A program made the position numbers and the translations under genes. Positions 1 to 64,000 of a stretch of 64,000 nucleotides of DNA are shown one piece after another (position 1 is the first letter of the stretch; each line of letters starts with the position of its first letter). The notes beneath the pieces were generated by a model. The model searched no databases. It saw only the letters and a list, made by a program, of their open reading frames with translations, and had not been told where the DNA came from. The stretch spans positions 1 to 64,000 of the forward strand of contig JADDOH010011228.1 in assembly GCA_016648135.1 (NCBI GenBank), in the 5' to 3' direction. The DNA comes from Agrypnia vestita. Its lineage: Eukaryota > Arthropoda > Insecta > Trichoptera > Phryganeidae.

Positions 1-43
1 CATTTTTTTTTTTCAATATTTCTGACTTATTTTTTGTAAAACA
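1..43. mobile_element. Fragment of a palindromic TA-type MITE
   Basis: The first 43 bases match the inner arm of the palindromic element at 54108-54628 (T-run, then CAATATTTCTGACTTATTTT). The rest of this copy lies outside the window. No coding capacity. Confidence 0.5.
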
Positions 44-635
44 AGCAAACCACTCGGCAACGATGATCACTCTGCGAATGTACCTACTTGTATTTATACA
101 TACGCTAAAACATGAGGTCTAAAAATAGACTTGAGCTGCTAAAATTTTAGCTACTGGGTAAAAGTATAATTTAGTCATAAAAAAGGGCCGCACGTCTCAT
201 ACGACCTACAGGATTAAAAGGCTTTTGTTTTAGTCCGAGCCACAAAATTATATTCACATTTATTATTTAAATGGAGCTAACCTTGCACGTGTCCATCCGA
301 AATAATAATCGACTTCTTTTGCAATAATGAAATAAGACTCGCGACATCCTCAAACGATTTGTGTTTTAGCGGTGTTTATCTTAAAGACGCAATTTGCATG
401 TGCGGGCTATCGATATGTCGCATATCCCTCCGCGACCGGAAATATGTGTGAGTGTACGAAAAAATGCGGCCGAATTCTTTCCCAGTGCGGAACATATTAT
501 ACCTAGGTACAGCCTCTCATATGAGACAACTCAATGATGCAGCATCAGTGCTTCTTACGAAGTTACTTTCAAAAGCAAGCATAAAAATCAAACATATTAT
601 TTTTTTAAAGTAACTTCATTGTTGATGTTGATTAT

Positions 636-848
636 GATTACTTACTTACTTACCATCACGCTGTTTCCCCTGGGGGTAGGCAGAGAGGATAGAGCGCCAC
701 ACTCTTCTGTCCTGACATACAAATCTCGCCTCAGCCACATTCATACATCTTCGCATGCAAGCTCGCCGGTTGTTGAGCCTTCTAACGGGACCATCTTCCA
801 GTATCTGGTTGATCTGGTCATGCCACGTTTTCCGCGGTCGCCCCCTCT
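636..848 (-). mobile_element. LINE 3' end fragment
   Basis: Read on the - strand, this is the last ~65 codons of a non-LTR retrotransposon reverse-transcriptase ORF: GRPRKTW, then NNRRACMRRCMNVAEA, then CQDRRVWRSILSAYP. It is followed by a short GTAA/GTAAGTAAGT tail at about 640-655. The same family, with a longer piece, is at 51113-51640. The short + strand ORF over this area is its antisense shadow. 5'-truncated and dead; the clade (RTE-like) is inferred from the C-terminal sequence type and was not tested. Confidence 0.8.
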
Positions 849-1772
849 TTTATACGTATTGCTTATTATGTTGATTATTTCTTAAAAAACTTTAATTACC
901 CTTTGAAATACAGTGATATTAAAATTATTTTCCTTTTTATTTATCTTTAACAACAAGTAAGTATAGCAAAAAGCAAGTAGGTACCATTTTATAACTTTTG
1001 AAATTAAAATAATTATTAAAATTTAATTGATTGTATGGGAGATTGATATTATTGATTTCGCGAGATTGCATTTCCTAGTGTATACTTACCCATCTACAAA
1101 GCCAGGAATGTAGTGAAGATTCGTGTTTTGAAATAGTTGCTAAATTATATTTACAACACACTTATTTCACAAACACTGCGTGTACGCCGAAAAAAAAGTC
1201 CCGGGGAAAAAGGAACAGAGTATCGTACACTATTGTAAGAATGAGTATGTTATTTTAGGCACCGTGACTTCAAATTACCTGATTTTTACGTGATTATGTG
1301 ATTTGTTGTATACTTCAATGGAATATTTGCTACATAAATATGAAAGCCGGCTAGTATGGGAATAACGTGTCTATAAACTATACATATATAATACGTCAAT
1401 AATTGATACGATGTACGCATTTCACGTATTTTAGAATTAAAGGTAGAATTTATAGGGAAAAGTTATTTTTGGATCCTCAAAATCGGCAATAAATACAAAG
1501 CACGAAATATCGTTGTTCTAATTAACGGACTTTTACTATACATGTATCAAAGGTAACATGGCAATTAGCCCTTCATAATAAAAATCATTCACCTGTTAAG
1601 TACTCAATTACACCTTAATTCATATCGACTATAGATATAAGTAGATACCGATCGACTAAAACATTTAATAAAATAATGCTGCAATCTTATCTTCAAGTCC
1701 TGGGATTAATTTTATTTTATTTCAATTTTAAACTTCTGATTATTTTTTTTAGATATTTAGCTTTAAAAAAGT
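849..1772. other. AT-rich non-coding flank, nothing recognised
   Basis: AT-rich DNA with no open frame of interest, no splice-bounded coding segment and no clear repeat family. It lies upstream of the Wdfy2-type exons and may be intron or intergenic. Confidence 0.5.
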
Positions 1773-2348
1773 AACCCATAAAAACCATGTTTTTATTTTA
1801 CTCCCTTTCTTTGTAAATTAAGTTTACCATCATGTAATTAAATAATTGATTGACTGAAAATGAAACATGTCTAGACAAATATCTATGTCAAAATTCTCTA
1901 TCTCTGTTAACCAATTGTCATAAATTTTTGAAATTCATAGTGAAGTACCTATTATACTATAGTAATTATATATAGTAATTAATATAATTATATATCGTAA
2001 TTAATATAATTATACATAGTAATTAATATAATGAATAATAAATATAATTATATATAGTAATGCAAATTTAGAAAATATTCCGCGACGTTATCGGGCCGCC
2101 GCCGACGGTAGTAATCAAACATTTATGTAATGATTCCAATGTTAAAAAACTATTAAAATATCTAAAAATCCAAAATTATACTATAATCATTAAATTTTTT
2201 TAACGAAAATTTGATAGATCTTCTTGAACGTCCCCACGAGTCTGCGTGCAAAATTTCAGCTCGTTTGGATCACGAGAAAAGGGTTAAAAATCGATCCAAA
2301 GTTTTTGCGTCAAATAATCAGACGCCACGAATTAAATGGAGTACAAAA
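1773..2348. mobile_element. Interspersed repeat, copy A, with AT-repeat insertion
   Basis: Starts with AACCCATAAAAACCATG and ends near GAATTAAATGGAGTAC. The inner block CCACGAGTCTGC...CGATCCAAAGTTTTT is shared with copies at 47496-47828 and 53193-53508. The two ends are imperfect inverted repeats of GTTTTTAT..ACTCCCTTTCT. This copy is larger than the others (about 576 versus 316-333 bp), partly because of an ATAATTATATATAGTAATTA-type stretch at about 1960-2065. Non-coding; family name not known to me. Confidence 0.65.
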
Positions 2349-2992
2349 GCGGACTCCACTTCTTCATTCAAGTGAATGCGTACGAGTTCTCATAAATCGT
2401 GAATATAAAAATTAAATGAAGTCAAAGCATCCAGCAAGTGGCAACGTCGCATTTCAAACTTTCGCTCGACGCGCAGTTGGACGTCACACACGGCTAGCAA
2501 TGAATGTTCGGAATAATGCCGACAGCGCTGCTATTTTTTGTAACGAAAATTTGCAGAACTACAGATATACTGAGAATAGCCAAACTGGGAGCGAATTGAC
2601 GTCCAATTTTTTTTTTTTTTTTTACATTTATGGCATCAGAAAGACAATCCGCGCCCATTGCGAACACTCTCCCATCTGACGTCCGATATACGGACGTCGT
2701 AAGCAGGTGGACGCCACATTATATGCAATTTCGTCCATGATGGACGCCCAATAGGTTACAGGATATATATATATATATGTATTGTGACCTCACCGGGTTT
2801 TAAATCATGAACCCCGAAAATGAGATGCCAGTGTTACGCCCACTGGGGTAGGAGGACTACAGAATATTATATTTTTTCCCAATGATGAATTATTAATCCT
2901 TGCGCACTGATGTCTTTGAAGATAAACTTGGTGCACTGTAGACAGGCATGAGCCGTATAGTTTTCTGAGGGAAATTAATATATAATAACGAC

Positions 2993-3916
2993 TAGTAGAG
3001 CCCTGTTAATTCAAAATTCATGGTACCAAAAAAAAAATTGCGATTGCTAAATTTGTTAAAAATTGTACAACTCGTGAAAAAACTTACCATTACTTTTGTA
3101 AAAAGTTTGTATTTTGCATATTTAAAGAAGTCATTTCAATCAATATTTATTATGCTTTACAAAGATCGCATCGTCTGTTACTAATGTACCTGAAATGCAT
3201 TTATGACACATTTGCTGTTTTCACTTGTAATTTTTTTTTTTTAATATTGTTTATTGCGGTTGCAATTGAAAAAGTTTAGAGGTATCTTTGAATTCATGGA
3301 AGGCTTCTTCAATCTTTTTTAACTTTTGATTCCGGCTTTTTTCTGATATAGACCGACACACAGCACAGTCATTAGAAATCCAATTGTCCATAAACACATG
3401 AAATAATAAGATACTTTAGTAAAAACTTCTTACAAACAAAATTAAACATTTTAGCAGCACAAACACATGCCAAAAGAGGAATTTAACAATGTGAAAAATA
3501 ATTTTAAACTCATAAAGTACGGGAATTAGCGCAAACTAAAACTATCTGTGCATATTGCCACTGAGACAACTGAAAAAGCACGCATAGGATTCCCCAATTT
3601 GAGGGATTGTGACATAATGTGCGTAAATAAAGTGGATTGCACAAGATACCGGGAACTACATAAAGGACATCTTACACGGGGGCGTGCCGTCAAAACACTG
3701 CGCGCTATATTATAACTTGTCGAACAATTACGATTATGCAACTTAAAGTGTGTTGATTTATGGCGCAAGGGTCTAAAGTTATTTTGAATTACCTGGATTT
3801 TCAAATTTTCGCGATTAATCAACATGACATTAATATTTTGAGATTTGCACGCTTTCAAATTTTTGAATTTTGGCAAACTTCGAATTATTGAGGTTCGAAT
3901 TAACAATATTTTACTG
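2993..3916. mobile_element. Degenerate pogo/Tigger-like DNA element
   Basis: The right end reads GAGGTTCGAATTAAC...TTTTACTG before TA, and the left end reads AGCCCTGTTAATTCAAAATTC. Both match the termini of the cleaner 432-bp element at 12085-12516. At ~924 bp it is longer than that MITE and has a ~50-codon open stretch on the - strand (about 3239-3405; it includes DNWISNDCAVCRS). That stretch might be a transposase relic, but I do not recognise it. The 136-residue - strand ORF at 3526-3936 runs across the right end and is not credible as a gene. Confidence 0.5.
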
Positions 3917-5337
3917 TATGAACTTTTTTCCCACAAAGTAACTGTTTGAGGTGTCAGTTGTTGTGAAATTAAATTGTCAGTGATTGTTTTTGAAAGGTTT
4001 TTTTAAATTTTTAATATCAATTCGTTCTTATCTATAAATTATTTTTATGATTGTGGCGTTTATTCTAGTAGGTCAGAAGTATTAATCAGTACATACAGTG
4101 TTTTGATGTGTCGTGTACAAGGCTGTACGTACTGATTAGTCAGCACCACTAATAAATAATGGGCTGATTATTACTATGTATTTGTTTCTTTTAAATGTAA
4201 CTAAACTTTGCTTTTTAAACGTCAACAAAAGATGAAACTAAATTTTGTCATACTTAATTTTATTGTCATATTTAATTTGCCACATGGTCGCAACAGTGGT
4301 TGACAAATAAAACGCTTAAAATTAGTTACAAAAGTCACTGAATACGAACATAACTGGAGCAGTATTATGTAATTCTTCCACCTGTGTGGAACACATATGT
4401 CTTCTTGAATATTTGCATATCTGTGAACACTTTATTCGCTGTTCCTTATCATACTGTTTGCTATCCAAAACTATTGAACGCCCAGTAGGTACTCTCGTAA
4501 TTTATTTCTTTTGTCGATATAATGTGCATTATGGTCTTGCTTGACTTCTGAAAACAACTGTGTGTCGTAATGGCGTTGTCCTGTTTATATACAGTTTTGG
4601 GTTTCCAGAAGTTTTGCAAATTTAGTTGGCATTTCCTCAGTTTATTCTAGATCCTTCCAATAATGTCTGATTTGTTATAAGTGTTTAGAGTGTTGGAAAA
4701 TCCTCAATTATGTGTAATTCTTCCCGTTTCTAGCATCTCGTGACAATACGTTGTACATTTTAATATTATCTACTCATTTTTATGCGTATTATGTTTTATC
4801 CTTTAATTGAATGATGTTAAATACTGCATTTAACTTACGTATATGTTACAGTGAATCTGTTTTTCTAGTGAGTCCATCATTCACTGGCATTTTAGAGAAA
4901 TTATATTCAAGGTCATTCTTATCGTATTCAAAGAGTTTTTCACCAATAGAAATGAATACAATATTTTAACTTCTACTTACTAGTGAATTTATTGGTTTCC
5001 GAAGTGTCAAAAATTAAATTTGACAAGTCTGAAATCCGTTTCCGTAAAAATCTATGCTTTTAAATGAATTTTTATTTATCCAAATTGAAACAACCAGGCC
5101 TTGAATAACAATTTAATAAGTTATTGCGTGAACAAGGTTCTTACTGCATTATTAATTTCTTCTGTGCATATCAACATTATGTAGGTAACGGATATTATTA
5201 AAATAGTCATTTTGAAGTGTTGAAAGTTGAAAGTTTCGGCTGCACCTATTCTTCATTATACGATTTTGTAACAAGATTCTAATGGCACATGGACCTTGGT
5301 TTTCAAAATTTATTTTGCGTTTTGTGTCTCATTCTAC
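3917..5337. other. AT-rich non-coding stretch
   Basis: No exon, RNA gene or clear repeat recognised. I searched here for the missing upstream exon of the Wdfy2-type gene (first CxxC pair of the FYVE finger) and did not find it. Confidence 0.5.
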
Positions 5338-5465
5338 ACTAGTCTAGTCCAAAGTGACCACAAAGCGACAGTATTTCTAATTTTTATCCTTTGAGCGATA
5401 GAATATTCTCTATTCTGTGGCGATAGTTCTGTTTCTCGAACGGTCACACTTCTGGACTGGATTAG
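5338..5465. mobile_element. Short palindromic MITE
   Basis: About 128 bp whose left arm (ACTAGTCTAGTCCAAAGTGA) is an imperfect inverted copy of its right arm (TCACACTTCTGGACTGGATT). Foldback-type non-autonomous element; no TSD could be assigned. Confidence 0.5.
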
Positions 5466-6682
5466 TTTAGGTAGGTAACTAAAACGTAATATATTTTTAA
5501 AATTTTAATCGCGAACACTTACGAAATTCTGATCATCTTATAATTCAAAAGACAGTCGATTAAACTCATAAAAATGATACGGTGTGAGCAAGCTTCACGT
5601 CTGTCACCGACGTCGAGCCGAGTAAGTTTGCGAACTTAAAAACCGCGCACTTCATGTTGTACGTCTACCACCCACTTTACACGTGCTTTACACAGCGCAA
5701 ACAAGAAACGCAAATGACATTAGACACATTTTTGATAAAAAGATAGAAAATTGGAAATGCGGAAGAATCTGAATGAATTCAAACGTAAATGATGACTTAG
5801 AATCTCTTTGATTTTTGTATTTTTCGCATCGAGTGTTTGTTACTTGACGCACTTTTAAAGGTTCGTTTAAAATTAATAATACCAGGTGTATGTTTATTTA
5901 TGTTTCTATATTTGTAAGAAATAAACTTTTGCTGTATTGTTTTAAAAATCATATTTAATAAACTTAATTGACAAAATACATATTCATTAATAAAAAATTT
6001 CCCTTAACCCCCCAATATTTACATGGTGACATAACCTCGTTTTATTCCGGCAGTCGTCAGATATCATAAAAAACCCGAGTGCGCGATCTTTCAGCCGACA
6101 CCTTACGTCGCGATTCGTATTCGTTTTGCGGTGCCGCTGTCCTATTTTAATTTAGGAGTTAAAATAGGACCGCAAAATGATTAAAAATCACCTAGTGAAG
6201 TGCCGCCTTTATACTTTCTACGCTTTAAGAATTACGTGTACAAATTGATAGTTTCACCGATATATTGTCTATGCTTTGAGTAATGCGCGCATTCGTAAAC
6301 AAAATATATTTTCACGGATAATGTGTAGTGAATCTGAGAATTCGTTGATTTAGATGTTTTCACTGCCCAGACTCTTCCCGACCGGGAAAAGTACATTTCT
6401 ACTAGTGAAAGTGTAGTCTCACTAAAAATGCAAATTCGCTGTAACATATACACTAAATTGCTACCTATAAAACATAATATATTTTTTATCTTTAAAATAA
6501 AATCACTTCAACGTGTAATCATTACAGTTTTTGTCAGCAGAACAAACCAACGAGGATTGCATATAAGAAAGCGGAACATTAAAAAACTTTCACATAATTA
6601 GATGATTTTCAAATTTTTTTATTACATTCATATATCACGCGGTTGCAACTCGTATTTAAATCAGAACTCAACATATGTTTAG
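5466..6682. other. Probable intron upstream of the FYVE exon
   Basis: Non-coding AT-rich sequence up to the inferred splice acceptor at 6681-6682. Contains a few GC-richer patches (about 5580-5700 and 6040-6160) without an open frame or repeat match that I can defend. Confidence 0.4.
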
Positions 6683-6824
6683 GCCTTCGACAGCACCACT
6701 GCCGATGGTGCGGCGTGGCTGTGTGTGACTCTTGCTCTCCCAATCGCCTCCCGCTCCCCGTCATGGGCTTTGAGTTCCCGCAACGTATATGCAACGCTTG
6801 TTACATCACACTCAAGGATGAACC
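6683..6824 (+). CDS. Wdfy2: WD-repeat/FYVE protein (WDFY2-type), FYVE exon
   Basis: Penultimate coding exon of a WDFY1/2-type protein. WDFY proteins bind phosphatidylinositol 3-phosphate on early endosomes through a FYVE finger inserted between WD40 repeats six and seven. Seen here: the FYVE signature RQHHCRWCG, then CDSC, VMGFEF and RICNACY, i.e. the second part of the zinc-binding domain. The first CxxC pair must lie in an upstream exon that I could not find in the window. The acceptor is inferred at ATGTTTAG (6681-6682), because the upstream in-frame residues stop resembling the family there. The donor is CC|GTAAGT at 6825. Phase matches the next exon exactly (CC+G = Pro). An in-frame ATG at 6643 lies in the intron and is not the start. 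Whether the insect gene is called Wdfy1 or Wdfy2 is convention; symbol moderately sure. Confidence 0.88.
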
Positions 6825-7610
6825 GTAAGTCTTCAAATGTGTAGTATTATTTAAAAATATTTTTTTTGCTTTGACAATTTTGCCTGCTATAACTAGTCAA
6901 AAAAGTGTTATCTCCATCACTAGTTTGGTATATAAGGCAGACCTGTAACTATATTGCTTCTTGTTAATCTATCATTTCAAATATTGATTGATTCTAGAAA
7001 ATATAGGCATCGTAATTATGTATGTTATCCGATCATTGTATGATGATAACATAAATTTTTTCTGTACTTTCATCCTGTAGGGACCACAAAACAGCTTGTT
7101 TATATATTTTATTATTCCTAGATGTACAGTAGACTCTCAATTATCCAGGAGTGTAGTGAATAAAACTGACCCGGATAAAAAAAAAACAATGATGTTTGCA
7201 AAAAATATTGTAAAATATTTACGAACACACAACTTCAAATTCGAAAATGTAATCGTACTCAGCTGTATGGCAGGAAAATACAACATTGAACATATAAATG
7301 AAGAGAATAAAATAGGAAAATAATTACCAACACTAAATTAAAAATATTGGAAGTGAAATTGTAAACCTCAAACTGTTTTTCACCTTCCATAGAAATTTTT
7401 CCATAGACTTTTTTAAAAATCTTATGTAAATTAGTTAACCACCCATATACTGCGTTGAAATCTTCAGTTATGAAAAATACTTCATTAGCTGCACATACAT
7501 ACTTTAAAACGGGGTGTTATAGGGGATCGCATTTCCGCTCTCTTGACTTTTGTGCTGCCGAAGTCGAAATTTCCATGTTTTTGTATTCTTTATCAATTAT
7601 TTTATTTCAG
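6825..7610 (+). other. Intron between the last two Wdfy2-type exons
   Basis: A 786-bp intron bounded by GTAAGT (6825) and TTTATTTCAG (7601-7610). It contains a solo pogo/Tigger-like end, ACAGTAGACTCTCAATTATC, at about 7126-7145. The short ORFs inside (for example 7096-7323) are intronic. Confidence 0.8.
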
Positions 7611-7761
7611 GCGAGAATCGCTGGCTTCCTTCCACGATGTGAAGCACAGCGTGGTGCACATGCATCTGGACGAGTCCACGGGCCGGCTGTGCACCACCGG
7701 CCACGACCGCGTCATCAAGCTGTGGGACATCTCACCTCTCCTCACCCCCAGCGTCAACTAA
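7611..7761 (+). CDS. Wdfy2: WD-repeat/FYVE protein (WDFY2-type), terminal exon
   Basis: Final coding exon. After the acceptor TTTATTTCAG it reads RESLASFHDVKHSVVHM, then GRLCTTGHDRVIKLWDI, and stops at TAA 7759-7761 after SVN. This is the last WD40 blade, ending in the GHDRVIKLWD signature, which closes the propeller after the FYVE insertion. Family proteins have the same order: KDE, then LATFHEGKH-type sequence, then IVKIWDM. The reading frame continues from the exon at 6683-6824 without a gap. Upstream exons lie outside the window or were not recognised. The gene converges on the chitin-binding gene, whose 3' end is about 7.4 kb further right. Confidence 0.92.
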
Positions 7762-8470
7762 CCACCTCTACTCACTGTATATATATTCACTAGTACTTTA
7801 GTTCTATACCTAGTACATAGAAAGCTTTTGTTTCAAACCTTAGAACATCGAAGAACAACTTTTTAGTTTTAAAGTTAATACAGATTTTTACTTTGGATTA
7901 TAAGAAGCGATACTGATTAACTTCTGTTCATTTTGTTTTTAAGCAGTGGTCTGTCAATATTTTTATACTTAATAACAATATTGTTATACCTTTGCTAAAA
8001 AAGATAATAAGACTCGGATCTCTATCAGAATCATTAAATATGTAATACACTTGTCATTAAGATTGTACATTGTAAGTTGTGGTGAATGTTGTGTAGACAA
8101 TGTTCATTAATATCAGTAGAGGACGGGGGATAGCGTGCTCGCGGAGTGCATCACTCTCTAAGGCAGCCAGGCATTTTTCCGTCATTGACCAGGCTAGCAA
8201 CAATTTTCAGAGCACCAACAGAATTTTTTTGCCCTTGTGTTTGTGTTTAAATATGACTGGGTCCCGTATAGGTTATGTGAATTACAGGCGGATACAATGA
8301 ATGAGTAAAGTACTTTCAGTTTACTCCGGTGGTTTATTTATACGTCGATTTTACGCTATTCGTGCCAGTTCCCTAGACGGGCTACCTGCTATTGCGCTTA
8401 TCTCTATCGAGAGTATACTCTACACCGGTAGTATACTTTACTTGCATTTATAAAGTAATACGTCAATAAA
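7762..8470 (+). other. Probable 3' UTR of the Wdfy2-type gene
   Basis: Follows the stop codon directly. An AATAAA hexamer lies at 8465-8470 and another at 8849-8854; either could be the poly(A) signal. The 66-residue ORF at 8100-8300 has no family features and is taken as UTR. Confidence 0.4.
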
Positions 8471-11400
8471 CACTGTTATTGCTTGACCAATGTAACTTGG
8501 CGTGCGGCGACTTTGGAATTTAAAACCCGCCCCGCCCGCACCCGGCGGTAGCCCCTCGCCCTATCATTCCGTACAATTTTTGTATTTGCTCGGGAGCTGT
8601 GACATCTTGATTACCAATATACACTGAATTACTATGTCCAAAACATCTTAAACAGTCCGGGATGGTGCAAGAACAATTGCCAATGAAGTATTAAAGGTTT
8701 GCGATACTGAAAAGTAAATAATGGACCAATATTCTGACAGTTTGACGGTCGCCATTACGGCTTGGTTTCTTTAGTGCTGCCTGACCAAATTTCTATTAAA
8801 GGCTATACGACACCGGTCACCGGACATTCTGTACATTATGTATTGTGTAATAAATTTACACCCTGGCAACTTCTGTTACGCGACAGGGACGCCCTCCCTC
8901 GCACGCCAATTTGTAGTGGTCGCATTCTAGTGTTTTAATTTTTCTACCTGTGATTCACATAACGACTCTGGAAGTTGCTGCCAGCCAGGTCAGGGATGGG
9001 ATTGCCAGCGTGTAACTCCAGTACTCTGCCATCAATGGTGAGAATATAGCGCTGTATACGCTACACTCACCATAGACTGAGTGATTCTTGGGTTTCCTTT
9101 AAGTTTTCAAAACTTCAACCGAAATATTGTTTTGTATTATTATTAAAGAGGTATTTTTGTAGTCGCTTTCTTGCGGTGAGCTGTGATGATTCTCCATCAC
9201 CGTCTCGGCCAAACAGTAACAGTCAACACTTGTGTGATTTGTGTTGTGCGAACGGCTCAACGACTGATGTAATCCTAATATTGGTTAGGGCTGCTTCAAG
9301 GCAACTTAGATGTTCATAAAATATTATATCTTGTATAGTTATAGTTTAGATTTATAAAGTTATCCATCTGTTTGTGTAACTTACCTTCAGAGATGTGAGA
9401 GGTATTGTTAACGAGAAGTTTTACATTAGGATTTAAGGAAATAATCAATGTTAGATAGGCAAATCGACACAAAAGAAATATTTTGGCGGAAATGTAAGAT
9501 AACAGATCATTAATTATTTATTTACATATTTAAAATTCTACAAAATTTCACAATTCAGTACTAAAACACTAATAAGATGTGAAAAATTTTTGTTATAATT
9601 TTATACAATACTTTTTATATAATTTTTTAATTCTGTTAGACGAGCTAGAGAACATCGATTTTTGTGCTCTGAATTGTGCGAATGTTTATTCCCTTTATAC
9701 TAATAGCTATATATGTTCATTATTTAGAGGTATGTACATATATCTCGCCCTAATACATAATATAATAACTTTTTTAAATGTCCAGTGAAAAGATAAAACT
9801 ATACTGTTTCAATAAAATTCACTTGTAATTTTTATTTTCTTGAAAACTTTGAAATTTTATAATAAACAAAAAGTTTACTAGTCATCAACTGTTTAGGGGG
9901 AACAGCTTCGTAGGAAACCAAAAAATGCTGTGTGGTACTGAATCTAAATAATTATTATAATGAGGTATTTATTGAAGTCATTTTGTATAAAAATATTTTA
10001 GAAGAATAATATTTAATTAATAATAAAACGTGAGCAGAAGACAAATTGGTAAAAAAAAGACAGTTATACCAACAGCATTTAGAAACGCAATATACATATT
10101 GCGAGGATTAAATTGTTATTGACGACATTCCAAATTATATCTTAAACATTCAGGCTTTGTGGAATACTTATTTTAAGGCTCTATCGGGTAAGTATAGTGA
10201 AATCTATCATCATTGGCTTTCAAAAGATGAAATCATATTTTTTGCACAGAAAATAAAGTATGTAGTTCATGGAAATATCAAAAGTATTGATATTGAACGA
10301 TAAATGAAAGTATAAATCTTGCTAAGATAGTAAAGGTTTTGAGGTTATAAAAAATTATAACAGACTACGCATTGTATTACTGCGTACGCAGTGGAATCTA
10401 AAAACAATATGTCGTATCTTTTATATTCTTATATGATTCGAGAGCTTGATTTTTTTCTGCATTCATTTATAATTTGGAATTTCATAAATGTGTGACATTG
10501 AGTGTGGAATATTTTTTTATTAAATAATTTTATATTGTGAAATAAATCCATATATACAGATGTAACTTAAGAAACAATATTGCCACTTTCCTTCCACAGA
10601 GAATTGCCTTAACTATAAAATCTTTAAATAATTTTAGTACAACATGTATGACATTATGCATATATATTTAGTCATCCTTATCATTTGTCATGATAACACT
10701 ATAACTTCTGGTGATTCGGTCCGGGCCTGCATTTTCTATCCAGTGTTTGGGTAATCGCCACTGTCACGAAAATTGTGATTGGTCTGGGATCAGCGAAAAC
10801 AGGTTTTTATCACTGATTGTAAACAGAGTATATTGTTCGTTAAAACTTGTACTAAATATAACCGGATGACGACTTCTTCTCATAATTAAATGAAAAACAA
10901 AATTGGAAATGAAACTTGTGTTATATTATATTTAACATTTTTTATTTTTAAAGATATTTTAAACATGTTTAATTCAAGCAATTTAAAAGTGATATTTTAT
11001 TTTGAATTTGCTCCCTACCACACCTATGTACCTATATTCCTCTTACCAACATTCTTCGGGACACTCGGTCAATGTTCCCTCAGTGTGTGGTGGTGCAGCT
11101 CACGAAGAGTTGCCAAGGATTACAGCGCATCATAATGATATATTTAAACAATTTATTTCAAAGATTTGACCCTCGTCCATTATATTTTGTTCGTACACAG
11201 CATGTGTGTTTGGGACTTCAACATATTCTAGGAGTTTGGTAATTAATATGGTCATTTGTTATTTTTACTGGTGAACTAAAAAAACAATGGAATATTTTAT
11301 TCTGTGCTGTAATCAGAAAAATTAGAGGGGACATTGCACTTTGTATAATATTATGTGCCTTCATCTTTCATTTTTTGTTCTTAGAACTGACAATAATTTT

Positions 11401-12084
11401 ATCTTACCTTCACAATTTACTTCTTAACACAAATAAATTCGGCACTCGCATGTGATTACATACATAAGTATTATTACATATTGAGATTTTTTGGAAATAT
11501 ATTTAATAAATGTATGAATTAAAAATAGTTTATTTTTCACCATTTCTATAAAATCTAATGTATTAATGTGAGACCGTGTCATTAAAATATTTACGCTCTT
11601 TGCAAAGTAAGACTACGCGGCTAATATTATGGGAACAAAGCTGATTTGGTGACCATCGATTGGAAGATTAATATTAACCTGGACTTCACTTGAGCTGCTT
11701 CTGTTGACTCTGATTATAAAACTTATTACATACTTTTTTACTCTACTGAAATAGATACAAATACCTACTCTTAAATTTTCTCCTCAACTCTGCACCCAAG
11801 GCTCATTAATGTGTTGTAAACAATTGATACAATTATTTATTCAATGTTAAATTGGTTTTCGATATAAAACTGTGCAAATTCAAGACCATGTGTCTAATTG
11901 TTACTTCAATTTGATCCAATGACAGTATTATCCATATTTTGTTTATGGTGCAATATTTTGTCTGATTTGTCTATTCGCTAATATATCTTAAAATGTATTG
12001 GATGATCAAATTGTATTTATAAATACATAAAGATTAATAATCCACATTAATTCACATTCTCACTCCCTTACATTTAATTTTATA
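8471..12084. other. Intergenic AT-rich DNA, no gene recognised
   Basis: No exon, tRNA or transposase recognised. The first ~600 bases are GC-richer (for example GCCCGCACCCGGCGG near 8535) and could still be 3' UTR or an old repeat. The rest is AT-rich with only short chance ORFs. Confidence 0.45.
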
Positions 12085-12516
12085 CAGTAAAACCTTGTTA
12101 ATTCAACATTCGAGGGGCCCAAAAAATATTTGAAATTATGCGGAACCCCGTTATCTCGTAAGTCAAGGTACAAAAATATTGAAATCACGATACAATTGCG
12201 AAATTGGCCAAAAATCGTAAGTCATTAATTTTGTGAAAAATATCTATTTTTGCATATTGCTATTACTAATTGATATACATATTTGTTCTCATTTGCAAAA
12301 AAAATCAATATATTTTTTTCAATTTTGTCAAATTTAAAAAAAAATCGAATTATGTGAATGAAAATGTATTGATTTATTGGCTAAAAATTATTTTGAATTA
12401 CGAATTCCCGGGATTTTCGAATTATCGGGATTAATCTACTATGAAATTAAAATTTTGGGACTTGTAGGTTTTAAAAATTTCAAATTATCGGGGTTCGATT
12501 TAACGGGGTTTTACTG
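12085..12516. mobile_element. Pogo/Tigger-like MITE with TA duplication
   Basis: The left end CAGTAAAACCTTGTTAATTC and the right end GGTTCGATTTAACGGGG...TTTTACTG are inverted copies. The element is flanked by TA on both sides (12083-12084 and 12517-12518). The termini and TA target are typical of the pogo/Tigger branch of Tc1/mariner. At 432 bp it carries no transposase. A longer, more decayed relative is at 2993-3916. Confidence 0.8.
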
Positions 12517-13439
12517 TACATATTTTTTTACGCAAAATAATGAAAACTAGTTTTATAAAAGATTTTAAACACTGCTTTATGAAGTTTTAGTTTCAGTAAC
12601 ATATGAATTTCAAAATGAACTTTTCTTTGTGAATATTTTATCTTTTAATTTTTGCAATTATGATATTTGCGTTTTGAATCTTGTACCCGAATTTACTACA
12701 TTCTTTTTTTGCATTACTTTCATATGCCACATTTTTGGTGAAATGTTACTTTGAAATATTTCTTTTAAAGCTTTTCCACAAAAATATCCCGTGTCATGTG
12801 ATTAAATCTCGTTCTTAAGTCATGGGTGATATACTTGATTACTAATAAAAAAAATTATAAACCTCCCCGTTGTTTTTATTGACCAAGATGAGTACAATTC
12901 TCTCCTCTGAAAAATTTCATAGACAAGAGATATTTTTGTTAAAAAAAATCTAAGTAGGTATGCAATGCGAGGAATACTTTTTGCATTACATACTAAGTAT
13001 AAATTACATAGCTATTTGTATAATTTGCACATCAAAAAATACGGAATCAACATCGATATCTGCTAATTTAACAATCAGAATCCTAAAAATATAATTTTGA
13101 TACAGTATTAGTTATACCTACCTCATACTGCAAACTGTGAATTTTTTTTTGTAGTAATTTTGTTTTTGAAAGAAATAAATCGTTTGGCACTGTGAGCCAT
13201 CCAATCCGAGACCGGCTGTACAAATATTCTCCAGGCATCGCTGTCGTGAGCCATTTCTCTTCTATTGATTCCTCATTGACTCATTGACCTATTATGATGA
13301 CAACATAGTCGAAGAGATACCAAAGACTTGCAAAGATCTTTCTTATAAATTGTATAAAAATATAAAAAATCTGAATTTGAGGTGTAATCTTATATTTTTT
13401 GCGTATCTGGGTATAAGGGTAAAAATGTTTTTATATTTT
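12517..13439. other. AT-rich intergenic DNA
   Basis: Nothing recognised apart from T-runs and short chance ORFs. Confidence 0.5.
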
Positions 13440-13540
13440 CACGGTTGTTCGGAATCTTCCGCTCCAAGAGTTTCCTGGGGTATTCTGCCATCTATAAACG
13501 ACCTTTCGGGCAAACGTTTCAGACTCATTGCAGGGTAAGC
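13440..13540. repeat. Decayed fragment of the GAAACGTC palindrome family
   Basis: The pieces TTTTCACGGTTGTTCGGAATC, GGGGTATTCTGCC and AACGTTTCAGACTCATTGCA match one arm of the family seen in full at 31849-31988, 41271-41552 and 49861-50088. Confidence 0.5.
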
Positions 13541-13633
13541 GCTGATGTATTTGTTGACGCAGGTTCTTAGTATCGATTTCACTAATTCATTATACTTAAA
13601 AAATCCCCGGGAACTCCTTGAGTTTTATCCAAT

Positions 13634-13872
13634 TATAATAATTTCGTTGTCTGTCTGGCCCTGTAACTTCGTGTAACGTCCGTAACTTCTTTATAGTATA
13701 TTATTTTTTCCAATTTTTATTTTCCAATTTTTTTTACGAAATATCTCTTTTTTACGAATTTTTATTTTTATTTAAGTATGTTTTTTTACGATTTTTTTTG
13801 TAATAAAATAAATACTTATTCCTTAGGAACCGACATGTAAAAGTACTGTCATTTTTGACGGGTTACAGCTAG
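13634..13872 (+). mobile_element. Non-autonomous Helitron-like element (family 2)
   Basis: The left end is TAATAATTTCGTTGTCTGTC and the right end is a GTACTGTCATTTTTGACGG hairpin followed by TTACAGCTAG and a T. The 3' hairpin plus CTAG|T ending, without terminal inverted repeats, is the Helitron pattern. Relatives are at 25680-26041 and 52691-52919, with end fragments near 42619 and 47092. About 240 bp, non-coding. Confidence 0.65.
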
Positions 13873-13951
13873 TTCTTTTAATAAAAGTATTAATAATTTT
13901 TCACACATTTTGTCATATTCTATTCTGATTGTTTCCATTATCATAACAATC

Positions 13952-14405
13952 ATGTCCTGACTCATAGCCAGTAGCAAAAACTTTACAGATGTTTGCGTCG
14001 AAAATGTTCAAGCAACCATGACCTAATATCAATTGTTATGGAGATATGCAATATCAATGTTTGCATTTTTTTCAATATTTCTTTCAAATAGTTGAACTAT
14101 CATTACATTAACTTATATCGAATATGAAAAATTCATATTTAAATTAATTTTTCAATTTTTGCAAAGTTTATATAATTTTATTTGACCTGTATTAAAGTGA
14201 ATGAATTTTTCATTGTTGACATACTTTACTGGAATGATCGTTCAATTTTCTGTAAAAAATAAGCCGGAAATATTGAAATAAAATGCAAAATTGATGTCTC
14301 ATATCTCCTTAATTATTGATATTAATTAGGCTACTGTTGTTTGAACATTTTCAGCTTGTCAAGGTAGGAGTCCACCTGTATTGTGGACTAGCTCTGTTAC
14401 ATCCC
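13952..14405. mobile_element. Palindromic MITE (TA family), decayed copy
   Basis: Imperfect inverted repeat over its whole length. Left arm CATAGCCAGTAGCAAAAACT through ATGGAGATATGCAATATCAA; right arm mirrors it down to GGACTAGCTCTGTTAC. Same family as 19671-20198 and 54108-54628. Another half copy follows at about 14640-14745. Confidence 0.6.
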
Positions 14406-15199
14406 GGAGAGTCTTAAACGTTGTTTAGTTTGATAATTTGACATACTTTTAAAGTGAAACTTCTTTTTAAGTTTATATATTGTATTACTGAGTCGAGAGT
14501 CCGATGTAAATATCACATATGCGTATTGCTCTGTAATATTTACATCGGAGTCTGTAAGTAAAATATAAGACATTCTAAAAATTGATTTACTATTTTTAAA
14601 ACATAACTTACTCAATATCAAGTATTTTCGTCGTAAGAACTATATAATACATAAATATTGATATTAGTGTCCATAACTATTGATATTAGGTTATGGTTGC
14701 TTGAAAATTTTCGACTCAACAATGCAGGAATCCATCTGAATGATTCGTCCAGGTTCATTATATATATATATTTTTCTATTGCTGAGTGATTGATATGTTC
14801 AACTCATCGGTATCATAGAATACCAGTTTCAGATCGACTAGCTGTAAGATTTATGCGAAGGGTAAAAGCCCTTATTGACATCATATATCTCCGCTGAGTG
14901 TCGGTTGTTTGATCATTGGTAATGGTAATAGTTAAGCAAAAAGTGTTGATTTTACGAAAACGGTTGTTTGATTGGTGCAAAAATCAATGCTTTTTTCTTA
15001 ACTATACTCGTACTATATTGATCAAACAACTGGCCCTAATTATCAGAATCTAAATTCAATCCTCTATATTTTTATGCGATTTAAAAATGAGGGACAAGGT
15101 ATGTTTATATTTTATTAATAATTAAAGGATATTTGTAGGCACAATACTACATTTTCTGCGTAAGCATTTTAGTAAAACAACTCTTTATATTATTTTAAT
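14406..15199. other. Repeat-rich intergenic stretch
   Basis: Holds a half copy of the palindromic MITE (about 14640-14745), a short (TA)n run near 14758, and a small foldback element at about 14899-15042 (arms GGTTGTTTGATCA and TGATCAAACAACT). No gene. Confidence 0.5.
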
Positions 15200-15209
15200 T
15201 TTATTTATT
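15200..15209 (-). other. Candidate poly(A) signals of the chitin-binding gene
   Basis: On the - strand AATAAATAAA gives two overlapping AATAAA hexamers, about 570 bases past the stop codon at 15780. This implies a 3' UTR of roughly 0.58 kb. Positional inference only. Confidence 0.4.
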
Positions 15210-15779
15210 CTTACAATTATAACATCAATTTTCATATCAGTCCTCTACAAAATTAGAGGCAAAATAATTCATAAATGTAGTCAATGTTTTTCTCTCATTA
15301 CAGAGTCAAGTAATAATCAAAAAGGTATCCTCAAAGTTACGCACTAATAATGCATGTAGTTTAAAATTAAGACATTTTAAAAACTAAGTATATCGAGGTT
15401 GCTTATTCTATAAAACTAAATTTACTTAAGGTACCAAAAATTTAAGAACACTTGCGAATAATGCGCATTACGAAAATAAATATTTCACCTATATATTGTT
15501 GACTTTAGGAACATTTGTACTAAGTCTAATAATAAATAAATAATGACACTAACTAAACTAAAGTCCCCGATGCACATCCAAAGGGCCGGTGCGCTCTGAT
15601 GCTGCATATAGTCAAATAAAAATGAACATCACTGCATCACGATTTCATCAATCAACTCGCCTGCTGTGGACTAGAATAAACATTAATTTGTTTACTCCAA
15701 TTACTTTACTGAGGTATTTGTTTGCGGGGAGATCCGCCGTCACCGTTGAGCGAACCATCGCCGACTCTTCGTAGAACAG

Positions 15780-17728
15780 TCATATGGTGTTGTTACAGTG
15801 GTTCTGGGAGCACTCGTCCGGACAAGGGAACGTGTCTTCCGGAACGCACAGCTGTCCATTAAACACTTTATTTCCCTCACACTGCAGAGTACTCTTCCTC
15901 CTGTCGGTGCAAATGTGGTACGACCTGCAGCGAGACGCCAAGTCCAGGTAGAATCCGTCTTTCTCGCAGGTGATGGGTGGCGCCGAGCAATTTCTGACGG
16001 CGCAAGAGCCCAGCCCGTCGAACGCCTGACCCGAAGGGCAAGTGTGGTGCGATTTCAGTTTAAAGTCTACGCATTTGAAATATTTTCTACATTTGGACCC
16101 GCTCTGTATGTAATATCCGTCGGCCGCGTAGGCGCAGGGATTACCGTCGCGGCCCACGGGACACTGATAGTCCTTGGAGCTGACGCAGCTCTGCCCGTTG
16201 TAAATCTTGCTACCGGAACATTGGATCGTCGCGAGTTTCTCGCCGTTTTCGCAAAAGAAATACTTTCGGCAGTTGGACTGGGTGTCCTGATGGTAACCGT
16301 TGGATTTGCCCTTGCAGGCGTCAGATTGGAACGGGCACTTGTAGCTGTCGGCGCTGACGCATTTTTCTCCGTTGAAAATTTGCGATTCGCCGCACAAATA
16401 GATAATCTTGTAGCCCTTGGAGCACATGTAGTAAGCTCTGCAGCCGCCGCTCGTCTGCTGGTAGTAGCCGTCGGATTTGAAGTCGCACGAGTCCTTCTCC
16501 AAGCTCGGGCAAGTGTAGGTCTCCGAGCGAACGCACTCTTCTCCGTCAAAAATTAGCCCTGTCGGGCAGCTGAAGCTCGTCCTCATCCCGCGGTGGCAAT
16601 GGTAATAGTTCTGACAGTCGGATTCTCTGCTCCGGTCCTGGTAGTAGCCCGAGGCTCTCTCGGCGCAGCCGGCCCAAGGCGCGGGGCCCCGGCAGCTGAA
16701 GCGGTCGGCCGCCACGCAGGCGCCGCCGTCCCACACCTGCCCGGCGGGACAGGACTCCCGAACCGTCACTCTTTCGGAAGAGCAGTAGTAATAGGAAGAA
16801 CAATCCTTAAAGTCTCGGTAGAACCCGTCTTCTCGCTTCCAACATTCGCTTTTCTCGATCGTCACGGGACATTTGTAAACGGCGGACGAGACGCAGGCTT
16901 GTCCGTCGAAGAGAGTTCCTTCGGGACACAGCGCCACCAGGAGGCTGCTGCGATTTTGGCAGTAAAAATATTCCCGACACCCGGAGGCCAGGTCCGCGTG
17001 GAAGCCGTTCCCGCGGCGCGAGCAGCCGTCCACGCACGGCGTGACGGCGGCCGGGGAGCACTTCTCCCCGTCGAAGTGGAAGGACTCGGGGCAGCGGACG
17101 GAGGCCTTGGTCTCGCCGTCCTTGCACAGCACGTAGTCCCGGCAGCGCGCGGCGGACGCGGGGTGGCGCCCGTCGGGCAGGTAGGCGCAGCGGTCCGCCC
17201 CGGCCACGGGGAAGGCCACGGCGGTGGAGCGCGGGCTGGGGCAGCGCGCGGGCGGCTCGGCCGCGCTGTCCACGGCCTCCAGCCGGCCGCCCGAGCACAG
17301 CAGCGCGCGCCGGCAGCCGTGGGTGCTGTCGGGGTGGCGCCCGTCCCGCTGGCCGGTGCACACGGGCTCGTAGCACACGCCGGCCGCGGGCGTGCACTCC
17401 CGCTTCTGCGCGTCGAACCAGGTCCCCGCGGGACACACCGAGTCGGTGGCGACCCCTTCGCCGCACTTGTAGTAGAAGCCGCACCGGGTGCCGGGGGCGG
17501 CGTAGGCGGCCGTCTCGCGCGCGGCGCACAGGTGGCGCACGCAGGCCGCGCTGGCGCGCACCACGCACTCGCGCAGCGCGGGCTGGAAGGCGGTGCCGGC
17601 GGGGCAGGAGTAGAGGCCGGCCACGCGGCCCCCGGAGCAGCGGTAGTACTGCCGGCAGCCGCTCGTGTAGTTGGCCTGCAGCCCTTCCCCGTGGCAGTCG
17701 GGACCCTCGAGGGTAGCCGCCGAAATAC
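15780..17728 (-). CDS. Secreted multi-domain chitin-binding (CBM14) protein, main exon
   Basis: Second coding exon of a peritrophin-A-type protein, encoding residues 18-666 of the model. About eleven six-cysteine CBM14 units follow one another, starting at Cys29 and spaced about 55 residues, with the usual aromatic cores (CRQYYRC, GFYYKC, REYFYC, SSYYYC, QNYYHC, RAYYMC, RKYFFC, RKYFKC) and GxxFDGxxC or GxxFNGxxC ends. The unit near residues 137-200 is atypical: CRRALLC replaces the aromatic core, and cysteine spacing is stretched. The stop is TGA at 15780-15782. The open frame runs past its apparent start to an acceptor at 17729-17730 (GATTACAG), and the exon completes a Gly codon begun by the exon at 56651-56702. 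Family role: binding chitin in cuticle, tracheal lining or gut peritrophic matrix; which of these is not shown. No chitinase, deacetylase or membrane anchor is seen. The 5' third is very GC-rich compared with the 3' part. Confidence 0.93.
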
Positions 17729-18025
17729 CTGTAATCGAGTTTCATTTTTAGTGAGAACAACTTATTTCAACAATGTGATTATTATTATTGTTAGTTATCA
17801 TCCGTTTTATAATATTAGTTATTAGTCATTATTAAAACCCTAATAATAATACGAAATGAGGGTTGATAGCGACAGAAGCAGAGGGCGTCCGCAAAATACT
17901 TACATAACAGGCCGTGTAGTGATTTTTGTATTTAAATAATTAGGGAATTGTTTAACAAAAAATAATAGATAGGTAATGCAAAATAACTAATATGTATTTA
18001 AATGTGAAACAACTATATAATTGTA

Positions 18026-18626
18026 CTAGCTGTTAGTACCCAGCGTTGCACGGGTTAAGGATTAAGTTAAAAATAAGTTTGTGGGAATCTCTAAGAAAAA
18101 ACGATGTTTCCATTAAATCTAGGCTGGGATGGATGGGATATCCAGGGGAAGTAAAATGGCTTATGTTTACCGCCAGGTCTTAAAGAATATATGTAGGTCT
18201 ACGCAAAATTCGGTAGAACGGTACAAATTTGCATTGAAAATATATCAGGGGTGGGGAAGGTGAAAATGGTGCCCACGTTACCCGCTGGGACTTAAAGAAA
18301 AAGTATACCAGATTTGGATTAGATCTGTCGAACGGTACAGCTTTGCTTGGAAAATATATTAGGAGGAGAGGTAAAGAAGGGGGGGAAATGACACTTACGT
18401 TATCCGCCGGCTTTTAAAGAATAAGTATGCAAAATTTGAATCGGATCGGTCGAACGGTACAGATTTGCATGGAAAACGTGTCAGCTGGAGGGGGAGAGGG
18501 GAAATGTTGCCTATGTTACCCGCCGGGTCCTAAAGGATGCGTAATCAAAATATGGGTCAGATCGGACAAACGGTGTAGATTTGTATAGAGAACAGACAGA
18601 AAGACATTGAGTTTTATAGGTATAAA
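18026..18626 (-). mobile_element. Non-autonomous Helitron-like element (family 1) with minisatellite
   Basis: On the - strand the 3' end is CCCGTGCAACGCTGGGT (hairpin-like), then ACAGCTAG followed by T. The 5' end is near TATACCTATAAAACTCAATG. The interior (about 18135-18560) is ~3.5 copies of a ~120-bp unit with the markers CGAACGGTACAGATTTGCAT and GTTACCCGCCGGGTCCTAAA. A short relative is at 42344-42618. Non-coding. Confidence 0.65.
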
Positions 18627-19358
18627 AGTAAAGACGAAGCCATCGGGTGTTTCATAAATTTGTATATGTAGATCTAATTTTGGTGCCCCGAAATTAATAA
18701 AAAATATGAATCCCGAAATTGTGTGGTACTAATCCCGTGAATACTGTAAACTGACCCGAGTCACTGTCCGGAGTCCGGGTTCCCCGGCCAGGTCAGAGTG
18801 CGAAAACATTTTATGGTAAGCGAGTTAGTTAGCTTCATTTTATATATAATTTTATTCAAATGTAAACAAATAAGCTGGCGATAATAAAATCTAAATAAAT
18901 AAACAATCTGCATTGTATTGCATGAACGTGTAATAAATGAATAATAAACGTATGATAATTTTATGCAGAAAAAATCAGGAAATAGCATCTTCTATTCTTT
19001 ACACATCCGGATACCTAATTATGTTATGTATTTATACCTATAGGAACGTGATATCTCGAGTTTTATTAATTCGAGCAGGGACTCTCAATATTATAATATA
19101 ATATAATAAAGCATAATAATATTATATCCGGTATAAATTAATAGTGTGTACATTACGTAGCCTGATTACACATTTTATTAAGTAGTCCTCTTTCCATTTA
19201 AACTAAGAAAAACAATCAAATTAGTATGTTTACGGCTATAAACGCCAACACAACGAAACAATTTGTCTCGTATGCGCGGCTTACACATACTAATACAACT
19301 GTCTTTCTTAAATGAAAAAAGATATTATACATATAAACGTAAAAGTAATAGTGATTGT
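18627..19358. other. Intronic AT-rich DNA
   Basis: No repeat family or exon recognised. The small - strand ORF at 18761-18988 has no family features. Confidence 0.45.
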
Positions 19359-19475
19359 ATTTTAACTGGTGGCAAACTAACCGTTGTATGAGATTTGTAT
19401 GTGATTGTGTCGATAAATGATAATCGAATTTTCACGCTTCGACGGGCTACCATCGGTACCTACTGGATAACAATT
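19359..19475. repeat. Half copy of a foldback element
   Basis: TTTTAACTGGTGGCAAACTA...GATTGTGTCGATAAATG...GACGGGCTACCATCGG. The full palindromic version, with both arms, is at 44732-44896. Confidence 0.5.
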
Positions 19476-19483
19476 ATGTACAT

Positions 19484-19655
19484 TGTCCAGAGTTAGCAGC
19501 AGAAACTTTGCCGGTAGATTCCTGCCTATGTTATGAGTCTAAAATGTTTAAGCAACCAAGGCGTAATATCAATAGTTATGGAGATATGCAATATCAAAGT
19601 TTGCATTTTTTTCAATATTTCTTACTTATTTTTTGCAAATAGTAAAAAAGTAAAG
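19484..19655. mobile_element. Half copy of the palindromic TA-type MITE
   Basis: GTTAGCAGCAGAAACTTTGC...ATGGAGATATGCAATATCAA...TTCTTACTTATTTTTTGC is one arm of the family. A fuller copy follows immediately at 19671. Confidence 0.6.
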
Positions 19656-19670
19656 TAGGTGGTGTCAACA

Positions 19671-20198
19671 CAGGGTGTCCCATAGCTAGTAGAAAAAACT
19701 TCGGGGAGTCTTCTTCGTGTAATTACGAATAAAATATGTTCTTTACATTTTGGGTGAAATGTCGTTAGTTACGGAGATAAGCAACATCAAATTTTTTTTT
19801 TCAATATTTCTGACTCTTACAAAAAGTTGAACTATCATTACAGTAACTTATGTCGATCATGAAAAATTCAAAAATTCACTTCAATACAACTTAAATAAGA
19901 TGATAAAAACCTTGTAAAAAAAAAAACTTTTTTCAATTCTTGTAAGGTTTTTTTTATCATTTTATTCGACTTGTATTAAAGCGAACGAATTTTTCATAAT
20001 CGACATAAGTTACTGTAATGATAGTTCAACTTTTTGCAAAAAATAAGCCAGAAATATTGGAAAAAATATGCAAACTTCGATATTGCACATCTCCATAACC
20101 ATTGATATTAGGTCATAGTTGCTTGAACATTTTAGACTCGTAACATCAGGGCAGGAATCTACCGGCCAAGTTTCTGCTGCTAGCTCCGGTGCACCCCG
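19671..20198. mobile_element. Palindromic TA-type MITE
   Basis: Starts CAGGGTGTCCCATAGCTAGT and ends CTAGCTCCGGTGCACCCCG, followed by TA at 20199-20200. The interior is a long imperfect palindrome around T-runs. 528 bp, non-coding. The outermost bases differ from the 54108 copy (CAGGGTTATTTGG) while the inner arms are shared, so these are two subfamilies. Confidence 0.7.
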
Positions 20199-20331
20199 TA
20201 TAACAAAAATGTGGAATAATCATTATATGAAAAATCCCACATAACAAATGAATAATCACGCTCTAAATGTGAATCGGCAATTAGGATCGGCGATCTCGGA
20301 TGGAGCGGCGCCGCGTCCGGGTCGGCCGAGC

Positions 20332-20824
20332 TAGGGATGGGTAAAAAATATCGATATTTTTTTTGAAAAATACCGATATTTATCGACGATATATTTTTTG
20401 GCGATATATCGAATATCGATATTTTTTTCTGGGATAACCGATATTTTTTTTTTGGGCGATTTTTTTAGTTTTGGTCATTTTTTTGGGTATCTTTTTCACT
20501 TTTTTTGGTCATCGATATTTTTTTTCGATGACCAAAAAAAATATCGATATATTTTTTCCGATATATCGATATTTTTTTGGTGACCTTTTTATGGGTAACT
20601 TTTTTTCTGGTGACCTTTTTTCGTCATCGATATTTTTTCTCGGATAATCGATATATTTTTTCCGGTGACCATTTTTTTTTTGGTCGCCAAAAGCTTACTC
20701 CCCTTACATTTTTGAAAAAATAATATCGATATATTTTTCACAATGTATATCGATTATTTTCGATACTTTTTAAAAATATCGATTCGATATATAACGATAT
20801 ATTTTTTTCATTTACCCATCCCTA
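20332..20824. mobile_element. hAT-type MITE with ATCGAT-repeat interior
   Basis: Termini TAGGGATGGGTAAA and TTTACCCATCCCTA are perfect inverted repeats, and an exact 8-bp duplication GGCCGAGC flanks them (20324-20331 and 20825-20832). The 8-bp duplication plus the (C)AGGGATGGG-type end points to hAT. The ~460-bp interior is almost wholly reiterated ATCGATATTTTTT and its complement. Intact duplication and ends suggest a recent insertion. It splits a GC-rich single-copy-looking island. The apparent 61-residue ORF is repeat translation. Confidence 0.88.
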
Positions 20825-20832
20825 GGCCGAGC

Positions 20833-21020
20833 CCCTGTCCCCCTCTGGCGGCCGCACTCGTGACTCCGCAAAGTTCAAGCGCATTTCCAAGTCTAATAAT
20901 TGGATGTGCACCCAACTAGGGAGTGTTAACCCGAGGATGGTGGCGAAAACGCTATTTACATCGCCCGCTATTGCCAAATCTATTTTACGCGTCGCCAAAG
21001 CTTCTTTTGTGATGATTTTA
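20833..21020. promoter_or_regulatory. GC-rich non-repetitive island (split by hAT insertion)
   Basis: Together with 20270-20331 this forms a GC-richer block without a useful open frame or repeat match, next to homopolymer-rich DNA. Possible enhancer; conservation cannot be judged here. Confidence 0.25.
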
Positions 21021-21564
21021 GATTTTAAAATTGTTCAATTATATCTACGCGCGTCACAGAATGAAACAACTTAAAATTTACTCAATTTCGATTTCTGGAC
21101 TTTATTAACGCGAATTTAAATACCCTACATTGTATTACAATTCGGGTTAATAATAATTTGAGGCATTGTGAACATAGGTAGATTTACATTTTTTATATGA
21201 TACGTTTTACAGTTTATAAATATTTTTATCGAATTAATTAATTACTCATAGTCATCGATAATTCCACTTTTCAAGTACTCAATACTTCATCCAAAGCACA
21301 TTTTTTATAAATTTTTAAGGCAGTTTGGGCCACATTTGCGAATGTCAGCGGAACTTCAAATAGAAGGGTCAAACAGCAACAAAGACATTTTGTATATAGA
21401 TTGGGTTTTAATTGATCATCAAAACGGAGTCATCTTTGGACCCACGACTGGATAAAGATATGAAAATGATCACGATATTGTTAAATTATACGAATCTCAA
21501 TATCATTTTAAATGCAATTTTTCTGATTGAAATACAATGTTGAAAAATGAAAAAACTTTCCAAT

Positions 21565-21802
21565 TTTTCGGACACATCGCGCTCACAGAGAAGATAATAA
21601 TCTGAAGAGTTTGTTAGTGACTGGCCAGATAGGTAGAAACAGATCTCCAACGGATGGACTAAGCAGATGGATGAGGCTAAAGCAGAGAAAAATGGAGGAA
21701 AAACGTTAAAGACATCGGCATACTACAACTTGGGGTCACGATCCTCAAAAATGAGGAAACCGACTAGAAAAGGGTAGCAGGTACCATAAATTAATAATAA
21801 GG
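21565..21802 (+). mobile_element. LINE 3' end fragment
   Basis: Decayed end of a reverse-transcriptase ORF on the + strand. FGHIAL near the start and pieces such as SRWMRL and RLEKG near the end resemble LINE C-termini, but several frameshifts and stops are present. It ends in an AATAATAAG-like tail. A different family from 51113-51640. Confidence 0.55.
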
Positions 21803-21892
21803 TGAGTCTAGATTAGACAGATTATTCGCAGTGGAAAAATTCAATGTATTTTTTGTAACTCTCGAATTAACGAAGTAGTTTGTTAGTAAACT

Positions 21893-22150
21893 GACCCCGC
21901 CCGACCGCCGGCGGTTGGTCACAGCGCCGAAGTGTTCCGGCAGCGGCGCGGGAACTGGGTGACCTATGAAGGGCGAGCTCTGCGAGGGCGGTTGATCCGT
22001 TTCGTTTATTGCGAATAATCATATACATTTGCGCGGATTAATGTTCCCGTAGTCTCTCATTTGTCAGCTGCCGCTCCGGTGAGCGGAGATCTCGCACGAT
22101 TAATTGTTCGGCATCTTGAATAAGTTAATTCGGAAAAATCAAAATATGTA
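21893..22150. promoter_or_regulatory. GC-rich non-repetitive island
   Basis: Starts GACCCCGCCCGACCGCCGGC, then homeodomain-like cores (ATTAATG, GATTAATTG) in AT-richer stretches. No coding frame. Candidate intronic regulatory module, on composition alone. Confidence 0.25.
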
Positions 22151-22327
22151 CTATGAAACAACTCGCGGTTGTGGAGTTGTGTGTTCGTAAAAGCTACAAT
22201 TTATTACAATAATTATATTCGTAAACATATTTGCATGGGGAGGAGCGACTAGGGCTACAATTAATTTATTAATAGCAGCGTAATATTATTTCCTAAAGTT
22301 CCAATAACAAGACATATTAAGCATTAA

Positions 22328-23005
22328 AGGAACAGATACACATGCTTATTACTGGCATGTTCATTAGCATGCTCTAAACTAGCATGCTAATGAATTAATT
22401 AACAACTGTACACACTTGCTCATTATTAGCATGCTTATTTTAAGCATGCTCAAACCTAACAATCAAACACACATGCTCATTACTGGCATGCTCTTGTCAT
22501 ATAATAGAGAGGCTCTTGTTCAAAATGAAAACTGCAAACTGAAATAGAAAATTCAAGTGAACCAATGGATAAATCAAAATATTTTTGATTTTAGTTTTTA
22601 TAATTTTTACTATAAGATTTGAATCATTCATGTCTCTTAATACAGTTTCATAAACATTATTTCTTGCATAGCGGTGACCGAGTATTCCACAGACATTCGT
22701 GATTCCCAAGGCTCATATTTGTTTCATTTGTCGCGGAATGAGAAGATCGCATTGATAATCGATACTAGCCACGAATGACATAAGCATGCTCATAATAAGC
22801 AAGCCTGTTCACACACGCTCAAAAGATACCCTTTCTCATGGTGAATTACATTAGCATGCTCATAAATCAACCAGCGGTTGATTTTTGAGCATGCCACTAA
22901 TGAACATGCTTATTACTAGCAATGTGCGTACACACATGTCACTAATAAGCAAGGTCAATACTGCGCATGCTCACGTGCCACTAATAAGCATGTGTATCAG
23001 TACCT
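22328..23005 (-). mobile_element. Non-autonomous element carrying a MADF-domain remnant
   Basis: Ends AGGAACAGATACACATGCTT and AAGCATGTGTATCAGTACCT are inverted repeats flanked by TTAA on both sides (22324-22327 and 23006-23009). About 300 subterminal bases on each side are dense in GCATGCT-type motifs. The middle, read on the - strand, contains NHECLWNTRSP and then, after a small frame change, YARNNVYETVLRDMNDSN and KIIKTKIKN. These are the core and helix pattern of a MADF DNA-binding domain, with a short upstream deletion compared with the copy at 63462. Superfamily uncertain; TTAA would suit piggyBac but the other copy does not show it. Confidence 0.72.
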
Positions 23006-23846
23006 TTAATAAATTCTGTGTCTTTGATACAAGGAAAGTAATCTTCAAATCCCAAGAATAGTTGCGTTACGTGCAAAGTAAATTCCAAATACTTTGGTTT
23101 AAAACTCTTAATGTTGGATAGTGCAAAAAAATTGAGTGAAATCGAAGATTAAATTGACAATTGAGGGGATTAGAAGCAAAAGTGCTATTATCCAATATAC
23201 GCAATTAAGACAAACGTTTTTGTAACTGATTTTAAAGCCAGAGCCGAGATTTTGAAATTAGTATTCTTGTGATAGAATACTAATTTCAAAAACACGCAGA
23301 AATTGCCAATATTAGCCAGATAATAATATTTAAATACGTCACCCTGTATTCTCGTCATATGAGAAGTGACGGTTTTGTTTTAATTCCCTCAATTGATAGA
23401 TAACAGTCGATTGACCTATAACATGACTGCAAAAACTATGTGTGTTGCAAACGATATTTGAATACCGTAGATTAGAGAATTATTTTAATTAATTAATTAG
23501 ATGACATTATCATAGAATTAAATTACACGCCCATAAAAGCCAAAAACATATTTTTTCTACTACTTTAAACATATGTATATATTTATTTTAATGTAAAATG
23601 AAGCTTTCGACTAAATTTTTGAAACATTTATATGTATAATGAGTATCTATATGTATGTCATCACCCTATACTATGTATTAAACTTGTCTTTTACCAAAAT
23701 CGTAAACTTATTTTAACAAATTTTTCTCTGTCAATATATATTTTTTCTAGCGAAATGTACCTATTCGTATAGATAGTAAAATACAATAAGAATTACATGC
23801 AGAAATTGTTATAAGATACATATAAATATATTTTTAATTCACCTAA

Positions 23847-23924
23847 GCTTGTTGGTCCTGTGGTTAGGACTCTCGCCCCGTAATCCAAAGATCAAGGGTT
23901 CGAACCTCACTCCAGACCAGCAAG
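23847..23924 (+). tRNA. tRNA-like sequence, probably a SINE head or pseudogene
   Basis: A-box-like TGGTCCTGTGGTTAGGACTC and B-box GGGTTCGAACC are spaced as in a tRNA, and the outer ends CTTGTTGGTC and GACCAGCAAG pair. The anticodon and T stems pair poorly, so it is not a convincing functional tRNA. Sequence after it (to about 24020) may be the SINE body. Confidence 0.45.
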
Positions 23925-24020
23925 TTAGTCCTATTTTCATAGCACAAGCATTTAGCTTAGTTAGCTAGTTTGCAAATAGTAAGAATATTGATGTGAGACG
24001 TATTCCGTGTCGCATCTCTA

Positions 24021-25679
24021 TTAAAAAAAACACTGCCTTGTTTCTCATTAAGAGTAAAATACGTATTTTTTAAATATACCTAATTATCTGTTATATTCAT
24101 TGATTGATTGTAAATAACATTCCATTGTTCTACGAGGCCTTGATTTTATTTATGAATTTAATCAATTTTGATTTGCCCTTTTTTGTTTGGATAACATCCC
24201 TAAAAACCTTTTTTTTCGTAGTACTAGTTCATGTTTCAATCCCCGCTGTTCCCGGGATAACAACATCATTATAATATCGCGAGACAAAGTAGACTAGCAC
24301 GTACCTACTCATTTATGTAAGCGTAAAGTTTCTAAGAGAAATGTCGAGATAATAATATAATATAATATATTAATAATATATTAAATAGAAATAAATAAAT
24401 AAATAATATTTAGATTGTAGGTATTTTTCGTGATGAATATTATAATACCTATACAATAAGTAGCTACTAAAGTTATTTTAAAATATAGTATATGGTAACT
24501 GATCTTGTTCTTCTCAGGATAAAAATATCCTTACAATAGCTCAAAATAGACGAGACGTCCTTATTTATGTACGCTACGCCTATGAGAAATGTAAAGACAT
24601 CTCTCAGATGTCAATATTTTTATCATTGAAGCGGAAATGTTGGCTTAAATTTAATATTTGGATACTTTGTGTGAAGAAATTAGTAGATGTTATTTTATTG
24701 TGACAACACTAGAACCAACTCGCATCTTAACTTTCTTGTACCCAGACTGCATAGGCTAGGTAACACCTATGCGCATATCTCTAATATTTTTAATTCCAGC
24801 ACAATATAAATGTAATATTCGCTACTAAAAGCTCCACACCCTGCCGTCCTGAATTCATAATGCAATCACAAGCAAATTATTATACCTATTTGTTTAACCT
24901 TTTATATACTTCACGTCTCCTTTTTCTAAATTATGTTTTATCTTATATACTTCACACCTCCTTTTTCTAAATTACTGTTATAACATTAAAATAGGTAAGT
25001 ACATCAATATATTGTAACACATACATGGATTTTGGTGGACCTCCACGATGTCTGGATGTTCTTAAAAAGTCCTGCTTATTCGATGTCGAAGCGACATGGA
25101 TGTCAGATTTCTCATGCAAACCATTACTAAAATGTAATCTGGAATTTTGTTTAGCATATTAATAACCAAGTCTCTGACGAATACTATCTAATATAAGTAC
25201 TAATGTTGTTCTAAAAGTTGGTAGAAATTAGTTTGTTTTACATAGGTACATCCACTAATTTCTGCATCCAAAGAGTACAAATATTATTTAATAAAACCGA
25301 TTATTTTCGTCACTGATATCTCAAAGTTTTATTTTTATTTTTGAGTGTTGGGATAACAATCACCAAATTGTTATTTATTATTTATTATTGTTAGTTATTA
25401 TTGTTATTTTCAGAATAGGTCAATTTATCTTTTAATATAGATATCATATATTTTATTTGGATGTTGCTATTGGTAATGCTGGCTTATTAAGGCGCCTTAA
25501 TACCTCTTCATTTATAAGGTGGTTACGGTACCTACCTGCCTCAGTATAGTATTTCTTGAATATTAAGTAAAATATTGTCTCGTAAATTTTTATAATATTG
25601 TTTAATATTTCCTTAATTATTTTATTTTTTTTGATTTCAGAATTGTGATATTAGCGTTGAAATCAAACATAATACTTTC
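24021..25679. other. Intronic AT-rich DNA
   Basis: Contains an ATTA/AATA simple stretch at about 24345-24415 and a tandem ~53-bp duplication (TATATACTTCAC..TCTCCTTTTTCTAAATTA) at about 24900-24980. No exon recognised. Confidence 0.5.
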
Positions 25680-26041
25680 GCTGTCTGCCCTTCGTTCGTC
25701 TGTATGTCTGTCGCCGTAACTTGGTGTAAGTTCGTAATTTAGTTCGAATTCACGACAAAAAACACTGTCGGAGATGGGGCTTGAATCCCGGACCAGCAAA
25801 CCCGAAGGCGGCAACGATAGTGATTTTGCTATCGCTGAGCCTGCATATAAGACATAGCAAAGACGCGAACCATTTCATGTTCCGCCCAATTGTCAGGATT
25901 TAGAATAGTACCTACATTTAACTGCCGGCAGGGGAAATATTAAAAAAAACGTTAAAATATTTTGATAAAAGTCGTTAATGGGTGTCAAATAAGTAAATAT
26001 GGCATGTACAAGTACCGTCATTTTTGACGGTTTACAGCTAG
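25680..26041 (+). mobile_element. Non-autonomous Helitron-like element (family 2)
   Basis: Left part CTGTCTGCCCTTCGTTCGTC...CGCCGTAACTTGGTGTAAG; right end GTACCGTCATTTTTGACGGT hairpin, TTTACAGCTAG, then T. Contains a B-box-like GGGGCTTGAATCCCGGACC at about 25770-25790, which suggests a captured tRNA-like piece. Confidence 0.65.
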
Positions 26042-26099
26042 TATAATAATAAAAACACAGATTGTCTGTCGTTCATCTCAGTCGCGGAGTGTCGGTGCA

Positions 26100-26700
26100 C
26101 GAGGAGTGTGACCACCCGTGGATCAATTAATAATAAAAATTCCCCCGCACGAATATATCTCATCCCAAATTCCGTCGCGAAGCATCAACATCGCCGAAAT
26201 CGGCCGGCACGCCGTAAAACGGGACGACAGCGGCCGGCGCGCGAGCCGGGCGGTCGCGCCGACGACCGAACCCTTTCTGCGCGCGGGCGCCGGGTCTAGA
26301 CGGCGCTCGCGGCAACCGGAGGAAAATCCGATATCATTGTTGCAAGGACGGACAATTACCGAAACGGGTTTTGTTTTACCAAATATTTGAATATTCAATT
26401 CGCATCGGACAAATATATCCGGGAAATAAATTTACATTATGTACGTTTCTCGCCGAAATTTGATATTTCACGTATATTATTATGACCTTATTTTGCAAAT
26501 GGGCCGAAAATTCTCGACGAAGAAGGATGTAAATATTTCGGCTCTGCGGTAATTTATTAAATCGCCCATTAAAACGTTTATAATGTCATCGAAATTATCA
26601 AATGAAATGGAAACATTTGCATACCGACCAAGTCATGCCGGCGGGGGATTGTTCTCTCATTGTTTTGTTTCGCAATAATTCAATAGCATACAAATGCTTA
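26100..26700. promoter_or_regulatory. Candidate intronic regulatory island
   Basis: About 600 bp with a GC-rich core (26190-26320) and AT-rich flanks holding homeodomain-like motifs (TTTATAATG, ATTAAAACG, ATTTATTAAATCG). No repeat match elsewhere in the window, no splice-bounded coding frame. The overlapping ORFs on both strands (26108-26398) look like GC-rich chance frames. Function not shown. Confidence 0.3.
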
Positions 26701-27266
26701 AATTAAATGCAAATATAATGAATATTAAATGTTATAATTTTTATTACATGTCGAAAAATGGTTTTCCAACGTAATTCGTTAAAAAATCATTTTTTATAAT
26801 ACCTAATTTTTAATTTTTAATATCTTACAAAAAAGAATAAGCAATTTATGTTACTGCGTTGATATTTTCATGTCGGCGAAAATGATGAAATTCTGACGGC
26901 GATTGCAGTTCCTTTTGTGCTGTAAGATAGTAATACTGTGTACTGTAAAGCACTGAGAAGGAAACGGGTGACTTCGACGTCAAAACTCGTCAAATGCCGA
27001 GAATTTAGGAAATGCCATTAGTCAAAATTCTCACGGGTATTTTATTTGGCAAGTAGAGCTAGAAACTCATCCTAGGAAGGGCGCACAGGACGTTCTTTCA
27101 TAATAAAAACCTACTTATAATGCAGTATCATTGCACTTTTCCTATTTTCAAATTTCTGACAAGACAAATATACCTATTCGTTTTTTTTTAATGGAGCAAA
27201 TATCAATTGTCAAAACATAAAAAAGATGTATTGTATTCGATTTTCAGAGAATAATCAACCGTATTC
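26701..27266. other. Intronic DNA, nothing recognised
   Basis: AT-rich; no exon or repeat family seen. Confidence 0.5.
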
Positions 27267-27555
27267 TGAACTAAACAATATTGCTGTATCTTGACAGTTA
27301 TTGTACAACACTGTGACGCCGTTTTTTTGACGTCTTATGTTTGACAGGTTTGAAATTAATGAATTCAATCAATTAAAAAGCTCATTATTCGTAATTGTGA
27401 ATAACTTAATGTTTTTTTACGTTTTAGAGCTTTCTGATTGATTGAATTCATTAATTTCAAAACTGTCAAACTTAAAACATCAAAATTGGTGGCAATACAA
27501 TATTATACATACCTGTCAAGATCTGACATCCCAATATTGCTATTTTCAGAACAGC
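27267..27555. mobile_element. Palindromic MITE, copy 1
   Basis: ATTGCTGTATCTTGACAGTT at the left is mirrored by CTGTCAAGATCTGACAT...ATTGCTATTT at the right, and AATTCAATCAATTA is mirrored by TGATTGATTGAATT around the centre. A second copy is at 58765-59043. Confidence 0.75.
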
Positions 27556-28202
27556 ACAGAGTGATTGTAATTTGCAGGGAATTAATTATTAATGATTTAT
27601 TCGCAATTAGTGATTTAGCGCTCATTCTACGTTCATTAATTTGATTTTCTTACCGTTGTTTCGAAAATTTACCAAATAATTTGTACAATATAAATTTTTC
27701 TCTGCTGGCATTATAGAATTGTTTTAAATATATAAATCGGGCTCAGAAGCAATGGTCCCCCCAGTAAGAAACGTGACCCCCTCCCCCCGCGAGCAGGATG
27801 TACAGATGAAACATCAGTTTGTTGTTTCATCCATTTTTTCATTCATGCCGATGGATTATGTTAATATTGTAATTTGTCAAACGTTAATTTAACAATGGCT
27901 ATTAATTTATTCAATGCCCGATTAGTTCATGTTAACGATGTCGAGAAATATACATATTTTATCTATTACCGATAAAATTATATAGAAAAAATGCATAACA
28001 TAACATTGTTAACAAATAATTAATTCAAGAAGTGGCATCGATTCGCTGTGAAATATAATAGACGGAGGAAACAATATCAGGGGGATTAGATACGAGTCCA
28101 AAGATGATTTATTTTATGTGAAAACATTAATTGTTTCGAGGATCCAGGATGTTACGAGGGTTCGTGGAGAGAATGAATAGAACAATTAACTAACACTAGC
28201 AG

Positions 28203-28545
28203 GAAAGCAATCGGCTTCGCCGATTGCTTACTGCTAGGCCCTGCGGGCGGCTATTGTGGCCGCTTCGCGGCCAATGATGGCCGTTCCGCGGCCAGCGATG
28301 GCCGCTGCGCGGCCAATTGTGTTTGCTGTGCAGCAAATACAATTGTTTACCTATGCCTACGTCAGCCGCTTCGCGGCCAATTGTATCGGGCAAATTTACA
28401 CTTTTGCTATTGTGGCCGCTTCGTGGCCAATTGTATCTACCAAATTTCCATTTTTCCTATCGCTGTGCAGCAAACACAATTGTTTACCTATGCCTACGTC
28501 AGCCGCTTCGCGGCCAATTGTTTCTGGCAAATTTCCACTTTTAAT
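28203..28545. repeat. Tandem block of short GC-rich hairpins
   Basis: Perfect or near-perfect hairpins: stem GCAATCGGC with loop TTC at 28207-28227, then GGCCGCTTCGCGGCC-type palindromes at 28258, 28279 and 28300, exactly 21 bp apart. TTTGCTGTGCAGCAAA follows at 28322-28337 and GCCGCTTCGCGGC at 28365-28377. The segment from GCTGTGCAGCAAA onward is repeated about 137 bp later (28325 and 28462). Open frames crossing it are translations of the repeat. Confidence 0.85.
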
Positions 28546-28818
28546 TACGGGTAGTTTAGATATAATTAAGACAAAGTATTGTTCGGTATTTCTAACCGAT
28601 TAATAAGTCAAAGCGGAATAAACCACAGTTCGATAGGTAGGTACCTACTCTCTTCTCTTCTCGCAGTGTTGATTACTTTTATACAACATTATGAAAAATT
28701 ATTCTTTGTTTAATTTGGTTTATTACATAAAAAAATTAATATAAAAAATGAATGTTCAAAACGAAAATGTAATTAAAATTTCAACAAAAAAAATATTCTC
28801 GACCGTAAAAAAAAAATT

Positions 28819-28891
28819 CGATCCTGCCAGGATTCGAACCTGGCATCTTCTGATCCGCAGCCAGACGTGTTATCCGCTGCGCCACACAACC
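28819..28891 (-). tRNA. tRNA-Arg-like gene or pseudogene (anticodon GCG)
   Basis: On the - strand the anticodon loop is CTGCGGA in a 5-bp stem, the T arm is CCAGG-TTCGAAT-CCTGG, and the acceptor is GGTTGTG/CAGGATC with one mismatch. The D stem GCGC/ACAC has two mismatches. A run of ten T (28807-28816) follows directly, as expected of a Pol III terminator. Anticodon GCG (Arg, CGC codons) is unusual in eukaryotes, which normally read this box with ACG. This and the poor D stem favour a pseudogene or SINE-derived copy. Confidence 0.5.
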
Positions 28892-30149
28892 CAACGGGCA
28901 CCATGGCAAAATTATTGTATACAAATAAAAATCATCATCCAAATGCAGAAACGTACGACATTGGTTAGGGTAATTAATATATTGATTTTAAACCATTTGT
29001 GGCTTTTATTCTTGTTTGCCGATTTCGTTAAGCTAGAGATAATAATCTAATTAGAGTTTTGTTGAGTTCAACATACAGAAATATGCATAAAAATTCAAAA
29101 CTAAATGTAGGTATTTATAATTACTTATATACAAAATCCGTGATTTTTTTATTGTTTCTTTTATTTTTAATTGTTATTAGCGTTCGTTAATTGGCAAAAT
29201 GCAAACTTTAGATTAAAATATTACAGTTTATGTCGTGTTCTGTAGTTTCTAAAATTGGACTGTTAAAAAAAATTGGAAAAAATACTTTTTTGGGATTACA
29301 AAAAAATGCTGTACCTACGAAAACAGAAAACTATAGAAAACCACGGAAAATCTAGCATCGCGGGTAACCGAGCGTCAGATAATCAGAATTCGACTGTACC
29401 TACAGCTTGTAAAATTTTCCTGCGTAGACTTGATAATTTCACAATTCGATAGTTTTGTATGAGAAGAAATCAAAATGAGTTTCATGCTTTAAAATGAACT
29501 ACTTACCAAATGATGAACGATGTAACATTTAAGGTTTCTGTGGTAGGAGAAACATTGGAGCTAAGAGAAAAGGAGGTAGCGTTTCCGTTTCACATTTTTG
29601 GAGTCAAAAGGTTTTACAAAAAACATAAAAAATTAACATTAAACAAAAAAAAAGAGTTATACTTATGCAGGAGGTATGACGATACATGACTGAGACATGC
29701 AATGTATTTTTTCTTGAAAGCCGTCGAGAGGATTTCGCTAGATGGCTGTAATAAAGTTAAAAACTATCTTCGTGGTGTGAAAAATCTCAAAAATTTCGTT
29801 ACGCAACTGAAAAATGAAGCGTGAAATCAAAGAATATTTTCAGCTGCCAATAACGTTTTTACATTGAAAAGCTGAAACATGAAAAAAATCAATCGTCCAG
29901 ACTTAATCGCTTAATAGTTAAAAATCTCCCAAATCCAGTTGCCAACTCTGCCGCACCCGATGGAATGTTTCATCCGATTGAGGGACATCGCTCATCGACT
30001 CGGACGGTTTGAGCGAATTTGAGTGACTCGAGAGATTTGGAGCGATCGCCCAATTTCTGAGTAGTGCTGACATCACCACACATTTGGAGGTCGCATTCGA
30101 AACGGGGGTTTGACCTGGACATAAGAAAATCACAGAGATGGATTGAGAC
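28892..30149. other. Intronic AT-rich DNA
   Basis: No exon or clear repeat. The Arg-like tRNA accounts for the longer ORF overlapping its left edge. Confidence 0.45.
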
Positions 30150-30212
30150 CTCACCGGGAATCGAGCCCGGAAACCTTGATTGTCATTCCCACTGGACTAC
30201 AAGGGCCGCGTA
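30150..30212 (-). pseudogene. Truncated tRNA-like relic
   Basis: On the - strand TAGTCCAGTGGGAATGAC (A box, D stem GTC/GAC) and a T arm CCGGG-CTCGATT-CCCGG are present, but only about 11 bases lie between them, so the anticodon arm is missing. Probably a SINE head or pseudogene. Confidence 0.5.
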
Positions 30213-30961
30213 CTTATGTACGAGAGGTATAAAAGCAAAGGCAATGTATTAATAAAATGATTTTGTGTCCTTATTATATTATTATTGTATTTTTATATTG
30301 ATGTATGTAAAATGTTTTCAATACAGTCACCGAGGATTACTAAATTATAATGTAGGTACTGAATTCGAGATTTTATAGGATATATAGCTCTATCCCTTCC
30401 AAAATTATATTTCCAAATCACTATTAAAAGCAAAGACGGCAATATCCACTTCAACCAATTAACCCCCAAGGATGTGTCACGTGACAAAATGGCAACATCG
30501 TAGTAAAGTGAGAGTTGGTGTTAATTTTAGACTGAAACATCTTAGCAAAGACAGCAATTTCCGATTATGTAAATAGCAAAAGCAGCAATGTCCACTAATT
30601 GGGAGCATATGTCCATATTTAAAAGTTAAATATTTATTTATATACGGCGAGGTTATATTAAAACTGAGGTGGTAATAGTTTTTAAAAATTATTTCCAATA
30701 ATATGTACATTTCATTCCTGAGAAATTTCGTTGGAGTAGTGCCAGGTTTTTTTTTGTATTTATCTCGGAAATACCTCAGTGGATATTGTTGCCTTTGATT
30801 TTATACCCCTCATATTATATAATCTGAAAATTTCCTTTAAAATATACAAAATATGTGATTTTTGTTACATTTTTCAGTTTTGGAAACGGAAAATACCTAG
30901 TATTATTTCTGGTACAAATATTATGTGTAATTTTATCTAACACCAACTGACCAGTGATGAG

Positions 30962-31113
30962 AGCCGGTAGAATCAACTTCGTTTACAGTAATTTTTACAT
31001 AACAGTAACGAAAAATTTAAAACATAGATTTTTACGAAAATGGTTTGTTCGATTGGTGGAAAACGCAAAACTCTATGCTTTAATCGAATGATCACTGTAA
31101 ACCAAGTTGACGT
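30962..31113. mobile_element. Small foldback element
   Basis: Left arm AATCAACTTCGTTTACAGTA is mirrored by TACTGTAAACCAAGTTGACG-like sequence on the right. The centre has TACGAAAATGGTTTGTTCGA, a core shared with the foldbacks at 14899-15042 and 34366-34494. Confidence 0.5.
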
Positions 31114-31317
31114 AATTGTTTTTTAATGCTTCTTTTTTAGATCATATTGTCCTGGTCATAAAGATTTCAATTTCAAAACTAAATTACAATGAAGAAATTA
31201 CACAAAGAAAAATAATTCATATTCAAAATTTATGAAATTTATTCGTATTGGTAAAAAAATACGAATTGCGTCAGCAAGTTAATTTTTTCTTTTGCATAAT
31301 ATTTAATTGCATAATTT

Positions 31318-31560
31318 TCCGAAGTGCGATGCAGGGTACGCGGCGCAGTCCGGTTGGCCAACCCTGTTGCCGTTTTTTGCCGTTCGGCAGCGCAGCACAT
31401 CCGGTTAGAGGTTTTCCTTGACACTGCCTCACTGCCTCACTGCTCACTGCTCACTGCTCACTGCTCACTACCGGCGGGGAGCGGGGGGCGGGCGGTGCAG
31501 CCCGCGCCAGTTTCCAGCGGCCCGACTGTCTCCGAGCGAGAGGAGATAAGCCGAAGATGC
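31318..31560. promoter_or_regulatory. GC-rich CpG-dense island with CTCACTG repeats
   Basis: A CpG-rich block in an AT-rich intron, with a 7-8-bp tandem CTCACTG array at about 31426-31468, then GCGGGGAGCGGGGGGCGGGC. No reading frame with recognisable protein features. Could be an internal promoter or enhancer. Confidence 0.3.
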
Positions 31561-31848
31561 TGTTTTGAGACAATTTCTTCGGTAAATACCAGAAGCTTGC
31601 ATTGTATACAATCAAAAAGCCGTGCATTACGAAATAAATATAAACGACTACGTATTTGATAATATGTGCAAATAATTCAAAGTTGGGATGTTGCACGCTC
31701 ATTCTCAGAATTGGACGGTACCCAACGGTTTCTTCGATGAGAAATGTCAAGAAAAATATTTAACGTCAAAAATGACGATTATACAATAGCTGTAAAAACA
31801 TGATTGTTACGCTTTATTGCTATTCTGAGAATAAGGGCATTAATAATG

Positions 31849-31988
31849 TTCTCAGGTTTTCACGGCCGTTCAGAATCTTCTGTGTATAGTTTCATCAGCC
31901 CTGATGATGGACCCAGCAATGGGATCCGAAACGTCGGCCACAGAGGTCACATATACACGGCAGAATATCCCAGAAAACTATACACACA
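31849..31988. repeat. GAAACGTCGG palindrome family, partial copy
   Basis: Markers CTCAGGTTTTCACGGCCGTT, CCTGATGATGGACCCAGCAA, GATCCGAAACGTCGGCC and AGAATATCCCAGAAAACTAT. One arm is mostly deleted compared with the copies at 41271-41552 and 49861-50088. Confidence 0.7.
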
Positions 31989-32163
31989 AGGGCATTAATG
32001 TTTCAGTGTAGAAATTACTGTGCCTCTGTCCTGACGAAGATAGACAGTACCGTATCGATACCGGTAGACGTTTAAAAATAATCCGTGTGGATTATACAAA
32101 GTTTGTTTGTTTTCTCGGCTATAGCTAGAAACATTTAGGAAATACCGATTTTGTTTTTTTTTC

Positions 32164-32920
32164 CCTGGCGTAATGAAGGATCCTGATTACATAAATGAAG
32201 TCAAATTTAAGCGTTAGCAAGTTTAAAAGCAGTTATTTTAAGTAAAAAAACAATACATTTTTGATACTTCAGGCCATAGATGCCCATAGAAAATAGATGT
32301 TTCTGCTGATTCATAGAAAATGCCAAATCACGTTTACCATAAATGTCCATCATGCCAACTACATCCACGATTCTGCACGGCGGGACGCAATGCCACGCAG
32401 GAAGTGAATGCCCCGAAAAATATTTTGTTGACGTCATTTTGCAAATTGTTTTTGTTAGTAGAATTGTTATAATAAATTTCAAAAAGCAAGTTGGTACAAA
32501 CCTGTGGAACGCCCCCACGACTGCCTCGCTACCAAACCATAACACAACGAGATAAAACCCTGACGGGCCGTAGCGGGCGAGTATTCGGGGGCACGAACCT
32601 GTGGAACGCCCTCAGGACTACCTTGCCACCAGACCATATCCAATACCACGGGACCCCTTATCAGACTTTTACTGATTACGGGGAATCTATTGATTCCCGT
32701 ATCACTATTATTGATGATTTTGATGGCCTTTTTGTTTTTATTAATAAATCACACAAAACAATTCATTTGTTTCATTGCCTATGCTTCGCGTATATTTTTA
32801 TGTACTTTTATTTTTCGGTTTCAAAAATGTATCGTTTTCAACTTAAAATAACTGCTTTTAAAGTTGCTAGCGCCTAAATTCGACTTCATTTATGTGATCG
32901 GGATCCTTCATTACGCCAGG
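32164..32920. mobile_element. DNA element with ~100-bp inverted ends and internal duplication
   Basis: CCTGGCGTAATGAAGGATCC at 32164 is mirrored by GGATCCTTCATTACGCCAGG ending at 32920. Homology continues inward for about 100 bp (ATAAATGAAGTC, AAAAGCAGTTATTTTA). The interior has two diverged tandem copies of an ~100-bp unit (ACAAACCTGTGGAACGCCCC near 32497 and GCACGAACCTGTGGAACGCC near 32592). The + strand frame there gives TNLWNAL, faintly like LINE C-terminal motifs, but this is too short to assign. No TSD assigned. Confidence 0.75.
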
Positions 32921-33411
32921 AAGAAAATGAACAAAACAGAACAAACAATACGGTTTCTAGAATATTTCAAAGCTTCTCGTCTTATGTTATGCACGAAAAT
33001 AATGCTGCGAATATGAAAATAATCTTTGTAAATAAATATCACGGCGCCAGAGTACACCGTTCGATGGGTTTTGCTGCTTTGGAAAAACAAAGTTTTCGGT
33101 CTACAATTAAGATAAAATAAATAGCAATTATTTTGAAAAAGTACTTAATTGTAATTGAACAAAATGTTACAAGCACATTCGTAGTGGAAAATGTGGGCAA
33201 ATTAAATAATAAAGAAAACGTACGATGTTCTCAAAATGATGGATGTGAGATGTGACAGTCATAAACAAATAATTATTTAAAAGTTTTGTATTTTTTGGAG
33301 ATGTCTATTCATCAGAGAATTAATTAATGTACCTATTTGGTTAATGGGAAACAGGGTTAATCAGATATCAGATCGAGCGTCAATGAATATGAGTCGGTCG
33401 TGCTCGTCTGA

Positions 33412-33606
33412 TTGAGTCGTCAGCTCGGCAAGGGCTTATGCAACACGACGAAGGCCGACCTGACGGGCGGAGACACGGAGAGGATCCCAGGAGTGGTCAC
33501 GACCTCGTGCGCCGGCACCTACTCGGATGGGCCGCCCCTCCGCCACGCTCGATCCCTTTGTGTACAGACACGCGCGCCGATTCAAGTGCTCTCAAAACAG
33601 TCGTAA
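33412..33606 (+). other. GC-rich exon-like island, identity unknown
   Basis: About 190 bp of GC-rich sequence with an open frame of 64 codons on the + strand and partly open frames elsewhere. No domain, splice-site pair or repeat match recognised. It abuts a Harbinger-like element. Could be a captured host fragment, a regulatory island or a solitary exon. Confidence 0.25.
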
Positions 33607-33699
33607 GGTTGCATAAAATACCATATGGATCGATTGATGTCAATAGCTTCTATCATCAGAAATTTTAATTTCGTAAAAAACTCGAATTTGGACTACGCC

Positions 33700-34369
33700 G
33701 GCCGCACACTGGATGCGTTTTTGAAATTGAGTAGTACGTATACGTACGAATACGCAAGTACATTCCTGACCTTCGAAGTAGTATTTAACATCGCGCACTG
33801 TACACGATTTAGTAGTGCGTGTACGTGTACGCACGTATAGATGCGACGTCCGACACGATCCGGATTTGTTCGGAAATATTTGCGATTTCGTACCTACGAT
33901 GGATATTGAAAAACTTGTCAATTTGATACATGACCACTAATGTTTGTAGGACCAAAGTGATTCAACTGCGTGATCATCAGCGCAGATCATGGCGAAGAAT
34001 CTCTAAAGAACTAAAAATACCTGTAAGTTAAATATTTTGGTTTAATGAAGGTGACGTATAATTATGTACTTCGAACAAAAAACTTATAAATATTTCTCCA
34101 ATGTTATGAGCTCTCGTTGCACTTCGATTCTCCCCAGCATTTGTGAATCTATTAGATAGATAGTCATGAAATTTATCATTATTTAAGTCTGCCATAATAA
34201 AGTTTTCCAGAAGATACAGATTATTCATTTGGCACAAACGTTATTGGAGAAATGCGAAAAATAACTGATCGTGACCAACGCAAGACGCAATCAATGTGCG
34301 CGCTCAATACGTACGAAAATAATCGTACGAATACGTACGTAATAATTCATATTCAAAGTGCGATCGGCC
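33700..34369. mobile_element. Harbinger-like non-autonomous element with MADF 5' exon
   Basis: Ends GGCCGCACACTGGATGCG and GTGCGATCGGCC are inverted, with CGTACGAATACG subterminal repeats. On the + strand a frame starts MDIEKLVNLIHDH, followed after stops and a shift by DHQRRSWRRISKELKIP and the donor CCT|GTAAGT at about 34021. This is the first exon of a MADF-domain gene. On the - strand the right half reads MADLNNDKFHDYLSNRF, the start of another ORF entering from the other end. PIF/Harbinger elements commonly encode a transposase plus a Myb/MADF-like protein, so this looks like an internally deleted derivative keeping both 5' ends. The second ORF's identity is inferred. Confidence 0.7.
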
Positions 34370-34494
34370 CTATAGTAATCTTTCGTAAAAAAACTTTTTT
34401 TTTACGAAAACGGGTTAGTTGATTGGTGAAAATGTAAAAATCGATGGTTTGAACGAAAGACCGCTACAAAACAAATTGATGCAATCGGCCCTAA
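34366..34494. mobile_element. Small foldback element abutting the Harbinger-like copy
   Basis: GGCCCTATAGTAATCTTTCG at the left and GAACGAAAGACCGC...ATGCAATCGGCCCTA at the right are imperfect inverted copies around TACGAAAACGGGTTAGTTGA. Confidence 0.4.
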
Positions 34495-36063
34495 GGCGAA
34501 TAATCTGTGAAAAAATAATTATATATCACAGAGTAGGTATATAACATTGCAGTTTTATTTTTACTTTTATTGCTTTTCTATCTATTATTGTTTATTTTTT
34601 AAATGTGTTTTCTACTTAACTATGGTTTGATCTATTTTGTTATTATTACATTTTTAGAAAGTGTTTTTATTAATTGTTCATTTTTAAAATAATGCGTTTT
34701 TACTATTTACTTTTTTTAAATCTCTGATAGTTTATTCAAAAAATGGATTTTTACTTATCATTGTTACATATAATATTTTTATTTTATTGTTTATTTAATA
34801 TTTTTTATAAGTGTTTTACTTTTTATTCCTAATTTTTGTTTATTGTTATAAAACGTATTGTTTTATCATTATTGCATATTGAAAAAGGTTTAATGTTAGG
34901 TGTACTTAAAATACTTGTACTGTATAATATGTGTAATTATAAATAAAAGCCCACAATTGATATTAATAAATCAACTACTTACCGGGGGGTCGAATTCACT
35001 AAACGAGTTCAATAATCGCAACAGTTAGGTACTACATTGATTCAAAATCTTAGATACGAATGAATGAATAGCATGTTTGCAGGTATACCTATCATAAATG
35101 TAAATCACTTCATATTTCAACATTTTAAAGCTTCCAATTTGTAGTTTATTGCTGGATTTCCAGAAAATCTACAACTCAGTTGCCGGTAACCGCGATGGTT
35201 ATCGTGGGATTTTCTGGCTTCAACATTTCCGGTGACATTTTTCTTTCTCATTTGAGTGTCATTATTGACTTAAGACACGCCTTTATTAACTTAAGATTAC
35301 ACTTATTAAACAGATTTGAACCTTTAAAGATTTTATTTCTTTTAAAATTCCGTTTTCTTTTGGTTTCGATACGAGTTGTTCGTGGGAGATACTGTCGAGT
35401 ACCTACTTCCCTCAAATCGATGAAGATACCTATGCAATTACTTGATTTGTTCAATTTACTTTGTATGATGGTGGATGTTTTGCGGTTGCGTCTTGTGTGC
35501 ATATTTCCCCGGTGACTTTTGTGATTGAGTTTAGTCTCTTTTTCACTGCTTATTCAAAGGTTTTAGATATATTAGATAAATAGTATATTACCTAATTCTC
35601 ATTGTTTGTTAAATTAGTTTACACTATCTATATGATTGTAAGTGATTATCCCTCACCACACACAAGAATCATAATTTTTTGGTGAGGTATAACATGTAGG
35701 TATAACATATAAAAAAAATTGAATTGTTAATATTTGCTAGCTATCATTGTAATAAAATATTATATGTATTATCAATTAAATAATAAAAAAAATAAAAAAT
35801 GATGTTTCGAATTTGGTATAAAATTAGTGAAGCTAAAAAGAAAAGAGCGCCATATTTACTTCGCTGCCAAAACATTGCTTTTTTAAAATAGGTATAGTTA
35901 TTATTTAATTTAATTGTAGGTACCTACTTAAAAAATCAAAAGTTTGTGAATAATAATTACATGGTGTGATCGAAGGTGCGTGGCACAGTTGTCATGGATT
36001 ATTGATTCAAATTGTTTGTACAACTCGCTCATACGAGTTTATATGACAAAATCAATATGAATA
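34495..36063. other. Intronic AT-rich DNA
   Basis: Mostly T-rich low-complexity sequence (34500-34950). A 10-bp stem hairpin with CCAGAAAATC and GATTTTCTGG arms sits at about 35159-35219. The overlapping ORFs near 35180-35515 on both strands have no recognisable features. Confidence 0.45.
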
Positions 36064-36065
36064 TC

Positions 36066-36066
36066 A

Positions 36067-36109
<43 letters not shown>

Positions 36110-37621
36110 ACCCGTGTTTCCCTATCCGCCAAGTTTTCTTCACAACCAGATACAGCCAACCCCTGGTGGCTATGGTGGTAGATAGCCCTTGGTGTCACAT
36201 TAAAAATGTGCGAGTTTGGTGGGGGTGGCTGAGCGTGGGGGGGAGTGGCTGACGAAAATGTGCTTCCTAGCACATTGTTTTGTAATGGGAAGGCCGCAAA
36301 TGCTTCATATTGTTCCAGAATGGGCCCGTCGACCATGTCGGTAAGTCTAGAAGATTCGGGAAAAATTCACTCTAGAAAGTTCTGGAAGGAGAACGTTCTA
36401 GAAAAACCCCGAAATTTCTATAAGGTTCCAAACTAAGTGGCGGAGTGTGCCGGTGAGTCAAAAACGTGTCAGAATGTCCAGTAAAGTTCTAGAAAGTTCT
36501 AGAAGGGAAATGTTCTAGAAGATTCCCGAAAGTTCTATAAGGTTCCAAACTAAGAGGTGAGTCTAGAAAGTTCCAGAACGTTCGATAAAGGTCTTGAAAG
36601 TTCTGGTGGCGGAGTGTGTCTGTGACTCTACAAGGTTCCAGACCGTTTGATAAAGTTTAATAATGTTTTGGATGGAGAACGTTCAAGAAGATTCCCAAAA
36701 GTTCTCTAACGTTCCAAACAGTATGGCGGAATGTGTCTGTGAGTTAAGAAGGTTCCAGATCATTTGATAAAGCTCTAGAAAGTTCTGGAAGGAGAATGAT
36801 CTAGAAGATTACTAAAAGTTCTATAAGGTTCCAAACTGAGTAGCGGAGTGTGTCGGTGTGTCCAGAAGGTTCCAGAACGTTCATGAAGGTTCTCGAATGC
36901 TTAGAAGTTTTTGGAAACAGAAAGTTCAAGAAGGTTCTATAAGGTTCTTAACTGAGTGGTGGAGTATGTCGCTGAGTCTAGACGTTCAATAAAACTGTAG
37001 AAAGTCTGGAAAGAGAACGTTTTAAAATATTCCCAAAAGTTCTATAAGGTTGTAAACTGAATGCGGAGTGTATCAGTGAGACCAGAAGATTCCAGAACGT
37101 AAGATTAAGCTCTAGAAAGTTCAGGAAGGAGAACGTTCTAGAAGAATTCAGAACGTTTTATAAGGTTCCAAACAAAGTGGCGGAGTGTTTCGATGACTGT
37201 AAAAGGTTCCAGAAAGTTCGATAAAGTTCTAGAATGTTCTGAAGGAGAACGATCTAGAAAACTCTTCATTCTTCTTAAGAAAGTTCTCTAACGTTCCAAA
37301 CAATGTGGTGGAGTGTGTCTGGGGATCTAGAAGGTTCCAGAATGTTCATGAAGGTTCTCGAATGCTTTAGAAGATTCTGGAAAGAGAAAGTTCAAGAAGG
37401 TTCTTAAAGGTTTAAAACTGAGTGTCGGAGAATGTCGGTGAGTCTAGATAGTTTAGAATGTTCGATAAAGCTCTAGAAAGTTCTAGAAGATTTCTATAAG
37501 GTTCCAAACAAAGTGGCAGAGTGTGTTGGTGACTATAGAAGGTTCCAGAACGTTCGGTAAAGTTCTAAAATGTTAAAGTTCTAAATTATGGTCCCGAGCG
37601 AAGCTGGGCTAATCAGCTAGT
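36066..37621 (+). mobile_element. Helitron-like element with heat-shock-element minisatellite
   Basis: The 3' end is a GTCCCGAGCGAAGCTGGGC hairpin, then TAATCAGCTAG and a T. The left side begins in a (TA)n run at 36067-36110; the exact 5' end is uncertain. Positions 36340-37590 hold about ten diverged tandem units of ~115 bp. Most of each unit is alternating GAA and TTC triplets at 5-bp pitch. For example, TTC 36487, GAA 36492, TTC 36497 and GAA 36502 form one run, and TTC 36513, GAA 36518, TTC 36523, GAA 36528 and TTC 36533 form another. That is the binding pattern of heat-shock factor. Non-coding. Confidence 0.8.
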
Positions 37622-39445
37622 ATAAACTAAATAAAAAATATTATTCTACAGAAAAATACAAAATCAACTTAAATTAAAAGAAAAATATTTTTTACATATA
37701 TTTTTTATCAACGTCTTTATTGTATCTTTTTTTTATATAAAATAATATTAAATATTTATTTTAAATTTAAGTATAATATCGATATCCCCGCATATACAAT
37801 ATTTATATTTATTACATCTTTATTGAATATGATCTATGAAGAGAATAATAAATTGATGATGTTGGTCCAAAATTCATAGTGTAAGACAGCAAAGTAAGAA
37901 AAGTTCCCTGATTTCGAACAATGCTCTTGATTTCAATGGCTCTTTTTATAAATAAAAAAAATTGTGATCTCTGCGCGCAAGAAGGTAATTTCAGTAATAT
38001 ATTTTAAAATCGTAGCGTAAACACTTCATCACAATTATCGTGTGTTATGTAACTCTATTTGATACATCCGTCACTGCATGAGTCGTACTAAACACGTAAC
38101 ATTGACCGAAATCAATTGGTGATACAACGGCGAACAGTATCGCCTCGTCTATTAATTATAGCTGTAAAATAGTAGCCGTCTAACGCAATAAAACCTAGTC
38201 AAGAACCTCTAGAGCCCACCGCTTAACCTATATCCGGTCTACGGTCTAAACTTCCGGAAAACAGCGAAGGCTGCTTTATTCACTTCGATACCTATCTAAT
38301 TGTAATTTATGATTCATATTGTCTAGACGGGATAAGTGAATATTCAAATGTATTACAGAAAAAGAAAATAAAGGCGAAAGGGACCAATTCCGAGTGTAAA
38401 ATTCTGCACAGATGCAGAATAACTTATACTCGCTTTTGCGGAATGTGCACAACTACTTTCTTTGCTGACCTTGCGAAGGCTCGGCCTCATTCGTTCTCGA
38501 GTTGATACAATAAATAATCAAGTCTCGAGAGTATTGACATTTCAGCTGTCACGAATAAAATTTAATTACCGAAAATAAAATGACGTGTACACCTGAATGA
38601 CGGCTGTAACATTAGTATTATTATCATTCCAAGGATTTGTGAGCTGGATTGCATTGGATATTTTAATTTAACAGTATTATTTGTGTTACATCAATAGCTT
38701 GATGTCAATTCGTTGGAACTATTTACATTGTATGATTTTTGTATCGATTTTCTGAATAAATTGACGAACTATCGACTTCCTGTGAGTATAATATGCACAT
38801 AAACTTAATTCTTAAAATAAAAATATCTCTTATGATTGTATATTTTTCTCCTATTTCCAAATGTTGGGTTTTGGAGTTACACTGAATTGACAAATTAGTC
38901 TGTAGTTGAATGCTTTAACTTGAATCGCGAACGTTTATTTAATTGATTAATATTTGTGAATGATTTTGATGTAGGTAGTATGAGTTATTATTTAAACGAA
39001 ATACATGTTCGTCATATAGGTAATAAATGCACTCTGCACGTCAAATTATTTCGTAAAAATTTTGAATAGAAAATGGAACTGATGGGACACCAAAGGTAAT
39101 GACTAAGTGAACATCCGAGAGGAAACGTCCTAAATGCAGACCAAGGAAGGCGGGGATTTACTGCGCGGAAGAGGACTGCGGAAGAGTTACCAGGGATAGG
39201 AGTCGATCGACGGTGAGCAGTTGTGAAGCAGGCAAAATCGCACTCTGGAATTTAGAAGATGTTTGTCAAACCATTTAGAATAAATAGTTGTAGGAATTTT
39301 TGATTTTACGTGACGTTAGTGCGTGCACATGTTGTCAAATCTGTCTAGAGTTTAGTCTCATTCTACCGTGCAGTGCCATGTACATCAGTTAAATCTTTGA
39401 AACTGATCATCGCTTCTCGTGGTTTATTAATTAAATCGTTTCTTG
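37622..39445. other. Intronic AT-rich DNA
   Basis: No exon recognised. A segment near 39100-39250 has a CCAAGGAAGGCGG...GAAGAGTTACC pattern reminiscent of LINE C-termini, but it is too decayed to call. Confidence 0.4.
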
Positions 39446-40269
39446 GGGGCCATTCAAGTACCTATTACGTAAGCAGAATTTTAGTAAATTTTAACCCCCC
39501 CTTCTCCCTTTTCAGCAAAAATAAGCAAAGCTCTTACTCCCCCCTCCTACGTTTACGTAAACATTGGTATATATTTTTTGAAATCTGTTTAGATTTCTTT
39601 ATTGTTATTCGTGAGCAGCAGTTATTAAATCTAGAAATAAGGAATTTATAGACAATAAAGGAATTTAATGCGTATTTAATATTTATTCATGCAAATTATT
39701 AGCATTGTATTTAAATATTATATTCTTGATATATAAAATATACTAATTTATTTAGTTCTATTAAAAAAATGAGTTAATTCAAATTAATCTTCCTCAGTCC
39801 ATGACACTCGAATCCATGACTTGGATGACATTGGATGTTTGCTGCTCGGTGTTGTGTGTCTGCTAACTTTTGTGTTCTTTCGGGATATCTACATCGTTCT
39901 CTCCGAGCCACTCATCATCTTGGTATTCGTCGAAAGTTTGCACGTCTAAACTATGTACACCAACCGATTCATTAGCACGACGAGCAGCCACTCTTATAGA
40001 TCTCACTCTCGTTTCGGTGTGCGTATTTTTTTTTATGGATCTCCTGGATGTGACGATTTAATGATTTGACAGAGGTATGATAAAGACCACAGGTTTTCCA
40101 TGTTCGACTTGATAGTTTTAAAATTTTGCAAAAAAATCAAAAAAAGTAATTAAATAAATATTGCTGACGTAATCACCACCCGGACTCCCCCGTCCCCCAT
40201 GTCATCAAAAATAAGCAAAGCAAAGACCCCCACCCCCCTTTGCTGCTTACGTAATACTTGAATGGCCCC
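39446..40269 (-). mobile_element. TIR element with zinc-finger gene remnant
   Basis: GGGGCCATTCAAGTA...TTACGTAAGCAG at the left is mirrored by GCTGCTTACGTAATACTTGA then ATGGCCCC at the right. On the - strand (about 40107-40035) the frame reads WKTCGLYHTSVKSLNRHIQ then EIH, which fits a C2H2 finger whose first Cys has become Trp. After a frame change, an acidic tail (DEYQDDEWLGEND) runs to a stop near 39860. A decayed coding remnant inside a DNA transposon; superfamily not assigned. Confidence 0.6.
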
Positions 40270-40439
40270 TCGTGAGTAAATCGGTCTGTAAACTGTAGCA
40301 AGAATGTACCGCCGTTGCGGTGATAAATCATTTCATTTGCGCGGAAATTCCGAAAAAAAGTCCGAAATTCCCAAATCGACAATTCAAGAATCCGGTAGCG
40401 CCGAAAATAAAATGAAAAAATGTCGTTCATATTGTAATG

Positions 40440-40770
40440 GGATATAATAATCGTGGCGCCGCTGTCCAGACCCGGCCGCCTCTCCAGATGGGCGTCTCCA
40501 AATGAGATTCCGGATTTTTGTGCCGAGTAGGCCGTAAAGCGGCGTGTTTATGGCGGCGCTAAATAATTAAGCGAATCGTATAATTTGATGTCCATTGTCT
40601 CGGGGGTATAATGGAGCCGCGGCGGGGCCCACCGCGAGCCCGACGCTAATCATATCTTAAATTGCAGTTTTATTGATTGCAAAATTAATTTAAATTACCG
40701 TTTATTGGCCGAAATTACAATAACGCTGAATGGATCCGACTTGAATGAAATATAAAACGATCGTAATATT
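40440..40770. promoter_or_regulatory. Candidate intronic regulatory island
   Basis: Non-repetitive, moderately GC-rich block containing TTTATGGCGGCGC, TAAATAATTAAGC, CTAATCATATC, TTTATTGATTGC and AATTAATTTAAATTACC. These are clustered homeodomain/Hox-cofactor-like cores. No open frame. Proposed enhancer from motif density only. Confidence 0.3.
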
Positions 40771-41270
40771 TAATATAATGGTTGTGATATGTTAATCTTA
40801 TTCGTGTTTCGGCCGGAATACATATGTAAAGTTTTCGGTGTCTACCTACTGAATGGAAGTGATCCGAGAATTAATTTGATATTAATACTCGGATATCTAG
40901 TCCCGAATCTGAAAACAAAAATAATAGCGTTCCAATCTTCGGGGAAACCATTTAGATTTTTGGTTTCAAATTTTTAAAACATCTTTTTGGAGCGATTTTC
41001 AATTCTATATAATACTATTATTTCACTTCTATATCTACTTTCAACCGTGTGATTTTTAATTACTTCTTTTTAGTCGTGAATATGAACGAAAAAACATATT
41101 ACAGGAAGCTACGTACAGACTTACAGGCAGATAGCTAGACAACGTAATTATTATGTGTGATTGCGAAACTAATAAATTATTTATCATACATACTGTCATA
41201 TACTATTATTTGTCATAATAAAGACATACATACATGTATGTCATGCATAGTTAAAAAAACTGCGATCGTA
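40771..41270. other. Intronic DNA with Helitron end fragment
   Basis: The last part (about 41085-41150) resembles the inverted end of Helitron-like family 2 (GGAAGCTACGTACAGAC...AGACAACGTAATTATTA). Nothing else recognised. Confidence 0.4.
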
Positions 41271-41552
41271 AATCTTCTGTGTATAATTTTCTGGGATATT
41301 CTGCCGTGTATATGTGACCTCTCTGATCGACGTTTCAGATCCCATTGCAAGGTCCATCATCAGGGAATTGCAAGGCACGGTATTGCAAGGCAATACTTAA
41401 CCTACACTTCAACACACACTCATCACATCAGCCCTGATGATGGACCCTGCAATGGGATCCGAAACGTCGGCCTGAGAGGTCATATATACACGGCAGAATA
41501 TCTCAGACAACTATACACAGAAGATTATGAACGGCCGTGAAAACCTGAGAAC
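41271..41552. repeat. GAAACGTCGG palindrome family, full copy
   Basis: Both arms are present: TCTTCTGTGTATAATTTTCT...GACGTTTCAGATCCCATTGC on the left and GATCCGAAACGTCGGCC...TATACACAGAAGATTATGAA on the right. Around the centre is CCATCATCAGGG versus CCCTGATGATGG. About 280 bp. Confidence 0.8.
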
Positions 41553-42343
41553 ATTTTTAGCCCGATCATATAATTCATTTTCAGTATGCCAGAAAAGTCC
41601 CTTACTATTATGGAAAATAAGTAGGTATAGAGAGGAAAACTTTGTTTATGTGGAACATACTTTTTTAATGATCTTGGGGGCAAGATTACGTCTCCGTATG
41701 TCAAATCTTTATAAAACAATTTAAGAAAATGTTAAAAATGAATAGAGTTAAATTTGTCACACATTATTTGATTATTTGATAGATTTAAAATGCTTCATAT
41801 TCATTTAAATATGTCGCTTTAAATAATATATTGTGTTTCTTTACGTGCTTTGATGATTGAGCTACTATTTAAAAGCTAGTTTTGCATTCAATAAACGATA
41901 ATTAATTATTTTTAGAATTATACATTACTTCTTAAATAACATTACAAACATTAAATAAATAAATAAATTCTCTTTTATTTTATTTTCATCTCTCCATCAA
42001 ACCCTTCCTCTTTAATAAGATTTGCGTATTTAATGACAATTGAATAAAATTATAATTTTACTAGTAGGTAGTCTCGTCTTGAATGAATGTGAAATATCAA
42101 GAAATTCAAGCCGGAAAAATTAAAGTCCCCCCTTATGCAAAACATTGAGTACATAATAATTCTGCATACATTTGAATAAAACTAGATTAAAGCAGAAATT
42201 GAGATTGATTGTCTTTACAATATTATCTTGTTATGTCATATAGTCAATACTAGTAGGACGGTGAAGTCCCCGAGTGCACATTTGTATGATAGTATTATCA
42301 TAGCGTGTTGTTTCGTGTAATTTCCTAAAAAACTTAAAAAACA
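41553..42343. other. Intronic AT-rich DNA
   Basis: No feature recognised. Confidence 0.5.
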
Positions 42344-42618
42344 CTATCTGTTCGAACCCGGCGTTGCACGAGTTAAGGATTAAGTTGAAAATAAATTTGT
42401 GAGGGTAAATAAAGGTTTGATTCGAACGGTATAGATTTGCATCGAAAATATATCAGGGGGAAGGAAAAGGGCAAAAAATAGGGGGGAAATGTCGCCTATG
42501 TTACACGCTGGGTCCTAAAGCAGACATGCACAGTATGCAAAATTTGAATCGAATCGGACAAACGGTGTAGATTTGTATAGAGAACAGACAGACAGACACT
42601 GAGTTTTATAGGTATAGA
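42344..42618 (-). mobile_element. Helitron-like element (family 1), short copy
   Basis: - strand: starts TCTATACCTATAAAACTCAG after an A and ends near CGTGCAACGCCGGGTTCGAA then CAGATAG. Contains about 1.5 of the ~120-bp units that are expanded in 18026-18626. Confidence 0.65.
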
Positions 42619-42740
42619 TATTAATAATTTCGTTGTCTGTCTGTCATAAAGTCCGCAAAATGCTGGAATTAAAACATTAGACAATTAGAGTGTGACACGC
42701 AATCGTGGCACGTGTTGCGCGGTCACGCAAGGAAAGGTTT
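42619..42740 (+). mobile_element. Helitron-like family 2, left-end fragment
   Basis: TAATAATTTCGTTGTCTGTC directly follows the family 1 copy. Matching sequence TTAGAGTGTGACACGCAATC recurs at about 47170 in 47092-47452. Confidence 0.55.
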
Positions 42741-43832
42741 CTGTGGTTATTTACAAATGTAACTGTCGGCGTACTAATATATTATATACATTAACCGTTA
42801 TATACCTACTCATAGTGTGGCGGCAGCATTTTAAAAGGGCGTATCAAGAGGCATTAAAAAATATTTTATATCATATTGCGGATTATATTTTGACGAATAT
42901 TTTATATTTAGTTGGATCTACCTATTTTGGTCTCTAAGGTACATCTTCATCGTCCGTCTCTGTCCGTGGATCGACTCCTCGGCGACCATCAATGTGACAT
43001 CGGATGAGTGACAACAAAGAGAATTCCTTCTCTGCTGCTGGCCATCATTCTTGTAGACGGATGTGCAGCTGAGGTCATTACGGCAGCTAATGGATGAAAC
43101 TTTTCCACGGCTGATTGCGCCGGACTAGAGGACAGTCACACGCGTGACGTCATTACTTACTTAATTACTCCCGTACACTAATGTTGTTTTAAAAACAAGA
43201 TCGAAAGCGGAATACCGTCTCCAGCCGCAGTGGCGCAACTAAAAACACGCCCTCTGTGAATTATATTTATAATATGTTAATTATAAATCAGAAATTTGTC
43301 TGCTTGAAGCAGGAAAATATCTCCTACTGTGTGCTCTGGTATCGTGGTAATTAAGTAACATATTCCGCCCGGAATTTAAAGGTCAACGCGACTATTAACC
43401 GTAAAAATATTTACTTACCGTCACCGCGAAAGCCGGCTCAAATGTTTAAATTAAGTGCTCAAAATTAGTAAAGTCATTACCCGTTCACAAAGTCGGCTAT
43501 TAAACAAATAAATAAATCAATAATTTTTAGCACCTATAAGGATTTTTAACTCATTTTTGTTCTGGCTCTTGCCCCGAACAGTCGGGTTTACTCGTCCGGT
43601 TTTGGGCAGGATTCAAAATAGAAGGCCCTTGAGAATGAATAGTGCTATCTATTCGAAACGTCGGAGAAAGTGTAAAAGTCCTTTTCAGGACTATTTGACG
43701 CGGGTTCCCCCAGAAAATAATTCGTCGTCCGCGTAATTTAGTTTTTTAACGGTGAATTCGAATGAAATTACGAACTTTACAGGAAGTTACGGGCAGACGG
43801 ACAGACAGACAGACAGACAACGAAATTATTAG
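42741..43832. other. Intronic DNA with a CRE-like site and a Helitron end
   Basis: Contains a palindromic TGACGTCA at 43145-43152 in a moderately GC-rich stretch (about 43020-43260). A GACAGACAGACAACGAAATT tail of Helitron-like family 2 lies at about 43795-43830. No exon recognised. Confidence 0.4.
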
Positions 43833-44458
43833 GTATACGTACGAATTCGAAAGTACATTCCTGACTTCGAAGTAGTATTGAACATTGCACACTGCATCCT
43901 GTATTTAGTAGTGCGTGTACGCACGTATAGATGCGACGTCCGACACGATCCGGATTTGTTCGGAAATTTTTGCGATTTCGTACCATGGCTATTGAAAATT
44001 TTGTCAATTTGAGAACATGACCACAAATGTTTGTGGGACCAAAGTGATTTAACTACGTGACCATCAGCGCAGATCATAGCGGAGAATCTCTAAAGAACTA
44101 AAAAATACCTGTAAGTTAAATAATTTGGTTTAATGAAGGTGAGGTATAATTATGTACTTCGAACAAAAAAACTTTTAAATATTTCTTCGATGTTATCAGC
44201 TCTCGTTGCACTTCGATTCTCCCCAGCATTTGTGAACCTATTAGATAGATAGTCATGAAATTTGTCATTATTTAAGTCTGCCATAATAGAGTTTTCCAGA
44301 AGATACAGATTATTCTTTTGGCACAAACGTTATTGGAGAAATGCGAAAAGTAACTGATCGTGACCAACGCAAGACGCAATCAATGTGCGCGCTCAATGCA
44401 TACGAAAATAGTCGTACGAATACGTACGTAATAATTCGTATCCAAAGTGCGGCCGGCC
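43833..44458. mobile_element. Harbinger-like element, 5'-truncated copy
   Basis: Highly similar to 33700-34369 from ATACGTACGAAT onward, but the first ~60 bp including the left terminal repeat are replaced by the Helitron-like tail. The right end CAAAGTGCGGCCGGCC is followed by TAA. The MADF exon remnant starts ATGGCTATTGAAAATTTTGT and has more stops than in the other copy. The donor CCTGTAAGT is kept. Confidence 0.7.
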
Positions 44459-45228
44459 TAAATATTGTGAAAATCGCGATCTTTTTGGGGCTCCAATGTA
44501 TCGCGTTGGCGCGTAGTTACGCCTCTGACTATCTAGAAGACTGGAAGCTATCTCACAAATGATAAATATCATTGACGTTATCAAAAATTTGTCGACGCTG
44601 ACACGTGCCGCGATTGTGTTCATGGGACAAATAAACTGACCTGCCGTAATGTCAAGAATGTTCTTAGGTTTCCACGGCCGCTCAAGATCGTCTGGGGTAT
44701 CATCCCGTGTTTTAATGAAGTAGTGATAGTATTTTAACCAGTGACACACTAACGGCTATTGGTATCTGATTGCATCGATGATTGGCAACTGAATTTTTGC
44801 AGTTCGACGGGCAACCATCGGTTCTGGACAAAAATGATATCTTAGCTATCAAACATCGACACAATCAGATACAAATCCCAAATAACTGGTTAAAATAACG
44901 GTTTGACCACCTCTAGTGGGAAGCATCCGACACGCAATATTGTTTTCTTACGACTTATTCTACCGTTGGTCGGCTATGACAAAAACCGACGCACGACAGA
45001 AATACCCGCATGCAGCAATATCCGACGGACGTAAAAATCCAAGAATCTATCTGAAATAACCAGTATTGTGTAAAACGTATTTTTTTAAATGTAGCCTTAA
45101 CTGACCATTTTTTCGGAACCAAGAGTTAGTCGAAACGACGCGATGATACATACCAAGTAAAATACAATATGTAGTTTATATTTTATGTATGTAATTTATA
45201 CGCATGCATTTTGATAAATCCATTTATG
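44459..45228. other. Intronic DNA with a foldback element
   Basis: Contains a palindromic element at 44732-44896 (TTTTAACCAGTGACACACTA mirrored by AACTGGTTAAAAT). An arm fragment of the GAAACGTCGG family lies at about 44655-44710. Otherwise nothing recognised. Confidence 0.45.
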
Positions 45229-45533
45229 ATTAAGATAAATTATAAAAGACTCACAGAGACGAAGCTATGAATATGAGAAACGTATGTGGAAGTCTTTCTA
45301 TGCGATGGCCCAGGCCGAAGGCCCAACCTGTATGAGCTGGCTCTACACAATGCAACGTTCATTAATTCCATTGTGAGGACATCCCACACATTATCAAATT
45401 TTGAAAGTTCTATGGGCATATGTTTTGAGAATCTTTCGTTTATTTGAATGGACTATGCTAGAGACATCTGTAGTCTTTCATCATGAACTAGTATACATAG
45501 ATTTCGTAGCTTACCAGCTGTGATATATAAATA

Positions 45534-46830
45534 TTAGGTCCTTACATATGAAATTGGCGTTTTGCCGTACTGGCAAATTTGATCTCAAATATCTTCTCGT
45601 TGGTTAGGAATTCCATATCCAAATTTATACAGCTATTTACTCATGTATTTGTGTTTTGAAAATTATAATTCATTTGTTTTTTCCTCAATTGTTTTTTTCT
45701 TTGCGTCACTCAGATTACAAAATGAAAAACTTGAAATATCGCGTTATTTACGAGTACGAGTTCCACCGTGGCACCAGTGCTGCAGAAACGGCTCGAAGGA
45801 TTAATGATGTGTATGGCGACGGTGCCGCAAAAGAAAACACAGTGCGTTTTTGGTTCCAACGTTTTCGTTCTGGACCTTTTTTGGAAATTTCGACCTGCAG
45901 AACAAGCCCCGTGGACGGCCGGAGACCAAAGTTGATAATGAAGAATTGAAGGCTATTGTTGAAGCGGATCCATCGCAAACCACATCCGAGTTAGCTGCAG
46001 GCTGCGGTGTTAGTGATAAAACTGTTTTAATCCACTTGAAGCAAATTGATAAGGTGAAAAAGCTTGAAAGGTGGGTACCTTACGAATTGAGTGAAGCAAA
46101 TCAACAAACGCGCGTTGACTGCTGCGTTGCATTACTCAACCGGCACAATAATGACGGGATTTTAAATCGAATCATTACCTGTGATGAAAAGTGGATCCTG
46201 TACGATAATCGGAAGCGCTCATCGCAATGGCTGAACCCTGCCGAACCAGCCAAACCATGCCCCAAGCGAAAATTGACTCCAAAAAAGTTACTTGTGAGCG
46301 TTTGGTGGACTAGTGCTGGTGTCGTTCACTACAGCTTTCTTAAATCTGGCCAGACGATTACGGCAGATGTCTATTGACAGCAACTGCAAACCATGATGGA
46401 AAAGATAGCTGCTAAACAACCGAGGCTGGTTAATCGCTCTAGGCCACTGCTGCTTCATGATAACGCTAGACCACACACTGCACAACAGACGGCTACCAAA
46501 TTAGAGGAGCTTCAATTGGAATGTCTAAGACATCCACCGTACTCTCCGGACCTTGCCCCAACAGATTACCATTTTTTTCGAAATTTGGATAACTTCTTGC
46601 AAAGGAAAAAATTCAACTCCGATGGGGCAGTCCAAAACGCCTTCAAAGATTTTATTGATTCCCGTCCGAATGGTTTTTTTAGTAAAGGGATCGATGAACT
46701 ACCTATGAGAAGGCAAAAGTGCATAGATAGCAATGGTACATACTTTGATTAAATAAATATATTATAATAAAAAAAAATCGGCTTTATGTTTCTCCCATAC
46801 TAAACGCCAATTTCATATGTAAGGACCTAA
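45534..46830 (+). mobile_element. Mariner element, cecropia-type
   Basis: Perfect outer inverted repeats TTAGGTCCTTACATATGAAA and its complement at the right end, flanked by TA (45532-45533 and 46831-46832). 1297 bp, the normal full length. Carries a single transposase ORF with disabling changes (separate entry). Confidence 0.95.
45722..46752 (+). pseudogene. Mariner transposase, disabled
   Basis: Starts at ATG 45722 and ends at TAA 46752. It aligns by eye over the full ~340 residues typical of cecropia-subfamily mariner transposases. The N-terminal helix-turn-helix region includes GTSAAETARRINDVYG. Catalytic positions are visible: first Asp in TCDEKWILYDN, second in LLHDNARPHTA, third in YSPDLAPTDYHFF (the D,D,34D pattern). 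The linker motif WVPYEL is present. Two lesions break it. An extra 11 bp at about 45873-45883, between two GGA triplets, shifts the frame. A TGA at 46375-46377 replaces a sense codon after ADVY. The rest of the frame is intact, which implies a fairly young insertion. It is not expected to make active protein. Confidence 0.92.
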
Positions 46831-47091
46831 TATTCATATTGTGTAGTGATCACGTAAGTCAGCTCATAGACGTTGTAAACCCTAGGCCATCGTATAAAAT
46901 AACTTCCACACACGTTTCTCATATTTATAGCTTCATCTCTGTGAGACTTCTATTCTTCATCTTAATTAATTGATCATCCCTCTGGGGACAAAATCCAGAA
47001 ACTGTGTACTTAGAACATACCTACATATAAACATGTTATGATTTATGATATTTTATTCGTTTATTTATGGAATAGGTACATATCATCTAAA

Positions 47092-47452
47092 TATAATAAT
47101 TTCGTTGTCTGACGGTCCGTAACGTCCATTACTTCCTGGAATTAGGCTAGAATTAGAACTTTAGATAATTAGAGTGTGACACGCAATCAGCGCACGGTTC
47201 AAGCAACACGCAAGGCGTTCGCCTCCACCAAATTACACGGTCTTGACATTTTTATATTATTATTTTATACATTAAACTTTTACATTTCGGTTCCTAAGGA
47301 TTAAGTAGTTATTTACTTTATTTTTAAAAATCTTTAAAAAATTTGTAAATTTTTTTTTTTCGAGAAGTTACGAACGTTCCACGAGAGTACGAGGACAGGC
47401 AGGCAGACAGACGCATGGACGGACGGACAGAGAGACAACGAAATTATTATAA
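47092..47452. mobile_element. Helitron-related fragment with inverted ends
   Basis: Left TATAATAATTTCGTTGTCTG and right GAGACAACGAAATTATTATA are inverted copies. In between are the TGTGACACGCAATC block of family 2 and GGACGGACGGACAG repeats. May be two family 2 left ends in head-to-head orientation. Confidence 0.6.
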
Positions 47453-47495
47453 ATGGGATTTAGGTTTAAGCGAATAAAATCAATATAAAAAAAAC

Positions 47496-47828
47496 TAACC
47501 GATAAAAACCAAGTTTTTATTATACTCCCATTCTCATTGAATCAAATTGTGATGTGCCTACTGCACGCGTCGGGGTCATTACTAATTTGTATTGATTTCA
47601 ATTTGATAAAAACATTAAAATTTCGAAAAATCCAAAATTATACCTACTATAATTAATAAAAAATTTTAAACGAATTTTTTTTTGTTGGATCATTTTTATC
47701 GTCACCACGAGTCTGCCTGCAAAGTTTCAGCTCTATTGGATCACGGGAAAGGGTTGAAAATCGATCCAAAGTTTTTCCGGCAGGCAACAAACCGCAGACG
47801 CCACGAGTTAAAAGAAAGGGAGTAAAAA
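47496..47828. mobile_element. Interspersed repeat, copy B
   Basis: Same family as 1773-2348 and 53193-53508: TAACCGATAAAAACCAAGTT at the start, CCACGAGTCTGCCTGC inside, and AAAAGAAAGGGAGTAAAAAC at the end. Confidence 0.75.
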
Positions 47829-49860
47829 CAAATCGTTTTCAGCTTCAAAATCCGCAAATTATGATGTCTCGTGATTTTTCAGGGATTTTTAATTTTACTA
47901 GGAAATCTATAAGGTAGGTACAACAAACATAGATGAGACTATGGACGAAAGTCGCTGTTTCAGCTTTTTTCCAAACCGAAAAACGACAATATTTTATCTA
48001 TTTCATGTGGTTTATTATTACATTGAAGTGGCAATAGACGAATGCCACCTGTCGTCAGAGTTCCCACAGGAAAACTGTCAACAAAACCGACCGCAGATAT
48101 AAACAAAACGAAAGGTAACTAATGCGGTCGGTTTAATATTTCCCAGCGCGGAAAAAAGCGACGTCGTCGAAGGCAATTTTGAAATAATTAATAAATTCAG
48201 AAGAAAAATAATTCAATAGTATGCCTATTTTTTTTGTTTACAAAATATCTAATAAAATGCAATTTTTTAGCTGTCATCAGCGCCTATAAACGTTTGAGTT
48301 TGGCAAAGTATAGATAGGTATGTACATTATTTATAAAATTTTATTGGCTGCTGCGCGACGTACTGTTGGTATTTATTACTACTAGAATTTCTAAAAATGA
48401 AATATAAATGACTTTTTTTTATAATAGTATTCAGATTTTAAAAGGTAGGTGAAAAAAAATGTCGCGATATTGAAAATAATACCTATTGACCAATTTCTTA
48501 TATATTTATTTTGTTTCAGTATTTTTATTTCTGATAAATTGAGTAAAATTACCAAAAAAGATTTTGGTTCAAGCGCATCGAGTAATGCATTTTTTCCATT
48601 GCCAGCTTCAAAAAATAATCAATCGTATGTTTTTTTAAGTAACGAGGTGTACGGATTACTTTAAAATACATTTAGATATTATTTAATGTGTAGAAATATT
48701 AAATATACATTATTTAACATTCGAGTAAATTCAAGCTAGATGTTTATTTTCTTACGTCAATTTTATATTTTCTGCGGGAAATTATTTTTCTGACGTTTAA
48801 TTTTTAGATTAGAATATAGATTTGGTTGGAAATGTGTCAAACTCGAACGCATACGCGAAGACGTACCATCTATATTATGATTGATGCAAAAACGCAGTAT
48901 GCAGTGCGTTGTTTTGACATTATCAGTTTCATAAAATAACTAAATCGTATGAAAAGCAGCAGGACATAGAGATAGTTAATCGCAGATAATAATAGTCGCG
49001 CAGTGGCCACTATCGTAGTATAGTATAGCCGTTAGCCAATTGCATACACCAATGGTCGCGTACCGGGTACCGCTAGTATAAAATGATTGCATATAGAATA
49101 TAGATGCATATATGAACATTTATGTACAATACTTGAACAGTACACAGGTCAGGTATAATATTCGAATTTTAAAGGACTAGCTGTAAGAGTCGGTGCACAG
49201 AGGTCCTCTTTATATTTAGCACAATACATTATTTGAGTGAATGACTCAGCGTTGACTGTGCAGCGACATTCGGAGGTACTTGGAGACAAGCGTTTGCACC
49301 TCTGGCATAATATAAACGATTAATAATATCACGTCAATGAACAAACGTGTTCTGACATTTAAGACTTCCGAGTTGTTGCACATTCCTCGCACGGAGCGAA
49401 ACCGATACAGAGTAAACAGATAATAATTTATACATGGCGTGAGATCTGCCAGTAGATACTGCGCTCTTGTCGAATACACCAACGTCGAAGGAAAGTGTCT
49501 CGTCTCGTGACTTGGATATCCCATCACCAGCACACGTCACAACTGGTGTATTGGGCCGGGTCGGTATTTCACCCGAAGCGGCGGACTTCTCGGGACGGTG
49601 AACCAGATGTAAACATTCGTAGCCTACACATTATACACAACAATAAAATCCTAAACGAAAAAAACTGGTTTGGCGCCCGACCTGTGAATAATTGATCCGC
49701 ACCATATCGGTTCTGCCAGGAGTACCTAACATTTTTTTATAAATGTATGTAGCACTAAATCCGAAATGCAAAGTGCGTGTGCCAACATAACGTTAACAAT
49801 TTTTTCTCCGAAACGAGAATTCTAGTAAGCGCTAAGTAAACTGAACCAAGTAAAAAATTA
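47829..49860. other. Intronic DNA, mostly featureless
   Basis: Apart from the inverted Runt-like site pair at 48085-48133, no exon or repeat family recognised. The opposing ORFs at 49246-49695 have no domain features. Confidence 0.45.
48085..48133. promoter_or_regulatory. Inverted pair of Runt-like sites
   Basis: AACCGACCGCA at 48085-48095 and its exact inverse TGCGGTCGGTT at 48123-48133 are separated by 27 bases. Each includes the Runx/Runt core TGCGGT. Regulatory meaning is inferred. Confidence 0.3.
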
Positions 49861-50088
49861 TCTCAGGTTTTCACGGCGGTTCAGAATCTAGTGTGTAGTT
49901 TTCTGGGATATTCTGCCGTGCATATGTGACCTCTCTGGCCGAAGTTTCATTGTATTGCAGGGTTTCATTGCATTGCAGCCATTGCAGGGTCCATCATCAG
50001 GGCTGATAAACCCTGCAATGGGATCCGAAACGTCAGCCAGAGAGGTCACATATACACGTCAGAATATCCCAGAAAACTATACACACAA
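49861..50088. repeat. GAAACGTCGG palindrome family, full copy
   Basis: Left arm TCTCAGGTTTTCACGGCGGT...CCATCATCAGGG and right arm GATCCGAAACGTCAGCC...CCCAGAAAACTATACACAC are inverted copies. Contains a small local CATTGCAG stutter near the centre. Confidence 0.8.
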
Positions 50089-50851
50089 TGAACCAAGTAA
50101 AATTCCTGATGAGCGATATATTCCACATAAGCTTTTCACGTTGAATAATTATGTATTAATAATAATTATTATGCCTAAATAATTCTATTTGATAGACCAT
50201 TACGTAATTTTACTTATCTAACGTATGGAAATAAAATATGATTGAGTTATGGCCTATTTGTTTCAAACAACTATATGGGTAATCGAGGTTACGCATTATT
50301 CCATGTCTCAAAATGCTGAACGGATGTGATGAATAGGCACACCGTAACGCGTAGTGTGTGATCGTATTGATGTATTTAATGGCAGTGTTAAAGGCATAAG
50401 ACAGAGAATCGATTCAATACAAGGTACTTACCTCATAAATCTGTCGCGCAATAATTACAATTTTTATTTTTTATTTTACTCGTTCACCTAAGACACGCTT
50501 TGTCTTTTGAGTGCATTATCAAATAAATTATACAAGCAGAATTAAAACAAGCGTTTTATTTCGATACATGTGATTACGGAGTTCTACAAACTTACCTCGG
50601 AAATAGTAAATGTTTAGGCGTTTATACACATACACATATTTTCTTTATTGGTTTGAGATGTTTGAACGAGTAGCAATCTATGGCGCCCCTGGCGACGATA
50701 CGCAAAACTACAGCTGTCAAGTCGGGGCGGCAGATTCGCTTTTGGTGGACACGGGAGATACGGTTCTATTCTGATCTAAACGGATTAATCCAATCGGAAA
50801 CTATTAAAACATCTCCAACAGCAAAGAAAAGTGACAAACAAGACAAGGAAT
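50089..50851. other. Intronic DNA, nothing firm
   Basis: No repeat or exon recognised before the candidate exon. The last ~170 bp (from 50680) are GC-richer and could be leader or promoter of it. Confidence 0.35.
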
Positions 50852-50906
50852 ATGGCGGACGGAAGATTTATTACACGGAGACAGGCGGCCCACCAGTTGA
50901 TTAAAG
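50852..50906 (+). CDS. Speculative first exon, unknown protein
   Basis: ATG at 50852 opens MADGRFITRRQAAHQLIK and runs into a consensus donor AAAG|GTAAGT at 50907. An in-frame start plus a strong donor looks like an initial coding exon, but no downstream exon was found and no family is recognised. It could belong to a transposon or to a gene nested in the intron on the opposite strand. Treat as a lead only. Confidence 0.2.
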
Positions 50907-51112
50907 GTAAGTCGTAGATTTTCTACTTGGATCGAACTAAATTTTAAATCAATAAAGAACAGATCAAAAAACCACAGAGCTATCGAAGTACGAAAATAGA
51001 CGGCGTAAACAGTAAATATTCTATGGTTTTTGAGTCGCCAAGCCAGCAATGTCGTAAACCCATAAACGATTTGAAATTTTTGCGATAAACTCTAAGAGAA
51101 CTAATTAACTAA

Positions 51113-51640
51113 CTAACTATCCATTTCCCCGCAGGGGTAGGCAGAGAGGATTGAATGCCACACTCTTCTATCCTGGCAAACCACTTTTGCTTCGGCCACA
51201 TTCATACATCTTCTCATACAAGTTCTACGGTTGTTGCGGCTTTTAACGGGGCCATCCTCAAACACTTGTTGTATCTGATCGTGCCAGGTCTTTCGCGGAC
51301 GCCCTCTATTTCTGTTGCCTTCAACACTCGCCTCATATATTTTCTTAACCATCCTTTCCTCGTTCATGCGTTCCACATTACCAAACCAACTCAGCACTCC
51401 TTTCTTTAATCTAACTACCACACCACAGCCAGTATTGCATTCACGTCTAATTTGTTCATTCCTTACTCTATCGACCAAAGATTTTCCACACAAGCGTCTT
51501 GGTGACTGCATTTCTACCGCATTCAGTCTACTTTCATTTCTCTTTTGCCAATTCCAGGCTTCACTTCCATACATTAGGGTTGGCACTAGAACGCCATTAT
51601 GTGCCGCTAATCTTGTTTCCTTTGACAGATTCTCTCCAAG
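51113..51640 (-). mobile_element. LINE 3' end with reverse-transcriptase C-terminus
   Basis: - strand frame of about 157-170 residues: PTLMYGSEAWNWQKR, RLNAVEMQSPRRLCGKS, VLSWFGNVERMNEERM, KKIYEASVEGNRNRGRPRKT, CMRRCMNVAEAKVVCQDRRV, ILSAYP. It ends with a stop and a TTAG-repeat tail (about 51095-51115). This is the conserved tail of insect endonuclease/reverse-transcriptase retrotransposons. 5'-truncated. Long open frame suggests fairly recent insertion. Same family as 636-848. Confidence 0.88.
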
Positions 51641-52690
51641 AGGTTGTAGCTAAATCCGTGCCTGCAACAGTGTCCTGACAAAAATTTGTCTCATCATAAA
51701 TTTTTTCGTGTTTTACAAAGCTGATGCATAAAGGAAACGTAAAATTTTCCGTTGAAGACATGAATTGAATATTTTTACTTATTGATCGGATTTTAAATAA
51801 TACTTTTGGTGCGCTCTATCGTCAATCAATCCAGTGTCGCGTGTACGTGTTGTAATTTTTTGTTTATAGTATTTTGTACGCAAAGTGTAATGACGCAATT
51901 CACACAGATAATAAAATAATAAACATTGATAAACGAATTTAAATATTAACCAATAATCTGTTTTTTTTTTGACGCCATAATTTTTACATTGACAATTGAA
52001 TGAAATGCTGTTTAAATAGTCGTAATACGTCTTAGTTTGTTTGATCCTGCACATCATCAGCGATACGCATACCGCAGTTATCGTACTCCTGTAATATAAT
52101 AATTTATTATTAAATTATACGACATATGTACATGGTAGGCGCCGCATATTAAAAAATATTCGCTACAGTTTCAAAAATATATTACGATACTTAAAAAAAA
52201 TGCTGAAATTTTAATGAGCACTAGTTTATTTCGGGCACTAAATCTAGTAACAAAAAAAAGTAATACCTAGGAAAACAGTCTGACACTAATGCGCAAACTG
52301 CATAAATTATATTTACTGGTACAAAAAACAATTTATGTGCACCTAATCTAATGCGTATTCTGTCTGTATGCGAAATACAGACCATCGAACTGAATATTCG
52401 AGTACATGTATAAAAAAATTATCTAGAATTATTATCAGGCATAGGTTAGTTAAAAGATTTCACGAAGTATTCAAACGAAATGGAAAATTATTTTCTTTTG
52501 TTTTGGTATCATTAAACAATTGATACCTAAGCATCCGTCAAATATGACCAATTTTTTTTTTGTCACGTACGATAAATATTTACCGTTCATTATTTGGTAT
52601 TTTTTCAGAGATTAAATAGATTTTTGTCGTAAGATTATCATCTATTTGGCGCTTATTAAAATACTATCCTTTGCAAAACAGCGATCAAAC
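51641..52690. other. Intronic AT-rich DNA
   Basis: No feature recognised. The 92-residue - strand ORF at 51779-52057 is compositionally biased and has no family features. Confidence 0.45.
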
Positions 52691-52919
52691 ATACTAATTT
52701 CGTTGCCTTTCCGTCTGTCTGTCCGTCCGTAACTTCGTGTAACGTCCGTTATTTCGTTCGAATTCACAGCTAAAAAAACAAATTAAATCTCGGGCCAGCA
52801 AATCCGAACCGCTGCCTCTCCGTGGACCGTCAAAAAGATGCAATAAATATATATTAGGGCTCAGCAGAGACGCGAACCAATGTTCCGTCATTTTTGACTA
52901 GTTTCTTGTAGACAGCTAG
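52691..52919 (+). mobile_element. Non-autonomous Helitron-like element (family 2)
   Basis: ACTAATTTCGTTGCC...CCGTCCGTAACTTCGTGTAA at the left; TTCCGTCATTTTTGACTAG near the right, then GTAGACAGCTAG and T. The terminal CTAGTTTCTTG is duplicated (52908 and 52926 regions), as if one end was reused. Confidence 0.6.
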
Positions 52920-53192
52920 TTTCTTGCTCGAGGAGCGTTGCAATAAAAATATTCTACGATGCCTCCGAGCTCAGTGACTATGATCCTTCGACCAATTGTT
53001 GCAAATATAAAATGTAGGAAGGAGTCATGTTCTTCTGTAATGACGCATTTTTGCCTCGTTTCACTTTCCCCGGTCGTTGAGCCATCCTCTGACATTCTCT
53101 CCTGGTTCGTAACCATCTAGCGACATAGAAACCGACTATGCTACAAATAGTGATTTACAGTGACCTACATCACCTCCTAATTTGTGTAAACT

Positions 53193-53508
53193 AACCCATA
53201 AAAACCAAGTTTTTATACACTCTCTTTCTCATTGAATCAGGTTTCGTGCCTACTGCACGCGTCGGGGTCATTACTCATTTGTATTGATTCCAATGTGAAA
53301 AACCCATTAAAATTTCGAAAAATCCAAAATTATACTATAATTATTAATTTTTTGACGAAAATTTGTTAGATCATTTTTACCGTCGCCACGAGTCTGCCTG
53401 CAATGTTTCAGCTCGATTGGATAACGGGAAAAGGGTTAAAAATCGATCCAAAGTTTTTCCGGCAGACAACAAACCGGAGACGCTACTAGTTAAAAGAAAG
53501 GGAGATAA
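53193..53508. mobile_element. Interspersed repeat, copy C
   Basis: Cleanest copy of the family at 1773-2348 and 47496-47828. AACCCATAAAAACCAAGTTT at the start; AAAGAAAGGGAGATAAAG at the end, inverted relative to the start. Confidence 0.75.
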
Positions 53509-54107
53509 AGAGCTAACGTTTGTAAGTTAGGATGTAGGAGGTAATCTCCGAAACTACTCATCTGATTTCAAAAATTCTTTCACAATGGACTTTCAAAGGC
53601 TATATATTACCCCATTAAAAAAAAGGGCTTCCCTCGGTGACCTATTTTACTTGCATCTAAAGTCGACGAATGGTCGAGCGATGCGTTTTTTACGAGCGCT
53701 GCCTTAACGGTAAGAGATATTTAAATACTTTCTATAGTTGAAGTTATAGAGAAATTGTAGAACTCAAAAAGTTCTATAAAGAAGTCCGCGATGACATATA
53801 TCTATATTTATTTATTTATTTAGAGTATTCACAAGCTCTCAGTACAATAAAAAAAAAAAACAATCTTGAAATATTCTACTGGAGCTCAATTAAGAACGAC
53901 TCTATATATCAATATAATTTCAGATCTTCAACGCTAATCTAACCAATTATATAAGCAATAAAACAAGAGAAAAGTGAAATAAACAAAGCATGAAAAACAA
54001 TTATGAAGTACATCATTGTTAAGGTTAATACAAAAATTGATAAAATATGACTAAAAGTTACTAAAAATGTACGCGTGCGAAGTTGCGCGGGTAAACTAAT
54101 ATACGTA
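53509..54107. other. Intronic DNA, nothing recognised
   Basis: No exon or repeat family seen. Confidence 0.5.
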
Positions 54108-54628
54108 CAGGGTTATTTGGAAAACATTAATAATCTCGCAGGACTATATTCGTGCCTTGATTATGAGTCGAAAATGTTCAAGCTATTATAACCTAATACC
54201 AAGAGTTAAGGAGATATGCAACATCAAAGTTTGCATTTTTTTTTCAATATTTCTGACTTATTTTTTGTAAAACGTTTACTATCATTACAGTAACTTATAT
54301 CGAATATGAAAAATTCATTCCCTTTAATACAAGTCAAATAAAAAAATAAAAACCTTCGAATTCCAATTGGAATTTGTTCAGGGTTTTTATCATTTTATTT
54401 AACTTGTATTGAAACGAATGAATTTTTTGTAATCGATATGAGTTACTGTAATGATAGTCCAACGTTTTACAAAAAATAAGTCAGAAATATTGAAAAAAAA
54501 TGCAAACTTTGATGTCGCATATCTCCTTAACTATTGATATTAGGTCAAAATAGCTTGAACATTTTCGACTCATAATCACGGCAGGAATATAGTCCCGCGA
54601 GTTTATTAATGTTTTCCAAATAACCCTG
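54108..54628. mobile_element. Palindromic TA-type MITE, best copy
   Basis: CAGGGTTATTTGGAAAACAT and its complement at the other end, flanked by TA (54106-54107 and 54629-54630). The whole 521 bp folds on itself: GTTTGCATTTTTTTTTC, TTACTGTAATGATAG and CTTGAACATTTTCGACTCAT each occur in both arms. Non-coding. Related copies are at 1-43, 13952-14405, 19484-19655 and 19671-20198. Confidence 0.85.
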
Positions 54629-56650
54629 TATAACCTATAAAATCAGAATGTGCATTATATGTTCATTTAATTTACGAAAATGACGTAGATTAACGTAAAT
54701 ATATTCATGTGAAATCACTTATCACTAGATTCTTGATTACATGCGAGTGTATAATTTGTTCTGAATAGAATACTTATCGTCAAGTTACCGATACCAGGAT
54801 ACACGTGGCACGCGAGGATGGTCGAAACGGAACATGCATAATTCCTTTGTAAGGAAGTAAGATAGCCATCAGAAATTAAAAGGAGACTTGATAGAGGGGA
54901 AATATTACGGTTTTATAAAAAAAAATGTGCTGTTTTTTTATAATTCTGTATTGATATATTAATTAGTGTATCATAATTCTTATGAATTCAATACGTAGAA
55001 ATTGTAAAATAATAGGCATCAATAAATTTACTGTACAAAATATGATAAGTAGAAATAAAATATTATGGACAAGAACTTTAGTTATTTATTTTATTATAGA
55101 TATTTTGTTAGCGATGTAGAAAATTAAAACGTTTTATTATGAATTCACAATATGTATTATTTATCAACATTTCTCCGCGTAAAAACATCTTAAAACAAAT
55201 TTTAGTAAGATCGTATTTATTTGTATTTGAGATTGAATTGTTTCACTTAATTATGAAATTCTAGATACACATATTTTCTACGAAATTTTGATTTCTCTGA
55301 TATTACTACAAATACCAAATGGTTATATTTACAGATTAATTTTTAACTAAATACACTGATAAGTTAACATTTATTTAGATATGGAGTGAAATATTGAAAT
55401 TATTTATCTTAGATGTTACATTTAAGGAGAGGCGAAGATCTATTTTTTTCCTCTTTTAGACTCTTGGTATTTTTAATGATGTGTGCATTCCTATAATTAC
55501 ATTATAATTCTGCGTAACGGATATCATAACAAAAATGTGAAAAACCAGGTCCCTTTTGACAATAAATGTAAATTTGTTACATTTTTAATTAACATTAGTT
55601 CTTAGTTATTCAGCACATATATATTTATTTTTTTGTTTTTGTCGAAGTCCATAAGTTCATTATATACATTGCATATTAATCCTATATACATTGCATCCGT
55701 GAAGGGACCATTGGCCCCCAAACATGTTGATAATTCAATAAATAGTGATTTTATACGGCGTTTTCTTTTTATTTATAACAAAAATATAATTTTTAGATTA
55801 AACTTGGTTTTACCGAATGGTATTACTTTCAGCTGAATTGCAATCATGGTCCAAACATGATTAATACCATGAAAAATATAATGAATATCTTTAAAATAAA
55901 AAGACAATGTATGTATGCTGGATTACTAATGTTTTATATATTTATTTATAATATACAATAATATCTTTTGGATCTAAAATCATTCACTGTTAGTTCAAGA
56001 TACCTTTATACGATCCCTACTTTTGTTTATTTTTAAACCTGTGTCGAAAAGTAGATTGTTAATAAATTATTTTCCTTTAAATAAACATATAGCAATTGTT
56101 TAATAGATAAATGAGCCCAATTTTTCAGTAACCAGTCATGATAAATAAACAAATAGCAATATATGCATTAATCGGATGAGTACAAAGCCTTAAATCAAAA
56201 TAAACAATTTTCAATTCCAATAGCGATAATTCTTAATAAGTATTTATGATTTTATATTATCTAACAATAATTTATATTGCTTTGTAGAATGAAAAGCGAT
56301 CCCGGATATTTCGTGGAGGTACAATGATGTACACATTGAATAAACTTAATTGTCATGGTCACTGAAAAATTATGTTTCCTTAGTTACTGCAGGTCTTCTC
56401 TAGCGTACGAAAATCAGTGAATAAAATGATTCAGACAAATTAATCATGTATTAAAAAAAGTTTGATTACTGAGGTAATTATAAATAAACAAATGGTTCAC
56501 ACTATTCATAGTGCATTATTATTGCCAACAGCAAAATTATTTTGGTAATAATAAAATGACAGGATAATCTTGATAAATTTGTTGCAATTTGAAAACAAAT
56601 TAAAGTTTGAAATATTCTTAGATACAAAAAATAAATAAATTTATATTTAC
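54629..56650. other. 5' end of the giant intron, AT-rich
   Basis: AT-rich and free of recognised repeats, unlike most of the intron. First-intron sequence next to a promoter often carries regulatory elements, but no specific site is claimed. Confidence 0.4.
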
Positions 56651-56702
56651 CAATGAGTGAGATGCACGCTGCAGTGAACAATATTAAAATTTGGCAGGCC
56701 AT
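56651..56702 (-). CDS. Chitin-binding protein, signal-peptide exon
   Basis: First coding exon of the gene whose main exon is 15780-17728. ATG at 56702 (context ACAATCATGG) opens MACQILILFTAACISLI plus the first base of a Gly codon, then the donor G|GTAAAT. Joined to GT at the start of the main exon, the protein continues GISAATLEGPDC, directly into the first CBM14 unit. Residues 4-19 form a hydrophobic core, and cleavage fits after Ala21 or Ala22. The combined coding length is a whole number of codons (666 residues plus stop). The link over 39 kb is inferred from phase and signal-peptide continuity, not from a transcript. Confidence 0.75.
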
Positions 56703-56862
56703 GATTGTTGTTTTCTCTGGTCAACGGAAACCAAAGCACTTTTTTTTAAAGATTGTCAAAATATTTACACTTTATACTGAATCACGTTTTGAAAAGTTCA
56801 ATGCGACTCCGATAGCTTTTGTCTTCAGAATGTCCAAATCGTTCGAAGCTCGAATATGAACT
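56703..56862 (-). other. Inferred 5' UTR of the chitin-binding gene
   Basis: About 160 bases between the proposed start site (A at 56862) and the ATG. No upstream ATG-initiated frame of note was checked in detail. The + strand ORF across it is coincidental. Confidence 0.5.
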
Positions 56863-56892
56863 GTCCGTTTTTACAAAATTACTGTTTATATA
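56859..56892 (-). promoter_or_regulatory. TATA box and initiator of the chitin-binding gene
   Basis: On the - strand TATATAAA (56892-56885) is followed 30 bases downstream by an insect-type initiator ACAGTT with the A at 56862. Spacing is right for a focused TATA promoter, common in developmentally timed cuticle genes (established for insects; inference for this gene). Confidence 0.55.
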
Positions 56893-56899
56893 GGTAGTC

Positions 56900-57370
56900 A
56901 AGTGGTACACTATCTGGGCTGCCGCGGGGTGAGACGAAGACCAGACCGCTCGGCCGTCGTCATTCGGAATTCGGAACTGAAGACGTGAACTCCAAAATCG
57001 GTGAAGCTGTCAATTACCCGGTCGGGGGTGGTCGGGAGCGCCAGGCGCGCACTTATCCCGCGCTTTATTCGAGAGCCGATCTCGTCACACGCCGTTAGAC
57101 GAGGTGTTACGTGTGTGTGACGGACGCGCGGACGGTGTTGGATAATATCGAGGTGAACGCCGACGATGCGAACGCATTGACATGTTGTTCTGTCGCGCGC
57201 TGATTGATTGCCGCGTATTTTCGTAACGTGCGCGGCAAAGATGCAAGATGGCGGAACGCGCTTTCTCGTCCGGAGTGACGAACGTACTGGCGGTCGGTAA
57301 AGACGATCGCTGCACTTTATAGCTGTCGGGCGGGCCGGCAGGGACACGAACGAGGAAGTTGTTACACATT
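56900..57370. promoter_or_regulatory. GC-rich upstream region of the chitin-binding gene
   Basis: CpG-rich block upstream of the TATA box. The 145-residue - strand ORF in it is composition-driven. May hold promoter-proximal elements and possibly a divergent start (next entry). Confidence 0.4.
57248..57296 (+). CDS. Speculative divergent first exon
   Basis: ATG at 57248 in the context CAAGATGGCGG opens MAERAFSSGVTNVLAV and meets the donor TCG|GTAAAG at 57297. No downstream exon found and no family recognised. It would be transcribed away from the chitin-binding gene. A lead only; a chance frame in GC-rich DNA is equally possible. Confidence 0.2.
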
Positions 57371-58339
57371 TGATACTGTTAAATTTGATTAGGATAACTA
57401 GAAGTTTTTAATGATGGCAGGAAAGTGTGACAATTCTCGTCCATTGACGGGTGTCGAGTGCTTTCCAGCTGTTTTATTGTTTTTATAAATTTTCATGATG
57501 GAGTAGGTGGGTACTTACCTATTATTAAATCAAAAAATTCAAACTAGGTAGGTAAGTGTCTGAGAAATCTGAACTAGTAAAAAATCAAAATAAAAAAATC
57601 GTATTAGAAATAGTGCGTTAGAAAATACCATGACATTTATTATTATTTATTTATTATTATAGTATCACTTATGCCTTCTGCTATATTTTAATTTTATCTA
57701 AAAAAATGGGGGCGCCATTTATAAATCCCGATACCTTTCACATTCTAAGCGAGCGCTCTACCGTTTTGGCTAGTCCCTCAGTGGACTACCGTGCCAAGTT
57801 GTCTTATAAACCTGGCTGCTGCATCTCTTTCATCTCACGCAGAGGAAGGAGGCTAACAAGTATCTATGTACGTACTATATACAATTGAATGTATCATCAT
57901 GATAGAATGGAGGATATATAAAAAAGTCAAGGTCGAGATGAGGTTCGCCTAGATAAGGTTAAGAAATGTAAGTAGCTTAGTTTGATATGTTGATGTACCT
58001 ACGCGTATACGACATGACAAAGAATGAGATAGGATTGACCAAAACGATCGAAAACAGTTTTCAATAATTTATATCTTCGAATGTTAGATTTTGATCTGAA
58101 GATGCACTCAGAGATCACATGTAGGTAGGTATCTATGGTTCTCCACAGACAACTACAATTATTTATTCTGAAAATTTTGGCAAACAGAAGATATTAAATT
58201 ATTTATATATTTAATATTCACGGAAAACCAACAGCACAACAAAGAAGCAAAGAAAACATTAATATAATATAGATGGCCAATTACATATCTCCACTATTAG
58301 AAATATGTTTATAATGATAAATATGTTATGAAATAAACT
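57371..58339. other. Upstream flank with a degenerate tRNA-derived piece
   Basis: At about 57715-57790, - strand, CGGTAGAGCGCTCGCTTAGA resembles an A box and anticodon arm, but the B box is mutated, so this is a SINE or tRNA relic. Otherwise AT-rich and unrecognised. Confidence 0.4.
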
Positions 58340-58506
58340 TAGGCAAGTTAAGAATAATGTAACAAGAAAGAATAATAATTTAAACAAGACAATAAGAGAC
58401 TTAATTAGTATGCAGAAAAATATAGGCATGTTAAGAATAATACAACAAGAGAGAATAGAAAATTTTAAACAAAAGAAAAAGAGACTTAATTAGTAAGCAG
58501 AAAAAA
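58340..58506. repeat. Tandem duplication, ~83-bp unit
   Basis: Two copies starting TAGGCAAGTTAAGAATAAT (58340) and TAGGCATGTTAAGAATAAT (58423), both ending GACTTAATTAGTA.GCAGAAA. Confidence 0.75.
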
Positions 58507-58764
58507 ATTCTGCACTCAAAATTTTTGTTAATCTTGTGGGGCTGCACTCGAACAAATCAATATCCAATAATCTTATCAATTTATTGAATGCATCGCATAC
58601 CCTCAAAAAATATGAATTACGACATCACGTCAAAATTAACGAAATGTACAATGTTATATACCTAGAGTTGAAGCATGACTGTCATGTCATGATAGCGAAA
58701 ACCAATGAGAATAGCTCCAATTGTCTCCAAAAAATCTAGCAGTAACATAATTATGAAATCAGCA

Positions 58765-59043
58765 ATATGGCTATTGCTGTATCTTGAAAGTTATCGTATA
58801 ACATAGAAATGCCGCCAATTTGGAAATTTGACAGATTTGAAATGAACGAATTCAATCAATTAGAAAGGTCGTTATTCATAATTATGAATAAATTGATGTT
58901 TGTTTACGTTTTAGAGCTATCTGATTGATTGAATTTATTATTTTCAAACTTAAAACGTCAAAATTGGCGGCATTAAAATGTTATGCAATAACTGTCAAGA
59001 TACAGAAATAGCAATACCTATTGCTAATTTCAGAATACGGCCG
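58765..59043. mobile_element. Palindromic MITE, copy 2
   Basis: ATTGCTGTATCTTGAAAGTT at the left is mirrored by AACTGTCAAGATACAGAAAT at the right. Shares the core TTTACGTTTTAGAGCT and TGATTGATTGAATT with 27267-27555. Confidence 0.75.
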
Positions 59044-62017
59044 AACGTCCGTTGCAGAGATTTTCTCGAGACTAAAACCTAACTAAAAACTGTGACTGCC
59101 GCCATATGTACATGTACTGTACGTATGTACATATATGCACGTAAGAATTGATGCAATCTCACGAGATCTAGAATGATTTATGTGACTTTGCCCGGGGCCT
59201 AACCTAATTCCTGAAGGTGAACTAATTCTAATGCCTATTTCCAATTCAAAAAAGGTCATTGCCGTAGAAAAATATGTTTATTTACTACTATTATACTATA
59301 AACATATATCGAGATTCAAAAAACATTGTGTATCGTCAAAAACAATCTGAAGTCAAAAGTATCATAAAAACTTGGGATTCTTCACTCTGTTTAGCCATTA
59401 GGCAATAGGTAGATAATGATGTCAGATTTTGAAATAATCTTCTATAATGTAGGTACACGTCCACTATTACCGAAAATGACATTATTTCAGAAATAAACTA
59501 AGTTTTTACGCAAATAATTGCATTTTCATCTACCTAACTATTTTTAATTTCGCGCAAAAACGCCTGCAGCTGTCATAGCGTCTACGTGACGTCAAGCCTA
59601 AGTAAACATTGCATTGTGTGCATGACAACAATTCAAAGACACGGTGATGGGTACTTGGGCGTGACGTCATTCGCTTTGATCGGTGTTTCAGTTTAAATGG
59701 CGGATTGCACAATCTTATACTTTTATTTTATTGAAAATCTTATTAATCTCAATGTGTAGGTATATTAAAACTGGATAATATTTTAGAATCCCATAAAAAT
59801 ATTTTCTTCTCTAAAATCACTTATTCTTTAATACTGTCATCATGCCTACTGTCCGTTTTATCCAAATGATAACGACAAGAGGATGCAATAAAAATAAATA
59901 AAATCCAATTAGTCATAAATGCTCTTTTATTGTAAACAAGTTCTAGACAGCGACTTTCAAGTTTCTAAATGCCTCCGCGATAAAAACCATTCGGTCTTGA
60001 CTCTAAGAAGTAGTGATTCGAACAGAAGGAGGTGTCGATGGTGTTCACTTTTGTATACATGAAATTCCATTTTGAAGGCCTGTAATTAAATAAAATAATA
60101 AATGTATTGCCAAAGCAAACAAAATATCTTGTAGAACAGAAAATTGTTTTTCGAATGAAACATAACCTTTACCAATTTGCTTTACATTTTAAACGTATGG
60201 TGTGCGTGTTTGTAAATCTAACTGTTGCGGAAATAGGTCAGATTTTAAAAGCTTACATATGTCTCAGAAACTATACGATGTAGGTGGAATTTATTGAAAG
60301 GATTCATTTTTATTCGATATAAACAATGGTACACTAATGATTAGAATTCCGTAAATCCTGATGTGGGTAGTAAATTTTTCATATATTTTGGATTCTCTAT
60401 TAATTCTGACCTCAGTTATTACCGAAATGAAACCGAAAGATGCCTAGGTCAACCTAAGTTGAAGCCTACTTGAAATGACGTAGGTACTTTTACACGTTTG
60501 AATTTCAACTATACATCAGTTAGTTGTTTTTATGTCCTAGCGGTAAATAAATCAAAAACATAATAAAATCTATAATTTTTTTATATTATTTTTTCTTACA
60601 AAATACGTTGTAAATTCCTTCCTTTTTTACAAACTTGTACTAATTCTGCGCTATTACTATAAAAACGATGACCTTCAGTTGTTGGCGTGGTCCGTCATTT
60701 CTGAATTGATGTTAAAGTTTTGGATTCCTCTGTATTCATACACCCTTATCTCTATTTTTCTTCTAGTCTGTCCGATGTGTGGAGTTTGACAATCTTTACA
60801 GCATATTTTATATATTTAACTATTGTGTAATTGGTTCGTTTTGCATTTATTGGATGTATTATAACATTACATACATGTTTAAATTGGTTTCTGTATAATA
60901 AAAATTACTACCTCTAAACGGTTTCTGTTTAATTAAAACTTATATTTTTAGTTGGCTTGTAAATACTCCTCCCATAAAGTTGAGATTTTGGCTCTATTTT
61001 GGATATATTTTCGATTAAAGTTGAGATTTTGGCTATATTTTGGATTATGAGTATAATGGGATTATATTAGAATGAAATAACAAAAGTATAATTTATTTTG
61101 TAATGTATCTGCTGTACAAATAAATAAATAAAAAATAAAAAAATATATTTAAAAAAAATAATAATAAAAAAAAATAAATAAAAATAAAATAGATTTGTGG
61201 CTAATTTTCGTATTAGTAATATATTATTATATAATATTACTATTAGCATTAGAAATATTACTGTTAGTTTAGTTATAATAGAAATATAATAGTTATAATA
61301 GAAATATTAAATTAAAATAGAAAAAAGTAATGATGATACATCAGCATTAAAAACATAATAATTATTATACATAACAAATAGTGACAGCAAACTTGTATTT
61401 ATTATTTTAAAATGGCCTTTTATACAGTTTCACGAGATAATTTCAAAAAATAATTAGATACTTCATCAATCGAAATACCCAAAATGATACTGAATAAATA
61501 TTTCAGAAAAAAAGTTTTAAACAATCGAAAGAATCAATAAAACTTGTATTTAATATCATTTAATCGTAAAACGAGACATGTTAAATAAAATATTGTTATA
61601 AAGCTGGACAGAGATCCTGGCGCCATGTATCAGGTTTCATTCAAAGTTTAATCTAATGACCCGCGATGGTTAGTTAATCTGTGTCGTTTATTGTCTCGTG
61701 GACGCCATTCAAAAATAATTTTTGTCCATCAATTATCTTCCGATATTTAAATATGACCCGCTTATTTCTATTTAAATAATGACAATGACATCCTTTACAT
61801 AAGTATTTGCATACCAGGGTGTTCAAATAACTTTTATATTTTCCGCTCAAACAAACGAAGCACGGTAGGTGGTGGTTTCGTGGTAAGGGACTATAGGGGA
61901 TATATATATCAATAGTTCTCTATGATTTTTCTCTTGTGAAAAATACACTATAACGTACTTATTTTGTTATAAAAAGTGATAGGTATTAATTAATTATCCG
62001 CATTTTTTTTTCAAATA
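59044..62017. other. Flanking AT-rich DNA
   Basis: Holds paired CRE-like sites (59587-59669), a ~41-bp tandem duplication AAGTTGAGATTTTGGCT at about 60977-61045, low-complexity AAATAAATAAAA at 61100-61200, and a solo MITE end CAGGGTGTTCAAATAACT at about 61826. No gene. Confidence 0.45.
59587..59669. promoter_or_regulatory. Two CRE-like palindromes
   Basis: TGACGTCA at 59587-59594 and again at 59662-59669, in moderately GC-richer sequence. Full CRE/ATF consensus sites. Function not shown. Confidence 0.3.
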
Positions 62018-62429
62018 CAGGGTGTCCCGTATCTCGACGTCAAGGCGAAATCGGGTGATAATAGCTATCAGAAAAATATTTAAAAAAAGTCATGTGTTTT
62101 AAAATTATAAACATTTTAAAGAAATCAAAAAATCTACACACTGAGACGGTCTTTTCACTCCTTTTGCTACAAATCTTTATTTTTCTTCATTTTTTTTATT
62201 ATTATGTAATCCTGAATAATGCTTCTGTAAAGTTTTGTCCAAAATTTAAAGCCAACTGTTCCGGCTTGGAAGAAAATGTCACTTTTTGACCAAACCAAGT
62301 ATTCAAAATCAATACGTTGCCCAGTTTTAACTGACTGTTTTTTTAATTTTTTAAAATATTTTTCTGATAACTATTATGACTTGGCCTATCACCCGATTTC
62401 GGCCTGACATCGAGATACGGGACACCCTG
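62018..62429. mobile_element. TA-type MITE with long inverted ends
   Basis: CAGGGTGTCCCGTATCTCGA at the left and TCGAGATACGGGACACCCTG at the right, flanked by TA (62016-62017 and 62430-62431). Inverted homology extends inward over GCGAAATCGGGTGATA and CAGAAAAATATTT. The 412-bp element has a 65-codon open frame inside (62092-62289) with no recognisable domain. Confidence 0.88.
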
Positions 62430-62691
62430 TATAACAGAAAAAAGGAAAACAATTTTAAAAGGTATTTATCTAAAAAGGATTTGTTTATTTATAATATTTA
62501 ATATGCTATTAGCACTTTCTAATTTCTAAAATGTCTAATTTATCTAATTGTTGTCCTCTATTATTTGTTTGTAAAATTTCTGAACCATTATTAAAATCAG
62601 AAGAATGGTTTGTTTCCAAAATATGATTAGGAAATTCAGAAAAGTTATTTCTATACATCTTAAGTCTCCCTTAATTCTTATAATAAATCTG

Positions 62692-63049
62692 TGGGCGAAA
62701 GAACAACCGAATGAGTCAATAAAATCGAGTTTTGAGTTAAGTTTGCAGAGTTGTTCTATGGATACGTATCTAGCAATGAAAAATTAGATGAGTCAGAAAA
62801 TAAAATAAAAGACGACTATTTTTAAATTTTTTGTAAAAGGACAAATTTGAAAAAATTGGCAAGAAACAATGACATTAATCGACATGGTTCAACGTTCTTG
62901 TGCAAAAAACAAAACTACTGGTGCAAAATTTAGATAAAAATAAAAAAGGCTTATAGAGTTATTTCGTAAACAGACGAAATTCTAAAATTTAGTTTCGCCT
63001 CTCCTGAAAACCTTCATTTTTTGACTTATTCGGTTGTTCCTTTCGCCCA
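62692..63049. mobile_element. Non-autonomous TIR element
   Basis: TGGGCGAAAGAACAACCGAA at the left and TTCGGTTGTTCCTTTCGCCC at the right are inverted copies about 310 bp apart. No coding remnant; TSD not clear. Confidence 0.7.
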
Positions 63050-63461
63050 TAGAAATATTCTAATGAAAATTCTAAATAATAACAATTTAATAAATAAATA
63101 TCAATATGTACCTACATAAATATATATTTTAGTAGAAATCTTTGTTTCTCGGGAAAATTTTTTCAACTTGACGATTTCTAATTAATTAAGCCAATTAGTT
63201 AGACGCAGACAAAAATTCTTAAGAATATCATATCCGATTTGAAATCCTTAATTTAATTACATATAATTTAGGCAGGCCGAAAAAATATTCTAAGAAAAAT
63301 GACATTTCATATAAACCCATGTCTTGGGTATTTCGGCGGTTAGACCTCGTTATTTGGCTACCGCGTGGTCGGACGTATTAGTGGTTCCTGTAATCAACAA
63401 CAACAATTAATCATTCAGTAAATAATTTGCTTTGGATGACAGGTAGGTACTGCAAAAATTT

Positions 63462-64000
63462 AGGTACAGATACACATGCTTCTTTACTGGCATGCTAATG
63501 AGCATGCCACTAATAAGAATGCCCTAACAACTGTACACACTTGCTCATTACTGGCATGCTTATTAGTGGCATGCTCATAAATAAGCATGCCCAAAGCTAA
63601 CAATCAAACACACATGCTTATTAGTGGCATGCTCTTGTCATAGAATAGAGACGCTCTTGTTCAAAATGGAAACTTTGCAAACTGAAATAGAAAATTCAAG
63701 TCAACCAATAAATCAAAAAAGTTCCCGAGTTTCCATCCGCACATTTTTGATTATAGTTTATATAATTTTTATTGTAAGATTTGAATCATTCATGCCTATT
63801 AATAAAGTTTCGTAAACATTATTTCTCACTCTATTATTTTTACACAACGGTGACCGAGTATTCCACAGACATTCGTGATTCCTATAATAAGTTACGAAAA
63901 GCAATGTTTTATCATCTCCCCAACGCGCCATATTTGTTTCATCTGTCGCGGACTGAGAACATCGCATCGATAATACTAGTCGCGAAGCCCGCGAATGACA
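63462..64000 (-). mobile_element. MADF-carrying non-autonomous element, cut by window end
   Basis: Second copy of the 22328-23005 family. AGGTACAGATACACATGCTT at the left, then GCATGCT subterminal repeats. On the - strand ATG at 63928 opens MARWGDDKTLLFVTYYRNHE, then CLWNTRSPLCKNN, NNVYETLL and NDSNLTIKII without a stop. This is a clean N-terminal two-thirds of a MADF domain (conserved Trp, HECLWN, and the two following helices). The right end lies beyond the window. The left flank shows AATTT rather than TTAA. Confidence 0.78.

Follow-up and report, generated by a model that had tools for sequence, protein, structure and literature searches.

A non-autonomous Helitron from a probable caddisfly genome whose minisatellite is an array of heat-shock elements

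Tandem repeats are a feature of DINE-1 relatives, the large repeat arrays of human satellite III (nuclear stress bodies) recruit HSF1 on heat shock and the ONSEN retrotransposon is linked to heat stress. The family described here, from what is probably a caddisfly, differs from satellite III, a pericentromeric GGAAT satellite, in that its arrays are dispersed by a transposon and consist of canonical heat-shock elements (HSEs), and ONSEN is a different element or mechanism. The original prediction for this locus had named Helitron-borne HSEs in Caenorhabditis as the known precedent, and the sections of Garrigues et al. 2019 that we cite (PMC6927752) confirm it: in C. elegans 61.4% of genomic HSEs lie in Helitrons, 953 Helitrons contain HSEs and Helitron HSEs are bound by heat-shock factor (HSF). 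Across the UCSC genomes with annotated Helitrons, the same sections limit HSE enrichment to the three species of Caenorhabditis included there, and the 2019 survey regarded the association as possibly restricted to that genus. The cross-species HSE pattern is printed in section 9 of PMC6927752 as NGAANNTCCNNGGAN and not as the canonical GAA/TTC, possibly through a misprint; if the printed form was really used in the cross-species scan it could have hidden other cases.

The element also has structural relatives. Like the lepidopteran Helitrons Lep1 and Hel-2 (PMC4038834, PMC4344730), to which we liken it by description, it has a 5' TC, a 3' CTRR (CTAG in Hel-2) and an A/T target; Lep1 and Hel-2 also have a 3' hairpin. 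Arrays of tandem repeats inside Hel-2 are noted in a figure legend, and the term 'heat shock' is absent from both main texts. Non-autonomous rolling-circle elements with tandem repeats inside them also include minisatellite-bearing Helitrons/Helentrons such as the oyster elements (PMC4067079, PMC7492417), but in the present family the repeat unit is itself an HSE array. The heat-responsive Xuan-Feng Helitron of wheat (PMC13286980) is another heat-linked transposon, but a different element or mechanism, and the portion of that paper cited makes no mention of HSE arrays. RNA-seq under heat is available for one caddisfly, Dicosmoecus gilvipes (PMC9581119). Among the papers listed in literature searches, mostly outside subscription journals, none describes, by its title and start of abstract, Helitrons with HSEs from a moth or caddisfly.

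The window, a stretch of 64,000 nucleotides, contains a whole non-autonomous Helitron copy of 1569 bp at 36052..37620 (+), delimited by sister copies with unrelated flanks, which begins TC after a host A (the 5' TC possibly lies at 36064) and ends CTAG before a host T. In the sister-copy alignment the 5' terminus (36052..36109, +) consists of TCAATAT and a subsequent (AT)n tract, with TCAATATATA...TAAAAAGAA before ACCCGTGTTTCCC in many copies, and leads into a conserved 5' subterminal region at 36110..36339 (+), ACCCGTGTTTCCCTATCCGCC..., whose alignment is common to long and short subfamilies. The minisatellite follows at 36340..37590 (+), and the aligned 3' terminus at 37593..37620 (+), CCCGAGCGAAGCTGGGCTAATCAGCTAG and then the host T, closes the element; in the window copy this end reads GCTAATCAGCTAG before T with its final base at 37620. 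When 39 further fetched loci were aligned, the flanks were unrelated outside a 5' boundary of A followed by TCAATATATATA...TAAAAAGAAACCCGTGTTTCCC and a 3' boundary of CCCGAGCGAAGCCGGGCTAATCAGCTAG followed by T. The 3' end including the host T was present with at most three substitutions in 33 of 40 long-type loci (the 39 and the window). A TCAAT start was assigned by script in 10 of the 40, with A preceding in nine of the ten, one assignment (L048) being probably spurious and two (L056 and L061) representing one site, and many of the 30 loci without a script assignment show A before TCAATAT by eye. For 13 of the 21 loci to which it was applied, a script located both ends, giving lengths of 1,334-2,280 bp from the ACCC block, with doubtful 5' end calls in L031 and L032.

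Sister copy L041 was inserted between A and T with no target duplication, as seen from uninterrupted paralogues at 46915..47046 (-) of the window and in L044, L049 and L060; this evidence comes from one insertion at a TTAA-rich target with small indels among the paralogues. Such ends, together with an empty site lacking target duplication, are hallmarks of Helitrons, in keeping with the pattern first proposed, and the element is a non-autonomous Helitron whose minisatellite is the HSE array. The proposal that it ends in a hairpin plus CTAG before T held for the CTAG end, and the hairpin is weaker than proposed: the predicted fold at the 3' end of the window copy does not surpass that of shuffled sequence (z -0.20 and -0.58), and one stem base is unlike that of most sister copies. 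On inspection of the sequences by eye, 8 of 11 listed sister loci retain the whole CCCGAGCGAAGCCGGG inverted repeat. The window paralogue of the L041 target is apparently one end of a mariner-like element at 45229-47046, which comprises two neighbouring open pieces that match Transposase_1 and, slightly below its cut-off, DDE_3, and whose ends are apparently inverted.

A chitin-binding exon, the main open frame of which encodes nine CBM_14 stretches, lies at 15783-17741 (-), 18.6 kb from the Helitron. The best match of its product is to a predicted protein (79%) and the next is to Arctopsyche grandis (Trichoptera, Hydropsychidae), at 61% over 100% of the query, as against 35-41% for three named moth and butterfly proteins (Aricia agestis best, 41%); cricket (45%) and cockroach (43%) both rank above the named Lepidoptera. 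A lepidopteran host, which had been the starting assumption, was rejected on this difference, seen in one protein, and because the closest named protein is that of A. grandis the host is probably a caddisfly, judging from one gene. Hence the orthologue in moths, instead of having diverged, may be missing or lost. The protein comparison indicates that the exon, which has a splice-acceptor-like sequence near 17729, encodes a near-complete protein, and points to a further, short exon upstream, towards higher coordinates; that exon was sought and not found, and a candidate at 54872-54831 was rejected for its weak match (E 1.7) and for having no GT donor where one was expected. The Helitron, first described as lying inside an intron of a chitin-binding gene, may thus lie in that intron or outside the gene. 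Adjoining the chitin-binding exon is a second Helitron-like element at about 18026-18640 (-), with a 122-bp minisatellite of 3.2 copies at 18210-18583 and a 3' end of ...CCCGTGCAACGCTGGGTACTAACAGCTAG before T, which can serve as a ready-made comparison for the array of HSEs.

Within the 1251 bp of 36340-37590, taking an HSE as at least three alternating nGAAn pentamers, there are 36 perfect three-pentamer HSEs (22 beginning GAA and 14 beginning TTC). Perfect HSEs of four pentamers number 16 and those of five pentamers 7, and the other 62.7 kb of the window contains no perfect three-pentamer HSE. The two runs first picked out by eye are both exact motif matches, one of four pentamers (TTC/GAA/TTC/GAA) at 36487..36504 (+) and one of five at 36513..36535 (+), and a motif scan places two perfect seven-pentamer runs in this copy at 36865..36897 (+) and 37330..37362 (+). 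The spacing of GAA to TTC and of TTC to GAA peaks sharply at 5 bp and that of like to like at 10 bp. Shuffled controls were generated from Markov orders 1-4, shuffled 5-mer blocks and shuffled 10-mer blocks with 300 replicates each, and in all six schemes 0/300 replicates reached the observed 36, which agrees with the description of the array as almost solid HSE sequence. Markov order 4 was the strictest control and reproduces much of the array (three-pentamer mean 16.18, maximum 32), equalling the observed count for simple pairs in 5/300 replicates and for four-pentamer runs in 2/300. A density no higher than that of shuffles with the same 10-bp periodicity had been named beforehand as grounds for abandoning the prediction; the nearest control, shuffled 10-mer blocks, gave a mean of 3.27 and a maximum of 10.

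Tandem Repeats Finder (TRF) reports a 117-bp period at 36607-37259 (5.7 copies) with related rows, and a consensus of 169 units from the window and 17 of 20 fetched loci (L030, L032 and L043 were left out as near-duplicates and L026, a near-duplicate of L024, was kept) is likewise 117 bp, in accordance with the ~115 bp originally given. The unit has a leader of ~28 bp, TGAGTGGCGGAGTGTGTCGGTGAGTC-TA, followed by two nine-slot pentamer runs. The first run reads GAA GG TTC CA GAA CG TTC GA TAA AG CTC TA GAA AG TTC TG GAA, a GGA step then shifts the phase by one base, and the second reads GAA CG TTC TA GAA GA TTC CC GAA AG TTC TA TAA GG TTC CA AAC. The consensus therefore recovers the two long phased arrays and 1-bp slip predicted for the ancestral unit, with 4 of 18 slots degenerate (TAA, CTC, TAA, AAC).

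How such a unit arose can be approached through its internal similarity. At lags 10 and 20 self-identity reaches 0.59 and 0.51 respectively, as against 0.10-0.38 at the remaining lags from 3 to 30, and the GAA-to-TTC spacers are strand-asymmetric (nG, with G as second base at 0.72 and C as first base at 0.19), which points to repeat expansion rather than choice by HSF. The TTC-to-GAA spacers prefer YR, matching the HSF consensus TTCTAGAA. Given the spacer asymmetry and the self-similarity at lags 10 and 20, the array probably descends from tandem copies of a directional 10-bp sequence, GAAnGTTCYA. Both features also speak for the chief rival to HSF binding, according to which an ordinary minisatellite grew out of a 10-bp repeat reading TTCnnGAA by chance, and is silenced with no meaningful HSF binding in vivo. 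Triplets that lack convincing constraint (see below) would fit this too, as would the 122-bp minisatellite of the second Helitron-like element, which is without perfect three-pentamer HSEs and indicates that minisatellites are not special here. Against it, 37 of 40 loci (picked by similarity to the window array, near-duplicates included) contain perfect runs six to seven pentamers long, which are strong predicted HSF sequence whatever their origin, and Helitron HSEs are bound in C. elegans according to the cited sections of PMC6927752. We consider a fortuitous, silenced minisatellite unlikely, if a serious competitor, and favour the reading that HSF would bind the arrays on heat shock, with a probability of about 0.7; local effects as enhancers and a titration of HSF could follow from it.

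The host assembly (1.32 Gb) holds many places similar to the window array. From 6,098 first-look candidates 40 were scored (87 matching pieces), and the best piece of each sister copy among these had 77-93% identity to the window array. The original prediction that the array, if mobile, could have spread genome-wide is borne out by 8,508 places with six perfect pentamers, a palindromic pattern, as against 0 for the reversed pattern, and by the family 5' end described below; three-pentamer HSEs number 164,595 compared with 8,649 for the reversed pattern. Tallies of listed six-pentamer, marker and three-pentamer places were made by eye. By this count 50 listed six-pentamer places represent 39 loci (28 places of the first unit type, 19 of the second and 3 of the long type), which puts the perfect six-pentamer loci of the genome at an estimated ~6,600 (8,508 x 39/50). 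Ten loci, hand-picked from those 39 over seven contigs, were fetched and the family 5' end was present in all ten (broken by ~1 kb in L067 and a poorer match in L072). Eight of the ten had a Helitron-like 3' end within 6 edits, with exact CTAG before T in five, and seven of those eight are copies of ~470-525 bp with up to two units and a different 3' end, CTACGCGTGCGAAGCCGCGCGGGCACAGCTAG before T. This short subfamily (L064-L073) joins the 5' end of the long subfamily to another 3' end, as in terminator-switching chimeric Helitrons.

Because HSE-based sampling cannot give the fraction of copies that carry HSEs, an HSE-independent sample was drawn with an 18-base marker outside the array, which occurs at 3,667 places (reversed control 0). 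On contigs C1-C18, which the marker and six-pentamer listings both cover, an HSE of six perfect pentamers lay no more than about 250 bp from 16 of 22 marker places, and one of the other six (C3:290226) had eight three-pentamer HSEs. Comparing the 3,667 marker places with ~4,760 six-pentamer places of unit type 1 (8,508 x 28/50) was rejected as a test of selection since the marker misses whole subfamilies, that of the window included. Among the first 100 listed three-pentamer places (C1 to C3:350164, first contigs that may misrepresent the genome), 67 fell into 8 clusters, defined as at least 5 three-pentamer HSEs within 300 bp, and 33 were scattered. Three clusters are the fetched family copies L064-L066, three more adjoin the family's non-HSE marker and the remaining two (C2:489064, C2:496121) were assigned to the family by unit sequence alone. 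Nine of the 33 scattered HSEs read GAAATTTCCAGAA (e.g. C2:20834, C2:27181, C3:95841), which suggests a second dispersed repeat bearing a single HSE. In public scans 15 viral contigs had one six-pentamer site each, taken as chance, and there were no matches to the element 3' end in public contigs, to the unit leader in viral contigs or to a 21-base array word in prokaryote genomes.

Compared with the Caenorhabditis elements as presented in the cited sections of PMC6927752, the family is alike in being a Helitron with clustered tandem HSEs, and the 67 of the first 100 listed HSEs in array clusters resemble the 61.4% of C. elegans HSEs in Helitrons. It differs in its insect host and in that the HSEs form the body of a ~117-bp minisatellite unit, and its ~6,600 six-pentamer loci stand against 953 HSE-containing Helitrons under differing HSE definitions. 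HSF binding has been shown for the C. elegans Helitron HSEs and is predicted from sequence for the arrays described here. The present family looks like an independent and larger case than Caenorhabditis, and judging by motif content the confinement of HSE-dense Helitrons to that genus does not hold.

Several sister copies share flanks on both sides (L024/L026, L029/L030, L031/L032, L039/L043 and L056/L061) and are thus duplicates or haplotigs and not independent insertions; L028 and L034 have the 5' flank in common. L056 and L061, one insertion site on two contigs, measure 3,116 and 3,856 bp, and L039 and L043 differ in length by about one unit, so that unit number varies between haplotypes or duplicates. 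The flanks of 13 copies, which together with the remainder of the window served as the genomic background, contained 1 perfect three-pentamer HSE in 44,301 bp. The span of three-pentamer HSEs extends well past the main array in L028, L034, L047, L048, L051 and L053, with a second Helitron end near the outlying HSEs of L047, and flanks are therefore not always HSE-free. The difference in array length between L056 and L061 would also suit a role in the transposon cycle, whereby the self-complementarity of the pentamers lets single-stranded intermediates fold or recombine and their resemblance to HSF sites is incidental. GAA and TTC are indeed complementary, and the predicted fold of a 111-nt piece is better than that of most of its shuffles (z -1.79; 8/200 as good), but this folding signal is modest and a simple hairpin needs no 5-bp alternation across 7 pentamers. 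Short copies of two units are moreover common among the fetched six-pentamer loci, so long arrays seem unnecessary for spread, and we hold such a role to be very improbable.

Selection on the motif was assessed on a tree of 412 units by comparing changes per site on internal and terminal branches. In favour of host selection on the HSE content, some copies having been co-opted as heat-shock enhancers, triplets changed less than spacers on internal branches (4.60 vs 8.31, permutation p 0.0002), with a lower internal/terminal ratio (0.426 vs 0.536, Fisher p 0.044). However, the deficit is present on terminal branches too (10.79 vs 15.51, p 0.0017), and the ratio does not differ between triplets and leader on this larger set (p 0.37). 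A smaller cluster-based set, comparing between-type with singleton changes, separated triplets from leader (p 0.038) but gave p 0.29 against spacers for changes between types only and 0.066 with shared variants added, and its singletons already differed between triplets and spacers (p 0.039). The G of GAA (C of TTC) is the base most important to HSF, and it is the most changeable position of the triplet. By base type the triplet deficit is clear at A sites (at T too on terminal branches) and not at G/C, the G/C of triplets mutating about as often as G/C elsewhere in the unit. These comparisons give no convincing sign of selection on the HSE motif, and we regard host co-option as improbable.

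On the reading that we prefer, in which HSF would bind the arrays on heat shock, the array most likely began as the 10-bp directional repeat GAAnGTTCYA, which was built up into the 117-bp unit and then amplified with the element, and rolling-circle transposition has carried the element with its HSE array to thousands of loci. Under heat stress HSF trimers would occupy the longer runs cooperatively, copies next to promoters could become enhancers that respond to heat, and all copies together could compete for HSF. Against this, heterochromatin may keep thousands of copies silent. As a broader and tentative proposal, caddisfly Helitrons may have independently evolved arrays of HSF sites, such that most strong HSEs are transposon-borne and rewire the heat-shock response, form a sink that sets the HSF threshold, or both. 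If this is true then, together with Caenorhabditis, the acquisition of HSEs would be a recurrent and possibly element-beneficial strategy of Helitrons and not a nematode oddity, and if HSF binds the arrays the heat response of an insect could have been rewired or drained, in parallel with the action of related elements in roundworms. It becomes testable whether Helitrons repeatedly gain HSF sites through a benefit to themselves, and whether a transposon family can shift or buffer the heat response of an aquatic insect.
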